Positions 1 through 64,000 of a stretch of 64,000 bases of DNA are shown one piece after another. Source of the DNA: Loktanella sp. M215 (GTDB taxonomy: Bacteria; Pseudomonadota; Alphaproteobacteria; Rhodobacterales; Rhodobacteraceae); NCBI RefSeq assembly GCF_021735925.1, contig NZ_WMEA01000001.1, positions 1,332,001 to 1,396,000 of the forward strand, read 5' to 3'. A program made the position numbers and the translations under genes. How positions within the stretch are numbered: the stretch's first letter is position 1; each line of letters opens with the position of its first letter. The notes beneath the pieces are model-generated. The model saw nothing but the letters and a program-made list of their open reading frames with translations. It did no database searches and was not told the DNA's origin.

Positions 1-124
1 TCTCGGGGACATGCACGATCACCATGGTGGCGCGATACCTGTTGGCAAGGTCAGCGGCGATCCGCAGCGCCGCGGCGGCATGGTCTGATCCGTCAAAGCA
101 GACGAGTATCCTGTTGAACATCAT
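1..124 (-). CDS. Universal stress protein (UspA family), N-terminal part only
   Basis: The first 41 codons of a leftward gene are present; the rest lies outside the window. The translation begins MMFNRILVCFDGSDHA and continues with an Ala-rich helix and a second beta strand (MVIVHVPE). This is the usual start of a UspA-fold domain: a hydrophobic strand, then a D-G-S turn, then a helix. UspA-like proteins are cytoplasmic nucleotide-binding stress proteins. Two adjacent ATG codons (124 and 121) could serve as start. The family call is firm; length, ATP-binding loop and partner domains cannot be seen. Confidence 0.8.
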   Translation of the reverse strand, partial: MMFNRILVCFDGSDHAAAALRIAADLANRYRATMVIVHVPE

Positions 125-476
125 GACCCTCATTTGTGAATGCTTGGATGAATACACCGAGTCGCGGTCGTGGGACTTGATATGAATCAATAGCAGAAAA
201 GAATCGCGATGGCCCGGATTTGCTGATCCGATCCGGTGCATTGCGCGCGCCCGATACATTCCGTCAAACGTCAGCGCCGTGAGCAGGAGGTTTCCATGGC
301 TGGCAAGCGATAAGACGGGCGGACGATCCGTAATGCCGGATGAGAGGACAACCCGGCGACGGGGCGCTTATTTTCTTCGCCAAGACCGACGTGTGCGACG
401 ACATCGAGCGCCGCGCTCTGCAGACGTTACCAGCTGTCCTCGACACCGGCAGCAGCCCATCTGCCGGTTTCCGGGC
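125..476. other. Intergenic stretch between uspA and the histidine kinase, with a strong Shine-Dalgarno before a five-codon frame
   Basis: No convincing full gene. The stretch is unusually AT-rich near 130-210, fitting promoter DNA for the leftward uspA gene. On the plus strand a strong AGGAGG at 285-290 precedes an ATG at 296 that opens only a five-codon frame (MAGKR, then stop). A more protein-like 51-codon frame starts at 340 in another register and is listed separately. The pattern could be a decayed gene or a leader peptide. Confidence 0.35.
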
Positions 477-495
477 TTATGCTGCCTGCGATTGA
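340..495 (+). CDS. Possible small or remnant ORF of 51 aa, unrecognised
   Basis: The frame has G/C-ending codons typical of neighbouring genes and reads as plausible protein around ALIFFAKTDVCDDIERRALQ. It has no good ribosome binding site of its own; the strong site at 285-290 sits before a different frame. It ends inside the 3' end of the leftward histidine kinase gene. It may be the tail of a frameshifted gene, or chance. I do not recognise the sequence and assign no function. Confidence 0.2.
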   Translation: MRGQPGDGALIFFAKTDVCDDIERRALQTLPAVLDTGSSPSAGFRAYAACD

Positions 496-1700
496 CCATT
501 GGCGATTTGCAAAGGGAGCGAGACCGTAAACTTTGCGCCATGGCCCAGCCTGCTGTCGACGGTTATCAATCCGTTCAGGTGTTCGACGGTCCGCTTCACG
601 ATGGTCATGCCGAGTCCGGTCCCCCCATAGGTTCGGGAAATATTCGCGTCCGCCTGCTCGAACTCTTCGAAGATTCGCGCGTGATCGGCCGACGCGATCC
701 CGATCCCCGTGTCGCAGACTTCAATCACGATCTGGCCGTAGGAGTCTTCCTTGAGGTGGACCCGGACATATCCGGAATCGGTGAACTTGACCGCATTGCC
801 GACCAGATTTTGCACAATGGTCGTCAACGCCTTTCGGTCGACAAAATAGGTGTTTTTGCCAAGCTGGTTGTCGATCTCGAGTGCCACTGATTTCGACTCT
901 GCGAGAGGTGAAAACTCGGCCAGAATGTCGCTCATGAGATCGACAAGAGGGGTTTCCTCCAGAACGGATTCGATCTGCCCCGCGTCAATCTTGGCGAGAT
1001 CCAGAACATCGCTTACAAAGGTCATCAGCTTGTCTGCTGATCGGGTCAGGATGTCATTCAGACGCGCCGACTGCCGATCAGACTTGGCGTGGCTCAACAT
1101 CTTGATCGAAGCGATGATGCCGGTCAGCGGCGTCCTGATTTCATGACTGATATGCGCGATGTAACTGCTGCGGCTTGCGAGGAGGTCCTGAAGCCGCTCT
1201 CGCGCTCTGCGTTCTTCCAGCGCCAGCGTCCGTGCTTTGATGATGTCATCGACGCAGCATGCAAGCTTTTCAAGCATCTCGATATCGCGCGCTGACCAGT
1301 CTCTGATCGTATGCGTCATACAACACAGGGAACCGATCACCCTGCCGGTCGTCGTATGGATCGGACTTCCGATATACGACCGCAAATTCTGCGCTTGCAG
1401 AAGGGAATTGGTCTGCGTGCGAATGTCTTTTTGCAGGTCAGGGATCGCGACGGTCCGGCGTGTCGCGACGACATGCTTGCAAATCGAGTCTTCAAGACAT
1501 GTTTCGCAATGATCCATCGGATCGAAAAGTGGACCAACGGACGCGGCGATGAGTTGCCGTCCTTCTACTGTTTCGACCACGGAGACATGAGATACCGGCG
1601 CTTCCAGCAAGCAGCCTGCAAGTTTGACGATGTTGAGAATGCTCTCGTCAATGCCTTGATGCAGGAGGCCAAGCGCTTCAAACGTGTAAGCCTTAGCCAA
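477..1700 (-). CDS. GAF-domain sensor histidine kinase
   Basis: A 407-aa protein without membrane segments, so probably a cytoplasmic sensor. Residues about 20-155 form a GAF domain, with a Cys-rich patch CETCLEDSICKH (65-76) typical of the subgroup often paired with kinases. A coiled linker (about 155-180) leads to the HisKA helix with the phospho-acceptor H186 in SHEIRTPL. The ATPase domain has the N box NLVGNAVKFT, G1 box DTGIGI and G2 box GGTGLGM. No response regulator or receiver domain is adjacent, so the partner lies elsewhere. Residues C65 and C68 could bind a metal or sense redox state, but that is inference. Confidence 0.9.
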   Translation of the reverse strand: MAKAYTFEALGLLHQGIDESILNIVKLAGCLLEAPVSHVSVVETVEGRQLIAASVGPLFDPMDHCETCLEDSICKHVVATRRTVAIPDLQKDIRTQTNSLLQAQNLRSYIGSPIHTTTGRVIGSLCCMTHTIRDWSARDIEMLEKLACCVDDIIKARTLALEERRARERLQDLLASRSSYIAHISHEIRTPLTGIIASIKMLSHAKSDRQSARLNDILTRSADKLMTFVSDVLDLAKIDAGQIESVLEETPLVDLMSDILAEFSPLAESKSVALEIDNQLGKNTYFVDRKALTTIVQNLVGNAVKFTDSGYVRVHLKEDSYGQIVIEVCDTGIGIASADHARIFEEFEQADANISRTYGGTGLGMTIVKRTVEHLNGLITVDSRLGHGAKFTVSLPLQIANGQSQAA

Positions 1701-2163
1701 GATTTATCCCTCATTTTTTGCAGTTTAGCTTTGATAGAGATCGGCGATCTTAAGGTGTTAAATCAGGCAAATGTGTGACTGAACCAAGCGTCACGGCGGG
1801 AATCTTATCAAGAGAATAAAATTGTATCAGCCAAGTCTCGCCTCATCTTGATGATGACGGCTAGCGCAGATCCTGACCGAGACCCGCGCGGTCTGGCCAA
1901 AGTCATGCCATCCGGCCCCGGCAGCGCCTGATCCTTGGTCGTCGTGTCGGCGGCACTGAACCGCGCATGAACGCGGCGTTTGGCGTTTGCGGGCTGCGCC
2001 ACTGCAGCGGTGCCTGCCTTCCAAGATTGCAGAATTGCAATGATCGCGAAAACGACGCTGCACACAGGCGGACCAGAAACACGGTTGCAGGCGCCGTGAC
2101 GCAATCGCGGTGACCTGCATCTGATTGTCCGGCTGCTGGCCGGATCCACCGAGGATTTTTGCC
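1701..2163. other. 463-bp gap: kinase promoter region and unassigned sequence
   Basis: The AT-richer part at about 1700-1840 should hold the leftward promoter of the histidine kinase. Between 1808 and 2065 the minus strand has an open frame with a hydrophobic segment near its start (VVFAIIAIL), but only a GTG start and no ribosome binding site, so I do not call it. The final 40 bases carry the ribosome binding site of the gene at 2164. No repeat or RNA gene is evident. Confidence 0.4.
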
Positions 2164-2805
2164 ATGAAGAACTTCTTGCTCAGCACTGTGCTGATCATCG
2201 TTCCGGTCGCCGTCTTTGCGGTCGGTTACACAGCACTGTCACCGGCCCCGACCGCGGCGTCACAGGCCACGGCGGCCCGTCTGGGTGACATGACGCCCTT
2301 CCAGACGATCACGACCGACGTGCAATCCATTGTGGCGACCGGCGATCTGGCCGCGGCGCAGACGCGGATCACCGACCTTGAAACCGCATGGGATGACGCG
2401 CAGTCCACGCTGCGGCCCAACAATACCAGCGCCTGGGGCCATGTCGATGGCGCCATCGACGATGCGCTGTCTGCCCTGCGGGCCAAGGCGCCCGATGCCG
2501 GGCAGGTGGATGTGACGCTGGTCCGCCTGCAGACGGCCCTTGCCGACCCGACTGCAGGCGGTGACGCAGCGGGCGTCGCCCGGACGGTGTCGGGCGTGGC
2601 CACCACCGACGCCAACGGGCGCGCGCTGCCCTGCGAGGTGATGCTGGAACAGTTCCGCAGCACGCTTGCCGTCGCCACAGTGGCAGAGGCGGACCGCGCG
2701 ACCATCGATACGCTTCAGTCCAAGGGGACGGAGCGGTGCAACGCCGACGATGATACGCGCGCCGATGATTTCTTTGCGCAGGGCATTGCCCTGATGACCA
2801 ACTGA
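2164..2805 (+). CDS. Exported protein of unknown function, membrane-anchored or periplasmic
   Basis: A 213-aa protein starting at ATG 2164, preceded by a GAGG element; an upstream TTG at 2125 is less likely. Residues 3-24 form one hydrophobic segment without charged residues, suggesting a signal peptide or N-terminal anchor. The rest is Ala/Thr/Asp-rich and mostly helical, with two Cys (in LPCEVML and ERCNADD) that could form a disulfide. It ends 22 bp before the COG4705 membrane protein gene, so the two are probably co-transcribed. I cannot name a family. Confidence 0.7.
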   Translation: MKNFLLSTVLIIVPVAVFAVGYTALSPAPTAASQATAARLGDMTPFQTITTDVQSIVATGDLAAAQTRITDLETAWDDAQSTLRPNNTSAWGHVDGAIDDALSALRAKAPDAGQVDVTLVRLQTALADPTAGGDAAGVARTVSGVATTDANGRALPCEVMLEQFRSTLAVATVAEADRATIDTLQSKGTERCNADDDTRADDFFAQGIALMTN

Positions 2806-2827
2806 TCCCGCCTGAAGGAGGCTCGAC

Positions 2828-3634
2828 ATGACGACGCTCACTTATGGGACCGCTGCCGATACCGGCACGGCCCACACGCATGACACCCCGAACCGTGTCC
2901 CGGCGGTGACGGTCAGTTTCTGGCTGATCAAGCTGATGGCCGTGACCATGGGCGAGACGGCTGCCGACTTTCTGGCGGTCAATCTCGGCCTGGGGCTGAC
3001 GGCCACGTCGCTGCTGATGGCGGCTGTGCTGGTCGTGGCGCTGGTGCTGCAGTTCCGTCAGAAGCGCTATGTGCCGTGGTCCTACTGGCTGGCGGTCGTG
3101 CTGATCTCGATCGTGGGGACGCTGGTGACGGACAATCTGGTCGACAACTTTGGTGTGTCGCTGGTCACGACGACGGTGCTGTTCACCGTCCTGCTGGGGC
3201 TGACCTTCGCAGCCTGGTATGGATCAGAGCGTACGCTGTCGATCCACGAGGTCAAGACGACGCGGCGCGAGGCGTTCTACTGGCTTGCGATCCTGTTCAC
3301 CTTCGCGCTTGGCACGGCGGCGGGCGATCTGGTGGCAGAGCATTTCGGGCTGGGCTACCTTGCCACGGGGATCCTGTTCGGGATGATCATCGCGTCGATC
3401 ACGGCAGGATACTTTGCGCTGACGCTGAACGGGATCTGGGCCTTCTGGATCGCCTATATCTTTACCCGGCCTCTGGGTGCTTCCTTTGGCGATCTGCTGT
3501 CGCAGCCTGCGGATTACGGCGGCCTTGGCCTTGGCACGATCGTCACGAGCGCGCTGTTTCTGGCTGCCATCATCGGGATCGTCATCTACATGTCGTTGAC
3601 CCGCGTGGGACAGGAGGCGCCATCGCACGCCTGA
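2828..3634 (+). CDS. COG4705/DUF347-type integral membrane protein
   Basis: A 268-aa protein with about eight hydrophobic helices in four related two-helix repeats. Each repeat carries a G-(E/T)-x-x-(A/T)-D motif in a helix: MGETAADFL, GTLVTDNLV, GTAAGDLVA and ASFGDLL, usually followed by a G-hydrophobic pair (NLGLGL, HFGLGY). That fourfold repeat is the hallmark of the uncharacterised COG4705 (DUF347) family. Conserved acidic residues inside membrane helices suggest ion or metal transport, but no substrate is established as far as I know. An AAGGAGG-like site at 2814-2820 precedes the ATG. Confidence 0.8.
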   Translation: MTTLTYGTAADTGTAHTHDTPNRVPAVTVSFWLIKLMAVTMGETAADFLAVNLGLGLTATSLLMAAVLVVALVLQFRQKRYVPWSYWLAVVLISIVGTLVTDNLVDNFGVSLVTTTVLFTVLLGLTFAAWYGSERTLSIHEVKTTRREAFYWLAILFTFALGTAAGDLVAEHFGLGYLATGILFGMIIASITAGYFALTLNGIWAFWIAYIFTRPLGASFGDLLSQPADYGGLGLGTIVTSALFLAAIIGIVIYMSLTRVGQEAPSHA

Positions 3635-3667
3635 CGGAATCGCCGTCCGAACGCGCGAACGTGATTG

Positions 3668-3690
3668 CGGGCGCCCTCCGGCGCCCGTTC
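3668..3690 (+). terminator. Probable terminator after the COG4705 gene
   Basis: Perfect 8-bp GC inverted repeat (CGGGCGCC / GGCGCCCG) with a four-base loop CTCC, followed by TTC. The T-run is short, so termination may be partial or Rho-assisted. It separates the two-gene unit from the operon starting at 3863. Confidence 0.5.
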
Positions 3691-3773
3691 ATCCTGTGCC
3701 GCGGTCGCGGAAAACTGCGCGGAACCGAAACCATGGCAATCCCTTCACATTGATATGCGGCCCGATCATTTTA

Positions 3774-3788
3774 GCTGACAGTGTCAGC
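3774..3788. promoter_or_regulatory. Perfect 15-bp palindrome, candidate repressor operator
   Basis: GCTGACAGTGTCAGC is perfectly symmetrical about one central base and lies 75 bp upstream of the first gene of the six-gene operon. TGACA-N-TGTCA symmetry is the sort bound by TetR/AcrR-type dimers. No such regulator is encoded nearby, so binding is inference. A weak -35-like TTGATA lies just upstream at 3750-3755. Confidence 0.5.
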
Positions 3789-3862
3789 GATCCGGATCTG
3801 CAGGTCCATCCGAGGTCGAACGCGCATCGCGCGCGTGAGCCGGGGCCTGGGATGAAAGATCA

Positions 3863-4816
3863 ATGTCACCAGCAGACTCTGACGCCCACAAGGGCCGACG
3901 GCACCTTTTCAGGTGGATCGTGCCCTGCCTCTTCGGGGCGGGCGGCGTATTGGCGGCGTGGTTCCTGTGGCACATCGATTGGCCGCACACGATCGCGGCG
4001 TGGCACCGTCTGGACACTGGCACCATCGCACTGGCGCTGGCGCTGACGGGGGTGAGCTATTGCGGGCTGGCTGCCTATGACGTGATCGCGGTCAGCACGT
4101 TGAGGCCGCTGCAAATCGCGCGCGCTGCGGCGGCCGTCACCGGGGCCACGGCCTTTGGCATCTCCAATTTTCTGGGCTTTCCGCTGGTGACCGGCACGGC
4201 GGTGCGCGTCAGGATGTACGGCGTCGCGCGGAACGACCTTGGCCCGCTGCTCAGCGTCGTGGGCTCTGGCTGGGTGGCGTTCTGGCTGGTCAGCATCGCG
4301 CTGTGCGGCGCGATCCTGGCGGTCCGGCCCGACGCGCTCCTGTGGGCTGACGCCGCGACCGCCGTGCGTCTGGGCGGTATCATACTGGTGTTGGCGGTTG
4401 CAGCGTTTCTGGCGTGGCTGGGTGACGGGCGGTCGGCGACGGTCTGGCAGACGCGGCTGGACTTCATCAGCCGACGCCTGACGGCGTTGCAGATGCTGGC
4501 GGCGGTGGTCGATATCGTGGCCTCTGGCTTGGTCCTGTATCTGTTTCTGCCGCCGGATCTGGCGGGCGATCTGGCGGGGTTCATGGCGATCTATGTGCTG
4601 GCCGTGGGGCTGGGCGTCCTCAGCCACAGTCCCGGTGGGTTGGGATCCTTCGAGGCGACGATCATGGTCGGGCTGGGCGGGCTGGGGCGCGCCGATCTGG
4701 CGACGGGGCTGCTGCTGTACCGATTGTTCCGGACAGTGCTGCCCTTTGGGCTGGCGGTCGTGGTGCTGGCGGTGGCGGGACGATCCGGCGGGCGTCTGTC
4801 GGCGGTGCAACCATGA
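3863..4816 (+). CDS. MprF/UPF0104-type multi-pass membrane protein (possible lipid flippase)
   Basis: A 317-aa protein with about eight membrane helices. Two stretches identify the family: SNFLGFPLVTGTAVRVRMY (about 111-129) and SPGGLGSFEATI (about 254-265). They match the signature of the lysylphosphatidylglycerol-synthase transmembrane region, which in MprF moves aminoacylated lipids to the outer leaflet. No soluble aminoacyl-transferase domain is present. Its stop overlaps the next start (ATGA at 4813-4816). Because the same operon contains a CDP-alcohol phosphatidyltransferase, moving a modified lipid is an attractive role, but this is inference. Confidence 0.8.
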   Translation: MSPADSDAHKGRRHLFRWIVPCLFGAGGVLAAWFLWHIDWPHTIAAWHRLDTGTIALALALTGVSYCGLAAYDVIAVSTLRPLQIARAAAAVTGATAFGISNFLGFPLVTGTAVRVRMYGVARNDLGPLLSVVGSGWVAFWLVSIALCGAILAVRPDALLWADAATAVRLGGIILVLAVAAFLAWLGDGRSATVWQTRLDFISRRLTALQMLAAVVDIVASGLVLYLFLPPDLAGDLAGFMAIYVLAVGLGVLSHSPGGLGSFEATIMVGLGGLGRADLATGLLLYRLFRTVLPFGLAVVVLAVAGRSGGRLSAVQP

Positions 4817-5466
4817 AGATCACGACCTTTTCCGAACTGACGATCGACGGCAAGCTGACCCTGACCCGCGGCGGGTCGAGCAAGGCATTGTTCCGGTTTT
4901 ACGGGGCCGAGATGGGGCAGTGGTTCCATGCCCAGCGGGCTGCCCACGATGCGATCATGGTCGGTGCCGGGACCGTGCGGGCCGACGATCCGGAACTGAC
5001 CGTGCGCCATGTGACGGGCCGCAGCCCGCTGCGGGTGATCCCGACCAATGACGGCAACATTCCCGCGCACAGCCATATCCTGACCGACGGTCAGCCGACC
5101 CTGTTCGCGGTGCCGCAGGCCCTGCCGGACGCGGCCCGCGCGCGGCTGCGGCACCATGACGGCATTTCATTTATCGACTGCGGGGCGGACAGGGTCGATC
5201 TGCGCCTGCTGGCCCACGGCCTTGCGGAGCGCGGGATCGCGTCCCTGATGGTCGAAGGCGGCAGCCAAATCCTGCACGGGCTGTTCGCGCAGCATCTGGT
5301 CGACCGCATTGTCATCAAACACATCCCGGTCATTGCCGGGGCTACGGATGCGCCGACGTACCTTGAGGGCCGCCCCATGGACCTTTCCCGCTGGAGGATC
5401 GTTGAGTGCTGCGTGATCGGCGGGGTCGCGGTGACAATCTACGACAGGCAGGAGGACGAAGCATGA
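4813..5466 (+). CDS. RibD C-terminal-type pyrimidine reductase, stand-alone
   Basis: A 217-aa protein matching the reductase half of RibD (dihydrofolate-reductase-like fold, NADPH-dependent). Visible signatures are SELTIDGKL near the N-terminus, DAIMVGAGTVRADDPELTVR (about 46-65) and LMVEGGSQILHGLF with LVDRIVIKHIPVIAG in the C-terminal half. In riboflavin synthesis this domain reduces a ribosylamino-pyrimidine to its ribitylamino form. The deaminase half is absent and no ribB, ribE or ribH is nearby, so a specialised pathway is more likely than housekeeping riboflavin synthesis. It overlaps both neighbours by ATGA junctions. Confidence 0.85.
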   Translation: MKITTFSELTIDGKLTLTRGGSSKALFRFYGAEMGQWFHAQRAAHDAIMVGAGTVRADDPELTVRHVTGRSPLRVIPTNDGNIPAHSHILTDGQPTLFAVPQALPDAARARLRHHDGISFIDCGADRVDLRLLAHGLAERGIASLMVEGGSQILHGLFAQHLVDRIVIKHIPVIAGATDAPTYLEGRPMDLSRWRIVECCVIGGVAVTIYDRQEDEA

Positions 5467-6677
5467 TCGCTCAGGACATGATTGCCGCCGGTGCGGCCCT
5501 GCAGGACCGCACCCCGGATGGCGCGCCGCAGGTGTTCGACCTGCGGATCGATCATGCGGCCTTGTCGGACCATCCGTCGCGGCAGATCGTGCGCCATGTG
5601 CAGCAGGAACTGCTGATGCGGACCTATCAGAACCGGTTTGTCCTGTTGCCGCAGGTCGATGCACCCGGCTCCGTCGTGCAGATGTTGCACGACCGGTATG
5701 ACCCCAAGGCCACCCATGCCCTGGACGGGTATCGGGCGGCCCTTGAAGAGGCGCTGATCGAACCCGTCGTGAACGATCTGCGGCCGGGGATCGCGGGGCA
5801 GGGGGTGGAGGATTATATCGCCGGCATGCTGGACGGCATCCGCAAGTGCCCGCCGTCCGCCTTTCTGACGTGGCTGGAGGGGGTGCCGCAGGGCGAGCCC
5901 TACTATCGCAACTTCCTGATCCAGTCCTCTGCCGATCTGCTGGCAGAGGCCTCTGCCTCTGCCATGGGTGTGATCGGAGAGTTCGGCGCGCCGCAGTCGG
6001 CACTGTTCCGCATCCTGATCGACGAGTTCGGCTATGGCACCCACGACAAGAAGCACAGCGTGCTGTTCCGCGACACCCTGCGCGGGTTCGGGCTGAACAC
6101 CGAATACAACGGCTATTGGCCGATCTTCGATACCGAGGCGCTGCACCTGCACAACGTCATCCATTATCTGTTCCAGAGCCCGCGCAACCTGTTCCGGCAG
6201 ATCGGGTTCCTGCTTTATGCCGAGACCAGCTATCAGGTGTCGACCGGGCAGCATTACCGCTACCTCAAGCGGCATCACCCGCAGGTCGATGGCACCTATT
6301 TCGGCGAACACGCGCATATCGACATCCACCATTCCGACATGGTCATCAACGAGGTCGTCAAACCGCTGGTTGCGCGGTTCGGGGCAGAGGTCGGGACGGA
6401 AGTCATCCTTGGCGCCGAACTGACACGTCTTGCCTTTGCGGCAGCGGACCGGCACGCGCTGGCCGTCTGTCAGGCGTTCGAGGCGGCGCGGCTGGACGGG
6501 GCCGCCACCTTTGCCGCGCCTCTGCACGATGCCTCCGGTCAGGCGCTGGTGACGCCTGACACGGCCGAACGGCACGACGGCAAGGTGCAGGTCGGTGGCA
6601 TGGGGCTGCTGCACAAGGCCGCCGATTTCGCGGCCTTCCCAGCCGGGTCCACGGGGCGTCTTCATGTCGACGTCTGA
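5463..6677 (+). CDS. Haem-oxygenase-like di-iron protein (iron-containing redox enzyme family)
   Basis: A 404-aa soluble, mostly helical protein. Candidate metal ligands are E188 and H198 in DEFGYGTHDKKH, and the cluster E282, H283, D287, H290 in GEHAHIDIHH. This E/H plus D-x2-H pattern is typical of haem-oxygenase-like di-iron oxidases/oxygenases (UndA, BesC and SznF are characterised members), which carry out N-oxygenation or C-C cleavage. It starts in an ATGA overlap with the reductase gene and overlaps the Rieske gene by 14 bp, so the ferredoxin may deliver electrons to it. The substrate is unknown. At about 400 aa it is longer than the 230-270 aa common for the simplest members. Confidence 0.75.
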   Translation: MIAQDMIAAGAALQDRTPDGAPQVFDLRIDHAALSDHPSRQIVRHVQQELLMRTYQNRFVLLPQVDAPGSVVQMLHDRYDPKATHALDGYRAALEEALIEPVVNDLRPGIAGQGVEDYIAGMLDGIRKCPPSAFLTWLEGVPQGEPYYRNFLIQSSADLLAEASASAMGVIGEFGAPQSALFRILIDEFGYGTHDKKHSVLFRDTLRGFGLNTEYNGYWPIFDTEALHLHNVIHYLFQSPRNLFRQIGFLLYAETSYQVSTGQHYRYLKRHHPQVDGTYFGEHAHIDIHHSDMVINEVVKPLVARFGAEVGTEVILGAELTRLAFAAADRHALAVCQAFEAARLDGAATFAAPLHDASGQALVTPDTAERHDGKVQVGGMGLLHKAADFAAFPAGSTGRLHVDV

Positions 6678-6927
6678 CGGCAGCACGTGGATCGGGCGCG
6701 ACCTGCCGCCCATCGTCCGCGATGGACGCGACTATTTCCTGCTGTCCCACAAGGGCGAGATGTTTCTGATCGAGAACCTGTGCCCACACCGGGGCGGGCC
6801 GTTGAAGTTCGGTTATGTCGATGAGGCGTGCCGCATCGTCTGCCCGATGCACCACAATGCCTATGCCGCCGACCGCCTGATCGCACAGCCGACGACCTTG
6901 CGCCTGACGGCCGAGGCTGTCGCGTGA
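6664..6927 (+). CDS. Small Rieske [2Fe-2S] protein
   Basis: An 87-aa protein consisting of little more than a Rieske fold. Cluster ligands are clear: C40-P-H42 in CPHRGGPL and C60-P-M-H63 in CPMHHNAY, a C-x-H / C-x2-H pair 17 residues apart. There is no signal peptide or membrane anchor, so it is a soluble electron carrier like the ferredoxins of ring-hydroxylating systems. The ATG at 6664 lies inside the end of the di-iron gene; its stop overlaps the GTG of the next gene. A role as electron donor to the adjacent di-iron protein is inferred from context. Confidence 0.88.
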   Translation: MSTSDGSTWIGRDLPPIVRDGRDYFLLSHKGEMFLIENLCPHRGGPLKFGYVDEACRIVCPMHHNAYAADRLIAQPTTLRLTAEAVA

Positions 6928-7532
6928 CGTCGTTGCACTACCTTTGGCGCGAGGGTGGCCCGGTCAAGGCCGCGAACCTTTTGACGCTGAGCCGCGGGGT
7001 TCTGATCCTGCCGATTGCGGGGATTTTGCTGAGCGGGAGGGTTCTGTTGCCGCTGGCGCTGTACGGTGTTGCCGTGCTGACCGACGGGGTGGACGGCTGG
7101 CTGGCGCGCCGGTCCGGGCGGATGTCGGACTTTGGCGCGACATTGGACGCGGTGGTCGACAACCTGCTGTCGGTGGCCATTGTGCTGTTCATGTGGCTGT
7201 CGGTGCCAGAGGTCTTTGCCGCTTGGCCCGTGTCGCTGGCGCTGCTGTTCATCGTGCCGCTGCTCTATCTGCCGCTGTCGTGGCTGATGACGGGCAAAGT
7301 GTTGATGTTCCACTTCACCTCGGCCCGCATCGGGGCGTTCCTGCTGTTCGCCCTTTGGCCCCTCGTGGTGCTGACCGGGATCACGGCGCTGGTGCCGCTG
7401 ACCGCCGCCGTCGTCGTGGCCAGCCGGATCGAGCAGATCGTCTTCATCCTGCGCGGTGGCCGCGATCAGGATGCGCGGCACGGGGCGGCGGCCATTCCGG
7501 ATTTTCACGTTGACGACAGGATGACCCCATGA
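6924..7532 (+). CDS. CDP-alcohol phosphatidyltransferase family membrane protein
   Basis: A 202-aa protein starting with GTG at 6924 (GTGA overlap with the Rieske stop). The full catalytic signature is present: D57-G-x2-A61-R62-x8-G71-x3-D75-x3-D79, plus D54 just before it. Around it are five or six hydrophobic helices. The family moves a CDP-linked phospho-alcohol, or the phosphatidyl group of CDP-diacylglycerol, onto an alcohol acceptor in the inner membrane. The genes around it point to an unusual acceptor or head group rather than ordinary phosphatidylglycerol-phosphate or phosphatidylserine synthesis. Its stop overlaps the cyclohydrolase start by ATGA. Confidence 0.88.
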   Translation: MTSLHYLWREGGPVKAANLLTLSRGVLILPIAGILLSGRVLLPLALYGVAVLTDGVDGWLARRSGRMSDFGATLDAVVDNLLSVAIVLFMWLSVPEVFAAWPVSLALLFIVPLLYLPLSWLMTGKVLMFHFTSARIGAFLLFALWPLVVLTGITALVPLTAAVVVASRIEQIVFILRGGRDQDARHGAAAIPDFHVDDRMTP

Positions 7533-8680
7533 CGACGCCCTATCCCCTGAACTGGGGTGCCGCGCGTGCCCGCGCCCGCGGCCCTGTCGTGACCTCGCCC
7601 GCGCCGGACCGGAACGCCATCGGCGTGCACGCCGGCGGCTATGCCGTCTATGGCGGGCTGTCCGTCGCCACCGGCGCGCTGGCGGCAGAGCATCATGCGG
7701 ATTACACCGACACGCAGCCGATGGTGCAGATCGGGCCGTTTCCCCAGTGGTCCGACCCCGGACGTATCGTCACCTTCGATCCCTTCGGTCACCGAGTCGT
7801 CCAGGACTTCGGGGCCGAGATTGCGGCCGGGCTGAACCTGCGTCCGACCATCGCCGTGACCACGGGGCAGTTGGCGATTCCGGAAATCGCCACGGCCCTG
7901 TTTCGGCGGGATCTGCAGGCGGACGGCCGTATCCTGTCGCGGCAGGGCGACATCAGCGTGACCAAGATTTCGATCGACCCGGTCTGGCATCTGCCGGGGA
8001 TCGCGCGGCGGCTGGGGCTGGACGAAGGCGTGATGCGGCAGGCCCTCGTCGACCAGTCGGGGGGGATGTATCCCGATCTTGTCGCACGCCCCGACCTGCC
8101 GCTGTTCCTGCCGCCCATCGGTGGCACCAGCGTTTATCTATTCGGCGATCCCGCGCGTCTGGGGCAGGCGCGCACGCAGGTCACCTGCCGGATGCACGAC
8201 GAATGCAACGGGTCGGATGTCTTTGGGTCCGACCTGTGCACCTGCCGTCCCTATCTGATCCACGGGATCGAGGAGTGTATCCGGGGCGCGCAGCAGGGCG
8301 GTGTCGGCATCATCGTCTATAACCGCAAGGAAGGCCGCGCGCTGGGCGAGGTGGTGAAATACCTTGTCTACAACGCGCGCAAGCGGGCCAGCGGTGGCGA
8401 CTTGCCGGGCGAATATTTCACGCATACCCATCAGGTCGCCGGTGTCGACGACATGCGCCTGCAGGAACTCTCGACCGACGTGCTGCATTGGCTGGGCGTG
8501 ACCCGCGTGGCGCACTGGGTGTCGATGAGCAACCTCAAGCGCGATGCGGTACTGCAATCGGGCATTGCCATCGACCGTCAGGTCGAGATTCCCCACGACC
8601 GCATCGCGCCCAACGCGCGGGTCGAAATCTCGGCCAAGATCGGAGCCGGCTATGAAGGCACGTTCGGCCGGACGGGATGA
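7529..8680 (+). CDS. Divergent GTP cyclohydrolase II-family enzyme (URC1-like)
   Basis: A 383-aa protein, about twice a normal RibA cyclohydrolase. The zinc ligands of the GTP cyclohydrolase II fold are kept: C226, C237 and C239 in DEC-x10-CTC. The catalytic loop reads YNRKEGRALGEVVKYLVYNA (264-283), where RibA enzymes have RQEGRGIGL. The long N-terminal extension and the RALGEV variant resemble URC1-type proteins, first described in yeast uracil catabolism, rather than canonical RibA. The usual URC4/DUF1688 partner and a uracil phosphoribosyltransferase are not adjacent. Substrate could be GTP or another ribosylated base. It is the last gene of the operon and converges on glpR. Confidence 0.8.
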   Translation: MTTPYPLNWGAARARARGPVVTSPAPDRNAIGVHAGGYAVYGGLSVATGALAAEHHADYTDTQPMVQIGPFPQWSDPGRIVTFDPFGHRVVQDFGAEIAAGLNLRPTIAVTTGQLAIPEIATALFRRDLQADGRILSRQGDISVTKISIDPVWHLPGIARRLGLDEGVMRQALVDQSGGMYPDLVARPDLPLFLPPIGGTSVYLFGDPARLGQARTQVTCRMHDECNGSDVFGSDLCTCRPYLIHGIEECIRGAQQGGVGIIVYNRKEGRALGEVVKYLVYNARKRASGGDLPGEYFTHTHQVAGVDDMRLQELSTDVLHWLGVTRVAHWVSMSNLKRDAVLQSGIAIDRQVEIPHDRIAPNARVEISAKIGAGYEGTFGRTG

Positions 8681-8694
8681 TCGCCCGCGGTGCG

Positions 8695-9474
8695 TCAGGC
8701 CGGTTCGGCAGAGGGCTGATTGACGCGGATATCGGTGTGCCACCGCGTGCAGAGGTCCTGTAGGCCCTGCGACACGGTGGCGTCCGTAAAGAAGACGTCG
8801 ATATCCGACAGCGATCCGATCCGGGCCGGGGCCTTGCGCTTGAATTTGGTCGAGTCGGCGATCAGCATCTTGCGGCGTGACTGGTTCAGGATCGTCTGGC
8901 TGACGCCGACCTCGCGCAGGTCGAAGTCGAGGATGTCGCCGTCGGGGTCGATGGCCGAACAGCCGATCACGCCGATGTCGAACTTGAATTGCCGGATCGT
9001 GGCGGTGGTGATGTCGCCGGTCAGGCCGCCATCGGACTGCCGCAGGGCACCGCCGGTCACGATCACCTCGCAGTCGGGATTGCGCGTCAGGATGTTGGCC
9101 ACGTTCATGTTGTTGGTGACGACCAGCAGGTTGCGATGGTGCAGCAGTTCGGTCGCCACGGCCTCTGTGCTGGTGCCGATGTTCAGAAAGATGGCGCAAT
9201 CTTCTGGGATTATTGCCGCGCAGGCCTTGGCCATGGCGGTCTTGCCTTCGGCATTCAGACGGCGGCGTTCCTCGTAGGCGATGTTCACGGTGCCGGACGG
9301 CAGCACCGCCCCGCCATGGACACGTTCCAGCTTGCCCGCGTCGGCCAGCTCGCTCAGGTCGCGGCGGATGGTCTGCAGGGTGACGCCCAGATGCTCTGCC
9401 AGATGTTCGACGGTCACCTTGCCGTCGCGCCGTGCGATGTCGAGGATCTCTGGGTGCCTGATGGTTTGCGACAT
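8695..9474 (-). CDS. glpR: DeoR-family repressor of glycerol genes
   Basis: A 259-aa protein. The N-terminal winged helix-turn-helix contains VEHLAEHLGVTLQTIRRDL (22-40), the DeoR signature. The C-terminal sugar-phosphate sensor domain has the phosphate-binding turns NIGTSTEAVA and VVTNNMN and a late LIADSTKF. It is divergent from glpD-glpSTPQUV with a 243-bp space between, as for GlpR-controlled glycerol genes in other proteobacteria. The inducer is expected to be glycerol-3-phosphate (family knowledge). Confidence 0.9.
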   Translation of the reverse strand: MSQTIRHPEILDIARRDGKVTVEHLAEHLGVTLQTIRRDLSELADAGKLERVHGGAVLPSGTVNIAYEERRRLNAEGKTAMAKACAAIIPEDCAIFLNIGTSTEAVATELLHHRNLLVVTNNMNVANILTRNPDCEVIVTGGALRQSDGGLTGDITTATIRQFKFDIGVIGCSAIDPDGDILDFDLREVGVSQTILNQSRRKMLIADSTKFKRKAPARIGSLSDIDVFFTDATVSQGLQDLCTRWHTDIRVNQPSAEPA

Positions 9475-9641
9475 GGGCGTCTTCCGATGGTGACGGCCTG
9501 ACTATGGCAGGGTTTGCGAAAAAAGGAACATGGCTTTTGGTCTCTGATGTTCGTTTTGGCGCGCCATCAAGCCAGATTTGCCGATTGTCCTGACGATTAC
9601 CGCACTGAACCTCCTGATATCCGCCGATTTTGCCAAAAACG

Positions 9642-9668
9642 AAGAAAACCGAAAATGGGGGTTTTCTT
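9642..9668. promoter_or_regulatory. Inverted repeat in the glpR-glpD space, candidate GlpR operator
   Basis: A perfect 9-bp inverted repeat, AAGAAAACC (9642-9650) and GGTTTTCTT (9660-9668), with a 9-bp spacer. The minus strand of this region also contains TTTTCG and TTCGTTTTT motifs; TTCG-rich repeats are common in DeoR/GlpR operators. It lies 50 bp upstream of the glpD start, a fitting place for repression. Binding is inferred. Confidence 0.45.
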
Positions 9669-9717
9669 TTGGGTGCGTCAACGCAATAGTGTTCGTAAGG
9701 ATTTGGGAGGATCCAGT

Positions 9718-11301
9718 GTGAGTGACGACACGGATATCCGTGACCTGCTGGTCATTGGCGGCGGCATAAACGGTTGCGGCATTGCGCGCGATGCGGCAGG
9801 CCGTGGGCTGTCGGTAACGCTGGCCGAAATGTCCGACCTCGCCTCTGCCACGTCCTCTGCGTCGACCAAGCTGTTTCACGGCGGCCTGCGCTATCTGGAG
9901 TATTTCGAGTTTCGACTGGTCCGAGAGGCCTTGATTGAGCGCGAGACGCTGCTGCGCGCGATGCCGCACATCAGCTGGCCTATGCGCTTCGTGCTGCCCT
10001 ATTCCCCCGACATGCGGTTCGAAAACGACACGCCGACATCCAAGCTGATGTCGACCGTCATGCCGTGGATGAAGGGGCGCCGCCCGGCCTGGCTGATCCG
10101 CCTGGGCCTGCTGATGTATGACACGCTGGGCGGTCGCAAGATCCTGCCGGGCACGAAGACGCTGGATCTGACCAACACGCCCGAAGGGGCGCCGTTGATC
10201 GACAGCTTTACAAAAGCCTATGAATACAGCGATTGCTGGGTCGAGGATTCCCGCCTTGTGGCCCTGAATGCCCGCGATGCGGTGGCGCGGGGCGCGAGCG
10301 TGCTGACCCGGACCAAGGTTGTGTCCGCGCAGACCGAGGGCGGTCATTGGGTCGTTACGTTGAAGGATACGGAGACCGGTGCGCAGCGGGTTGTCCGCGC
10401 GCGCATGGTGGTGAATGCAGGCGGGCCGTGGGTGGGGCAGATTTTGCGCCAGCAGATCGGGTCCAACAGTCAGGACGACGTGCGCCTCGTGCGCGGCAGC
10501 CATATCGTCGTCAAGCGGCTGTTCGATCACGACAAATGCTATTTCTTTCAGGGCACCGACGGACGCATCATGTTCGCGATCCCCTACGAGACGGATTTCA
10601 CGCTAATCGGCACGACCGATCAGGAACACCACGACGTGGGCGAAAAGCCGGTCTGTACGCCGGAAGAGCAGCGCTACATGGTCGATTTCGTCAACGCCTA
10701 CCTCAAGCAGCCGATCAGCACCGATGACATCGTCTGGACCTATTCCGGCGTGCGGCCGCTTTACGATGACGGGGCCAGTTCCGCGACGGCGGCCACCCGC
10801 GATTATACGTTGAAGCTGGACGACAGTGCCGGCGCGCCCGCGCTGAACATCTTTGGCGGCAAGATCACGACCTATCGCCGTCTGGCCGAAAGCGCGCTGG
10901 AGAAGATCGGCAAGCGGCTGGATGTGGCCCAAGGGCCGTGGACCGCCGGTGTGGCGATGCCCGGTGGCGATTTTCCGGTGGGCGACGTGGACCGGTTGAT
11001 CGCCGATCTGACGCGTGATTATCCATTCCTGACAGAGCGCTGGGCGCGCCGCCTGATCCGCGCGTATGGCACCGATGCGGCGCTGATCCTGGGCGAGGCC
11101 AAGGCTGCCGCCGATCTGGGGCAGGATTTCGGCGCCACGCTGACGGCGGCAGAGGTCGACTGGCTGATGACCCATGAATTCGCCCGCACCGCCGAGGATG
11201 TCCTGTGGCGGCGCAGCAAGCTGGGCCTGCACGGTGCCGATGGTGCCGCACTTGATACCTACATGACCGCCCGCCGCCCGCAGTTGAAGGACATCGCATG
11301 A
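9718..11301 (+). CDS. glpD: Aerobic glycerol-3-phosphate dehydrogenase
   Basis: A 527-aa flavoprotein that oxidises glycerol-3-phosphate to dihydroxyacetone phosphate and passes electrons to quinone at the inner membrane face. The FAD-binding motif GGGINGCGIARDAAGRG is at residues 14-30, followed by TKLFHGGLRYLEYFE. Later signatures are YSDCWVEDSRL, NAGGPWVGQ, RGSHIVV and FGGKITTYRRLAE. The open frame extends upstream, but GTG 9718 has a strong GGGAGG seven bases before it and gives the correct N-terminus. Its stop overlaps the glpS start by ATGA, so it leads the transporter operon. Confidence 0.95.
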   Translation: MSDDTDIRDLLVIGGGINGCGIARDAAGRGLSVTLAEMSDLASATSSASTKLFHGGLRYLEYFEFRLVREALIERETLLRAMPHISWPMRFVLPYSPDMRFENDTPTSKLMSTVMPWMKGRRPAWLIRLGLLMYDTLGGRKILPGTKTLDLTNTPEGAPLIDSFTKAYEYSDCWVEDSRLVALNARDAVARGASVLTRTKVVSAQTEGGHWVVTLKDTETGAQRVVRARMVVNAGGPWVGQILRQQIGSNSQDDVRLVRGSHIVVKRLFDHDKCYFFQGTDGRIMFAIPYETDFTLIGTTDQEHHDVGEKPVCTPEEQRYMVDFVNAYLKQPISTDDIVWTYSGVRPLYDDGASSATAATRDYTLKLDDSAGAPALNIFGGKITTYRRLAESALEKIGKRLDVAQGPWTAGVAMPGGDFPVGDVDRLIADLTRDYPFLTERWARRLIRAYGTDAALILGEAKAAADLGQDFGATLTAAEVDWLMTHEFARTAEDVLWRRSKLGLHGADGAALDTYMTARRPQLKDIA

Positions 11302-12377
11302 CACTGGAACTTGACGGCGTCAGCTATGTGGTCGGCGCGCAGACCTTCATCCATCCGACGACTTTGACCCTGGAGAAGGGCACGATGAATGTCCTGCTGG
11401 GGCCGACGTCTTCGGGCAAGACGACGCTGATGCGGTTGATGGCGGGCCTTGATGTGCCGACCAAGGGCCGCATCCGCTGGAACGGTGACGACGTGACCGG
11501 CCAGCGTGTGCAGGACCGCAAGATCGCGATGGTCTACCAGCAGTTCATCAACTACCCGGCGATGAGCGTCTACGACAACATTGCCTCGCCCATGAAGCTG
11601 ATGGGTCTGGATAAGAAAGAGATCGACCGCCGCGTGCGCGAGACGGCCGAGCTGATGCAGCTGACGCCGATGCTGCAGCGCAAGCCGCTGGAATTGTCGG
11701 GCGGGCAGCAGCAGCGTTGCGCGCTGGCCCGCGCGCTGGTCAAGAACGCGGGTCTTGTGCTGCTGGACGAGCCGCTGGCGAACCTTGACTACAAGCTGCG
11801 CGAGGAATTGCGTGCCGAAATCCCGCGCATCTTTGCAGAGTCTGGCTCCATCTTCGTCTATGCGACGACAGAGCCGGAGGAGGCGCTGCTGCTGGGCGGC
11901 AATTGCGCGACCCTGTGGGAAGGGCGCGTGACGCAGTTCGGCACCACCTCGCTGGTCTATCGCAATCCCACCGACGCCACGACCGCGCGCGTCTTTTCCG
12001 ACCCGCCGATGAATTTCCTGAGCGTGGAAAAGCGCGGCGACCGTATGCATTTCGGCAAGGACAAATCCATCCCCGCCGTCGAGCGCGACGTGGATGACGG
12101 ACGCTACATGCTCGGCTTCCGGCCCAACCACCTGACGCTGGACGGTGGCGACGACCGCATCCGGTTCGACACGACCCTGTCCGTGATGGAGATCACCGGG
12201 TCGGAGACTTTCGTCCACCTGGCGCATGGCGACGCCCGCTGGGTCGGCCTGATCCACGGTATCCGCGACCTGAAGCCGGGGCAGGCGCTGCCGGTCTACC
12301 TTGACCCGTCGCGTGTCTATCTTTTCGCGGACAATGGCGACCTCGTCGCGACCGCCCCCTATGCAGAGGCCGCCTGA
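11298..12377 (+). CDS. glpS: Glycerol ABC importer ATPase GlpS
   Basis: A 359-aa CUT1-type ABC ATPase with a C-terminal TOBE-like regulatory region. Walker A is GPTSSGKT (35-42), Q-loop VYQQFINYP, signature LSGGQ (133-137), Walker B LVLLDEP (153-159). The switch (H-loop) histidine is missing: YATTEPEEAL has T191 where most relatives have His. The gene order glpD-S-T-P-Q-U-V is that of the Rhizobium leguminosarum glycerol importer, so glycerol is the likely substrate. Confidence 0.9.
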   Translation: MTLELDGVSYVVGAQTFIHPTTLTLEKGTMNVLLGPTSSGKTTLMRLMAGLDVPTKGRIRWNGDDVTGQRVQDRKIAMVYQQFINYPAMSVYDNIASPMKLMGLDKKEIDRRVRETAELMQLTPMLQRKPLELSGGQQQRCALARALVKNAGLVLLDEPLANLDYKLREELRAEIPRIFAESGSIFVYATTEPEEALLLGGNCATLWEGRVTQFGTTSLVYRNPTDATTARVFSDPPMNFLSVEKRGDRMHFGKDKSIPAVERDVDDGRYMLGFRPNHLTLDGGDDRIRFDTTLSVMEITGSETFVHLAHGDARWVGLIHGIRDLKPGQALPVYLDPSRVYLFADNGDLVATAPYAEAA

Positions 12378-12380
12378 CCC

Positions 12381-13459
<1,079 letters not shown>

Positions 13460-13463
<4 letters not shown>

Positions 13464-14328
13464 ACAAGACCGTCAATCAGAAGGCGTGGTTCCTTGTTCT
13501 GCCGGTCCTGCTGCTGGTCGCCTTCTCTGCCGTGATCCCGCTGATGACCGTGGTGAACTATTCGGTGCAGGACACCTTTGGGAACAACCAGTTCTTCTGG
13601 GCGGGGCTGTCGTGGTTCGACGACATGCTGCATTCGGACCGGATGTGGAACGCGCTGGGCCGGCAGATGATGTTCTCGGCCATCATTCTGGCGATCGAGG
13701 TGCCGCTGGGCATCTTTGTCGCCCTCAACATGCCGAAAAAGGGATTCTGGTCGTCCTTCTGCCTTGTCGTGATGTCGCTGCCGCTGCTGATCCCGTGGAA
13801 CGTGGTCGGCACGATCTGGCAGATCTTCGGCCGGGTCGATATCGGCCTGCTGGGCTATACGCTGGCGGCGTTCGGCATCGATTACAACTACACACAGAAC
13901 ATTTTTGATGCCTGGATGACGGTCATTGTCATGGATGTGTGGCACTGGACCTCGCTGGTGGCGCTGCTGGCCTACGCCGGGCTGAGGTCGATCCCCGATG
14001 CCTATTATCAGGCCGCCAAGATTGATCAGGCCAGCCGCTGGGCCGTGTTCCGGTATATCGAGCTGCCGAAGATGGCCGGTGTGCTGATGATCGCGATCCT
14101 GCTGCGGTTCATGGACAGCTTCATGATCTACACCGAACCTTTCGTGCTGACGGGCGGCGGGCCGGGGAACGCCACGACCTTCCTGTCCATCGACCTTGTG
14201 AAGATGGCGTTGGGACAGTTCGACCTCGGCCCCGCAGCCGCATTCAGTCTGATGTATTTCCTCGTCATCATGGCGATCAGCTGGGTGTTCTATACCGTGA
14301 TGACGACCCTCGACAAAAGGGATGGCAA

Positions 14329-14332
<4 letters not shown>
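13460..14332 (+). CDS. glpP: Glycerol ABC importer permease GlpP
   Basis: A 290-aa permease of the sugar/glycerol type (MalF-like) with six predicted helices. The first helix is about residues 9-29 (FLVLPVLLLVAFSAVIPL). The cytoplasmic EAA-type coupling loop is AAKIDQASRWAVFRYIELPK, which contacts the ATPases. The late FVLTGGGPGNATTFL is typical of MalF-family permeases. It overlaps both neighbours by ATGA junctions. Confidence 0.9.
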
Positions 14333-15213
<881 letters not shown>

Positions 15214-15237
15214 TGCGCGCCCTGAAAGGAGCCTGCA

Positions 15238-15513
15238 ATGCTTGACTGGATGGCATGGACCTGGCCCACGGCCGCGTTCTTCATCGTGATCGCCGTGCTG
15301 CTGACCACATTCACGGTGCTGGCGATCCGGTTTCCCGAAGTGCCCCGCAAGGGCGTCCTGCGGATCGAGACCACGCGCGGTGATCGGCTGTTCATCACGC
15401 TGCTCGGCTCCGCTTTCATCAATCTCGCGTGGCTGGGGCTAGCGCTTGGCCCGCAGCCCTACGCGCTGATCGTCTGTCTGGTCTATGCCTTTGCGGTGTT
15501 CCGCTGGGTCTAG
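15238..15513 (+). CDS. glpU: Small membrane subunit GlpU (DUF2160)
   Basis: A 91-aa protein with two or three hydrophobic helices (about 10-30, 51-68, 70-88) separated by a basic loop. It matches DUF2160, a small membrane protein always seen with this glycerol importer and encoded between permease and binding-protein genes. Its exact role is not settled; an accessory membrane subunit is the usual view. A GAAAGGAG site at 15221-15228 precedes the ATG. Confidence 0.85.
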   Translation: MLDWMAWTWPTAAFFIVIAVLLTTFTVLAIRFPEVPRKGVLRIETTRGDRLFITLLGSAFINLAWLGLALGPQPYALIVCLVYAFAVFRWV

Positions 15514-15583
15514 ATCATGTCACATCCCGGTCCAGACCATCGGACCGGCCACCATCGTTCACCAAAAAGGGAGGAAACCTATA

Positions 15584-17302
<1,719 letters not shown>

Positions 17303-17315
17303 ATCTTGATCCTGA

Positions 17316-17348
17316 CCGGGGCGCAGCATCTGCGCCCCGGTTTTTTTT
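17316..17348 (+). terminator. Rho-independent terminator of the glp operon
   Basis: A perfect 10-bp stem, CCGGGGCGCA / TGCGCCCCGG, with a GCATC loop and followed by eight T. A textbook intrinsic terminator. Confidence 0.95.
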
Positions 17349-17610
17349 ACCCGCGCGCGATAATCCACAGACCCCCGGCTGGTGGCGTTGCGTGACAGGG
17401 GGCGACCAGAACGCGCCGCCTTGAAAACAGCACCCTTGATTTTCCCGGCGTTCGTCTTGAGACTTGGTACGACGATGACGATGGCCGCTTTCGGCAATGT
17501 GACGGGACCCATCAGTGGGGAGGCTGATGTGTCGCATAATCCTTACATGACGCCGCTAGACCGCACCCGAGTCGACAGCCTTGTCGCAAGGCATCTTATG
17601 GAGGAAAATC
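17349..17610. other. Leader and promoter region of the ugp operon
   Basis: This stretch between the glp terminator and ugpB must hold the ugp promoter. I searched for a pair of Pho-box direct repeats and for a clear -35/-10 pair and found neither convincingly; a CATAAT at 17535-17540 could be a -10. A strong GGGGAGG at 17517-17523 opens a short frame running into ugpB (listed separately). Confidence 0.4.
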
Positions 17611-17618
17611 ATGAATAA
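17529..17618 (+). CDS. Possible 29-aa upstream ORF overlapping the ugpB start
   Basis: GTG at 17529 sits five bases after a strong GGGGAGG (17517-17523). The frame reads 29 codons, passes through the ugpB ribosome binding site and stops 5 bp inside ugpB (TAA 17616-17618). Such an overlap could couple translation of a leader peptide to ugpB. No known leader motif or codon run is obvious, so this is a suggestion only. An ATG at 17527 in another frame is an alternative start giving a seven-codon peptide. Confidence 0.25.
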   Translation: MSHNPYMTPLDRTRVDSLVARHLMEENHE

Positions 17619-18918
17619 ATTGAACACGCTGGCCGCGTCGCTGGCAGCCCTGACTCTGTCGGGCATGGCCGCACAGGCACAGACCGACATCAGCTGGTGG
17701 CACGCGATGACCGGGGCGAATTCGGAAGTCGTGGAGAAGATCGCCTCCGACTTCAACGCCAGCCAGTCCGATTACAAGATCATGCCCGTCTTCAAGGGCA
17801 CCTATCCCGAGACGCTGAACGCCGGGATCGCCGCGTTCCGCGCGGGGCAGGCCCCCGACATCATTCAGGTCTTCGACGTGGGGACCGGTGTGATGATGGG
17901 TGCCGAAGGCGCTGTGATGCCCGTGGCCGACGTGCTGACCAATGCCGGCATGACCTTTGACAAGTCCGCCTATTTGCCGGGAATCGTGGCCTATTATTCC
18001 AAGCCGGACGGCACGATGCTGTCGTTCCCCTACAACTCGTCCTCGCCGATCACCTATTACAACAAGGACATCTTTGAAAAAGCGGGCCTTGACCCGAACA
18101 CGCCGCCCGCGACCTGGGACGATGTCTGGTCCATGGCCAAGACGATCAAGGAAACGGGTGCCGCCCCCTGCGGCTATACCTCGACCTGGCTGACGTGGAT
18201 CCATCTGGAAAACTTCGCCGCCTGGAACAACGTGCCCTATGCCACCCAAGGCAACGGGCTGGAGCCGGGGGCCACGCCGGAACTGCTGATCAACGCGCCG
18301 ATCTTCGTGAACCATTTCCAGCAGATCGCCGATCTGGCGAAGGACGGGACGTTCAAGTACGGCGGCCGCACGTCAGAGGCCAAGCAGATCTTCCTTGCGG
18401 GGGAATGCGGGATCTTCACCGAAAGCTCTGGCGGTCTGGGCGATATCGTCAAGTCCGGCATGAACTATGGCATCGGGCAACTGCCCTATGACACCGCAGG
18501 CAATGGCCCGCAGAACACCATTCCGGGCGGTGCGTCGCTGTGGGTGATGGGCGGCAAGTCGGACGAGACCTACGCCGGTGTCGCCGCCTTCTTCGATTAC
18601 CTGTCGCAGGCCGACGTGCAAGAATACCTGCACCAGACCTCCGGCTATCTGCCGGTGACGATGGAGGCTTACGAGGCCACCAAGGCCAGCGGGTTCTATG
18701 ACGAAAATCCGGGCCGCGAGACGCCGATCACGCAGATGATGGGCAAGGCGCCTACCGAGAACTCCAAGGGTGTGCGTCTGCCGAACCTGCCGCAGATCCG
18801 CGACATCGAGAACGAGGAGTTCGAAAAGATGCTGGCCGGCGACCAGACCGCCCAGCAGGCGCTGGACAATGCCGTCGAGCGTGGCAACGCCGCCATCAAG
18901 GAGGCCATGGGTCAGTGA
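17611..18918 (+). CDS. ugpB: sn-Glycerol-3-phosphate binding protein
   Basis: A 435-aa periplasmic protein. The signal peptide ends around AAQAQT (residue 23-24), and mature ISWWHAMTG is the characteristic UgpB start. Other family features are PDIIQVFDVGTGVMM, LSFPYNSSSPITYYNKD and the late GGASLWVM and YLPVT. It delivers glycerol-3-phosphate (and perhaps glycerophosphodiesters) to UgpAE. The start is ATG 17611 with GGAGGA upstream. It leads ugpBAEC. Confidence 0.95.
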   Translation: MNKLNTLAASLAALTLSGMAAQAQTDISWWHAMTGANSEVVEKIASDFNASQSDYKIMPVFKGTYPETLNAGIAAFRAGQAPDIIQVFDVGTGVMMGAEGAVMPVADVLTNAGMTFDKSAYLPGIVAYYSKPDGTMLSFPYNSSSPITYYNKDIFEKAGLDPNTPPATWDDVWSMAKTIKETGAAPCGYTSTWLTWIHLENFAAWNNVPYATQGNGLEPGATPELLINAPIFVNHFQQIADLAKDGTFKYGGRTSEAKQIFLAGECGIFTESSGGLGDIVKSGMNYGIGQLPYDTAGNGPQNTIPGGASLWVMGGKSDETYAGVAAFFDYLSQADVQEYLHQTSGYLPVTMEAYEATKASGFYDENPGRETPITQMMGKAPTENSKGVRLPNLPQIRDIENEEFEKMLAGDQTAQQALDNAVERGNAAIKEAMGQ

Positions 18919-18925
18919 CCTGTGA

Positions 18926-18953
18926 CCGGCCGCCCCGCCTGCGGGGCGGCCGG
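18926..18953 (+). terminator. Intercistronic hairpin between ugpB and ugpA
   Basis: A perfect 13-bp GC-rich inverted repeat with a two-base centre, just after the ugpB stop and ending 8 bp before ugpA. No T-run follows, so it more likely attenuates transcription or protects the ugpB message from 3' decay than terminates fully. Confidence 0.75.
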
Positions 18954-18961
18954 ATTCCCCT

Positions 18962-19843
18962 ATGAACCGCGCAACATTCCCCCACCGCTTTTTGCCGTGG
19001 CTGCTGGTCCTGCCGCAGCTGCTGATCTCGCTCGTGTTCTTCTACTGGCCGGCGTTTCAGGCCATGTGGCAGTCGACGTTGAAAGAGGATCCCTTCGGGC
19101 TGAGCTCGAAATTCGTGGGCCTCGACAACTTTCGCAAGGTGCTGAGCGATCCGGCCTACCTCAATTCCATTCAGGTGACGGCGTTCTTTTCCGTCGTGAC
19201 GGCCTTTCTGTCGATGTCCATCGCCCTGCTGCTGGCGGTGCAGGCGGAAAAAGTGCTGACCGGCAAGGCGTTCTATCGCACGCTGATGATCTGGCCCTAT
19301 GCGGTCGCCCCCGCCATTGCCGGCATGCTGTGGCTGTTCATGTTCAACCCGTCGTTCGGCACGCTGGCCTGGCCGCTGCGCCAGATGGGGATCGACTGGG
19401 ACCCGTTGCTGAACTCGAGTCAGGCGATGGGGCTTGTGATCGCGGCGGCCAGTTGGAAGCAGATCAGCTATAACTTCCTGTTCTTCGTGGCAGGGCTTCA
19501 GGCGATCCCGAAGTCCTTGATCGAGGCTGCTGCCATCGACGGTGCAGGCTCTGCCCGCCGGTTCTGGACTATTGTGTTCCCGCTGCTGGCACCCACGACA
19601 TTCTTCCTGCTGGTCGTGAATTCCGTCTACGCCTTGTTCGACACGTTCGGGATCATCCACGCCGTCACCGGCGGTGGCCCCGGCAAGGCGACCGAGACGC
19701 TGGTCTACAAGGTGTACAACGACGGCTACAACAACTTCCTGCTGGGGTCGTCGGCCGCGCAGTCGGTGATCCTGATGGCCATCGTCATCACGCTGACCGC
19801 CTTCCAGTTCAAGTATGTCGAACGGAGGGTGCATTATGGCTGA
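18962..19843 (+). CDS. ugpA: sn-Glycerol-3-phosphate ABC permease UgpA
   Basis: A 293-aa MalF-type permease with six helices. The coupling loop is [20 protein letters not shown] (about 181-200), and the late [18 protein letters not shown] is typical of UgpA. It follows the hairpin after ugpB and overlaps the ugpE start by 8 bp. Confidence 0.93.
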
Positions 19844-20699
19844 CCACGGCATGGTGGGATCGTCCCAGCGCAGTCGCGTGGTGGCTCACATCTTTCTGAT
19901 CCTCGGCGTGCTGATCGTGGCCTTCCCGATCTATTACGTCGTCATCGCCTCGACCCATACGCTGCAGACCATCCTGCGCCCGCCGTTGCCGCTGTTGCCG
20001 GGGGCCGAAGGCCCTGCGAACTACGGCGAGGCCATTTCGGGCGGCATCGGGCGGATTGGCGGGGTCAGCGTTGGGCGGCTGCTGGCGAATACGGCCATCG
20101 TCGCGGTCGGGATCGCGGTGGGCAAGATCATCATCTCGATGGCGTCGGCCTATGCGATGGTCTTCTTTCGGTTTCCGTTCCGCATGGCCTGCTTCTGGCT
20201 GATCTTCATCACGCTGATGCTGCCGGTCGAGGTGCGGATCATGCCGACCTACAAGGTCATGGTGCAGCTGCACCTGATCGACACCTACGCGGGCCTGATC
20301 CTGCCGCTGATCGCCTCGGCCACGGCGACCCTGCTGTTCCGCCAGTTCTTCATGACGATCCCGAACGAGCTGCTGGAGGCGGCCCGCGTCGATGGGGCAG
20401 GGCCGTGGCGGTTCTTCAAGGATATTCTGTTGCCGCTGTCGACGACAAACATCGCGGCGCTGTTCGTGATCCTGTTCATCTACGGATGGACGCAATACCT
20501 GTGGCCGCTGCTGGTCACCAATTCCAATTCGATGAACACCATCGTCATCGCCCTGCGCAAGATGATCTCTTTCGCAGATGCGGATACGCCGTGGAACCTT
20601 GTCATGGTGACGGCGGTGCTGGCGATCCTGCCGCCCGTGCTGGTCGTGGTGCTGATGCAGCGTTGGTTCGTCAAAGGCCTTGTGGAGACTGAAAAGTAA
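19836..20699 (+). CDS. ugpE: sn-Glycerol-3-phosphate ABC permease UgpE
   Basis: A 287-aa MalG-type permease. The start at ATG 19836 has CGGAGGG seven to thirteen bases upstream. The coupling loop is [20 protein letters not shown], and VEVRIMPTY and [11 protein letters not shown] are typical of UgpE. The last base of its stop codon is the first base of the ugpC ATG. Confidence 0.93.
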
Positions 20700-21769
20700 T
20701 GGCGACGATTTCCCTGCGCGACGTGCGCAAGACCTATGCCAAGCAAGAGGTCATCCACGGCGTGTCCATCGACGTGCCCGACGGCGAATTCGTCGTGATC
20801 GTCGGCCCCTCCGGCTGCGGCAAGTCCACCCTGCTGCGCATGGTCGCGGGGCTTGAGGCAATCACCAGCGGCGAGATCGACATTGGCGGCCGCGTCGTCA
20901 ACGATCTGGAACCCCGCGCGCGGGATATCGCGATGGTGTTCCAGAACTACGCGCTTTACCCGCACATGACGGTTTTTGACAACATGGCCTACGGGCTGAA
21001 GATCGCGAACATGCCTAAGGCCGAGATCAAGGCGCGGGTGGATAAGGCGGCTGCCATGCTGAACCTGTCGGACTTCCTTGACCGCAAGCCGCGCGCCCTG
21101 TCCGGCGGTCAGCGCCAGCGGGTCGCCATGGGCCGCGCACTGGTGCGCGACCCGGCGGCGTTCCTTTTCGACGAGCCGCTGTCGAACCTCGACGCCAAGC
21201 TGCGGGTCCAGATGCGTCTGCAGATCAAGGAAATGCAGCGCACGGTCGGCACCACCTCGCTTTACGTCACCCATGACCAGACCGAGGCGATGACGCTGGC
21301 CGACCGGCTGATCGTGATGAATGCGGGTGTGGCCGAACAGATCGACACACCGATGGCGATCTATGACCGGCCCGCCAATGTTTTTGTGGCCGGTTTCATC
21401 GGGTCGCCTGCGATGAACTTCGTCAACGGAACGCTTGGGACTGAAGGCCTGCTTGTGGCCAGTGGCCAGACGATCGCGCTGCCCGTAGCAGCGGGTCATC
21501 AGGGCAGACGGGTCACGGTCGGTTTACGGCCCGAACACCTGACGACGGTCGAGGCGAGCCATGCCGGTGCACTGCCGCTGCGGGTACGCGCGGTCGAAAC
21601 GCTGGGGGCCGACGCCTATGCCCATACGGTCCTGCAGGATGACCCTGCGGTGGAACTCGTCGTCCGCGTGCCGGGCGCACGGCGGCTGACCGAGGGCGAG
21701 ACGCTGCATGTCGTGCCAGAACCGGACAGTGTCCATCTGTTCGACGCAACCTCTGGCGCGCGGATCTGA
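20699..21769 (+). CDS. ugpC: sn-Glycerol-3-phosphate ABC ATPase UgpC
   Basis: A 356-aa CUT1 ATPase. Walker A is GPSGCGKST (36-44), Q-loop [11 protein letters not shown], signature LSGGQRQR, Walker [13 protein letters not shown]-loop [12 protein letters not shown], then a C-terminal TOBE domain (about 240-350). All catalytic motifs are canonical, unlike the glpS/glpT pair. It is the last gene of the ugp operon and ends 15 bp before the convergent helicase gene. Confidence 0.94.
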
Positions 21770-21784
21770 AGCTGAGCAACGCCG

Positions 21785-23464
21785 TCAGGACGCCTTGCGC
21801 GTCTTGGCGGCGCGGGGCGTCATGCCGATGTGATGTTTCAGGATGTGACGATAGAGGCCGATCCCAAGGCGCGACATCTGACCCGACTGCTCTGTCCCGT
21901 CCAGCGTGCCAAAGCCGCGGATATCGCGGTCCTTGCGGGCGATGCGGAAACCGGCGCCGATCTCTGACATCTCGCAAAAGGCCGTCAAGCGGTCGGCGGC
22001 TTCGCCGGGTGTGTCGAGGTCGATGCCGGTCATCAGCAGCATGTGGGCGGGCAGTTGGCTGCGTCCGATCCGGCCACGCAACTGGTGCAGTTGCGACAGG
22101 CCGAACCGGTCGGCGTTCCAGACAGCCATCGTGTTAGCGCGGCCATTGTCCAGACCGCTTTCGATGATCGAAGTCGACAGTAGCACGTCGACATCGCCGT
22201 CCATGAAGGACAGCATCGCGGCGGCCATCTCCTCGTCGGGCATCTGGGCGTGGGCGATGGTATAGGTAAAGCCGACCTTGCGCGTTTTCAGGATCGCATC
22301 CAGTTCGGTGACACCGGCGACGCGGGGGCAGACGATGTAGGATTGGCCGTCGCGTGCGGTCTCAGTCTCGACCGCCTGCAGCACGGCGTCGACATCGCGG
22401 GCGCACAGCCGTGTTTCGACGGGCCTGCGGTTCTTGGGGGCAGTCGCCACGACGGACACATCGACAAGTCCAACCTCTGCCGCCGCCAGCGACCGCGGGA
22501 TCGGCGTGGCGGTCATGCTGAGGACATGCACGCCGGGCGCGAGATGGCGGAGCTGGGTCTTCTGTTCTTCGCCGAACTTCTGTTCCTCGTCGATGATGAC
22601 AAGCGCAAGTGCGGCAAAGGTGATGGCATCGTCCAGCAGCGCCTGCGTGCCGATGACGACAGCGATGGCGCCACTGTTCAGGCCGTCGAGGGTGGCCGCG
22701 CGATCCTCGGCCGTGGTCAGGCGGGAAAGTTCGGCCACCTTGATACCGTGGTCTTCAAGCCTGGTGCGGAAGGTGTTGAAGTGCTGGCGCGCGAGCACTG
22801 TGGTCGGGGCTGCGACGATAACCTGATGGCCGCTCAGCGCCGCTGCGGCGGCGGCTCGCACCGCAACCTCGGTCTTGCCAAAGCCCACATCGCCCACCAG
22901 CAGACGGTCCATCGGCGTCGTCTGTCCCATATCCTGCAACACCGCCCGGATGGCGCGGTCCTGATCCTTGGTGGGTTTGTGGGCAAAGTCGGCCTCGACG
23001 GCGCCGTAAGCCTTGGCCTTCGGTTTCAGGGGCACGGCGTCCGTTGACCGCCGTGCTTCGTCGATCTCGATCATGCGGTCGGCGCTTTCGCGCAGTTCCA
23101 TGATCATCTCGTCGCGCCGCTTCAGCCAGTCGCCGGCCTTTAGCCGATCGAGGGTCAGGCTGTCGGCCGGCGCGCCGAAACGCCAGAAATCCTCGCCCTC
23201 GCGCGCGGGCAGCATCAGCTTGCCGCCATCGCGGTACATGAAGGTGGTCAGGGTCTGGTCGACGTCGCCAATGTCGCAGTCCATGCGACCGTCATAGCGC
23301 GCCAGCCCGTGTTCGAAATGCACGACGGCATCTCCGGGTTCCAGCGCGTCCTCGCCGAACAGCAGGTCGTGGTCCCTGTAATTGAGGTGTGAAAGCGCCA
23401 TGTGGTCCATCCCGTTTGCAGCTGTGCGGTTGAACGCCGGGCGGATTATTTTGATCCCTGTCAT
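21785..23464 (-). CDS. Miniature Mfd-like CarD/RID-helicase protein
   Basis: A 559-aa protein built like the centre of Mfd, the transcription-repair coupling factor. A CarD/RID-like RNA polymerase-interaction domain comes first (PGDAVVHFEHGLARYDG, about 43-59), then a superfamily-2 helicase with GDVGFGKTEVA (191-201), DEEQ (292-295), SMTATPIPR (316-324) and a second RecA domain containing STSIIESGLDN and QLRGRIGRS. It lacks the UvrA-binding N-terminal modules and the C-terminal TRCF domain of full Mfd (about 1150 aa). The first residues are uncertain; ATG codons 18 or 21 codons downstream of 23464 are alternatives. It may translocate on DNA and contact RNA polymerase; its cellular task is unknown to me. 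Confidence 0.8.
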   Translation of the reverse strand: MTGIKIIRPAFNRTAANGMDHMALSHLNYRDHDLLFGEDALEPGDAVVHFEHGLARYDGRMDCDIGDVDQTLTTFMYRDGGKLMLPAREGEDFWRFGAPADSLTLDRLKAGDWLKRRDEMIMELRESADRMIEIDEARRSTDAVPLKPKAKAYGAVEADFAHKPTKDQDRAIRAVLQDMGQTTPMDRLLVGDVGFGKTEVAVRAAAAAALSGHQVIVAAPTTVLARQHFNTFRTRLEDHGIKVAELSRLTTAEDRAATLDGLNSGAIAVVIGTQALLDDAITFAALALVIIDEEQKFGEEQKTQLRHLAPGVHVLSMTATPIPRSLAAAEVGLVDVSVVATAPKNRRPVETRLCARDVDAVLQAVETETARDGQSYIVCPRVAGVTELDAILKTRKVGFTYTIAHAQMPDEEMAAAMLSFMDGDVDVLLSTSIIESGLDNGRANTMAVWNADRFGLSQLHQLRGRIGRSQLPAHMLLMTGIDLDTPGEAADRLTAFCEMSEIGAGFRIARKDRDIRGFGTLDGTEQSGQMSRLGIGLYRHILKHHIGMTPRAAKTRKAS

Positions 23465-23584
23465 GCCACCGCATCGGCGGCTGACTGCGGGTCAGTCAAA
23501 CGGCTTGTAGATTATGCGCAGTTTCGGCGGCCCTGCGGTGGCGCGACGGCCCCCGTCTCGCGTCCCGCGCCAGCATGGATGGGA

Positions 23585-23983
23585 TCAGCCTTCGTCCAGA
23601 ACACGCTCTGTCGGGTTGCAGACCTGCATGGAGATGTCGAGGTAGGCGTTCAGAACGCCTCGAACGTCGTGAAAGTCGATGATCTGCTCTGCCATGCGGG
23701 TGCGGATGTGGTTTTCGACAAGCTGTGCCGCGTGGACCAGATCATCCAGTCCGATCGCGGTGGCGGACCCGATGACCCGGCGCAGAATCGCTGCGGCATC
23801 GCGCATCGCGTCAATGGCTTCGCCGGGATAGCTTGACCGGTCCAGCAGCACCTCGAGTTCGTCATGCCGCGTCCAGTAGATTTGCAGGAACCGCTGTCGG
23901 ACGTCGCCGGTCGCGGGGGGACCTGCGCGGTGCGCCGTCGGTCGCGGCGCCGGTGTGGTGGCTTGCAGTGCTGCTGTCGTCAT
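23585..23983 (-). CDS. Small helical protein resembling an Hpt domain without the phospho-histidine
   Basis: 132 aa, starting at ATG 23983 with GAGGG upstream. After a Pro/Ala-rich tail (1-25) it is all-helical. Residues 63-90 (AAAILRRVIGSATAIGLDDL followed by VHAAQLVE) resemble the core of histidine phosphotransfer domains, but the position expected to hold the phosphorylated His is R68. That suggests either a phosphate-independent binding partner or a different helical bundle. The longer open frame upstream (to 24169) lacks coding character. Low certainty on family, good certainty that it is a gene. Confidence 0.55.
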   Translation of the reverse strand: MTTAALQATTPAPRPTAHRAGPPATGDVRQRFLQIYWTRHDELEVLLDRSSYPGEAIDAMRDAAAILRRVIGSATAIGLDDLVHAAQLVENHIRTRMAEQIIDFHDVRGVLNAYLDISMQVCNPTERVLDEG

Positions 23984-24119
23984 CGTGCTGACCCTCGATC
24001 TTGGTCCTGCGCCGGATCGTGTCGTCCGGTGTTCCTGCCACGAGAGATGTAAGGTTAATATGGCAGGACTTTGGCGCAGGCGGACGCGGGCAAGGCATCT
24101 TACCGACGCTGCTGCAGGG

Positions 24120-26072
24120 TCAGTAAAGGCCCTGAATTTCCAGCGGCAGCTGACGGACTTCCTGTTCACGCAGGATCGTGCGCGGGACGCCCGTCGCGTC
24201 GGCCTGACGCAGCCGGTTCATCCGGTTGGTGGCGGCGGCCTGAATGTCGGCGCGGTCGCGCAGGATTGTCGGGCGCAGGAAGACAAAGAGCGTGCGGCGG
24301 CTTTCGCTGGCGTTGCGGGACTTGAAGAGGTTTCCGAGAACGGGGATGTCGCCCAGACCCGGCACCTTCTGTTCGCTGTTCAGGCGGTCGTCGGTAATCA
24401 GGCCGCCCAGCACGACGGTTCCGCCGTTGTCGGCCATGACGGTCGTGTTGATGACGCGCCGGTTGGTGACCAGATCGGCGGCCCCTTCGACATTGCCGTT
24501 GACCAGAGAGCTGATCTCCTGCTCGATCACCAGCTGCACGACACCGCCCGCGGTGATCCGCGGCACCACGTTCATCGTGATGCCGACATCCTGCCGTTCG
24601 ATGGTGGTGAAGGGCGTCAGCGTGTTGCCATCGGTGGCAAAGCTGCCGGTGCGGAACGGCACGTTCTGGCCCACGACGATGGTGGCGGGTTCGTTATCCA
24701 GCGTGGTCACCGACGGCGTGGACAGCAGCCGCGCGCGGCTGGAATTCGACAGCGCCTGCACCAGCAGGCCAAAGTCGTTGTTGCTGGCGGCCAAGGTGGC
24801 ACCGGTGGACAGCGCGACAGAGGCTGGCGCACCGACGGCGGCCAGCACGCCCTGCAACGACACGCCGCCATTGCTGAACGACGACGCACCCAGTGCGCCC
24901 TGCGCCTGTGTGGTGCCAAAGCCCAGCTGCGCACCCAGTCGTTCGGCCACGTCGCCGGACACCTCGACGATGGCGGCTTCGATCATCACCTGCGGGCGGC
25001 GCTTGTCGAGCGTGTGGATCAACTGCCCGATCTCGGCCACCTGAGCGGATGTGCCGCGCACGATGATGGCGTTCGTCTCGATCGACGGCGTGATCGTGAC
25101 GGCGGGGACGGCGGTCGGCTGGCGGCTGACGGGGGTAAAGACGCCGGCGACCGGGTCGCCGTTTTCGTCCACCGCGGTCGTGTCTGCGGCGGCGCCCACG
25201 TCGGCGGCAATCGGGTTCGTGATGCTTGTGGCGTCGCCCACGGTGCCGCGGATGATGTCCGCGATGATCGCCGCGTCGCCGTATTGCAGGGCAAAGACGC
25301 TGGTCGAAACCTGTGCGCCCGGCGCCTCTGGCGGGCGCACGTCCATGGCCTGTGCCAGTTGGCGAATTTCCTCGATGTCCGCTGGCGAGCCGCGCACCAG
25401 CAGCAGGTTCGCCCCCGCATCGACGCTGAGCCGTGCGCCGGTCCCGGCGGGGCCAAGCACGTCGAGGATCGCCTGCCCGACGGAAGAGGCGTCGGCGGCA
25501 CGGAAGCGGATCACCTCTGCCCGGACCTGCGCGTCGCCGTCGAAGGCATTGGCGATCTGCATGATGCGGTCGACGTTGGCGCGGGTGTCGGTGATGATGA
25601 TCGCGTTGGGATCCTCCACCGCTTCAAGATAGCCGCTTTCGGCCACGAGGGGCCGCAAGACGCGCACCGCCTCGGCCGAGGGCAGGCGGTCGAGGCGCAG
25701 CATCTCGGTCACGACGTCCTGCGCGCCGACGGGCGTGTTGTCGCCGGGGCCGCTAACGGTGCGCTGCTCCGCTTCCGGCACGACCTGCCAGACGGTGCCG
25801 GACTGCACGGCGACAAAGCCGCGCGCGCGCAGGATCGACTGGAACAGGGACCAGACGCCGACGGCGTCCAGCGCCTCGGCGGACACAACGGTCACATTGC
25901 CTGTCAGGGCGGGGTCGAGGATCAGCGTACGCTTGGTGATGTCGGAAATCTGTTCCGCCAGCACCGAGATATCGGCGTCGCGCAGGTTGATCGTATAGGT
26001 ATCCGTCTGCGCCCGCAGTGACGTGACCGTCAGCGACACGATGAGTGCGCAGGATGCAAGAAGGCGCATCAT
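24120..26072 (-). CDS. gspD: Type II secretion secretin GspD
   Basis: A 650-aa outer-membrane secretin with a signal peptide (about 1-21, ending LRA). N0 domain (about 25-95: YTINLRDADISVLAEQIS), three N1-N3 ring-building repeats (about 118-340) and a C-terminal secretin domain carrying VPGLGDIPVLGNLF (about 574-587). It forms the gate through which folded proteins leave the periplasm. Start overlaps the gspC stop. No pilotin gene is recognised nearby, and the short tail after the secretin core (about 50 aa) may be a small S-domain. Confidence 0.93.
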   Translation of the reverse strand: MMRLLASCALIVSLTVTSLRAQTDTYTINLRDADISVLAEQISDITKRTLILDPALTGNVTVVSAEALDAVGVWSLFQSILRARGFVAVQSGTVWQVVPEAEQRTVSGPGDNTPVGAQDVVTEMLRLDRLPSAEAVRVLRPLVAESGYLEAVEDPNAIIITDTRANVDRIMQIANAFDGDAQVRAEVIRFRAADASSVGQAILDVLGPAGTGARLSVDAGANLLLVRGSPADIEEIRQLAQAMDVRPPEAPGAQVSTSVFALQYGDAAIIADIIRGTVGDATSITNPIAADVGAAADTTAVDENGDPVAGVFTPVSRQPTAVPAVTITPSIETNAIIVRGTSAQVAEIGQLIHTLDKRRPQVMIEAAIVEVSGDVAERLGAQLGFGTTQAQGALGASSFSNGGVSLQGVLAAVGAPASVALSTGATLAASNNDFGLLVQALSNSSRARLLSTPSVTTLDNEPATIVVGQNVPFRTGSFATDGNTLTPFTTIERQDVGITMNVVPRITAGGVVQLVIEQEISSLVNGNVEGAADLVTNRRVINTTVMADNGGTVVLGGLITDDRLNSEQKVPGLGDIPVLGNLFKSRNASESRRTLFVFLRPTILRDRADIQAAATNRMNRLRQADATGVPRTILREQEVRQLPLEIQGLY

Positions 26073-26950
26073 TGCAGCGGAAACGACAGGGTCATGGTGC
26101 GGCCATCGCGTTCGACCTCAATCCGGGCCATGCCCGAATTGGCGACCTCGTCATAGAGGGCGCGGTCGCTGTCGACATTGCCGACGGGCTGGCCGTTTAC
26201 CGTTTTCACCAGATCTCCTGCCTGTAGTCCTGCGCGGGTAACTCCGCTGTCGTGATTTTCAGCAATGGTATAGCCATTATCGCCAGCCACCAAACCAATT
26301 TCGTCCAAGACCTGTTTGGGATTTGCCGTGATACGCGCGCGCCACAGGTCGATGTAGTCCTGCGTCGTGACAGGCGGCGGCAGTGCGGCGTCGGGTTCGG
26401 TGTAGTCCTCGGTCGCGGGCGCGGCCGAGATTGCGGCCAGCAGGTCCGCCGGGCTGGGGGTCGTCGCGGGTGCGATGACCCCTTCATCCAGGGTCACCGG
26501 ATCAGCGTTCGGAAAGCCGAGGATCACGCGCTCTGCTCCGACCAGCAGGACGACGTGGTCGGCGTTGACCCGGTCGAGGATGGCAGTGTCGCCAATCTTG
26601 TTGCCGGTCCGAAAGTTTGCGGGCGTGCCGTCCGCGGCGATCAGGGCCATCGATTCGGCCGGATCGTCGCGCAGGACGATGCCCAGCAACGTCAAGTCCG
26701 AAGGTGCTGCCGCCGCCGTCTGCGGCGCCGCGACAGCGCTGCTGCCAAAGGGCGCAAGGGTCAGGATCGGGCCAATGTCGGGGGGCGCTGGCGGTGTGAC
26801 GGCGGCGACAGCAACAGGCGCGGCCGCGGGCAGGGCCGTCGTCTGGCCGCGCAGATGCCATGTCAACGGCGCTGCGGCTACCGCAAGCGACCCCAGAACC
26901 AGAACGGCCACGCCGCCCTGAAGGATCTTGCCCAGCGAAACACGCATCAT
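26069..26950 (-). CDS. gspC: Type II secretion inner-membrane linker GspC
   Basis: A 293-aa protein with one N-terminal membrane helix (about 12-30), a Pro/Ala-rich linker, a homology-region domain (about 85-145: LTLLGIVLRDDPAESMALIA) and a C-terminal PDZ domain (about 210-293: RAGLQAGDLVKTVNGQPVGN). GspC links the inner-membrane platform to the secretin N0 domain and takes part in substrate choice. It overlaps both neighbours (ATGA with gspI; ATG/TGA with gspD). Confidence 0.85.
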   Translation of the reverse strand: MMRVSLGKILQGGVAVLVLGSLAVAAAPLTWHLRGQTTALPAAAPVAVAAVTPPAPPDIGPILTLAPFGSSAVAAPQTAAAAPSDLTLLGIVLRDDPAESMALIAADGTPANFRTGNKIGDTAILDRVNADHVVLLVGAERVILGFPNADPVTLDEGVIAPATTPSPADLLAAISAAPATEDYTEPDAALPPPVTTQDYIDLWRARITANPKQVLDEIGLVAGDNGYTIAENHDSGVTRAGLQAGDLVKTVNGQPVGNVDSDRALYDEVANSGMARIEVERDGRTMTLSFPLQ

Positions 26951-27312
26951 TCCGGACCTGCCAATCGGTAACCGGTTGCAAGATACAGGACAGCGTCGAC
27001 GCTGTCACCCGGGACAGAGACCGAGACGGTGAGCGACTGCAAATCCGCGCCGTCCACGTCCGCCACATCCAGTCCGACGGAAAAGCGGCGTCCCAGCATC
27101 GTGATCTCTGCCTCTGGCGTATCGCCCAATCCGGCCAGAGCCAAAGCGTAATCCGCGGTCCAGCGGGCAGCGGTCCGGTCGGTCAGGGCGCTGATCCGCG
27201 CGGAATGGCCCTCGGTCGCGGTCAGCAGCGAGACGGCGCCGAGCGCCAGCACGGCCATCGCCACTAGCGCCTCGATCAGGGTGAAGCCTGCCTGCGGTGC
27301 GCGTTGCGTCAT
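26947..27312 (-). CDS. gspI: Type II secretion minor pseudopilin GspI
   Basis: A 121-aa protein with the prepilin leader MTQRAPQAG and processing site G^FTLIEALVAMAVLALG, including the conserved Glu at +5. It starts at ATG 27312, overlapping the gspH stop by ATGA; the frame upstream of this is the antisense of gspH. GspI nucleates the pseudopilus tip with GspJ and GspK, which are encoded at 34.4-35.9 kb. Confidence 0.88.
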   Translation of the reverse strand: MTQRAPQAGFTLIEALVAMAVLALGAVSLLTATEGHSARISALTDRTAARWTADYALALAGLGDTPEAEITMLGRRFSVGLDVADVDGADLQSLTVSVSVPGDSVDAVLYLATGYRLAGPE

Positions 27313-27794
27313 GACGCGGGTGCCAGTCGCTGGGCGTTGACGCCGTCGAACTGGACGCGGACGTCCGAGATTTGGCCGCCGCGCAGGGTCACGACCAGCG
27401 GCTGGCCGGTTTCTGGCAGCAGATCGGCGGTGACGACGAAGCGGCCGTCCGATTCGCCCTGCGACAGATCCACGCCGCCGGCCATGGGATGCGGGTCGCC
27501 CAATAGGCTGACCGGGTGCGGCACCCATCCGTCCGGGCCCGGCACTTCGAACCGGTATCCCTGCGGGTCCCAGACGAACGCCACCGGCGCGCCGGTCAGC
27601 AAGGCCTCGTCGGCGGCGCGGTTCAGGCGCGCGGTCAGCAGATCGGTCTCTCGGCCCACGGCGTCGCCACGGTCCGCAGGACCCAGCGACAGGCCGACGG
27701 CCCCGGCCATGACGCCGATCAGGACCAGCACGACAAGCACCTCGACCAAGGTGACGCCAGCCTTGCCCCTGCGTGGCGCGCGCGCGGCCCTCAA
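27309..27794 (-). CDS. gspH: Type II secretion minor pseudopilin GspH
   Basis: A 161-aa protein starting at TTG 27794, which overlaps the gspG stop (TTGA). Prepilin site G^VTLVEVLVVLVLIGV with Glu at +5, after a basic leader. The C-terminal globular part (about 85-161) has the beta-rich pattern of GspH/FimT proteins. The unusual TTG start may lower its output relative to GspG, fitting a minor pilin. Confidence 0.85.
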   Translation of the reverse strand: MRAARAPRRGKAGVTLVEVLVVLVLIGVMAGAVGLSLGPADRGDAVGRETDLLTARLNRAADEALLTGAPVAFVWDPQGYRFEVPGPDGWVPHPVSLLGDPHPMAGGVDLSQGESDGRFVVTADLLPETGQPLVVTLRGGQISDVRVQFDGVNAQRLAPAS

Positions 27795-28267
27795 TTGCCG
27801 GCGGTCGCCTGGCCGTGGGCGATATCCGCCGCAGGCCCGTCGCCCCCCGGCGCGCCATCCGCCCCCAGCGTCACGAGGTCGAAGCCGCCGGTGTCACCCG
27901 GCGAGCGATAGAGATAGCCATTGCCCCAAGGATCGACCGGCAGTTGCGCCAGATAGCCGCCGGCGACCCAGTTGCGCGGTTCCGGCGGGCTGGTTGGACG
28001 GGTGACCAGCGCCTCCAGCCCCTGCGAGGTCGTGGGATAGGTCTGGTTGTCCAGACGGTAGAGTTCCAGCGCCGATCCGATGGCACGGATGTCGGTCTGG
28101 GCGACGGCGACGCGGGCCTCGTCCGGGCGACCGATGACGTTCGGCACGATGATCGCGGCCACCAGCGCGATGATGACGAGCACGACCATCATCTCGATCA
28201 AGGTGACGCCGGCATCGGGCGCGCGACGTTTGGCCGGGCGGGGACGCAGCGGACGCAGCAGGGGCAT
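27791..28267 (-). CDS. gspG: Type II secretion major pseudopilin GspG
   Basis: 158 aa. Prepilin site G^VTLIEMMVVLVIIALVAA, followed by the highly conserved ALELYRLDNQTYPTTSQGLEAL and WGNGYLYRSPG, whose C-terminal loop binds calcium in known GspG. The basic leader is about 20 residues. It leads the leftward gspGHICD block, next to the divergent promoter region. Confidence 0.95.
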   Translation of the reverse strand: MPLLRPLRPRPAKRRAPDAGVTLIEMMVVLVIIALVAAIIVPNVIGRPDEARVAVAQTDIRAIGSALELYRLDNQTYPTTSQGLEALVTRPTSPPEPRNWVAGGYLAQLPVDPWGNGYLYRSPGDTGGFDLVTLGADGAPGGDGPAADIAHGQATAGN

Positions 28268-28343
28268 GAAACTGTTTTCCTTTCGCCAGCGTGGCTCGTA
28301 TGATCATAGCAAGTCTACAGGGTGGGTGAAAAGGAAATAATTC
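28268..28343. promoter_or_regulatory. Divergent promoter region of the type II secretion locus
   Basis: 76 bp between the gspG and gspL starts, noticeably AT-richer than the flanks, with an AAGGAA ribosome binding site for gspL at 28331-28336 and its mirror (AAGGAAAA on the minus strand) before gspG. Two divergent promoters must lie here or slightly inside the genes. I cannot assign -35/-10 hexamers with confidence. Confidence 0.5.
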
Positions 28344-29492
28344 GTGATACCACAAGGGGTTAGCGTCGATCAGGCGGGCTTTGCGGCCCCTGAAGGCGTG
28401 TCTGATCCCCAGTTGAATCTCACGACGACGCCAGAGGTTGCCCGCCCCGGCGGCGAGGCCTTGCAAAGGCGTCTGACCGAGGTGTTGCGCGACGGTGTAC
28501 CGCGCCCGTTTCTGCTGGCCGCAGAGCAGGTGGGCAGTACCCTGATCGTCCTGCCCCGCAGCAGTGCCCGTCAACGCGCGGCGATGCTGACCTTTGCCGC
28601 AGAAGACCGGATTGCCGCCTCTGTCGACCGGACCCGCGTGGCGCCGGGACCGGTCGTGGCCAGTGCCGGTGCGCCGCAGCTGGCCTTTATCGTCGACCGT
28701 GGCGTGCTGGATGCCTGTCCGGTGGCAGCCGACCGCATCCTGCCGGAATACCTTCTGATCCCCCGCCCGGCAGAGGGGTGGGCGGTGTGGCGCGACGCGG
28801 ACCGCTGTGTCGTGCGCGCCGCCGACGGGACGGGTTTTGCGGCCTCTGCCGCCATGTTGCCTTTGCTGTGGACGCGCGCGGGGCAGCCTGCTGTGGCGTC
28901 TTTGGGTGATCCCCTGCCCACGAGTGTGGCATCGGTGCCCGCGATCCCCGCGCCGCCCGATCTGGTTGAACTGGCTTACGGGCTGCCGCGGGTGCGCCCG
29001 GGCGATGCGGCGCGGACGTGGCGGCCTGTCATGGTCGTGGCAGGCGTGCTGGCGCTGGGGCTGATGGCGCATCTGGCCGTGCTTGCCGCCGATGTCGCAG
29101 CCCTGTCGCGGATCGCGGACCGTGCGAAGGTGACGGCGCAGGCGGCCATGGCCGGCCCCTTGCCGGGGATTGCGGTGACGTCTGACGTGGGGCCGATCCT
29201 GGCGCGCCTCGCCCCGACCGTGGCGGCCCCGCAGGGGAGCGCGCTGCTGCCCTTGTTGTCCGACGTGTCCCTGGCGCTGAGCGATGCCGGGGCTGCCGCC
29301 AGCTTTCGCCGGCTGGCGTGGGGTGCGGCAGGGAATGAACTGGTCGTGCTGGTGCAGGCCGCCGATCTGGATGGCCTTCAGGCGGTCGAACGGGGCTTGA
29401 GCGAACGCGGCTTTGCCGTCCGGCCGGGTGCGGCCAGCGCGGGCGATGGCGGGGCAGAGGCGGAAATGCGGATCAGCAGGGCGTCGTCATGA
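28344..29492 (+). CDS. gspL: Type II secretion inner-membrane protein GspL
   Basis: A 382-aa protein with GTG start. The cytoplasmic N-terminal domain (about 1-220) has the actin-like fold features of GspL that bind GspE. A single membrane helix lies at about 228-250, with a periplasmic ferredoxin-like domain to the C-terminus. Sequence similarity is weak, as usual for GspL; the call leans on position (before gspM and gspE) and topology. Confidence 0.8.
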   Translation: MIPQGVSVDQAGFAAPEGVSDPQLNLTTTPEVARPGGEALQRRLTEVLRDGVPRPFLLAAEQVGSTLIVLPRSSARQRAAMLTFAAEDRIAASVDRTRVAPGPVVASAGAPQLAFIVDRGVLDACPVAADRILPEYLLIPRPAEGWAVWRDADRCVVRAADGTGFAASAAMLPLLWTRAGQPAVASLGDPLPTSVASVPAIPAPPDLVELAYGLPRVRPGDAARTWRPVMVVAGVLALGLMAHLAVLAADVAALSRIADRAKVTAQAAMAGPLPGIAVTSDVGPILARLAPTVAAPQGSALLPLLSDVSLALSDAGAAASFRRLAWGAAGNELVVLVQAADLDGLQAVERGLSERGFAVRPGAASAGDGGAEAEMRISRASS

Positions 29493-29947
29493 TGGGCTGG
29501 TTCACGAACCTGTCGCTGCGAGAGCGGGTGCTGATTGCCGGGGCCGCGCCGCTGGTCGTGCTGCTGATCGCATGGCAATTCGTCTGGCAGCCGTTGCAGA
29601 CCCACCGTGCCGCATTGGCGGAGGAGATTGCGGCCTACCGCCTGATCACGCAGGCGGCCTTGGCCCGCGCCGCCGATCCGGCGCCTGCGCTAGCGCCGCC
29701 GCCCGTCGTGCCGATTGCGACCCGTGTGACGCAAAGCGCCGACAGCGCGGGGCTGCAACTGCGCCGCCTTGCACCGGAATCGGACGGGTTGCGGGTCACT
29801 CTGGAAGATGCCGGTTTTGCCGCGATGGTCCTGTGGATCGCCGATCTGGAGGTCGCGCAGCGCGTGCGTGTCGCGGCGATCGAGGTGGACCGCCGGCCCG
29901 CGCCCGGCGTCGTTTCGGCCCGGATCCTGCTGGAGGATGCCCGATGA
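29489..29947 (+). CDS. gspM: Type II secretion inner-membrane protein GspM
   Basis: A 152-aa protein with one N-terminal helix (about 13-31) after the typical start LSLRERVLIAG, then a coiled stretch and a small periplasmic domain (about 75-150). GspM pairs with GspL. Start lies in an ATGATG overlapping the gspL stop; the gspE start overlaps its own stop. Confidence 0.85.
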   Translation: MMGWFTNLSLRERVLIAGAAPLVVLLIAWQFVWQPLQTHRAALAEEIAAYRLITQAALARAADPAPALAPPPVVPIATRVTQSADSAGLQLRRLAPESDGLRVTLEDAGFAAMVLWIADLEVAQRVRVAAIEVDRRPAPGVVSARILLEDAR

Positions 29948-31437
29948 GCGAGACCCTGCTGCGCGCGCCGCGCCTGACCTACGGCTTTGCCCAGACCCAC
30001 GGCGTCGTTCTGGCGCCGGACGACGGTGCGGTCTGCCTGTGCCGGGCCGACGCCCCCGTCAGCGCGCTGATGGAGGCGCAGCGCATCGCAGGTGTGCCGC
30101 TGACCTTTACCGAGATCACGCCGGCCGCCTTCGAGGCCGCCCTCGGCGTGGCCTACCGCGATTCGGCGTCAGAGGCCGCACAGGTGGCCGCGGATGCGGA
30201 TGACAGCCTCGCCTCGCTGGCGGATTCCGCCTCTGTCGACGACCTGCTGGCGCAGAACGACGACGCGCCGGTGGTCCGCCTGATCAACGCGCTGCTGCTG
30301 GAGGCGGTGAAGGAAGGTGCCTCGGACGTGCATATCGAGACGGAAGAGCGTCGCCTGCTGGTCCGCTTCCGCATTGATGGGGTCCTGCGCGAGGTGATCA
30401 GCCCGAAGCGCGCGCTGGCGCCGCTGCTGGTCAGCCGGATCAAGGTGATGGGCAAGCTCGATATCGCCGAAAAGCGTCTGCCGCAGGATGGTCGCGTGTC
30501 CTTGCGCGTCGGCGGCTACGATCTGGACGTGCGGATTTCGACGATCCCCAGTCAGTTCGGCGAACGCGTCGTGCTGCGCCTTCTGGACCGGGGCCAGACC
30601 CTGCGCGGGATCGACCATCTGGGCCTGTCGGAGGCCGACAACGCGCGGCTGAAACGCATCCTCGCGCGGCCCGACGGCATGGTGCTGGTGACGGGGCCGA
30701 CGGGGTCGGGCAAGACGACGACGCTGTATGCGGGTCTCGACATGCTGAACGACCGGCAGCGCAACATCATGACGGTCGAGGACCCGATCGAATACACGAT
30801 GGACGGCGTGGGGCAGATGCAGGTGAACGCCAAGACCGACCTGACCTTTGCCCGCGGGTTGCGCGCGATCCTGCGGCAGGACCCTGACGTCATCATGGTG
30901 GGCGAAATCCGCGACCGCGAGACGGCGCAGATCGCGGTGGAAAGTGCGATGACCGGGCACCTCGTGATCTCGACCCTGCATACGAACACCGCCATTGGTG
31001 CTGTGTCGCGGCTGGTGGAGATGGGGGTCGAGCGGTTCCTGCTGGCGCCGATGCTGCGCGGCCTGATCGCGCAGCGGCTGGTCCGTCAGACCTGCCCGGA
31101 GTGCACGGCGGATCACGCTCTGACCGAGGCGGAAAGCGCGCTGCTGTCGGGGCTGGTCCCGGCCGGAGAGGTCGTGCAGATCGGGCAGGGCTGCGACACC
31201 TGCCACGGATCGGGCTATCGCGGGCGGCTGCCGCTGTACGAGGTGATCGAGGTCGATACGGCGCTGGAACGGATGCTGCATGACGGGGGGGCCGAGGCTG
31301 ACCTGATCGCCGCCGCCCGGACGCGCGGCACCGGTATCCTGCAGGACGGTATTGCCAAGATGCGGGCAGGGCTGACCGGCCCGCAGGAAATCGCCCGCGC
31401 CGTGCACGAGGACGCGCGGCCGGAGGTCGAGGGCTAG
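29944..31437 (+). CDS. gspE: Type II secretion ATPase GspE
   Basis: A 497-aa hexameric ATPase that powers pseudopilus assembly. N1-type domain (about 1-95), then SDVHIETEERRLLVRFRIDG (127-146), Walker A GPTGSGKT (251-258), Walker B region DPDVIMVGEIRD (313-324), His box HLVISTLHTN, and the zinc-binding cysteines C384, C387, C417 and C420. Start at ATG 29944 (overlap with gspM stop). gspF starts directly after its TAG. Complete and canonical. Confidence 0.95.
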   Translation: MSETLLRAPRLTYGFAQTHGVVLAPDDGAVCLCRADAPVSALMEAQRIAGVPLTFTEITPAAFEAALGVAYRDSASEAAQVAADADDSLASLADSASVDDLLAQNDDAPVVRLINALLLEAVKEGASDVHIETEERRLLVRFRIDGVLREVISPKRALAPLLVSRIKVMGKLDIAEKRLPQDGRVSLRVGGYDLDVRISTIPSQFGERVVLRLLDRGQTLRGIDHLGLSEADNARLKRILARPDGMVLVTGPTGSGKTTTLYAGLDMLNDRQRNIMTVEDPIEYTMDGVGQMQVNAKTDLTFARGLRAILRQDPDVIMVGEIRDRETAQIAVESAMTGHLVISTLHTNTAIGAVSRLVEMGVERFLLAPMLRGLIAQRLVRQTCPECTADHALTEAESALLSGLVPAGEVVQIGQGCDTCHGSGYRGRLPLYEVIEVDTALERMLHDGGAEADLIAAARTRGTGILQDGIAKMRAGLTGPQEIARAVHEDARPEVEG

Positions 31438-32643
31438 ATGGCCGCCTTCGCCTATTCCGCCGTCGATCCGGCGGGCAAGACGACCAAGGGGATCGTCGAG
31501 GCCGGCAACGCCGCTGCCGCCCGCGCGGCCCTGCGCGCGCGCCAGTTGATGCCCGTCTCGGTCGAGCCGACGACGGCACGGCGCGGTGCGCCAGCGGTCC
31601 GCCGCAAGGCCGTGCCGATCCGCGCGCTGACGCTGGTGACCCGGCAGTTGGCGACGCTGATCGGGTCCGGCATCTCGGTCGAGCAATCCTTAAAGACTGT
31701 GGCTGATCAGTCCGACAAGCCCGCCGTATCGACCCTGCTCCTGAACTTGCGGTCGTCCGTACTGGACGGCCGCAGCTTCGCGCAGGCGTTGGGCGATTAT
31801 CCGCAGACCTTCGGCGACTACTACCGCGCCTCTGTCGCGGCGGGCGAGAGTTCGGGGCAGCTGGGTCGCGTCATGGACCTGCTGTCGGGTTTCGTCGAAA
31901 CGCGGGCCAAGAACCGGCAGACGGTGCAACTGGCACTGCTTTACCCTGCCATCCTCGCGGTCGTGTCGCTGGCGGTGATCGTGTCACTGCTGACTTTCGT
32001 GGTGCCTGACATCGTGCGGGTCTTCACCTCGCGCGGGGCGGAATTGCCGTTTCTGACGCGCGCCCTGATCGCGGTGTCGGATTTTATCAACCAGTGGGGG
32101 CTGGTGACCTTGGCCGGGGTCGTGGCGGCTGTCTTTGCCACGGGGGCTGTCCTGCGCCGCCCGGCGGTCAGGATGCGCTGGCACCGGTTCCTGGCCCGCG
32201 CACCGGTCAGCCGCAGCTTTGTCCTCAAATCCAACGCGGCGCAGTTCGCGGGCACGCTGTCGACCCTGACCGTCAGCCAGGTCCCTTTGACCGACGCGCT
32301 GGAGGCGGCGGCCCAGACGGTGCCGAACCTGTACATCCGGCAAAGCGTGCAGGCCGCCAGCGCCCGCGTCCGTGAAGGCACCGCCTTGTCGCGCGCGCTG
32401 GCCGATGCCAATGTCTTTCCCCCGATGCTGATCGCAATGGTGGCGAGCGGCGAGGCGGGTGGCGTGCTGGGTGCCACGCTTACCCGCGCGGCGGACGATC
32501 AGGCGCGCGATCTCAATGCGCTGGTGGCTGCACTGGTGGCGCTGGTGGAACCGGCCGTGCTGCTGCTGATGGGGGGCATCGTGATGCTGCTGGTCCTGTC
32601 GATCCTGCTGCCGATCGTGAATCTGAACAACCTCGTCAACTGA
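31438..32643 (+). CDS. gspF: Type II secretion platform protein GspF
   Basis: A 401-aa inner-membrane protein with a short N-terminal domain (YSAVDPAGKTTKGIVEAGNA) and two homologous GspF domains (about 65-190 and 270-390), with three hydrophobic segments (about 165-190, 215-235, 370-395). It anchors GspE and feeds pseudopilins into the growing fibre. It converges on gspN with a 4-bp gap. Confidence 0.93.
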   Translation: MAAFAYSAVDPAGKTTKGIVEAGNAAAARAALRARQLMPVSVEPTTARRGAPAVRRKAVPIRALTLVTRQLATLIGSGISVEQSLKTVADQSDKPAVSTLLLNLRSSVLDGRSFAQALGDYPQTFGDYYRASVAAGESSGQLGRVMDLLSGFVETRAKNRQTVQLALLYPAILAVVSLAVIVSLLTFVVPDIVRVFTSRGAELPFLTRALIAVSDFINQWGLVTLAGVVAAVFATGAVLRRPAVRMRWHRFLARAPVSRSFVLKSNAAQFAGTLSTLTVSQVPLTDALEAAAQTVPNLYIRQSVQAASARVREGTALSRALADANVFPPMLIAMVASGEAGGVLGATLTRAADDQARDLNALVAALVALVEPAVLLLMGGIVMLLVLSILLPIVNLNNLVN

Positions 32644-32647
32644 CCCG

Positions 32648-33391
32648 TCAGAACGGATAGTCGAGCGTGATCGGCGCACCGGTCGGCAGGCCGGGGATCA
32701 GCGCTGATCCTGCCGGGTGCAGGGTCAGGGTCAGGCGATGGTCGCCTTTTACCGATGCCTCTGCCAGCAGGGTATCGCCGGTGGTCAGCCGCCCGGTCGC
32801 GTCGTTGGACCGGGTGCCAAGCGTCAGCGTCATCGCCGGCACCGGGTCGATGCGGCCGTTGTTTTGGGTGCAATCGCCCGCCTCGACGTCGATGCGACCC
32901 TCGGCAGCGGCCCAGCTACGGGCGAGGGCGATGTAGGGCACATCGACGATGGCGCGGGTGTTGCATCCGGCGATCGCCAGACCGTCGGCCAGTGCCAGCA
33001 GGCCCGGCCCGGCCCGCCCGGTCACGTCGCGGGCCGAGATCGTCCAGGGTGTGACCCGCACGGTTCCCCGCAGCAGCGTGTCCGGCCCCTGCAGCGTCGC
33101 ATCCGCCGCCAGCCGCAGGCCCAGCAGAGCGCCGGGGCGGTGATCCCAGTCGATCCGGTATCCGTCGATCAGATCGGCGCGACCCTGCCAGATCGTGCCA
33201 TAAAGGGCTGTGACTTGGCGCGGCATCGTGGCAAGATCGGACAGGGCGCTGGCGGGCATCGTGGCCACCAGTGCCGCCAGATAGATCAGGGCGGTCAGAC
33301 ATGCCAATGCCAGCAGGGCCATCGCCCGCTTTACCCTTCGCAGGCGTGGCCCGTCGGCGGTTTCTGATGGGGCTGTGCGGAACATCTGCAT
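32648..33391 (-). CDS. gspN: Type II secretion protein GspN
   Basis: A 247-aa inner-membrane-anchored periplasmic protein: basic N-terminus, one helix (about 23-44: MALLALACLTALIYLAALVA), then beta-rich sequence including ALYGTIWQGRADL, which matches GspN. ATG 33391 has AAGAAGG upstream; ATG 33385 and 33322 are alternatives. The gene runs against its neighbours, and its 5' end overlaps that of the divergent lipoprotein gene by about 46 bp. GspN is present only in some type II systems. Confidence 0.7.
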   Translation of the reverse strand: MQMFRTAPSETADGPRLRRVKRAMALLALACLTALIYLAALVATMPASALSDLATMPRQVTALYGTIWQGRADLIDGYRIDWDHRPGALLGLRLAADATLQGPDTLLRGTVRVTPWTISARDVTGRAGPGLLALADGLAIAGCNTRAIVDVPYIALARSWAAAEGRIDVEAGDCTQNNGRIDPVPAMTLTLGTRSNDATGRLTTGDTLLAEASVKGDHRLTLTLHPAGSALIPGLPTGAPITLDYPF

Positions 33392-34413
33392 TGGGCCTTC
33401 TTGGAGGGTGCGGCGCGATAGGCGGCGAACCGGCGTTGCCACCGGCGGGCACAATCGGCAAGGCGGCCTTTCTGGCGCCGCTGTCGGGACCGCAATCCTC
33501 AGTAGGTCAGATGATGCGCGCCGCTGCAAGCCTTGGTGGTAACGACATCGGTCCGGGCGCCGAAGTCGCCGTCTACGACTCTGGCGGGTCCGAAGAGCAG
33601 GCCGTTGCCGCAGCGCAAGCCGCCGTCGCGGGTGGGGCGCAGATGCTGCTGGGGCCGTTACTTTCGGGGCAAAGCCGGGCCGTTGCCGCGGCCGTCGGGC
33701 GAGTGCCTGTCGTGGCGCTGACGAATGACAGCACCGTGGCTGGCGGCAACCTGTTTGTCTTTGGCATCACACCGCTGCAGTCGGCCCGCGCCGTGATCGG
33801 CTTTGCCGCGACGCGCGGCAAGCGACGGGTTGGTGTCGTCGTGCCCTCGACCGCGTTCGGGCAGTTGCATGCGGCGGCGGCTGCCGCCGTCGGTGCGGGG
33901 GTCGGGGCGAGCGTGCTGGCGCCGGTCGTGACGGATACGGCGGCGGGTCTGGTCGACCGGTTGCGCAGCGATGGCACCCTGCCCGATGCCGTCTATCTGC
34001 CGGTGGTCGGCGGTGCCTTCACTGAACAGGCGGCGGTGCTGAAAGCGGCGGGCATACAGATTTTAGGGTCCGATCAGTGGTCGGCCATCATCCCCTACCG
34101 GACCCCGGCGTTGCTGGATGCCTGGTTCGCCGCACCCGATCCGATCCGCTACGAAGCCTTCGCGCTGGCCTTCGAGGAACAATCCGGCGGAGAGGCGGGC
34201 GTTCTGGCCGGCCTCGCCTTCGATGCTGTCGAGATGGCGCGCCTGCTGGGGCGTCTGGGGCAGCAAAACCGCGCGGGCCTGCTGCGCGACGGCGGCTTCG
34301 ACGGCGTTCTGGGGCCATACCGTTTCACCGAAGGCGGCCAGTGCGACCGGGCGCTGGCGGTGCTGGGCGTGCAGCAGGGGGCGACCGTCCTGATCGGCGC
34401 CACTGGCGCATGA
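33346..34413 (+). CDS. Probable Tat-exported lipoprotein with periplasmic-binding fold (PBP-activator-like)
   Basis: A 355-aa protein from GTG 33346. The N-terminus VARRRFLMG fits a twin-arginine motif, followed by a short hydrophobic stretch and lipobox LLGG-C. The rest is a type-1 periplasmic-binding fold (leucine-binding/LpoA-like): AAFLAPLSGPQSSVGQMMR, a VGVVVPSTAFGQ strand-turn and VYLPVVGGAF. Such lipoproteins include penicillin-binding-protein activators. It sits inside the secretion locus between gspN and gspJ, overlapping gspJ by ATGA, so it may help open peptidoglycan for the secreton. The start is uncertain (33271, 33301 and 33367 are possible). Confidence 0.7.
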   Translation: MARRRFLMGLCGTSALGLLGGCGAIGGEPALPPAGTIGKAAFLAPLSGPQSSVGQMMRAAASLGGNDIGPGAEVAVYDSGGSEEQAVAAAQAAVAGGAQMLLGPLLSGQSRAVAAAVGRVPVVALTNDSTVAGGNLFVFGITPLQSARAVIGFAATRGKRRVGVVVPSTAFGQLHAAAAAAVGAGVGASVLAPVVTDTAAGLVDRLRSDGTLPDAVYLPVVGGAFTEQAAVLKAAGIQILGSDQWSAIIPYRTPALLDAWFAAPDPIRYEAFALAFEEQSGGEAGVLAGLAFDAVEMARLLGRLGQQNRAGLLRDGGFDGVLGPYRFTEGGQCDRALAVLGVQQGATVLIGATGA

Positions 34414-35051
34414 CATCGCCCCGCCGGGCTTGCGTTGTTGCGCCCCGAAGGGCTTGCAATGTTGCGCCCCGAAGGGGCGACGCCGGACTGACACTGGTGG
34501 AAATGCTGGTGGCGCTGGTGCTGTTCGCGCTGGTAGGGCTTGCCTCCTTCACGACCTTGGACGCGATCATCCGGGTCCGTGACCGCACCGATGGACGGTT
34601 AGAGCAGATTGCCCGGATCGACCGCGCGCTGCAGCTGTTCAGCCGGGATCTGATCCAGTCCGCCGCAGGCGAAGTGTCACTGTCGGATGGCGTGTTGCGC
34701 GTTGGACGCCGCACGGGATCGCCGTTGTCGTGGCAGATGACCGACGGCGCGCTGGTGCGCAGTGTCGATGCGGTCGGCAGCGCAGGCGGAATGGATCAGA
34801 CCCTGCTGCCCGATATCGCGACCGTGACGTTTCGCGTCCGCGACCTTGCGGGTGGCTGGTCGGATGTCTGGCCGGTGGCCGAGGATGGCCTGAATCCGGC
34901 CGGGGTCGAGATGGCAGTCGACCTTGGCCCGGATCAAGGTACGCTGTTGCGACTTGCGCCGGTGCCGCGAAAGGTGCCTGAAGACCGCCCCAGCGACGTG
35001 TTGTTCGGCGATGCGGCGACAGGCGATGCGGTGCCGGCAACGCAGCCATGA
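34410..35051 (+). CDS. gspJ: Type II secretion minor pseudopilin GspJ
   Basis: A 213-aa protein. Prepilin site G^LTLVEMLVALVLFALVG with Glu at +5. The leader is about 26 residues and contains a duplicated RRAC-x-VAP peptide from a 24-bp tandem repeat. The globular part carries ARIDRALQLFSRDL typical of GspJ. It overlaps both neighbours by ATGA. It forms the tip with GspI and GspK. Confidence 0.87.
   Translation: MTSPRRACVVAPRRACNVAPRRGDAGLTLVEMLVALVLFALVGLASFTTLDAIIRVRDRTDGRLEQIARIDRALQLFSRDLIQSAAGEVSLSDGVLRVGRRTGSPLSWQMTDGALVRSVDAVGSAGGMDQTLLPDIATVTFRVRDLAGGWSDVWPVAEDGLNPAGVEMAVDLGPDQGTLLRLAPVPRKVPEDRPSDVLFGDAATGDAVPATQP
34422..34469 (+). repeat. Two-copy 24-bp tandem repeat in the gspJ leader
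   Basis: Two in-frame 24-bp copies (34422-34445 and 34446-34469) with few differences, followed by a partial third. They encode RRACVVAP and RRACNVAP in the cytoplasmic leader removed by prepilin peptidase. Length change by slippage would keep the frame. Confidence 0.8.
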
Positions 35052-35884
35052 AGCGCGACAGCGGCATCATCCTCGTCAATGTGCTGGTGGCGCTGGCCCT
35101 TGGGGCGGCCTTGGTCGTGCTGATGTTCACGTCTCAGGATAACCTGATCGACCGCACACGGCGGGCTGCCGCCGCCAGTCAGGCCGAGGCGCTGGCGCTG
35201 GGTGGCGAAGCTTCGGTGGTGGACGCGCTTTACCGCGACATGATCGCGGCGCCCGAGACCGACAATTTCACCGAAAGCTGGGCCGCGATCCAGCAGGCGC
35301 CGGTGCAACTGGAAAGCGGCACATTCTCTGTGACGATCAGCGACGCGCAGGCGCTGTTCGACGTCAATCAACTGGCGGGGCAGATGGGCGGGTTGGCGCA
35401 GGTGCAGACGCTGGACCTGCTGTTGGCACAAGCCGGTCTGCCGCCACAGGTCGCGCAGAGCATCGTCCGGCAGTTGCAGGCGGACGGTCCGGTCCGCGAT
35501 ATCGCTGACCTGCGCGACCTTGACCCAACGGCGCGGGCAACGCTGGCCGGTCTGATCACGGCGCTGCCCTTGCCGGGGGCGGTCAACCTGAACACGGCGC
35601 CGGCCCCGGTTCTGGCTGCGGTGCTGGGCAACGCTGCGGCCGCGTCGCGGCTGGCGACGCTGCGCGACCGTCAGGGCTTTGTGACAGAGGCGGATCTGGC
35701 GGCGCTGGGCGGACTGGGGGTCAACGGGGCCGGTCTGACGTCCGACGTCTATGACGTGACCATCACGGCAGAGGTCGACGGAACCCCCGTGACCCTGACC
35801 AGTCGGGTGGTCCGCCTGCACGCCACGCCAGCACAGCGCGAAGTGATGGTGGTCGCACGGCGGTTTGGTCCCGTTCCACGGTAA
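35048..35884 (+). CDS. gspK: Type II secretion minor pseudopilin GspK
   Basis: A 278-aa protein, the largest minor pseudopilin. The leader MKRDSG is followed by IILVNVLVALALGAALVV; the +5 residue is Asn instead of Glu, as GspK characteristically lacks that Glu. The large globular domain includes SDAQALFDVNQLAGQ and PLPGAVNLNTAPAPVLAAV, both GspK hallmarks. It caps the pseudopilus. A hairpin follows 22 bp after its stop. Confidence 0.9.
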   Translation: MKRDSGIILVNVLVALALGAALVVLMFTSQDNLIDRTRRAAAASQAEALALGGEASVVDALYRDMIAAPETDNFTESWAAIQQAPVQLESGTFSVTISDAQALFDVNQLAGQMGGLAQVQTLDLLLAQAGLPPQVAQSIVRQLQADGPVRDIADLRDLDPTARATLAGLITALPLPGAVNLNTAPAPVLAAVLGNAAAASRLATLRDRQGFVTEADLAALGGLGVNGAGLTSDVYDVTITAEVDGTPVTLTSRVVRLHATPAQREVMVVARRFGPVPR

Positions 35885-35905
35885 CGTTCGATCTTGCAAT
35901 GCAGA

Positions 35906-35931
35906 AAGGCCGCCCCTGATGGGGCGGCCTT
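35906..35931. terminator. Terminator between gspK and the convergent lipoprotein gene
   Basis: An 11-bp perfect stem AAGGCCGCCCC / GGGGCGGCCTT with a TGAT loop. The T/A runs on both sides are short. Its symmetry would serve both converging transcripts. Confidence 0.7.
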
Positions 35932-35958
35932 CGTTGTCGTGTCGGGGCGGTCCCACCT

Positions 35959-36183
35959 TCAGGGGTTGAACGGCTCGATCGTCGGGGTCTGCGTCAGGGT
36001 CACCGTATCCAGCGCCACCGGCGTCGCATTCGGATCGCGGTTGAACGCGTTGACGAAATCGCTGCCCAGGCTGGCAATCCCCTGGCTGACGACATTGCCG
36101 TTGGCATTGTCACAGGCGACCAGAAAGCCGGCGGCCAGAAGACCGAAAGCTGCGTTGCGCGTCATGTTCTGCGTGCGTGTCAT
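35959..36183 (-). CDS. Small lipoprotein of unknown function
   Basis: 74 aa. The start ATG 36183 has AAGGA nine bases upstream. Signal peptide ends in lipobox FLVA-C (cysteine about residue 24), followed by Asp, which in some bacteria favours inner-membrane retention. The mature part is about 50 polar residues. It lies 12 bp after the DUF4331 gene on the same strand, so the two probably act together. Confidence 0.7.
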   Translation of the reverse strand: MTRTQNMTRNAAFGLLAAGFLVACDNANGNVVSQGIASLGSDFVNAFNRDPNATPVALDTVTLTQTPTIEPFNP

Positions 36184-36195
36184 ATCCACTGATCC

Positions 36196-37821
36196 TTAGC
36201 TGCGGCTGCCGGGAAGCGGCGTGTTCAGGTAGGGGAACGCTGCAGGCAGTTCGCTGGGCTTGATCGGTGCAGCATCGGTGAACGGCAGGTTGCCGACAGG
36301 GGCGGTGGAGCTTGCACAGTACCCGAGGTTGATCAGGTCACTGCCGGTATCTTCGACAGCACCAGGCGCGCCCAGTTCAGCACCCAGCGGAACGGGCCAG
36401 CAGAGTGCGCCCATCACCACGCGCAGGGCGATGTCGACGGTGTCGTCAGCAGGACGACGGCCGTTCGGAAAGCCTGCAAGGTCTTCGGCCACGACACCGA
36501 ACACGTTCTGGTTGGCCAGCGGCGTCGCCGGCACCGCGGTGTTCAGGCGCAACATTTCAGAAGGCACCACGTTGGCAGGTTGGTTGAAGCCTTTGAAGCC
36601 GGTCAGGAATGCGGCCACCAGATCGTTGCGCGGGAATTTCGACGGCGCGATGTTGCCTTTGGCGCCCAAGGCTTTGCGGAAGAGCGAGTCAAGCAATGCG
36701 GGCAGGGTCGGGTTGGTGACATAGGTTGCAAGAGCGCTGTCCTGTGTCGGCTCTGCCGCGTTGAACAGGTTCTTGTCACGCAGGCCGATGACCAGTTCGT
36801 TCACCAACGGTGCGGAGAGCCGGGACTGCTGGACCCAGGCACCGCCGAACTTTGCGTCCTGCTCGTAGGTGGGCGAGGGGTCTTCCAGCGAGCCCTGCGG
36901 CAGGCTGGCCGTCGTCCACGCACCGATGACGGGCTCCGAGCCTGCCGTGACGCAGCTGATCGGCACTTCCAGTGCGATCGAGGTCACGTTTGCCTTGCCG
37001 ATCAGGTCGTCGTTGGCGCGCTGCTGCTGCATGCCGACGCCCTTGTAGGGATAGTTGCCGACGTTGTACTGCGGAAAGTTGTTGTTGTCCGCGCCCTGCA
37101 GCGGCACCAGATTGACGAGGTCAAAGACCTGGCCAAGGTTCACGGCGAAGGCTTCGGCGCGCTGGCCGACGAACACGCGGGCCTTGCCGTCGCAGCCGGG
37201 GATCGTGACGTTGTCATAGGCGAACTTGTTGGCGTAGGCCGCGTAGTTCGGCAGCGATTTCTGACCGATATTGTCGACCGGCTTGACGAAATTGCCGTTG
37301 CCGTTGCCGATCACCAACTGGGCCGACGTGCCGCTGCGACGGTCGCCGCGGATCACGTTGACGGTATAGCTTTCGGTTTCGTTCAGATTGGTTTTCGAGT
37401 CGTTTGCCGTGATCGGGCCGAAGTTGCGCAGCGGAATGGCAACCTTCTTGTCACCGATCATGAGTTCCTTGCCGAAACCCTTGTTGCTCAAGTCGTTGTT
37501 GAAGCTGAATTGGAAGGTCATGTCCTCGACAGCGTCGCCGTTGTTGTCGATGGAGATTTCATAGATCGCATTGGGATCCATGGTGAAATAATTCGGACCG
37601 CCGTAAGGCGCCTGAAGCGGCTGGTAATTGGCGATGAATGTCACGTAATTGCCGCGCGTCGGCTCGTAGCTGCGGAACATGTAGAAGTCCGTGCCATCAA
37701 TCTTGGGTGTCTCGGTGATCGCGGGCGCCTCGCGGTGCGAGGATGCACCGGCCAGTGTTGCCGTCAGGCAGACGGCGGCGGCCGTCGTCCCCGTCAGCAG
37801 GTGTCTCATCGAAAATGTCAT
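36196..37821 (-). CDS. DUF4331-family exported protein
   Basis: A 541-aa protein with signal peptide (cleavage near LAGA-SSHREAP, about residue 26). The mature start SSHREAPAI then KIDGTDFYMFRS is the DUF4331 signature. Further on are NFGPITAN, RVFVGQRAEAFAVNLGQVFD and QVFDLVNL. The fold is predicted beta-rich. The function of DUF4331 is unknown; members are exported. Its position beside the secretion locus makes it a candidate substrate, which is inference. A GGGAAGGG site precedes the ATG. Confidence 0.88.
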   Translation of the reverse strand: MTFSMRHLLTGTTAAAVCLTATLAGASSHREAPAITETPKIDGTDFYMFRSYEPTRGNYVTFIANYQPLQAPYGGPNYFTMDPNAIYEISIDNNGDAVEDMTFQFSFNNDLSNKGFGKELMIGDKKVAIPLRNFGPITANDSKTNLNETESYTVNVIRGDRRSGTSAQLVIGNGNGNFVKPVDNIGQKSLPNYAAYANKFAYDNVTIPGCDGKARVFVGQRAEAFAVNLGQVFDLVNLVPLQGADNNNFPQYNVGNYPYKGVGMQQQRANDDLIGKANVTSIALEVPISCVTAGSEPVIGAWTTASLPQGSLEDPSPTYEQDAKFGGAWVQQSRLSAPLVNELVIGLRDKNLFNAAEPTQDSALATYVTNPTLPALLDSLFRKALGAKGNIAPSKFPRNDLVAAFLTGFKGFNQPANVVPSEMLRLNTAVPATPLANQNVFGVVAEDLAGFPNGRRPADDTVDIALRVVMGALCWPVPLGAELGAPGAVEDTGSDLINLGYCASSTAPVGNLPFTDAAPIKPSELPAAFPYLNTPLPGSRS

Positions 37822-38036
37822 GACGTCATCCCTTCCCAGTTAAAACTTTTACTCTTGAACAGTGCAGATGACCGCGTGCTTCCCTCGGAACATCGGGCTA
37901 CGCTTGGCAAACGGTAACTACTCTAACTGGGTAGACACGCTGCTTTGCGTTTCAGAGTTTCAAAAGATTTCAAATTAATGATCAGTTTGGGATTTATTGT
38001 TCTGTTCACATCCGTGGGGGGTGCAACGTTTCGCTG

Positions 38037-39092
38037 TCACCTGCCTTGCGAGGGTGTGGCCGCGGTGTCGATACGGACTGTCACCGACAGACCGGGGGCT
38101 AGATATTCCTGCTGGGTCTGACCGGGATCAAGCTCGATACGGACCGGCAGGCGCTGTGCGATCTTGGTGAAGTTGCCGGTCGCGTTGCTGCCCGACAGCA
38201 GGCTGAACTCTGACGCCGTGGCGGGAGAAAATTCTGCAATGTGACCAGTGAAGGCGCGGTCGCGCAGGGCGTCGACAGTGACCGTCGCGGTCTGACCCAA
38301 TTGCATGCCGTAAAGCTCTGTTTCCTTGAAGTTCGCGATGACCCAGATATCCTGACCGACCAATGCCATCAGGGCGCTGCCGGCGCTGACGAACTGCCCC
38401 GCATGCACGCTGATCTGGCCCAGACGGCCGTCGACGGGGGCGCGGATCACGGTATTGTCCAGATCGATCTGCGCCAGTTCCACGGCGGCTTCGGCGCTGG
38501 TAATCCCGGCCTCCAGCGACTGGCGGTTGATGCGGGCGGCGGCGACGTCCTCGCGGCTGACCTCAATCTGGCTTTGCGCGGCTTCGACCGCGGAGGCCGC
38601 CTGCTGCCGGGTCAGATCCGCCGCGTCGGCGGTGCTGGCCGAGACCACGCCGCGGTCCTTGAGGGAGGCAACGCGGGTCCAGTTGGTATCCGCCGTCTCG
38701 ACCGCGGCCTGCGCTGAATCGCGTACGGCTTCGCGTGCGTGCAGCGTCGCCTCGGCCGACCGGATCGACTGGTCGCCCGTGTCGAGCGTCGCCTTGGCTG
38801 TATTCAGGGCCGCCTGTGCCTGCGCCAGACGTTCCTGCGCCTGCCGGTCGTCGAGGCGGACCAGAACGTCGCCTTTTTGGACGGTCTGGAAATCCTGCGC
38901 CGCGACGGTGACGACGTGACCCGAGATCTGCGGCGCGATCGTCGTGACGGTGCCGCGCACGTTGGCGTTTTCGGTCGTGGCGACCGTGTTGGCGAAAGGC
39001 GGCAACTGCCACGCAAAGAGGACGACAAGGACGCCGATGCCGCCGATCAAGACGGCAAGCAGCGTTGGAAACAGGCGTTTGAGATGTAGCAT
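38037..39092 (-). CDS. emrA: HlyD/EmrA-type membrane fusion protein
   Basis: A 351-aa periplasmic adaptor with one N-terminal helix (about 9-29), a split lipoyl domain (ENANVRGTVTTIAPQISGHV ahead; IRAPVDGRLGQISVHAGQFV after), a long alpha-hairpin coiled coil (about 80-210) and a beta-barrel domain. It links the inner-membrane EmrB-like pump to an outer-membrane channel. It ends the marR-emrB-emrA operon, 11 bp after emrB. The gene name is by similarity of arrangement; substrates unknown. Confidence 0.85.
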   Translation of the reverse strand: MLHLKRLFPTLLAVLIGGIGVLVVLFAWQLPPFANTVATTENANVRGTVTTIAPQISGHVVTVAAQDFQTVQKGDVLVRLDDRQAQERLAQAQAALNTAKATLDTGDQSIRSAEATLHAREAVRDSAQAAVETADTNWTRVASLKDRGVVSASTADAADLTRQQAASAVEAAQSQIEVSREDVAAARINRQSLEAGITSAEAAVELAQIDLDNTVIRAPVDGRLGQISVHAGQFVSAGSALMALVGQDIWVIANFKETELYGMQLGQTATVTVDALRDRAFTGHIAEFSPATASEFSLLSGSNATGNFTKIAQRLPVRIELDPGQTQQEYLAPGLSVTVRIDTAATPSQGR

Positions 39093-39103
39093 TTTCGTGA
39101 CTT

Positions 39104-40768
39104 TCAGACAGGTTGCGCGGCGGGGCAGGACCGTTTGGTCAGCCAGCTGGCAACGCAGAGGTGCGTAAGAAGAAGCGCCAACGCCACCGCTGCGATCAGC
39201 GACAGCAGCAGGAAGGCGTCGTTGTAGGCCATGACCGTCGCCTGCGTGGCCGCATCGGTGGCGATGCCCGACACGGCCTGTGCCGTGCGCTGGGCGGGAT
39301 CGCTGAGTGTGGGGGCCAGCCCCTGCGCCGCGGCGCCGATGCGCTGGGCGACGATGGGATCGGTCCGCGTGAGCTGGTCACCAAGGTCATGCATATGCAG
39401 GGCCTGACGCTGGGTGATGAAGCTGTTGAACAGCCCCGAGCCCATGACGCCACCGATGCTTTGCGTCGACAGAAAGACGATGATGAAGCTCAGGATATAG
39501 GTCGGCCCCTTGGCCAGCGCCCGCATCATCCCCGACAACATGGCAGGCGGCAGAAACAGGGCGCTGGCGAAGGCGATCATCGCTTGGCTGACATACATCT
39601 GCGCGGGGCGCGTCAGCAGCGTGGCGTGGCCGTCCATGAAGCCGCCCAAGGCGATCAGGATCAGGGCCGCGATGTGGAATGCGGGCTCTTTCCCCGGTTT
39701 CAGCAGCAGGGCGACGACCAGTCCGCCGACCAGACTGGCGGCGACGATGATCCAGAACAGGGGGGCGATCTGTGCAGACCCCAACCCCAGCGCCCGGAAC
39801 AGGCCCGGCGCGCCAGAGGTCTGCTCCGACAGGATGATCCGGAACAACAGGAGCGCGCCGGTCAGGTGCAGGATGGCGGGGCTGGCGAGCCAGCGGATGT
39901 CCAGCAGCGGGGCCTTGCGGTTCAACTCGATCGCGACGGCCATGGCGCCTGCGGCGAGGGCTGTGGCCATCAGCTCTCCCAGCCACGGCGCTTGGGTCCA
40001 GTGCAGCGTGGCCCCCATCAGGAAAGCGATCGTCAAGCCGCCGAAGGCAATGGCAATCAGCGCGTAGCTGACGATATCAAGCACCGCGATCACGCGGGCA
40101 CGGGGTTGCGGTGACAGGGGCATCAGGAACACGAGGCACAGGCTGATCAGCGCCATGCCCAGTCCCAGCGTATGGACCGGCGCCCAGCCCGCGTCGCCCA
40201 GCAAAGTGGGAGACAGCGCGCGCGCCAATGGCGATCCCAGCGTGATGAAGGTCAGCGCACCGGCCAGCCCGACGTTCAGCTTCTTCTCGGGGGGCAGCGG
40301 TTCCAGCATGTAAAGGAACGCCAGCGTCGACAGCGGGGCCGACACGCAGCCCGACACGAACTGGACCACGACGGCGGACTGCAGGTCGTCGATCAGGAAA
40401 CTGGCGGCGGCGACGATGACGTAAAGGACAATGCCAACCTCGGCAAAGGCGCGCAGGCCGTATTGCGTGCGGATCTTGATGAGCAGCAGCGGCAGGGACG
40501 CGCGGGGCGCCATGTAGGCGGCCATCAGCCACAGGGACTGGTTCGTGGTGGCGCCCAGCTCTCCGCCGATCTGGGGCAGGTTGGCCGAGATGAAGCCCTG
40601 CGCCAGTCCTTGCGTCAGCGCCAGCATGGCCGAGGCCGCGAAATAGCCTGCCGCCCGGTGCCGCGCCATCGGGACGAAGGGCGGCCGGGTCGGGGCCTGC
40701 GGTTCCGGGTCCGGTTGGTTGACCGGGGTGGCGGTCTCCTCGCTCAGGGTGGGGTCGATCCGGCTCAT
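39104..40768 (-). CDS. emrB: DHA2-family MFS drug exporter (EmrB-like)
   Basis: A 554-aa protein with about 14 membrane helices, the topology of DHA2 exporters. It starts with a basic/Pro-rich cytoplasmic tail (about 40 aa), and the first helix carries ANLPQIGGELGATTNQSLW, a variant of the family motif near helix 1-2. It overlaps the upstream marR gene by ATGA and pairs with the following HlyD protein. Confidence 0.85.
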   Translation of the reverse strand: MSRIDPTLSEETATPVNQPDPEPQAPTRPPFVPMARHRAAGYFAASAMLALTQGLAQGFISANLPQIGGELGATTNQSLWLMAAYMAPRASLPLLLIKIRTQYGLRAFAEVGIVLYVIVAAASFLIDDLQSAVVVQFVSGCVSAPLSTLAFLYMLEPLPPEKKLNVGLAGALTFITLGSPLARALSPTLLGDAGWAPVHTLGLGMALISLCLVFLMPLSPQPRARVIAVLDIVSYALIAIAFGGLTIAFLMGATLHWTQAPWLGELMATALAAGAMAVAIELNRKAPLLDIRWLASPAILHLTGALLLFRIILSEQTSGAPGLFRALGLGSAQIAPLFWIIVAASLVGGLVVALLLKPGKEPAFHIAALILIALGGFMDGHATLLTRPAQMYVSQAMIAFASALFLPPAMLSGMMRALAKGPTYILSFIIVFLSTQSIGGVMGSGLFNSFITQRQALHMHDLGDQLTRTDPIVAQRIGAAAQGLAPTLSDPAQRTAQAVSGIATDAATQATVMAYNDAFLLLSLIAAVALALLLTHLCVASWLTKRSCPAAQPV

Positions 40769-41199
40769 GACTGGGGACCGTCCAGATTTGCGATCAATTG
40801 TTCGATCAGACGCGTCGCGGCGCGGATATCGTCGGGGTCGACGCCGTCAAACGCCTGACGGCGGATGCCGGCGCTGAAGGTCGCGATCCGGTCGGCCTTG
40901 GGGCGGGCGGGTTCGGTCAGGTAGATGCAGCGCACACGCTTGTCGCCGTCCATCTGGCGCCGTTCGATGAAGTCCGACTGTTCCAGCTTGTCCAGCAGGC
41001 GATTCAGGGTCGGCGTCTCGATCTCCAGTTCCTCGGCCAGTTCGGTCTGGGTCAGGCCTTCCTTCTCTTGAATCCTCTGGAGGGCGCGGGCGCGCGACAG
41101 GGTCATGTCCAGCGATTTCGCCTCGGCGTCGTAGCGCTTGCGCATGTCGCGCAAGAGCTTGAAGGCGAGGTCGAGGAAGTGGCGGCGCTCGTCTGACAT
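40765..41199 (-). CDS. MarR-family repressor of the efflux operon
   Basis: A 144-aa winged-helix regulator: LSRARALQRIQEKEGLTQTE and IETPTLNRLLDKLEQSDFIE are the recognition region, followed by RRQMDGDKRVRCIYLT, the wing. It leads the operon and most likely represses it, with release by a small toxic ligand. A perfect palindrome lies 28 bp upstream of its start. Confidence 0.9.
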   Translation of the reverse strand: MSDERRHFLDLAFKLLRDMRKRYDAEAKSLDMTLSRARALQRIQEKEGLTQTELAEELEIETPTLNRLLDKLEQSDFIERRQMDGDKRVRCIYLTEPARPKADRIATFSAGIRRQAFDGVDPDDIRAATRLIEQLIANLDGPQS

Positions 41200-41226
41200 C
41201 GGAATACCATTAGGTTAGCAACGATT

Positions 41227-41238
41227 AGTTAGCTAACT
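41227..41238. promoter_or_regulatory. Perfect palindrome, candidate MarR operator
   Basis: AGTTAGCTAACT is a perfect 12-bp palindrome directly upstream of marR; a related half (GGTTAGC) lies at 41213-41219. Such TTAG-CTAA symmetry is typical of MarR-type sites. Binding is inferred. Confidence 0.6.
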
Positions 41239-41306
41239 TTATGGTTGGCGCATTTCAAGGGTGCCCTTGCAGGATTTGTGCAAGGTCAGCTGAGGGCCGC
41301 CCGGAC

Positions 41307-42365
41307 CTAGTCGGCCAGAACGACCATACCGCTGTGGGGCAGGCTGATCGTGACATCCGATCCGACGGCGGGCGGCGGGGTTTCGGACCGGTTGAAGGTA
41401 TCGAGCGTCAGGCTTTGTTTGCCCAGATCGGCGGTGATCCGGATGATCGCGCCCAGAAACTGCACCTCTGTGATGCGGCCGGTCAAGGTGACGTCACCCG
41501 GTTGACCGGCGCCCAGCGTCGCGGATTCGGGGCGCATGGCCAAGGCCACCGGTGCACCCGCTGCAGCCTTGACCGGCCGGTTCAGCACGACCTGCGTGTC
41601 GCCCAGACTGACGGTGCCGGTGGCGGGATCGGTCAGGGTGGCGTCAAAGGTGTTCAGCGTGCCGACGAAGCCAGCGACAAAGCGCGTGGCGGGGTTGTTG
41701 TAGATCTCGAACGGGGTGCCGATCTGGTCGGCGCGGCCTTGGGTCATAACGACGACGCGGTCGGACATCGACAGCGCCTCTTCCTGATCGTGGGTGACGA
41801 AGATCGTGGTGATGCCAAGGCGTTGCTGGATCCCGCGAATCTCGCGCCGCAGGCTGGCGCGGATCTTGGCGTCGAGCGCGGACAGGGGTTCGTCCAGCAG
41901 CAGCACCTTGGGCCGCACCGCCAGCGCGCGGGCGAGGGCCACGCGCTGCTGCTGACCGCCCGAAAGCTGGAAAGGGTAGCGCGCGCCAAGGTCGGCGAGG
42001 CCGATCAGGGTCAGCATTTCCGTAACCCGGTCGGCGGTTTCTTTCCTGTCGATGCCTGCGACTTTCAGGCCGAAGGCCACGTTCTGCGCGACCGTCAGGT
42101 TTGGAAAGAGTGCATAGGCCTGAAACACCATGCCAATGTTGCGCTGGTTGGATTTCAGCCGCGTGACGTCCTGCCCGTCGATGCTGATGCTGCCTGCCGT
42201 CGGATCCTCGAACCCGCCGACCATGCGCAGCACCGTCGTCTTGCCGCAGCCCGACGGGCCGAGAAGAGAGACGAATTCGCCCTTCTCGATGCTCAGGTTG
42301 AAGTCCTTGACGACGTGGTTCGCGCCGAAGGATTTATCGAGGTGGGCCAGTTCCAGAAACGCCAT
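41307..42365 (-). CDS. ABC importer ATPase, polyamine/iron type
   Basis: A 352-aa PotA/FbpC-like ATPase: Walker A GPSGCGKT (about 36-43), Q-loop VFQAYALFPNL, signature LSGGQQQR, Walker B LLLDEPLSALD, H-loop FVTHDQEEALSM, then a TOBE domain (about 240-350). All catalytic residues are present. It is the last gene of a four-gene importer operon (binding protein, two permeases, ATPase). Confidence 0.88.
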   Translation of the reverse strand: MAFLELAHLDKSFGANHVVKDFNLSIEKGEFVSLLGPSGCGKTTVLRMVGGFEDPTAGSISIDGQDVTRLKSNQRNIGMVFQAYALFPNLTVAQNVAFGLKVAGIDRKETADRVTEMLTLIGLADLGARYPFQLSGGQQQRVALARALAVRPKVLLLDEPLSALDAKIRASLRREIRGIQQRLGITTIFVTHDQEEALSMSDRVVVMTQGRADQIGTPFEIYNNPATRFVAGFVGTLNTFDATLTDPATGTVSLGDTQVVLNRPVKAAAGAPVALAMRPESATLGAGQPGDVTLTGRITEVQFLGAIIRITADLGKQSLTLDTFNRSETPPPAVGSDVTISLPHSGMVVLAD

Positions 42366-42368
42366 GCA

Positions 42369-43145
42369 TCAAGCTCTTTTATGTTTGGACAGGCGGCTGA
42401 CCATCTGGATCAGGCCCATGCAGGCCCAGGTGATCGCGAATGCGATCACGGCGAGCGCTGCGGGTTCATAGGCGCGGTTGGCGCCGAGGATCTGCATATA
42501 GGGGCCAAAGGCAGGCCGGTTCAGCAGTGCGGCCATGGTGAATTCGCCGATCACGATGGCAAGCGTCAGAAAGGCGCCCGACAGCACCGCGCCCAGCACG
42601 TTGGGCAGGATCAGGGTCGACATGATGCGGAACCAGCCGGCGCCAAGGGACTGCGCGGCCTCGGTCAGGGTGGCGACGTCGATGCTGCGGAGGCCCGTAT
42701 CGACGGCGCGGTACATGTAGGGCAGGGCGAGTGTCGCGTAGCCGAACATCAGCAGGATGTTCGTGCCGGTGACAGAGCCCGTCAGCGGCAGGAAACTGGA
42801 GGTGTTGTAGAGCCTGATGTAGCCGAAGACGACGACGATGGCGGGAATGACGAGGGGCAGCAGTGTCACGAATTCCACCACCGGGCGCAGGGCGGGCATT
42901 TTCAACTGCACCCAGTAGGCGGTGGGTACCACCAGCAGCACGCCAAAGATGATCGTGACCAGCGCCATCACCAGCGAATAGACAAAGGTCGCCTGAAACT
43001 GCGGGTCCGCCAGCACGACGCGGTAGGCGTCGAGGGAATAGACTCCGCGCCGCATCGACAGCGAGAATTCGGCCATGCCGATCATCGGCATCAGGAAATA
43101 AAGGCACCCGAAGATGATGGCGGCATAGGCGGCGACGCGGTTCAT
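42369..43145 (-). CDS. ABC importer permease, PotC-like
   Basis: A 258-aa permease with six helices and the coupling loop EAAQSLGAGWFRIMSTLILP (about 183-202). The ATG at 43145 overlaps the previous gene's stop as ATGA and has GAGAGG eight bases upstream; a GTG at 43154 is an alternative. It forms the channel with the gene before it. Confidence 0.85.
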   Translation of the reverse strand: MNRVAAYAAIIFGCLYFLMPMIGMAEFSLSMRRGVYSLDAYRVVLADPQFQATFVYSLVMALVTIIFGVLLVVPTAYWVQLKMPALRPVVEFVTLLPLVIPAIVVVFGYIRLYNTSSFLPLTGSVTGTNILLMFGYATLALPYMYRAVDTGLRSIDVATLTEAAQSLGAGWFRIMSTLILPNVLGAVLSGAFLTLAIVIGEFTMAALLNRPAFGPYMQILGANRAYEPAALAVIAFAITWACMGLIQMVSRLSKHKRA

Positions 43146-44008
43146 TTCAGCCACCTCTCGGCCCGCAGGCGCAGCACGATATAAAGCGTGTTGGCGGCCC
43201 CGGTGATCAGGATCATCCCGAAGGCCAGCGCATAGCCAAGGTTCGGATTGCCCAGCACGTCGCCCCGGATCTGCGCATAAAGCAGGATTGGCGCGATGTT
43301 CAAAGACGGGCCGGTGAGGGCGATGGCGGTGGCGACGGCGCCGAAGGCGTTCGCGAACAGCAGCGCCATGGTGCCAAGGATCGAGGGGAACAGGATCGGC
43401 AGGGCGACCATGCGCCAGTATTGCGCGCGTGTTGCGCCGAGGATGTCAGCGGCTTCGCGCCATTCACGCTTCAGCCCTTCCAGCGCGGGTGTGATGATGA
43501 GGATCATCAGCGGGATCTGGAAGAAGAGGTAGGTGATGATCAGGCCCCATGTGCTCAGCAGGTTCCAGCCATACATGCGCAGGTTGATGCCCCATTCGGT
43601 GCGCAGATACATGGTGATCAGGCCCGCCGGGCCGATGGTCGCGATGAAGGCAAAGGCCAGCGGCACGCCGGCAAAGTTCGAGGCCACGCCGGAGAAGGTC
43701 ATCAACGGGCTTTTGACGCGTTTGCTGACGCCCCCCAGCGTCATCGCGGCAGCCATGGCGAAGCCGATCAGGCACCCCAGCAGGGCGGACAAGAAGCTGA
43801 CCTTGATCGACACCCAGTAGGCGGACAGGATCGTCGGCGTGTTCAGGTCAAGGATGTTCTGTAATGTAAAGCCACCGGCGGGTGTGCGGAATGCGCCGAT
43901 CACGATGAACAGCGTCGGTGCGATCAGGAACAGACCGGTGAACAGCATGAAGGGCACGAGGCCCACCCATCTTTGCGCCGTATCAACGAGTGTCGCGTGT
44001 CGCGCCAT
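43142..44008 (-). CDS. ABC importer permease, PotB-like
   Basis: A 288-aa permease with six helices and coupling loop EAADILGATRAQYWRMVALP. It starts 20 bp after a strong hairpin that separates it from the binding-protein gene. Substrate is not evident from the sequence. Confidence 0.85.
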   Translation of the reverse strand: MARHATLVDTAQRWVGLVPFMLFTGLFLIAPTLFIVIGAFRTPAGGFTLQNILDLNTPTILSAYWVSIKVSFLSALLGCLIGFAMAAAMTLGGVSKRVKSPLMTFSGVASNFAGVPLAFAFIATIGPAGLITMYLRTEWGINLRMYGWNLLSTWGLIITYLFFQIPLMILIITPALEGLKREWREAADILGATRAQYWRMVALPILFPSILGTMALLFANAFGAVATAIALTGPSLNIAPILLYAQIRGDVLGNPNLGYALAFGMILITGAANTLYIVLRLRAERWLK

Positions 44009-44028
44009 CAGGCCCCGCCTTTGAAATA

Positions 44029-44054
44029 CCTCTCCCGGACAAGTCCGGGAGAGG
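44029..44054 (-). terminator. Intercistronic hairpin between binding-protein and permease genes
   Basis: A perfect inverted repeat CCTCTCCCGGAC / GTCCGGGAGAGG with an AA centre, 18 bp after the binding-protein stop. On the transcribed (minus) side it is followed by TATTTC, so it may terminate part of the transcripts and raise binding-protein output over permeases. Confidence 0.75.
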
Positions 44055-44072
44055 CGTTGTCATGTCAACCGC

Positions 44073-45176
44073 TTACTGGACGTTTGCACCGACTGTGCTG
44101 TCCCAGCCCGCCACGACGGCGGCGTTGTTCGCGTTCACCTGATCAAGGGTCGGGAACACGGCAGCCTCGTAGCTGGCGGCGGGCGGCAGCGCGTCCATCA
44201 GGTCCTGCGGGATCGAACCCGCCTTGGCGAGGTCATTGAACCGGATCGGGTGGCAGTAGCCGGCCAGCCAGCCCAGCTGGCCTTCGTCGGAATAAAGGTA
44301 TTCCATCCAGAGCTTGGCCGCGTTGGGCTGCGGCGCATGGGCGCTGATCGCCTGCACGTAGACACCGGCGAGGACGGCGTCGGAGGGGACCACGATCTCG
44401 ACCGGGGGGTTGCCGTTCAGAGTCTCGCGCGCGGACAGGCCGTTGTAGTCCCACTGGATCACGATGGGCGTCGTGCCCTGCGCCAGCGTGCCGGCCTTGC
44501 CGATCACGGGGACGAAATTGCCCATCTTGTTCATCTCGGCAAAGTATTCCAGACCGGCCTTGGCGGCGGCCTCGCCCGGCTCTGCACCGGTGGACATGCC
44601 GGCGGCCATCACGGCAAGGATCGCCTGGTTGGACGCGCGGGGGTCACCGGCCAGTGCCACGGCACCGGCATATTCCGGCTTCAGCAGGTCCGCAAAGGAG
44701 GTCGGCACGTTGTCCACCAGATCGGTGTTCACGAGGAACGACATCACACCGTAGTAGTCGCCGTACCAGTTGCCATCCGCATCCTTGGCGCCTTCGGGAA
44801 TGCTGTCCCAGGTGGCGACCTTGTAGGGCTGCACAAGGCCCTCTTCCATCGCGGCGGGGCCAAAGGACAGGCCGACGTCGATCACGTCAGGCGCCTGCGG
44901 GCCGGTGTTGCCGACGTTGGCGCGGATTGCCTCCAGCTCGTCCGCCGATCCTGCATCGGGGTTCAGTTCGTTGACCTCGATGTCGGGATACTTCGCCTTG
45001 AACCCGTCGATGACGGCGCCATAGCCGCACCAGCTGTGGGGCAGGGCGATGGTGGTCAGGCGGCCTTCGGCATTGGCGGCGGCGACCAGCTCGTCCATCG
45101 ACTGGGCCTGCGCCAGCGGGGCGAACAGCACGGAAACGGCGCTGACGGTTGTCAGCAATGTGGTTTTCGAGATCAT
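44073..45176 (-). CDS. ABC importer periplasmic binding protein
   Basis: A 367-aa protein with signal peptide (cleavage near LAQA-QSM, residue 25). Family-1 binding fold: VIDVGLSFGPAAMEEGLVQPYK, then YGVMSFLVNTDLV and PIVIQWDYNGLSARETL. It resembles PotD/AfuA-like proteins for polyamines or ferric iron. The divergent neighbour is eutBC, so an amine such as ethanolamine is a conceivable ligand, but nothing in the sequence proves this. Confidence 0.82.
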   Translation of the reverse strand: MISKTTLLTTVSAVSVLFAPLAQAQSMDELVAAANAEGRLTTIALPHSWCGYGAVIDGFKAKYPDIEVNELNPDAGSADELEAIRANVGNTGPQAPDVIDVGLSFGPAAMEEGLVQPYKVATWDSIPEGAKDADGNWYGDYYGVMSFLVNTDLVDNVPTSFADLLKPEYAGAVALAGDPRASNQAILAVMAAGMSTGAEPGEAAAKAGLEYFAEMNKMGNFVPVIGKAGTLAQGTTPIVIQWDYNGLSARETLNGNPPVEIVVPSDAVLAGVYVQAISAHAPQPNAAKLWMEYLYSDEGQLGWLAGYCHPIRFNDLAKAGSIPQDLMDALPPAASYEAAVFPTLDQVNANNAAVVAGWDSTVGANVQ

Positions 45177-45402
45177 GGGAAACTCCGATCATGATTGCAG
45201 CGGAACGTGTCGGCAGCCGTTAACCGGGCCGGATGACAGTGGTGTGACTACGTTAGCCGGGTCAGTGCTTAACGCAAGCGGAAGTCTGAACAGCATTGCC
45301 CAAAGGTTCAGCAATCCGAGACCCAGGCCGCGGGGGCCGCGACCTTGGTCTTTCCGTCCGGCGCGCGACCTGTAGGATGGATGCGAACAAAGGGTTATCC
45401 TC
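45177..45402. promoter_or_regulatory. Divergent control region between the ABC importer and eutBC
   Basis: 226 bp separating two divergent operons. It contains an imperfect hairpin of 13-14 bp at about 45319-45351 (CCGCGG core) in the eutB leader. I looked for a cobalamin riboswitch, as EutBC uses B12, and found no B12-box-like core. No hexamers are assigned with confidence. Confidence 0.4.
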
Positions 45403-46794
45403 ATGTCTTATCGCGCGACCGTCGGCGGCCACGTCTTTAAATTCGCCACTCTGGCCGAGGTGATGGCGAAGGCGACCCCGGACCGGGCGGGCGACCGGCT
45501 GGCCGGGGTGGCCGCGCAGACGGCGCGTGAACGGGCGGCGGCGCAGGTCGTGCTGGCGGATCTGCCGCTTGCCACCTTCCTGACCGAGGCGCTGATCCCC
45601 TACGAGGACGACGCGGTTACGCGTCTGATCGTCGATACGCACGATGCTGCGGCGTTCGCGCCCATCTCCCACCTGACGGTCGGCGATTTCCGCGACTGGC
45701 TGCTGTCGGACTTGGCCACGACGCCCGTTCTGGCCGCGCTGCGCCGCGGCATCACGCCGGAAATGGCAGCGGCGGTCGCCAAGATCATGCGCAATCAGGA
45801 TTTGATTCTTGTCGCCAAGAAATGCCACGTGACGACCGCCTTTCGCGACACCATCGGTCTGCCGGGCCGGCTGTCGACGCGCATCCAGCCGAACCACCCG
45901 ACCGACGATGTGAATGGCATTGCTGCGTCCATCCTTGACGGGTTGATGTATGCGGGGGGCGACGCGGTGATCGGCATCAACCCGGCGACGGATAACGTCG
46001 CACAAGCCAGCCGGCTGTCGCATCTGATGGCCGATATCATCGACCAATATGCGATCCCGACCCAGTCCTGCGTCCTGACCCATGTGACCAACACGCTGGA
46101 ATGCATCGAAGCCGGCGCCCCCGTCGATCTGGTGTTCCAAAGCGTTGGCGGCACCGAGGCCACGAACACCTCTTTCGGCTTCAACCTGTCCGATCTGGCC
46201 GAGGCGCGGGATGCCGCCCTGTCGCTGAACCGTGGAACAGTGGGGCAGAACGTCATGTATTTCGAAACGGGGCAGGGGTCTTCGCTGTCGGCGGGCGCAC
46301 ACCACGGCCTTGACCAGCAGACCTGCGAGGCGCGGGCCTATGCCGTCGCGCGCCATTTCGATCCGCTGCTGGTCAATACGGTCGTGGGCTTCATCGGGCC
46401 GGAGTATCTGTTCGACGGCCGAGAGATTGCCCGCGCGGGGCTGGAGGATCATTTCTGCGGCAAGCTGCTGGGCCTGCCGATGGGCTGCGACGTCTGCTAT
46501 ACCAATCACGCCGACGCGGACCAGAACGACATGGATACGCTGATGACCCTGCTGGGCGTCGCCGGTGTCACCTTCATCATGGGAATCCCGGGGGCGGACG
46601 ACATCATGCTGAACTATCAGACGACCTCGTTCCACGACGCGTTGTATCTGCGCCGGGTATTGGGGCTGAAGCCCGCGCCGGAGTTCGATGCCTGGCTGGG
46701 CCGCATGGGCATCATGGACAGCGCCGACGGCTTTCGCCTGCAGGGCGGCATTCCCGACGGCTTTGCCCGCAGTCTTGCGCGGTTGCAGCCATGA
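45403..46794 (+). CDS. eutB: Ethanolamine ammonia-lyase large subunit
   Basis: A 463-aa TIM-barrel subunit that, with EutC and adenosylcobalamin, splits ethanolamine into acetaldehyde and ammonia. Recognised stretches are RIQPNHPTDDVNGIAASILD, DAVIGINPATDN, YFETGQGSSLSAGAHHG and NHADADQNDMD. Length matches the family (about 453-465). It overlaps eutC by ATGA. No eutA reactivase or microcompartment gene is in the window. Confidence 0.95.
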   Translation: MSYRATVGGHVFKFATLAEVMAKATPDRAGDRLAGVAAQTARERAAAQVVLADLPLATFLTEALIPYEDDAVTRLIVDTHDAAAFAPISHLTVGDFRDWLLSDLATTPVLAALRRGITPEMAAAVAKIMRNQDLILVAKKCHVTTAFRDTIGLPGRLSTRIQPNHPTDDVNGIAASILDGLMYAGGDAVIGINPATDNVAQASRLSHLMADIIDQYAIPTQSCVLTHVTNTLECIEAGAPVDLVFQSVGGTEATNTSFGFNLSDLAEARDAALSLNRGTVGQNVMYFETGQGSSLSAGAHHGLDQQTCEARAYAVARHFDPLLVNTVVGFIGPEYLFDGREIARAGLEDHFCGKLLGLPMGCDVCYTNHADADQNDMDTLMTLLGVAGVTFIMGIPGADDIMLNYQTTSFHDALYLRRVLGLKPAPEFDAWLGRMGIMDSADGFRLQGGIPDGFARSLARLQP

Positions 46795-47585
46795 CCGCAC
46801 CGGGCCCACTGACCGAAGATCCGTGGCGCATCCTGCGTCAATTTACCGATGCGCGGATCGGCTTGGGGCGGGTGGGGACCAGCCTGCCGACGCGGGAATT
46901 GCTGGCCTTTCAGCAGGCCCATGCGCAGGCCCGTGACGCTGTCCATCTGCCGCTGGACGTGGACGCGCTGACGGCCGGTCTGGCCGGGATCGCGGGACTG
47001 GCCCCGGCCATCGCGCTGCGCAGTCAGGCGGTGGACCGGAACGATTACCTGCGCCACCCGCCCAAGGGCGGCAAGCTGTTGGCTGTCGATGCGGACCGGC
47101 TGACGCCCGATCGACCGGACCTTGCGTTGGTTATCGCCGACGGTCTGTCGTCCCTTGCCGTCCAGCGCAACACGGTGCCGTTTCTACAGGCGTTCCTGCC
47201 GCTGCGACCGGACCTGCGGATTGCCGCACCGGTCATCGTGACCCAGGGCCGTGTCGCCATCGGTGATCACGTCGGCGCCCTGCTGCAGGCGCGGGCCGTG
47301 CTCGTCCTGATCGGAGAGCGGCCGGGGCTGTCCTCGCCCGATTCGCTCGGCCTCTATTTCACATGGGCGCCCGCGCTGGGGCTGAACGATGCCCGTCGGA
47401 ACTGCATCTCGAATGTGCGGCCTGCGGGTCTGGAGCCGAAGCGTGCCGCGGTACGGGCGGCCTACGTGCTGGGGCAGGCTGAGGCGTTGAATCTGTCCGG
47501 CGTTGCGCTGAAGGACCGCTCTGCTGATCCAAGTGGCATCGCAGGTGAAAGCACGCGGACATTCCTGTCGCCGCCTGCGTCCTGA
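46791..47585 (+). CDS. eutC: Ethanolamine ammonia-lyase small subunit
   Basis: A 264-aa subunit that contributes to cobalamin binding. Recognised parts are DARIGLGRVGTSLPTRELL near the start, LVIADGLSSLAVQRN, and GERPGLSSPDSLGLYFTWAP near residues 180-199. Translation is coupled to eutB. The C-terminus tails off with polar residues. Confidence 0.94.
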   Translation: MTAPGPLTEDPWRILRQFTDARIGLGRVGTSLPTRELLAFQQAHAQARDAVHLPLDVDALTAGLAGIAGLAPAIALRSQAVDRNDYLRHPPKGGKLLAVDADRLTPDRPDLALVIADGLSSLAVQRNTVPFLQAFLPLRPDLRIAAPVIVTQGRVAIGDHVGALLQARAVLVLIGERPGLSSPDSLGLYFTWAPALGLNDARRNCISNVRPAGLEPKRAAVRAAYVLGQAEALNLSGVALKDRSADPSGIAGESTRTFLSPPAS

Positions 47586-47664
47586 GGCACGTCTTACGCT
47601 AACGAAAAACAACCGATGGGCGATTTCCGCCTGTCGTGGTAAATCCCGTTGCGCTGAATTTTAA

Positions 47665-47702
47665 TTCCGTATAGTGGAACTGTATTCGTATAAGTGGAAG
47701 TT
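47665..47702. promoter_or_regulatory. Tandem IclR-type sites upstream of the TRAP operon
   Basis: Two similar units: ATTCCGTATAGTGGAAC (47665-47681) and ATTCGTATAAGTGGAAGT (47685-47702), of TTC-N9-GAA symmetry. They lie just before the dctP ribosome binding site (47705-47710). A closely matching pair occurs before the pim operon at 51538. The IclR regulator encoded between is the natural binder (inference). Confidence 0.65.
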
Positions 47703-47717
47703 CTGGGAGGAGCGACG

Positions 47718-48761
47718 ATGAGAACGACTTTGACTGCCGCAACGGTGGCCTTTGGCATGGCGGCAACGTCGCTGGCCGCGCAAACCACACTGATTCTGGG
47801 CGAGGCGGGTCCGAACCGCGGTGCCCGCGCCGAGGCGACGCAGGCCTTTGCCGACGACGTGGCGGCCCGCACCAATGGCGATGTCACCATCGACATCCAG
47901 TGGGGCGGCGCGCTGTTCAAGGCCGACGCGGCTTTGCAGGGTGTCAGCGATGGCGTGGCCGACCTTGGCACGATCATCGGCGTCTACTTTCCGCAGGAAA
48001 TGGTCGCCTACGACATCGCCGACCTGCCGCTGCTGAACAGCGACGCCTGGGTCGGCATGCGCGCCACGGACGAGCTGATGCGCACCGATCCCGCGATCAC
48101 CGAAAATCTCGCGGTGCAGGATCTGGTCTATCTGGGCACGTTCACGACCTCTGCCGTGAACATCGGCTGCAAGGGTGCGGCGATCCGCACGGTCGACGAT
48201 GTCTCTGGTCTGAAGGTGCGCGGTGTGGGTGCCTACGGTGATGTCTTCCGCGACCTCGGGGCCAACATGGTCGCCATGCCGATCTATGACGCCTATCAGG
48301 GTCTCGATACCGGTTTGCTGGATTGCTCGCAGGGCTATTCCTATGCCGTGGCCGCGCTGAAGCAGCAGGAAGTCATGAGCAGCTACACGATCCTGAACTG
48401 GGGTCAGGTCGGCGCGCTGGGCATCTTCATGAACAAATTTGCCTATGATGCGCTGACACCCGAACAGCAGACCGCGCTGAACGAAGCCGGTGTTGGCATG
48501 GCCGATACGCTGGGCGAGCTGATCAACGCCGACAACGACGCGGCCGTGCAGACGATGAAAGACGCGGGCGTCGAGGTGATCGAACTGGATGCGGCCGAGC
48601 GTGACAAGCTGGTCGAGCGCGGCGCACCCTACATCGACGCTTGGGTCGAGCAGGCGACGGCCGCCGGTCTGGACGGTGCGGGCATGCTCGCGACCTACCG
48701 CGAGCTGCTGGACAAATACACCGCAGAGCGCGACGCGCAGGGCTATCCCTGGACACGTTGA
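47718..48761 (+). CDS. dctP: TRAP transporter binding protein (DctP family)
   Basis: A 347-aa periplasmic protein; signal peptide ends near SLA-AQT (about residue 22). ATG 47718 follows GGGAGG. DctP features: GALFKADAALQGVSDGVADL, MRATDELM, and GLKVRGVG, in which the conserved Arg that binds a substrate carboxylate is expected. It probably binds an organic acid; the adjacent pim-like operon suggests a dicarboxylate. Confidence 0.88.
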   Translation: MRTTLTAATVAFGMAATSLAAQTTLILGEAGPNRGARAEATQAFADDVAARTNGDVTIDIQWGGALFKADAALQGVSDGVADLGTIIGVYFPQEMVAYDIADLPLLNSDAWVGMRATDELMRTDPAITENLAVQDLVYLGTFTTSAVNIGCKGAAIRTVDDVSGLKVRGVGAYGDVFRDLGANMVAMPIYDAYQGLDTGLLDCSQGYSYAVAALKQQEVMSSYTILNWGQVGALGIFMNKFAYDALTPEQQTALNEAGVGMADTLGELINADNDAAVQTMKDAGVEVIELDAAERDKLVERGAPYIDAWVEQATAAGLDGAGMLATYRELLDKYTAERDAQGYPWTR

Positions 48762-48769
48762 CCTGACCA

Positions 48770-48799
48770 CGGGCTGCGCCGTCATGACGGCGCAGCCCG
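48770..48799 (+). terminator. Intercistronic hairpin between dctP and dctQ
   Basis: A perfect 15-bp self-complementary stem (arms 48770-48784 and 48785-48799), followed by GCTTTTA. It probably stops some transcripts so that binding protein exceeds the membrane subunits. Confidence 0.8.
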
Positions 48800-48831
48800 G
48801 CTTTTACGCATGAATTCTAGGGGAGGGGCCG

Positions 48832-49362
48832 ATGCTGTATCGCATCGAACGGCTGTTGCTTGATCTGGCGTGCTGTGCCGTGGTCGCACTTGGGCTATTG
48901 ATCACCGTCAGTGTCCTGCTGCGCATCACCGTCAATTCCGGCGTGCCGGACACGATCGTCATGGTCCGCGAACTGATGGTCGTCGCCATCGTCCTGCCGC
49001 TGGCCGCCGCAACCACCGCCCGCGCGCACATCGTGGTAGAGTTCCTGTCGAACCGCCTGCCGATGCGCGCGCAGGGCTGGCTGGTCGTCTTCGGTGGCCT
49101 CGTCGGTCTGTTTGCCCTGTCCCCACTGCTGTACGCCGGGTGGAGCGAGGTGACCCACACCATCGGCAGCGGCAGCTATTATTTCGGCCAGTTGAACCTG
49201 CCGAAGTGGCCGGGCCGCGTGCTGTTCCTGATCGGCATGTCGTTCTGCTGGCTGCGGCTGTTGCTGCTGGTCATTGCCGACATCCGCACCCTGCGGGCCG
49301 GTGGCATCCCGGCGCTGTCGGAAACCACCTCCTCCACCTTCGCCGAAGAGGATCATTCCTGA
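48832..49362 (+). CDS. dctQ: TRAP transporter small membrane subunit (DctQ family)
   Basis: A 176-aa protein with four membrane helices, typical of DctQ. Conserved VRELMVVAIVLPLAAATTAR lies in the second helix region. It has a strong GGGAGGGG four bases before the ATG. Its stop shares one base with the dctM start. Confidence 0.88.
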   Translation: MLYRIERLLLDLACCAVVALGLLITVSVLLRITVNSGVPDTIVMVRELMVVAIVLPLAAATTARAHIVVEFLSNRLPMRAQGWLVVFGGLVGLFALSPLLYAGWSEVTHTIGSGSYYFGQLNLPKWPGRVLFLIGMSFCWLRLLLLVIADIRTLRAGGIPALSETTSSTFAEEDHS

Positions 49363-50699
49363 TGGACGGCACATTGATCGGCCTGATCGCCTTTGCCGCC
49401 GTGATCGGCCTGCTGGCGCTGCGCGTGCCCATCGCCTTTGCGCTGGCGGGCATCGGCACTATCGGCACTTTTGTCATTTTCGCCACCCGCACCGGGGCGT
49501 TTACGCCGGACAGGGCGATGCGGCCCACGACCTCTCTGGTGTTTTCCAACTCCTTCGACCTGATCCATTCCTACGACCTGTCGATGATCCCGCTGTTCAT
49601 CGCCCTTGGACACATCGCTTACCGTGCCGACATCACGACACGCATCTATGACGCCGCGCGCGTCTGGCTGGCCAAGGTGCCGGGCGGGGTCGCCATGGCG
49701 TCCGTCGTCGGCTGCGGCGGGTTTTCGGCTATCACGGGATCGTCCATTGCCTGTGCCTCTACCATGGGTCGCATCTGCTCGCCCGAGATGCTGCGCATGG
49801 GTTATGACAAGGGTCTTGCCACCGCATCCGTCGCGGCGGGCGGCACGCTGGGGTCGCTGATCCCGCCGTCGGTGCTGTTCATCATCTACGGGATCTTTAC
49901 GGAAACCTCGATTTCCTCCCTGTTTCTGGCGGGGATCCTGCCGGGGATCCTGTCGCTGGCAGGCTTTCTGCTGGCGATCTATGTCTGGGTGAAGTCCAAG
50001 CCAGAGGCCGCCCCCGCCTACGAGGGCGAGATTTCCCTGCAGGACAAACTGGCCGCCGCCGTGGGCGCTTGGCCTGCCATCGCGCTCTTTGGCTTGATCG
50101 TCGGCGGCATCTACGGCGGTTTCTTCACCGCGACCGAGGCTGCGGCCATCTGCGTCGCCGCCGCCTGCCTGATCGGCTTCGCGCAGCACAAGCTGTCCTT
50201 GCACGACCTGTGGGACTCCTTGCGCGAGACCTGCATCCAGACGTCGAGCATCTTTCTGATCGCCGCCGCCGCCAAGATCTTTGTCGCCTTCATCGCGCTG
50301 ACGGGTGTTGCACCTGCCATCGTGACGGCTGTCGGTGATGCGCAACTTTCGCCCGCTTTCCTGCTGGCCGCCATCGCGGTGATCTACCTGATCCTCGGCA
50401 TGTTCCTCGACCCCATCGGAATCATGGTGCTGACCCTGCCGCTGATGGTGCCGCTGGTCGAAAGCTACGGTTTCAACCTGATCTGGTTCGGCGTCGTGGT
50501 GGTCAAACTGCTGGAGATCGGGTTGATCACGCCGCCCGTCGGCCTGAACGTCTTTGTCATCAGCAACGTCGTGGGCAAGGCCGTGCCGATCGACAAGATT
50601 TTCGCCGGCATCTGGCGGTTCCTTGCGATCGACGTGGTCGTTCTGATCCTGCTGATGAGCTTTCCGATCATCTCGCTTCTGATTCCGAACTCGCTATAG
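49362..50699 (+). CDS. dctM: TRAP transporter large membrane subunit (DctM family)
   Basis: A 445-aa protein with about 12 helices, the sodium-coupled transport subunit. Recognised motifs are GCGGFSAITGSSIACASTMG, GGTLGSLIPPSVLFIIYGI and LITPPVGLNVFVI. Start at ATG 49362; the open frame upstream of this belongs to a shadow of dctQ. Confidence 0.93.
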   Translation: MDGTLIGLIAFAAVIGLLALRVPIAFALAGIGTIGTFVIFATRTGAFTPDRAMRPTTSLVFSNSFDLIHSYDLSMIPLFIALGHIAYRADITTRIYDAARVWLAKVPGGVAMASVVGCGGFSAITGSSIACASTMGRICSPEMLRMGYDKGLATASVAAGGTLGSLIPPSVLFIIYGIFTETSISSLFLAGILPGILSLAGFLLAIYVWVKSKPEAAPAYEGEISLQDKLAAAVGAWPAIALFGLIVGGIYGGFFTATEAAAICVAAACLIGFAQHKLSLHDLWDSLRETCIQTSSIFLIAAAAKIFVAFIALTGVAPAIVTAVGDAQLSPAFLLAAIAVIYLILGMFLDPIGIMVLTLPLMVPLVESYGFNLIWFGVVVVKLLEIGLITPPVGLNVFVISNVVGKAVPIDKIFAGIWRFLAIDVVVLILLMSFPIISLLIPNSL

Positions 50700-50719
50700 A
50701 TGACGCGGGGTCAGACAGG

Positions 50720-51538
50720 ATGAACACGATGGACAGCGAAATCGAGAAGGACCGGCGCTTTGCCACGACGCTGGCGCGGGGGCTGAGCGTCTTGCGGGCC
50801 TTCCGCCCCTCTGACGACGGCTTAGGCAATGCCGAGATTTCGGACCGCACAGGCCTGCCGAAATCCACCGTCTCGCGGCTGACCTTCACGCTGCAGGCGC
50901 TGGGCTATCTGACACACGCCCGCCGCCACGACCGGTACCGCCCCGGTCCCGCGCTGCTGGCGCTGGGCAATATGGCGAGTGCATCGCTGTCCTTTGTCGA
51001 CCTGTCCGGGCCGTTGATGCAACGTCTGGCGGACGAGACGGGGACACTGTCGCTGATGCTGGTCCGCGATCTGGGGCGGATGCTCATCGTCAAGACATGG
51101 CGTCCGCGCAATGTCGCGTCCCTGTGGCTGGAAGTCGGGCACAGGCTGCCGCTGCATGGGTCGTCCTCGGGCCATTGCATGCTGGCTGCCTTGTCCGAGG
51201 ACGGCTTTGCGGCTGCCGTCAGAGATGCGGACGGCGACCGTGGACTGACCCCGGCGCAGGCCGTCGCGGACCGCAGCGCCGCACACAACCAGATCGTGAC
51301 GCAGGGTTTCGTCATCACCGACCCCGACAGCTATTTCGCGGCCAACATCCATGCCGTCGCCGTGCCGTTTCTGGCGCGAGAGTTGGGAGAGCCCGTGATC
51401 TTTACCTGCGGCGCGATGCCCGAGGCGCTGCCCGTCGCCCGCATGCAGGACGAGGTGGGACCAAAGCTGCTGGGCACCGTGCGCGATCTTGAACGGATGA
51501 TGGGGCAGGGCGGAAGCGCTGGCATGCGGAATCTATAA
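50720..51538 (+). CDS. IclR-family regulator
   Basis: A 272-aa protein. The N-terminal winged helix has ISDRTGLPKSTVSRLTFTLQ (about 40-59) and the C-terminal effector domain has HGSSSGHCMLAALS and SYFAANIHAVAVPF, matching IclR. It is 20 bp after dctM, so co-transcribed with the TRAP genes, and precedes the pim-like operon. Matching tandem sites stand before both operons, so it probably controls importer, itself and catabolic genes together. Confidence 0.9.
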   Translation: MNTMDSEIEKDRRFATTLARGLSVLRAFRPSDDGLGNAEISDRTGLPKSTVSRLTFTLQALGYLTHARRHDRYRPGPALLALGNMASASLSFVDLSGPLMQRLADETGTLSLMLVRDLGRMLIVKTWRPRNVASLWLEVGHRLPLHGSSSGHCMLAALSEDGFAAAVRDADGDRGLTPAQAVADRSAAHNQIVTQGFVITDPDSYFAANIHAVAVPFLARELGEPVIFTCGAMPEALPVARMQDEVGPKLLGTVRDLERMMGQGGSAGMRNL

Positions 51539-51575
51539 TTCCGCATAGTAGAATATAGTTTTGCATGTTGAAATG
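51538..51575. promoter_or_regulatory. Tandem IclR-type sites upstream of the pim-like operon
   Basis: ATTCCGCATAGTAGAAT (51538-51554) closely matches the first site upstream of dctP (14 of 17 bases), and a weaker copy follows at about 51557-51575. The region is AT-rich and lies about 50 bp upstream of the first gene. Confidence 0.65.
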
Positions 51576-51623
51576 ATGGCGCAATGCGTTATGTCATAGC
51601 CCAACACGGCGGAGGAGACGGTC

Positions 51624-53711
51624 ATGGCGAAGGTAGACTATACAATCGAAGGCGATATCGCCGTCATCACGGTCGATAATCCGCCGGTGAACGCTTTGGG
51701 GCAGGTCGTGCGGCAAGGGCTGTGGGACGCCATCACCCGTTTTGACGACGACGCTGCGGCGCAGGCTGCCGTCATCATCGGCGCGGGCCGTCTTTTCATC
51801 GGTGGCGCCGACATCACCGAATTCGGCAAGCCGCCCGTTGCGCCTTTTCTGCCGGACGTCATCAACCGGATCGCCGCGGCGATAAAGCCGGTCGTCGCAG
51901 CCATCCACGGCACCGCCCTTGGTGGCGGGCTGGAGGTGGCGTTGGGCGCGCATTACCGGATCGCCACCGCCACGGCCAAACTGGGTCTGCCGGAGGTGAC
52001 ACTCGGCGTGATCCCCGGTGCCGGCGGTACCCAGCGGATGCCGCGCCTTGTCGGGCTGGAGGCCGCCTTGGGCCTGATGACGGGTGGCAAGCCGGTCAGC
52101 GGAGCGCAGGCGCTGGACATGGGATTTGTCGATACGCTGTCCGATGGCGACTTGCGCGCCGACGCGCTGGCCTACGCGGCACACCTTGTGGCCGACGGGG
52201 CCGGGCCGCGCGCTGTGACCGACCTGCCGTTCCCCGGCGCCGACCCTGACCTGATCGCCACATGGCGCCAGCGTCTGACCAAGACCGCCAAGGGGCAGGT
52301 CGCCCCGCTGGCCGTGCTGGATGCCGTCATCGCGGGGACGACGCTGCCTTTTAACGAGGCCTTGGCCGAGGAGCGTCGCCTGTTCCTGTCAATGCTCGAC
52401 ACGCCGCAGCGGTCCGGCCTGATGCACGCCTTCTTTGCCGAACGCGCCGTGGCCAAGGTGCCAGAGATCGACGGCGTCTCGCCGCGCGACATCAGCCGCA
52501 CCGGCGTGATCGGCGGCGGCACCATGGGGGCCGGCATCGCGACTGCGATGGTGCTGGCCGGTCTGCACGTGACGCTGGTCGAACGCGACGACGCCGCGGC
52601 CGACAAGGCCCGCGACACCATTGCCCGCAACCTGGCCAGCGCCGTCAAGCGCGGCAAGCTGACCGAGGCAGGGCGCGACGCGATCCTGTCGGATATGCTG
52701 GCGACGGTGGTGGGCTATGACGTCCTGTCCGACGCCGATCTGGTGGTCGAGGCCGTGTTCGAAAACATGGACGTCAAGACAGAGGTCTTCGCGGAACTCG
52801 ACCGGGTCTGCAAGCCCGGTGCGGTGCTGGCGACGAACACGTCATACCTCGACGTAGACCGGATTGCGCAGGCGACCAAGCGGCCCGCAGACGTGATCGG
52901 ACTGCACTTCTTCTCCCCGGCGCATGTGATGAAGCTACTGGAAATCGTGGTGGCCGACGCGACGGCGACCGACGTGACGGCAACGGCCTTCGCACTGGCC
53001 AAGCGTCTGGGCAAGATCGGCGTGCGCGCCGGTGTCTGCGACGGCTTCATCGGCAACCGCATCCTGTCGCATTACCGCACGGCGGTGGACCACATGGTGC
53101 TGGATGGGGCGAGCCCCTATGCCGTGGACGCCGCACTGGTCGATTTCGGCTTTGCCATGGGGCCGTATCAGGTCAGCGACCTCGCCGGCCTCGACATCGG
53201 ATACATGACCCGTCAGCGCAAGGCGGCGGATGCGCATCCGCGCGACCGCTCACCGGTGTTCGCTGACGCGCTTTATCACGAAGGCTGGCTGGGTCAGAAG
53301 ACCAAGCATGGCTATTACATCTACGACGCGGACAGCCCGAAGGGCCGCCCGGACGACGCCGTGACCGCGATCATCGACAAATCCCGCGCAGATCTGGGCC
53401 TGACGCCGCGCGCCTTTACCGCGGATGAAATCGTGCGTCGCACCATGGCCGCGATGGTGAACGAGGCCGCCTGGGTGGTGGACGAGGGTATCGCGCAGCG
53501 CCCCTCGGACGTCGATGTCGTGTTCCTGTCGGGCTACGGCTTTCCGCGCCATCGCGGCGGGCCGCTGCAGTATGCCGATACGGTCGGACTGGAGAGCATC
53601 CTGTCTGACATCCGTGCCTTCGCCACGACCGACGATCATTTCTGGACCCCCGCACCGCTGCTGGAGCGGCTGGTGGCGGACGGTCAAACCTTTGCCAGCC
53701 TGAACCGCTGA
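51624..53711 (+). CDS. pimF: Enoyl-CoA hydratase / 3-hydroxyacyl-CoA dehydrogenase fusion (PimF-like)
   Basis: A 695-aa two-step beta-oxidation enzyme. The N-terminal crotonase domain (about 1-190) has GGADITEFG and [19 protein letters not shown]. The dehydrogenase half starts with the NAD loop [13 protein letters not shown] (about 294-306) and has [16 protein letters not shown] and GNRILSHYR. The order fusion, thiolase, two acyl-CoA dehydrogenases, ligase matches the Rhodopseudomonas pimelate (pim) operon, which supports the name; straight-chain FadJ use is possible. Confidence 0.85.
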
Positions 53712-53736
53712 TCCCGACCCGTTGAAAGGACATCCC

Positions 53737-54912
53737 ATGTCATATCCCGTCATCGTCTCTGTCGCCCGCACCGCCATCGGCAAGGCCGGGCGCGGCGCGT
53801 TCAACATGACCCACGGCGCCACGATGGGCGGCCATGTCGCACAGGCTGCAGTGGACCGCGCGGGCATCGACCCCGCGTTGATCGAAGACAGCATCTGGGG
53901 CACCGGCTATCCGGAATATGTCACGGGCGGCAACATCGCGCGGCAGATCGTAAGCCGTGCAGGCCTGCCCGTATCCATCGCCGGCACGACAGTGAACCGC
54001 TTCTGCGCCAGCGGATTGCAGGCCATCGCCATGGGCGGACACATGATTGTGCAGGAGGGGGCGAAAGCCATCCTCGTCGGCGGGGTCGAGAGTATCTCCA
54101 TGGTGCAACCGCCCGTCCGCAACTCGCGCGAGGCCTGGATCCTGGAGAACAAGCCCGACCTTTACATGCCGATGGTGGAAACCGCCGACATCGTCGCCGC
54201 CCGCTATGGCGTGAGTCGCGCGGCGCAGGACGAGCTGGGCCTGCAAAGCCAGCAACGCACCGCAGCAGCGCAGAAGGCCGGCAAGTTCGACGATGAAATC
54301 GTGCCGATGACCGTGACCATGCAGGTGATGGACAAGGCGACGAAGGAAACCTCGGAGCAAGAGATCACCATCGCGCAGGATGAATGCAATCGCCCCTCGA
54401 CCACGCTGGAGGGGTTGCAAAAGCTGTCGCCCGTGCGCGGCGAGGATCAGTTCATCACGGCGGGCAACGCCTCGCAATTGTCCGACGGTGCCGCTGCACT
54501 TGTGATGATGGACGCGAAAGAGGCGACGCGCGCGGGCCTGACACCGCTGGGCGCCTTCCGCGGCTTCGCCGTAGCGGGCTGCGAGCCGAACGAGATGGGC
54601 ATCGGTCCGATCTACGCCGTGCCGCGCCTGCTGGAACGCGCTGGGCTGACGGTCGATGACATCGACCTGTGGGAGCTGAACGAGGCGTTTGCCAGCCAGC
54701 TGATCTATTGCCGCGACCATCTGCACATCGACAACGACAAGTTGAACGTGAACGGTGGGTCCATCGCCGTCGGTCATCCGTTTGGCATGACGGGTGCCCG
54801 CATGACCGGCCATCTGCTGATCGAAGGCAAGCGGCGCGGCGCCAAGCTGGGCGTCGTCACCATGTGCGTCGGTGGCGGCCAGGGGGCTGCCGGCCTGTTC
54901 GAGATTTATTGA
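53737..54912 (+). CDS. pimB: Acetyl-CoA acyltransferase (PimB-like thiolase)
   Basis: A 391-aa degradative thiolase. The nucleophile is C90 in NRFCASGLQ; the other catalytic motifs are [17 protein letters not shown] (His) and [10 protein letters not shown] (second Cys). It starts at ATG 53737 with GAAAGGA upstream. It removes acetyl-CoA in each round of the pathway. Confidence 0.9.
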
Positions 54913-54924
54913 AGGGGAAGTGAC

Positions 54925-56115
54925 ATGAACCTGAATTACACTGACGACCAGATCGCGTTCCGCGACGAAGTCCGCGCCTTTCTGGCCGACAACCTGCCTG
55001 CGCGCCTGTCCGACAAGGTCAAGTCGGGCGAAGAGCTGACCAAGCAGGACCACGAGGAATGGCACGCCATCCTGAACGCCCGTGGTTGGCTGGCGGGCAA
55101 CTGGCCTGTCGCATACGGCGGCACCGGTTGGGACGCCGTGCAGCGCCACATCTTCGAGGACGAGATGACCAAGGCCGCAGCACCGCGCATCGTCCCCTTC
55201 GGCATCGCGATGCTGGGGCCGGTCCTGATGAAGTTCGGGTCGGACGCGCAGAAGGCGCATTACCTGCCGCGCATTCTGAACGGCGACGACTGGTGGTGTC
55301 AGGGGTATTCGGAACCGGGTGCCGGCTCCGACCTCGCGTCCCTGCGGACGATGGCCGTGCGCGACGGTGACGATTACATCGTCAATGGGCAAAAGACCTG
55401 GACCACGCTGGCGCAGCACGCCGACTGGATCTTCTGCCTCGTGCGGACCCAGAAAGAGGGCAAGCCGCAGGAAGGGATCTCTTTCCTGCTGATCGACATG
55501 AAAAGCCCCGGCATCACCGTGCGCCCGATCAAGCTGATCGACGGCAGCGTCGAGGTGAACGAGGTCTGGTTCGAGGATGTCCGCGTGCCCGCCACCAATC
55601 TGGTGGGCGAGGAAAACAAGGGCTGGACCTACGCCAAGTACCTGCTGACGCATGAGCGCACGAACATCGCCGGTGTGGGCTTTGCCAGCGCAGGGCTGGA
55701 GCAGCTGAAGCGGATCGCGCGGCTGGAATTGTCAGCTGGCAAACCGCTGATCGAAAACCCGCTGTTCGCCGCCCGCATCGCACAGGTCCAGATCGACCTG
55801 ATGGCGATGGCCACGACGAACCTGCGGGTCATCAGCGCCGCAGCGGCGGGGCAGGCGCCCGGCGCCGAAAGCTCCATGCTCAAGGTCAAGGGCACGCAGG
55901 TCCGTCAGGAAATCAACGCCCTGACTATGCAGGCCGTCGGCCCCTATGCGATGCCGTTCCCGTCAGAGGCGGTGGACGGCGACAACGCCCCCATCGGCCC
56001 GGACTACGCCCGCGCGCGGACGGGGCAATATCTGAACAACCGCAAGCTCTCGATTTACGGGGGGTCGAACGAGGTGCAGCGGGCGATCATCTCCAAAGCC
56101 ATTCTGGAACTGTGA
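54925..56115 (+). CDS. pimC: Acyl-CoA dehydrogenase (pimeloyl-CoA dehydrogenase large subunit-like)
   Basis: A 396-aa flavoprotein with the acyl-CoA dehydrogenase signature QGYSEPGAGSDLAS (about 126-139) and the C-terminal YGGSNEVQRAIISK. It is paired with a second, shorter dehydrogenase gene 7 bp downstream, as in pimC/pimD, whose products form a heteromer acting on dicarboxyl-CoA. Substrate is inferred from context. Confidence 0.85.
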   Translation: MNLNYTDDQIAFRDEVRAFLADNLPARLSDKVKSGEELTKQDHEEWHAILNARGWLAGNWPVAYGGTGWDAVQRHIFEDEMTKAAAPRIVPFGIAMLGPVLMKFGSDAQKAHYLPRILNGDDWWCQGYSEPGAGSDLASLRTMAVRDGDDYIVNGQKTWTTLAQHADWIFCLVRTQKEGKPQEGISFLLIDMKSPGITVRPIKLIDGSVEVNEVWFEDVRVPATNLVGEENKGWTYAKYLLTHERTNIAGVGFASAGLEQLKRIARLELSAGKPLIENPLFAARIAQVQIDLMAMATTNLRVISAAAAGQAPGAESSMLKVKGTQVRQEINALTMQAVGPYAMPFPSEAVDGDNAPIGPDYARARTGQYLNNRKLSIYGGSNEVQRAIISKAILEL

Positions 56116-56122
56116 GGACGCC

Positions 56123-57235
56123 ATGAACTTTGATCTGACAGACGAACGCCAGATGTTGCAGGACGGCCTGCGGCGGTTCCTGCGCGACAAGTATACCCCC
56201 GACCTGCTGAAGCAGATCGCGGACAGCGAGATAGGCACGTCCCAGGACGTGTGGAACGGTCTGGCTGAAATGGGCGTGATCGGCGCGCTGTTCACCGAGG
56301 AACAGGGCGGCTTTGGCGGCGCGGGCTTCGATCTGGCGCTGGTCGCCGAAGAGATGGGCCGTGTGGGTGCGACCGATCCCCTGATCGACACCGGCATCCT
56401 GGGCGGCGGTCTGATTGCGGCATTGGGCAATGACGACCAGCAAGCGATGCTGGAGGAGATCATTGCAGGCACACGCCAACTGGCGCTGGCCCATGCCGAA
56501 CCCGGCAGCCGCTATGACCTGTCGCGGGTCAGCACGACGGCTCTGGGTGGCAAGCTTTCGGGCCGCAAGGCCGTCGTCATCAACGGCGGTGCTGCGGACA
56601 CGCTGATCGTCAGCGCCCGCACGGCGGGCGGCGTGGCGGATCAGGACGGCATCAGCCTTTATCTTGTCGCCGCCGACGCGCCCGGTCTGACGCGCCGCAG
56701 CTACCCGCTGACCGGTGGCGGTCACGCCGCAGAGGTCACGCTGGACGACACACCCGGCACGCTGCTGGGGGACGAAGGACAGTCCTACGCCGCCCTCGCC
56801 ACCGCATACGCCCGCGCCACCTGTGCGATCAGCGCAGAGGCGGTCGGTCTGATGGAAGCGATCCGCATCCTGACGGTCGATTACCTGAAGACGCGCAAGC
56901 AGTTCGGTCAGCCGATCGGCAAGTTTCAGGCGCTGCAGCACCGCATGGCCGACGTGCTGATCGAGATCGAGCAGGCCCGGTCCGCCGTCATCAACCTTGC
57001 CGGTCATCTGGAGGCAGAGTCTGCCGTGCGCGACGTTCATGTCGCGGCGACCAAGACCCTGATCGGGCAGGTCGCGCGTCTGGTGGCCGAGGAATCGATC
57101 CAGATGCACGGCGGGATCGGCATGACCGAGGAATATGGTCTGGCGCACCTCGCGAAACGTCTGGTCATGGTCGATCACCGTTTTGGCGACACGCTGTATC
57201 ACATGGACCGCTTCATCGCCCTCGCCGTCGCCTGA
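56123..57235 (+). CDS. pimD: Acyl-CoA dehydrogenase (pimeloyl-CoA dehydrogenase small subunit-like)
   Basis: A 370-aa partner of the preceding gene. Acyl-CoA dehydrogenase features are AHAEPGSRYDLS, RKQFGQPIGKFQALQHRMAD and QMHGGIGMTEEYGLAHLAKR. It is shorter in the middle domain than catalytic ACADs, as small subunits of this heteromeric type are. Confidence 0.85.
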   Translation: MNFDLTDERQMLQDGLRRFLRDKYTPDLLKQIADSEIGTSQDVWNGLAEMGVIGALFTEEQGGFGGAGFDLALVAEEMGRVGATDPLIDTGILGGGLIAALGNDDQQAMLEEIIAGTRQLALAHAEPGSRYDLSRVSTTALGGKLSGRKAVVINGGAADTLIVSARTAGGVADQDGISLYLVAADAPGLTRRSYPLTGGGHAAEVTLDDTPGTLLGDEGQSYAALATAYARATCAISAEAVGLMEAIRILTVDYLKTRKQFGQPIGKFQALQHRMADVLIEIEQARSAVINLAGHLEAESAVRDVHVAATKTLIGQVARLVAEESIQMHGGIGMTEEYGLAHLAKRLVMVDHRFGDTLYHMDRFIALAVA

Positions 57236-57264
57236 GCCGACCACCGCGGGGAGGCGGTGTTGCC

Positions 57265-58758
57265 ATGTCAGAATCGGACCACATCGACGCCCTGATCGCG
57301 CGCCAGGCGACAGTGCGCCCTGACGCCGCCGCGGTCATCGACGCAGGGCTGACCACCAGCTTTGCGGCCCTCGACGCCCACGTCACCGCCGCCGCAGATA
57401 TGCTGGCGGCGGCTGGCACAGGCCCGGGTGACCGCGTGCTGATCGTCGCCGAGAATTGTCTGGCGACCGCCGTCTTCATCCACGCCGCCGTGCGGGCCGG
57501 GGCCATCGCCGTGCCGGTCAATGCCCGCATGACGGCACCCGAACTGGCGAAGGTGATCGACCATGCCCTGCCGCGGGTCGTGATCTATACCAGCGGCTGT
57601 TCGGCCGAGGCGGCGGCCCATGCCGGGGACGCCGCGCCGCAGGATGCTGGTTTCGGCGCATTCCACATGGCCCGGCTGGACCCGCAGGCTCCGGATGCCG
57701 ACACGGACGACGTGGCCGTCATCCTTTATACCACCGGCACCACGGGCGCGCCGAAGGGCGTTATGCTGACGCACGCCAACCTGATCTTTGCGGGCAGCCT
57801 GTCGGCCCGGATCCGGGCAATGACCGAGGGCGACCGGATCTATGGCGTGCTGCCGCTGACCCATGTGTTCGGCCTCGCCTCCGTCCTCGTCGCGACCGCG
57901 ATCAGTGGGGCGACCCTGCAACTGGAAACCCGGTTCAGCCCCGCAAAGCTGTACGCCGCCCTGACCGGTGGGGCCACGATCTTTCCGGGTGTCCCGCAGA
58001 TGCACGCCCTGTTGATGCAATACGCCGCCGATCAGGGCATGATGCGGCTGACGGGCAGCGCGCTGCGCTACGTCTCGTCTGGGGCCGCCCCGCTTGATCC
58101 CGCATGGAAGGCCAAGGCCGAGGCGTTCTATGACCTGCCTTTGCAGAACGGCTACGGCATGACCGAAAGCACCGCCGGCGTCAGCGGCACACGGAATGTG
58201 ATCGGTGATCCCGATACCAGTGCCGGACTGCCCTTTGACGGCGTGTCGGTCCGCATCGACGCGCCCGCCGGTGCGGATGCGGGCGAGGTGCTGACCAAGG
58301 GGCCGCACGTGATGAAGGGCTATTTCCGCGCCGCCGACCTGACGGCGCAGACCGTGAAGGACGGCTGGCTGCGGACCGGCGATCTGGGACGGATCGATGC
58401 GGCAGGGCGGCTGCACATCGTGGGTCGCGCCAAGGAACTGATCATCCGGGGCGGCTTCAACGTCTACCCGCCAGAGGTCGAGGCGGCCCTGAACGACCAT
58501 GCGGACGTGATCCAGTGCGCCGTGATCGGCGCCCGGAATGCGCAGGGCGACGAGGATATCCTGGCCTTCGTCCAGTGCCGCGATCCCGCTGCTTTCAATA
58601 CCCGCGCGCTTGCATCCTTTGCCGCCGCGCGTCTGAGCGGCTATAAGCGGCCCACACGCATTTTTCCGGTGGACGCACTGCCCGCCGCACCGACTGGCAA
58701 GATCCTGAAACACAAACTGCTGGACACCTTCGCGGACCGGCTGACAGCAAAGGACTGA
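57265..58758 (+). CDS. pimA: Acyl-CoA ligase (PimA-like)
   Basis: A 497-aa AMP-forming ligase. The P-loop-like motif is [16 protein letters not shown] (about 154-169), followed by [23 protein letters not shown] and the hinge/lysine region [16 protein letters not shown]; the late KRPTRIF and [10 protein letters not shown] hold the catalytic Lys. It activates the imported acid with ATP and CoA. It sits between pimD and the glutaryl-CoA dehydrogenase gene. Confidence 0.85.
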
Positions 58759-58762
58759 CACA

Positions 58763-59974
58763 ATGGCAAAAGATATGATCGGCATGGGCCCGGACCTTGG
58801 CCCCTTCGACTGGGCCGACGCCCTGCTGCTGGAAACCCAACTGACCGAAGACGAGCGCATGCTGCGCGACGCGGCGCGGGATTTCGCGCAGAACGTGCTG
58901 CAGCCGCGCGTCATTCAGGCTTACCGCGACGAGGCTGCCGCCCCGGACCTGTTTCCCCTGATGGGCGAAGCGGGCCTGCTGGGCTGCACCATCCCAGAGG
59001 AATACGGTGGCCTTGGCGCGTCCTACGTCACCTACGGTCTGATCGCGCGAGAGGTGGAGCGGGTCGATTCGGGATATCGGTCCATGATGTCCGTGCAATC
59101 GTCGCTGGTGATGTACCCGATCCACGCCTACGGGTCCGAGGAGCAGCGTCGGAAGTTCCTGCCCAAGCTGGTCAGCGGCGAATACATCGGCTGCTTTGGC
59201 CTGACCGAGCCTGACGCCGGGTCCGACCCTGCGGGCATGAAGACCACCGCCAAGAAGACCGCCGACGGTTATGTGCTGAACGGCGCCAAGATGTGGATTT
59301 CCAACGCGCCTTTCGCCGATGTCTTTGTCGTCTGGGCAAAGTCCGAGGAGCATGGCGGCAAGATCCGTGGCTTCATCCTTGAAAAGGGAATGGAGGGGCT
59401 GTCTGCCCCCGCAATCAAGGGCAAGCTGAGCCTGCGTGCGTCCACCACCGGCGAGATCGTGATGAAGGACGTGGCCGTGGGCGAGGATGCCCTGCTGCCG
59501 GGTGTGCAGGGTCTGAAGGGGCCGTTCGGGTGCCTGAATCGCGCGCGCTACGGCATTGCATGGGGTGTGATGGGATCGGCAGAGTTCTGTTTCCACGCCG
59601 CGCGGCAGTACGGCCTTGACCGCAAGCAGTTCAACAAGCCGCTGGCGCAGACCCAGCTGTTCCAGAAAAAGCTGGCCGACATGCAGACCGAGATCACGCT
59701 GGGGACGCAGGCCGCCCTGCAGGTCGGTCGCCTGATGGACAGCGGTCAGGCCGCGCCCGAGATGATCAGCCTGATCAAGCGCAACAACTGCGGCAAGGCG
59801 CTGACCATCGCGCGCGACAGCCGCGACATGCACGGCGGCAACGGGATTTCCGACGAATTCCAGATCATGCGCCACATGATCAACCTTGAAACCGTGAACA
59901 CCTACGAAGGGACGCACGACGTGCATGCCCTGATCCTGGGGCGCGCGATCACCGGTCTGCAGGCGTTCTTTTAA
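58763..59974 (+). CDS. gcdH: Glutaryl-CoA dehydrogenase
   Basis: A 403-aa decarboxylating acyl-CoA dehydrogenase (glutaryl-CoA to crotonyl-CoA and CO2). The sequence [39 protein letters not shown] and [16 protein letters not shown] fits this subfamily closely, including the catalytic Glu in TYEGT and substrate-binding Arg in CLNRARYG. It finishes the degradation of odd-chain dicarboxylates such as pimelate. It is 4 bp after the ligase gene, so part of the same operon. Confidence 0.92.
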
Positions 59975-59989
59975 GACCCTTGGTGCGGC

Positions 59990-60018
59990 TTGACGCTGTC
60001 AGGCCGCACCGCTATACG
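59990..60018 (+). promoter_or_regulatory. Sigma-70-type promoter of rplO-secY-adk, overlapped by a hairpin
   Basis: TTGACG (59990-59995) and TATACG (60013-60018) with a 17-bp spacer. An 8-bp perfect inverted repeat GGTGCGGC (59982-59989) / GCCGCACC (60003-60010) straddles the -35 box. The start of rplO is about 90 bp downstream, leaving a leader. Confidence 0.7.
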
Positions 60019-60116
60019 CCGCCAGTCCGCACCTTTCCGGGTTCGGACATGTATGAAATGCCGTGTGCCCCATTTCCGTCGCTGGACGGGGTCCTCCGGC
60101 CAAAGGAGAAGCGACA

Positions 60117-60605
60117 ATGTTTAAGCTGAATGAACTGTCCGACAACGAAGGCGCAACCCACCGCCGCAAGCGCGTCGGCCGTGGCCCGGGTTCGGGCAAG
60201 GGCAAGACCGGTGGCCGTGGTATCAAGGGTCAGAAGTCCCGCTCGGGCGTCGCGATCAAGGGCTACGAGGGCGGCCAGATGCCGCTGTACCAGCGTCTGC
60301 CCAAGCGCGGTTTCAACAACATCAACGCCAAGACCTACTCGGTCGTGAACGTCGGCCTGATCCAGAAGTTCATCGATGCGGGCAAGATCGACGCATCGGC
60401 TGACCTGACCGAAGACGCGCTGATCGCCTCCGGTCTGATCCGTCGTCTGAAGGACGGCATCCGTGTGCTGGCGAAGGGCGAGATCACATCCAAGATAAAC
60501 TTGCACGTCCACGGCGCATCCAAGGGCGCGATCGAGGCCATCGAGAAGGCCGGCGGCACCGTGACCGTGACCGCAAAGCCCAAGGCGGACGCTGCGGCGG
60601 CCTGA
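60117..60605 (+). CDS. rplO: Ribosomal protein L15
   Basis: A 162-aa 50S protein. The N-terminal [20 protein letters not shown] is the L15 tail that reaches into 23S rRNA. AAGGAG at about 60103-60108 precedes ATG 60117. In most alphaproteobacteria rpsE and rpmD lie just before it; here the gene before is gcdH. Confidence 0.97.
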
Positions 60606-60654
60606 TCGCTTGCGGGCGGCGCGCGTGTCGCCTAGATAGGGTCTGAGTTTTCCC

Positions 60655-60692
60655 AAACGCCGCCATCGGGACACCCGCTTGGCGGCGTTTTT
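60655..60692 (+). terminator. Intrinsic terminator or attenuator between rplO and secY
   Basis: Perfect 10-bp stem AAACGCCGCC / GGCGGCGTTT with a second small stem (CGGG-ACA-CCCG) inside the loop, followed by TTC. It has the shape of a terminator but lies inside a gene cluster, so it may set the ratio of L15 to SecY. Confidence 0.7.
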
Positions 60693-60710
60693 CATATAAA
60701 AGAGACTTGC

Positions 60711-62072
60711 ATGGCATCCGCTGCAGAACAAATGGCCGCCAACATGAGCTGGGGCGCCTTCGGCAAGGCGACAGAGCTGCGCAGCCGCATCCTTTTCACC
60801 ATCGGCATGCTGATGGTGTATCGCCTTGGCACCTATATTCCCGTTCCGGGCATCGACGGCGTGCAGTTGCGCGAATTCATGACCGGTGCGGCGGCAGGCA
60901 TCGGGGGCATCCTGTCGATGTTCACCGGTGGCGCGCTGTCCCGTATGGGGATATTCGCGCTGGGCATCATGCCCTATATCTCCGCCTCGATCATCGTGCA
61001 GTTGCTGGGGTCCATGTGGGAGCCGCTGAAGAACCTCAAGAAAGAGGGTGAGCAGGGGCGTCGCAAGATGAACCAGTACACCCGCTACGGCACGGTTCTG
61101 CTGGCGACGGCACAGGCCTACGGTCTGGCCAAGTCGCTGGAGGCCGGTGGCCTTGCATCCAATCCGGGCCTGTTCTTTGTGGCGGCCTGCGTGATCACGA
61201 TCGTCGGCGGCACCATGTTCCTGATGTGGGTCGGCGAGCAGATCACCAGCCGCGGCATCGGCAACGGCATTTCCCTGATCATCTTCGTCGGCATCATCGC
61301 GGAAGTGCCCGCCGCACTGGCCCGCTTCCTGAGCCAGGGACGGTCGGGTGCCATCAGCCCCTTCGTGATCGTCGGCGTGATATTGATGGTGATCGCGATC
61401 CTGGCTTTCGTGGTGTTCATGGAACGGTCACTGCGCAAGATCCACATCCAGTATCCCCGCCAGCAACGCGGGATGAAGGTCTATGATGCGTCGTCGTCGC
61501 ACCTGCCGATCAAGGTGAACCCGGCCGGCGTGATTCCTGCGATCTTTGCCAGCGCCCTGCTGCTGTTGCCGACCACGATCAGCACCTTCTCTGGCGGGTC
61601 GTCGAACGCCTTCATGTCGACGCTGTTGGCCTACTTCGGCCCCGGCCAGCCGCTTTATCTGCTGTTCTTCACGATCATGATCGTGTTCTTCACCTACTTC
61701 TACACCCGTGAAGTCGCCTTCAAGACCGACGAGGTCGCCGACAACCTGAAGAACCAGAATGGCTTTGTCCCCGGCATCCGTCCGGGCAAGAAGACGGCGG
61801 AATACCTCGACTACGTCGTGAACCGCATTCTGGTCCTCGGCTCTGGCTACCTCGCGCTGGTGGCACTGCTGCCCGAGATCATCCGCAGCCAGTTTGCGGT
61901 GCCATTCTACTTTGGTGGCACATCGGTCCTGATCATCGTCTCGGTCGGGATGGACACCATTCAACAAATTCAATCCCACCTGCTGGCGCACCAGTACGAG
62001 GGGCTGATCGAAAAATCGCAACTGCGCGGCAAGCGCAGTACGACCAAGCGGAGGGGACCGGCGCGTCGATGA
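60711..62072 (+). CDS. secY: Preprotein translocase channel SecY
   Basis: A 453-aa membrane protein with ten helices, the core of the Sec translocon. Recognised are [20 protein letters not shown] at the start, [37 protein letters not shown] and [20 protein letters not shown] in the cytoplasmic loops. Its stop overlaps the adk start by ATGA. Confidence 0.97.
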
Positions 62073-62716
62073 ATATTATCCTACTGGGACCGCCGGGGGC
62101 GGGCAAAGGCACACAGGCACGCCGTCTGGTCGATGAACGTGGCATGGTGCAACTGTCCACCGGCGACATGCTGCGCGCAGCCCGCACATCGGGCACCGAA
62201 ATGGGAAAGCGTGTGGCTGACGTGATGGATCGTGGAGAACTGGTGACGGACGAGATCGTCATCGGCCTGATCCGCGAGCATCTGACCAATGATGCCCCCG
62301 CGAACGGCTATATCTTCGACGGTTTCCCGCGCACGCTGGCGCAGGCGGATGCCTTGGGCAATCTGCTGGCCGAACTGGGCGAAAATCTGGACCGCGTGAT
62401 CGAGATGAAGGTCGATGATGAAGCGCTTGTCGCGCGCATCACGGCCCGGTCGACCTGCAAGAACTGCGGCGAAGTGTATAACGACGATACCAAGCCGATC
62501 CCTGCCGATCACGTCTGCACCAACTGCGGTGAAAAGACGGAATTCGTGCGCCGCGCGGACGACAACGCCGACAGCCTGAAGACGCGCCTGCTGGCCTATT
62601 ACAAGCAGACCAGCCCGCTGGTCGGCTATTACTATGCGCGTGGCGACCTGACATCCGTGGACGGGTTGGCAAGCATGGACGAGGTTGCGGCGCAGATCAA
62701 GAAAGCGCTGACCTGA
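62069..62716 (+). CDS. adk: Adenylate kinase
   Basis: A 215-aa enzyme converting ATP and AMP to two ADP. P-loop [11 protein letters not shown] (7-17), AMP region [11 protein letters not shown] and [12 protein letters not shown]. The LID holds four Cys (CKNC and CTNC), a zinc finger that many proteobacterial enzymes replace with polar residues. It is coupled to secY. Confidence 0.96.
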
Positions 62717-62734
62717 TCCTGCGGGCAAGGGGGG

Positions 62735-62763
62735 TTGACCCCCACCCGTCACGCCTCTAGATA
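62735..62763 (+). promoter_or_regulatory. Sigma-70-type promoter for rpsM-rpsK-rpoA
   Basis: TTGACC (62735-62740) and TAGATA (62758-62763) with a 17-bp spacer in the 200-bp adk-rpsM gap. The leader downstream contains two possible hairpins: GGCCCG/CGGGCC near 62839-62862 and GGGTC/GACCC at 62877-62896, which could be a ribosomal-protein feedback site. Confidence 0.65.
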
Positions 62764-62916
62764 CCCCCATCCCGCAAGGGAATCACCTGCCGTGACCGGG
62801 TCGCACCCAAAGGTTACGGAATACCTCATATGACATGGGCCCGCCGCGCGTCGGACGGGCCTGCGTTGTGAAAAAAGGGTCTGGTATCACGGACCCGCAA
62901 CGAAAAGGAAGCTACC

Positions 62917-63285
62917 TTGGCACGTATTGCCGGCGTCAATATCCCCTCTGCAAAGCGGGTTCCCATCGCCCTGACCTACATTGCCGGTATCGGCAACACC
63001 ACCGCCGCACAGATCTGCGAAGCGACCGGCATCGATGCCGCGCGCCGCGTGAACGATCTGTCCGACGCCGAAGTGTTGAAGATCCGCGAATACATTGACG
63101 AACATGTCACCGTCGAAGGCGACCTGCGTCGTGAAACCCAGATGAACATCAAGCGTCTGATGGACCTTGGCTGCTACCGCGGCCTGCGTCACCGTCGTGG
63201 CCTTCCCGTTCGCGGTCAGCGCACGCACACAAACGCACGCACACGCAAGGGCCCCGCTAAGGCCATTGCTGGCAAGAAGAAATAA
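62917..63285 (+). CDS. rpsM: Ribosomal protein S13
   Basis: A 122-aa 30S head protein, read from TTG 62917 with AAAAGGA eight bases upstream. Sequence [20 protein letters not shown], then the conserved [20 protein letters not shown] and basic tail. The TTG start is unusual for a highly made ribosomal protein and suggests translational control. Confidence 0.96.
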
Positions 63286-63297
63286 GGAGATCCGATC

Positions 63298-63690
63298 ATG
63301 GCACGAGATACCCGCCGGACCGGCAAGAAAAAGGTCTCCAAGAACATCGCAGCTGGCGTTGCGCATGTGAACTCTTCTTTCAACAACACCAAGATCCTGA
63401 TCTCGGACGTGCAGGGCAACGCGATTGCCTGGTCGTCCGCAGGCACCATGGGCTTCAAGGGATCGCGTAAGTCGACCCCCTACGCTGCCCAGATGGCCGC
63501 CGAGGATGTTGGCAAGAAAGCCCAGGAACACGGCGTGAAAACGCTGGAAGTCGAAGTGCAGGGCCCCGGTTCGGGCCGAGAGTCCGCGCTGCGTGCGCTG
63601 GCTGCCGCCGGTTTCAACATCACCTCGATCCGTGATGTGACCCCGATGGCCCACAACGGCTGCCGCCCGCCGAAGCGTCGCCGGGTCTGA
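63298..63690 (+). CDS. rpsK: Ribosomal protein S11
   Basis: A 130-aa 30S platform protein. Hallmarks: [38 protein letters not shown] and the C-terminal [12 protein letters not shown] 12-bp gap separates it from rpsM. Confidence 0.97.
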
Positions 63691-63709
63691 TCCGTACCAT
63701 TTAAAGGTG

Positions 63710-63735
63710 GGGGCCGTGCAATTCTGCACGGCCCC
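63710..63735 (+). terminator. Intercistronic hairpin between rpsK and rpoA
   Basis: A perfect 11-bp stem GGGGCCGTGCA / TGCACGGCCCC with an ATTC loop, 20 bp after rpsK, without a clear T-run. It may reduce rpoA relative to ribosomal-protein genes or guide RNA processing. Confidence 0.65.
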
Positions 63736-63803
63736 GATCTGCCGTTTTGAAACCTCGAGCGCCCGACTTTTTGGACATGAAGTCGAGCAAGGATGGAGGG
63801 ACT

Positions 63804-64000
63804 ATGATCCACAAAAATTGGGCTGAGCTGATCAAGCCGACACAGCTGGACGTGAAGGTCGGCAACGACCCCCAGCGTCAGGCCACCCTGATCGCAGAAC
63901 CGCTGGAGCGTGGCTTTGGCCTGACGCTTGGCAACGCGCTGCGCCGCATCCTGATGTCGTCGCTGCAGGGTGCCGCCATCACCGCCGTGCAGATCGACAA
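63804..64000 (+). CDS. rpoA: RNA polymerase alpha subunit, N-terminal part only
   Basis: The first 65 codons are present; the gene runs off the window. The sequence [12 protein letters not shown] and then [19 protein letters not shown] is the alpha N-terminal domain used for dimer formation and assembly with beta. GGAGGG at 63795-63800 lies directly before the ATG at 63804. Confidence 0.97.

Follow-up and report, generated by a model that had tools for sequence, protein, structure and literature searches.

A conserved six-gene operon of Loktanella sp. M215 links an Urc1-family protein and an SznF-like di-iron protein to lipid genes and might build a modified phospholipid

A six-gene operon encoding an Urc1-family protein, a RibD_C-type reductase, an SznF-like di-iron protein, a small Rieske protein and two lipid genes was identified in the genome of Loktanella sp. 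M215. This operon is not a chance grouping; it is real and conserved in three lineages. Tentatively, and with limited confidence, we propose that a pyrimidine nucleotide, in all likelihood UMP, is channelled by this operon into a phospholipid whose head group is N-oxidised and of ureido-ribitol type.

All six genes lie on the + strand of the window (the whole 64-kb stretch of DNA that was analysed), and their junctions overlap by 4, 4, 14, 4 and 4 bases, in order from g1 to g6. The gene g1 (3863..4816, +) encodes a stand-alone MprF flippase-like membrane domain of 317 aa without the synthase half, and is followed by g2 (4813..5466, +), a RibD_C-type NADPH reductase of 217 aa (PF01872, 130.9 bits). 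The product of g3 (5463..6677, +) is an SznF-type haem-oxygenase-like di-iron protein of 404 aa without a cupin (PF14518), that of g4 (6664..6927, +) is a small Rieske [2Fe-2S] protein of 87 aa (PF00355), and that of g5 (6924..7532, +, GTG start) is a CDP-alcohol phosphatidyltransferase of 202 aa (CDP-OH_P_transf, PF01066, 54.8 bits). The last gene, g6 (7529..8680, +), encodes an Urc1-family protein of 383 aa with matches to GTP_CH_N and GTP_cyclohydro2 (PF12471, NF005536/PRK07198); its database label is GTP cyclohydrolase II. A previous, sequence-only reading of this DNA had described six overlapping genes on one strand and considered them a single translationally coupled unit; the same coordinates and overlaps were re-derived here, with overlap at five of five junctions.

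The order g1 to g6 recurs in Cypionkella psychrotolerans (locus L015, six genes), and the order g2 to g6 recurs on Rhizobium leguminosarum plasmids (locus L013, five genes, no adjacent flippase), for which two of three Rhizobium records were examined (L013 and L014). Junctions overlap at four of five positions in L015, where g3 and g4 are separated by a 2-base gap, and at four of four in L013, provided that translation begins at the closest ATG in frame. The operon orthologues of the window, L015 and L013 share 42–77% protein identity, and divergence is greatest at third codon positions in all 11 gene pairs compared. Because identical gene order recurs in Cypionkella and Rhizobium, the set represents a genuine, sporadic operon, which is probably moving horizontally. 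The sequence-only reading had asked whether these families occur together in other genomes, and they do so in two further lineages. No published description of the six-gene set was found in the open-access literature.

In the pathway that we propose, g6 (Urc1) would open the uracil ring to give N-ribosylurea 5′-phosphate, and g2 would reduce ribosyl C1′ to yield 1-ureido-1-deoxyribitol 5-phosphate by Schiff-base chemistry, as in riboflavin synthesis, with no Urc4 present to degrade the ribosylurea phosphate. Next, the di-iron N-oxygenase g3, supplied with electrons by the Rieske protein g4, would N-hydroxylate the ureido group, which is isosteric with the guanidine oxidised by SznF. The phosphatidyl group would be moved by g5 from CDP-diacylglycerol onto the polyol, and g1 would flip the resulting lipid. 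We infer all substrates, the order of the third and fourth steps, the product and the stress role considered below, and each proposed step predicts a defined mass. None of the six operon genes encodes a phosphatase; a 5-phosphate product might require one.

CDP-alcohol phosphatidyltransferases share the catalytic motif DxxDGxxAR(x8)GxxxDxxxD, which is complete in g5 (D54xxD57GxxAR(x8)GxxxD75xxxD79) and invariant in the three orthologues. The scores of g5 against the PgsA, PIP-synthase and PssA models are similar and all below cut-off, and do not indicate the acceptor. A match to NF033480 was obtained for g1 over positions 7–297 of 841 (154.7 bits, cut-off 600), and its score against Pfam LPG_synthase_TM was 24.4 bits, below the cut-off of 33.4. 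The best plasmid match of g1 is an mprF (38%), and its orthologue in L015 shares 42% identity; no orthologue lies beside the operon in L013 (Rhizobium). Although g1 resembles the flippase part of the lysyl-phosphatidylglycerol synthase-flippase MprF/LpiA, it has no aminoacyl-transferase half and is partnered by a CDP-alcohol phosphatidyltransferase, so that its earlier description as "MprF-type" applies to the flippase-like half and not to the absent synthase half. Structure models from two-row alignments were poor for both g5 (mean pLDDT 52.8) and g3 (34.3).

It is conceivable, though unlikely, that g6, g2, g3 and g4 convert UMP to a soluble N-hydroxy-ureide metabolite acting as a metal chelator, radical scavenger or inhibitor, and that g5 and g1 serve a separate lipid adaptation. 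Such a product would agree with the Rhizobium operon, which has no adjacent g1, and with the SznF homologues described in the accessible text of PMC10849742 and PMC11705231, which mostly serve soluble natural products. However, g5 lies between g4 and g6 with overlapping ends in three lineages, an odd position for a gene of unrelated function.

Judged by its model matches, g6 is an Urc1-family protein and not a riboflavin-type GTP cyclohydrolase II. It scores 575 bits against NF005536 (cut-off 403), 37.6 bits against the RibA model TIGR00505 (below the cut-off of 205.85) and 39 against PF00925 (above the cut-off of 23.3, covering positions 35–164). Its likeness to the URC operon (urc1-urc4-upp) consists in 55–60% identity to Urc1 proteins from 35 other genomes of the class. 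The alignment of 40 Urc1 proteins has 114 fully invariant columns, and in the tree of these proteins, which includes the same 29 class loci as the Urc4 count given below, the three operon Urc1s all lie to the same side of a branch (100/99). GTP cyclohydrolase II is also the name given to the solved Urc1 relatives 7eev/7ej3, and no paper on structures 7EEV/7EJ3 was found in the open-access literature. In yeast, URC1 and URC6 yield ribosylurea, which URC4 degrades, and the accessible text of PMC7530994 describes the steps leading to ribosylurea as uncharacterised.

The neighbourhood of g6 differs from the URC operon, which has Urc4 and upp where the present operon has the two lipid genes and those for the reductase, the predicted N-oxygenase and the Rieske protein. 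At nine of nine chosen loci, canonical g6 relatives are adjoined by Urc4 and also by upp (7/7 loci by tblastn, 2/2 by annotation); seven of 13 other plasmid records with an Urc1 match were examined. Within flanks of ~1.5 kb, Urc4 was detected at 28 of 29 class loci (tblastn, both strands), these being the loci stored for 29 of the 35 matching class genomes, with the six genomes lacking stored loci left out. By contrast, tblastn detected Urc4 at none of the four operon loci, and neither Urc4 nor upp was found in the window or in L013–L015; a canonical URC operon is thus ruled out. Searches of the Loktanella and Cypionkella genomes and of the Rhizobium plasmid record likewise did not find Urc4, although both positive controls were detected. 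This wider absence, and the retention in g6 of residues conserved in the Urc1s of Urc4-type operons, would suit a variant uracil catabolism in which Urc1 opens UMP, other enzymes stand in for Urc4 and disposal of ribosylurea frees nitrogen. We nevertheless regard such a variant as distinctly unlikely, since upp is missing from the window and from L013–L015, a phosphatidyltransferase and a flippase-like gene are unsuited to catabolism, and urea is not released by reduction or N-oxidation.

Homology identifies g3 as an SznF-like di-iron protein and predicted N-oxygenase, which suggests that it N-oxidises a group resembling urea or guanidine. Its best solved match is SznF (E 4.7e-36), and its seven di-iron ligands (E162, E188, H198, E254, H283, D287 and H290; the 3H/4C set) are identical in seven of seven aligned rows, one of which is the SznF piece itself; E254 is the SznF-type extra carboxylate. 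The di-iron domain and its seven ligands are thus common to g3 and to SznF/StzF of streptozotocin biosynthesis, whereas g3 has no cupin half (it has no profile match, and each of the three operon copies lacks a C-terminal HxH) and the operon has no arginine-type biosynthetic partners. Because the cupin half is absent, g3 lacks the N–N bond-forming site, and SznF-type N-nitrosation is ruled out. SznF-like relatives at L018–L020 do carry a cupin; a Rieske match lies within 3 kb of the SznF-like HDO-cupin genes at L019 and L020, and the third locus, L018, has a Rieske-like ORF that was recognised by visual inspection alone, without any Pfam match. The Rieske motifs of g4 (C40xH42 and C60xxH63) are invariant in the three orthologues. 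The di-iron/Rieske pair had already been recognised from the sequence, but the likeness of g3 to SznF had been missed. That g3 instead acts on a lipid acyl chain, by desaturation or cleavage, and not on nitrogen is improbable: the accessible text of PMC13108848 presents UndA, with a fatty-acid substrate, as the first validated HDO, but UndA is absent from the six g3 matches up to E 1, the best solved match of g3 is to an N-oxygenase, and E254 is kept.

The reductase g2 shares with RibD and archaeal RED the NADPH motif GxGT, the catalytic acids D58 and E148-GG, and the phosphate-binding R42 and R65, with residue roles taken from the accessible text of PMC3631187 and PMC3668577. According to these sources, the pyrimidine-recognition residue of riboflavin reductases is Lys in bacteria, Thr in fungi and Asn in archaea (PMC3631187, PMC3668577), whereas the three g2 orthologues have the hydrophobic residues Phe, Leu and Phe. 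The enzyme further differs in having no deaminase half, a Tyr in place of Thr/Ser and a 4-residue insertion; its lack of the stacking Trp and its changed Thr are not diagnostic, as two archaeal REDs likewise lack the Trp and have Ser. No riboflavin-specific partner stands beside the operon, as the sequence-only reading had stated, and riboflavin loci occur elsewhere in the genome, namely a RibD locus at C1:3523691 and two more loci with GCHII domains. On model scores, g2 residues and these separate loci, a riboflavin or pterin reading is rejected. The earlier notion that riboflavin-like opening and reduction of GTP supplies a pyrimidine- or flavin-like moiety for a lipid or cofactor is favoured by the PF00925 and PF01872 matches and by the database names of g6 and 7eev/7ej3, but is highly improbable given the Urc1 affiliation of g6, the recognition position of g2 and the separate loci. 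A ribityl-type reduction and a lipid end-point, also suggested earlier, still constitute the best reading.

The operon perhaps has a role in stress, with promoter evidence that is uneven across loci. EcfG-type promoters have the consensus GGAAC-N16/17-CGTT, and a candidate stress-sigma promoter motif of this type with one mismatch (GGAAC-N16-CCTT) lies at 3721..3745 (+). This motif is weak alone because it was equalled in 88 of 1000 Markov-shuffled sequences. The sequence preceding the Cypionkella operon contains an exact motif (L015:8307-8331), as did 8 of 1000 shuffled sequences, and none was found directly upstream of the operon in L013 or L014. NepR is encoded in the Loktanella genome.

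With rather low confidence, we suggest that this may be the first pathway diverting a pyrimidine nucleotide to biosynthesis through Urc1 without Urc4, in which an SznF-type N-oxygenase and its Rieske donor would act on a nucleotide-derived urea to form a stress-linked N-hydroxyureido-ribitol phospholipid. If true, Urc1 would be used outside uracil breakdown, and a catabolic nucleotide-opening enzyme would have been recruited for the construction of a membrane lipid. The operon would also provide a new polar head group and would extend SznF-type N-oxygenases to a new class of substrates, and the database names "GTP cyclohydrolase II" and "RibD" would mask a different pathway.

Six plus-strand genes in the window overlap at every junction, by 4, 4, 14, 4 and 4 bases in order, just as the sequence-only reading had described. 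Pfam and NCBIfam models assign them to an MprF-type flippase domain (g1, 3863–4816), RibD_C (g2, 4813–5466), a PF14518 di-iron protein (g3, 5463–6677), a Rieske protein (g4, 6664–6927), a CDP-alcohol phosphatidyltransferase (g5, 6924–7532) and a protein with PF12471 and PF00925 domains (g6, 7529–8680). Operon copies were sought with g3, both in genome contigs and in plasmids. The contig scan returned one locus, in Cypionkella psychrotolerans (L015), which keeps the g1–g6 order of the window (identities of 42, 70, 64, 77, 60 and 70%) with four of five junctions overlapping. Seven plasmid records were found, three from Rhizobium leguminosarum (55–58% identity) and four others (29–40%). One Rhizobium locus (L013) carries g2–g6 without g1 (53, 55, 65, 54 and 63%), and its four junctions all overlap when the nearest in-frame ATGs are taken as starts. 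The gene families thus co-occur elsewhere, a check proposed with the earlier reading, and the third codon position is the most divergent in all 11 gene pairs compared. The six genes are a real, conserved gene set. At a second plasmid locus (L014:9911–12047, R. leguminosarum RCAM0610), g2, g4 and g6 are open and there are interruptions in the frames of g3 and g5, which may reflect sequencing errors or decay.

The product of g6 scores 575 bits against NF005536 (cut-off 403), a model itself named GTP cyclohydrolase II, versus 37.6 bits against the RibA model TIGR00505 (cut-off 205.85). Its assignment as RibA was rejected on this low score and because its relatives lie in uracil-catabolism operons; such relatives, with 55–60% identity, occur in 35 of 385 class genomes besides its own. 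Of solved structures, 7eev and 7ej3 are the best relatives; both bear the name GTP cyclohydrolase II, and no paper on them was found in the open-access literature. Among nine chosen canonical Urc1 loci, Urc4 and upp accompany Urc1 in all seven checked by tblastn and both checked by annotation; tblastn detected neither gene at any of the four operon loci. Within approximately 1.5-kb flanks of 29 class Urc1 loci, Urc4 is present at 28 and upp at 26, and other operon genes at none. The sole class locus without Urc4 (L054/L070, G182) has a canonical-type Urc1 and lacks both Urc4 and upp in the 9.8 kb fetched of its 15.8-kb contig. Searches that detected both positive controls found no Urc4 in the genomes of Loktanella and Cypionkella or in the plasmid record of Rhizobium.

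In an unrooted tree of 40 Urc1 proteins, a branch (100/99) has the three operon members on one side; the row of the Rhizobium protein is long. Across all 40 proteins 114 columns are invariant, and no internal residues other than 22, 48 and 174 are fixed in the operon Urc1s yet unseen in the others, which suggests that g6 has probably retained its reaction and changed its pathway. By analogy with yeast, where URC4 degrades the ribosylurea made through URC1 and URC6 (PMC7530994), an operon with Urc1 and without Urc4 should leave ribosylurea, presumably as its phosphate.

The g2 protein and two orthologues were aligned with three RibDs, one of them from the same organism, and with two archaeal REDs; residue roles were taken from PMC3631187 and PMC3668577. 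In g2 and its orthologues both catalytic acids (D58 and E148) are retained, as are the motifs GxGT and EGG and the phosphate-binding R42 and R65. A position that is Lys in bacteria and Asn in archaea is Phe, Leu and Phe in these three proteins, Tyr replaces the Thr/Ser of RibDs and REDs, and four residues are inserted. The stacking Trp of RibD is also missing, which is not diagnostic because both archaeal REDs lack it. These features fit a reductase that would have kept its binding of ribose phosphate and lost that of the riboflavin pyrimidine, as reduction of ribosylurea phosphate would need.

The best solved match of g3 is SznF (E = 4.7e-36, residues 48–326), and the alignment shows E162, E188, H198, E254, H283, D287 and H290 in each of its seven rows. 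Alanine changes at the SznF residues aligned with the last six abolished activity, according to PMC11705231, and the extra carboxylate (E254) marks the 3H/4C subset, estimated in PMC13108848 at a quarter of haem-oxygenase-like di-iron proteins (HDOs). The cupin half of SznF is absent from g3. Judged by this match and these residues, g3 is SznF-type. SznF hydroxylates a guanidine group, of which urea would be an isostere. Three SznF-like HDO-cupin genes of other class genomes were inspected for Rieske neighbours: two (L019 and L020) have a Rieske match within 3 kb, and the third (L018) adjoins an ORF that is Rieske-like by eye and matches no Pfam model. This neighbourhood analogy supports g4 as the electron donor of g3. 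The L018 region (7344–12574; G264, a 1.3-Mb single-contig genome), which also holds methyltransferase-like and ATP-grasp genes, is possibly an uncharacterised N-nitroso gene cluster.

The g5 protein carries the full catalytic motif of CDP-alcohol phosphatidyltransferases. No cytidylyltransferase was seen among the Pfam-named operon neighbours or by eye, and CDP-diacylglycerol is therefore the likely donor. The closest solved chains to g5 are CDP-diacylglycerol-serine O-phosphatidyltransferases (E = 2.3e-5 and 6.4e-5). NCBIfam models for several acceptors score similarly, all below their cut-offs, and so single out no acceptor. Of the two halves of MprF, g1 corresponds to the flippase.

Both Cypionkella and L013 have HWE/HisKA_2 histidine kinases, along with receiver-only regulators, near the operon; the kinase near the window operon (477–1700, minus strand) is of another type, GAF-HisKA. 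A catalase is encoded near the Cypionkella operon, together with a protein that is YflT-like by eye and has no match in Pfam; near the L013 operon lie a DUF892 protein and a YflT stress domain. The EcfG-type consensus motif occurs upstream of g1, exactly in Cypionkella and in the window with one mismatch, a fit equalled by 88 of 1000 shuffles; it was not seen directly upstream of the operon in L013 or L014. NepR is encoded in the Loktanella genome. A stress link is suggestive only. An exact EcfG-type motif (L015:1376–1400) also precedes the large catalase gene (L015:1519–3567) a few kb from the Cypionkella operon. In the window, a DUF347 membrane protein (2828–3634) lies upstream of the operon. 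Directly downstream, on the opposite strand, is a DeoR/GlpR-type repressor (8695–9474), followed by a plus-strand GlpD-like FAD oxidoreductase (9514–11301), two ABC ATPases and a permease; the region 8695–14332 looks like a glycerol-type uptake locus.

Whole-length matches to g3 were confined to its own genome in three mutually overlapping samples: 385 class genomes (six matches at 1e-10, five partial), 390 order genomes (one match) and 398 phylum genomes (three matches at 1e-20, of which the other two have 31% identity across residues 25–336). C. psychrotolerans itself is the only one of 15 genomes in the Cypionkella genus set with g3, and g6 occurs in three of 101 relatives, its own genome counted, and in none of eight other genomes of its genus. 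This sporadic presence, together with plasmid carriage, suggests that the operon has spread by horizontal transfer.

A text search of the open-access literature found no description of this gene set; the enzyme families are each known, their combination is not. The lipid idea of the sequence-only reading survives, and its GTP and flavin part falls with the identification of g6 as Urc1 by models and neighbourhoods and with the changed recognition residue of g2. The most economical reading, of low confidence as regards the exact product, is that UMP would be converted to ribosylurea phosphate and then to ureido-ribitol phosphate, which would be N-hydroxylated and transferred to a phospholipid.
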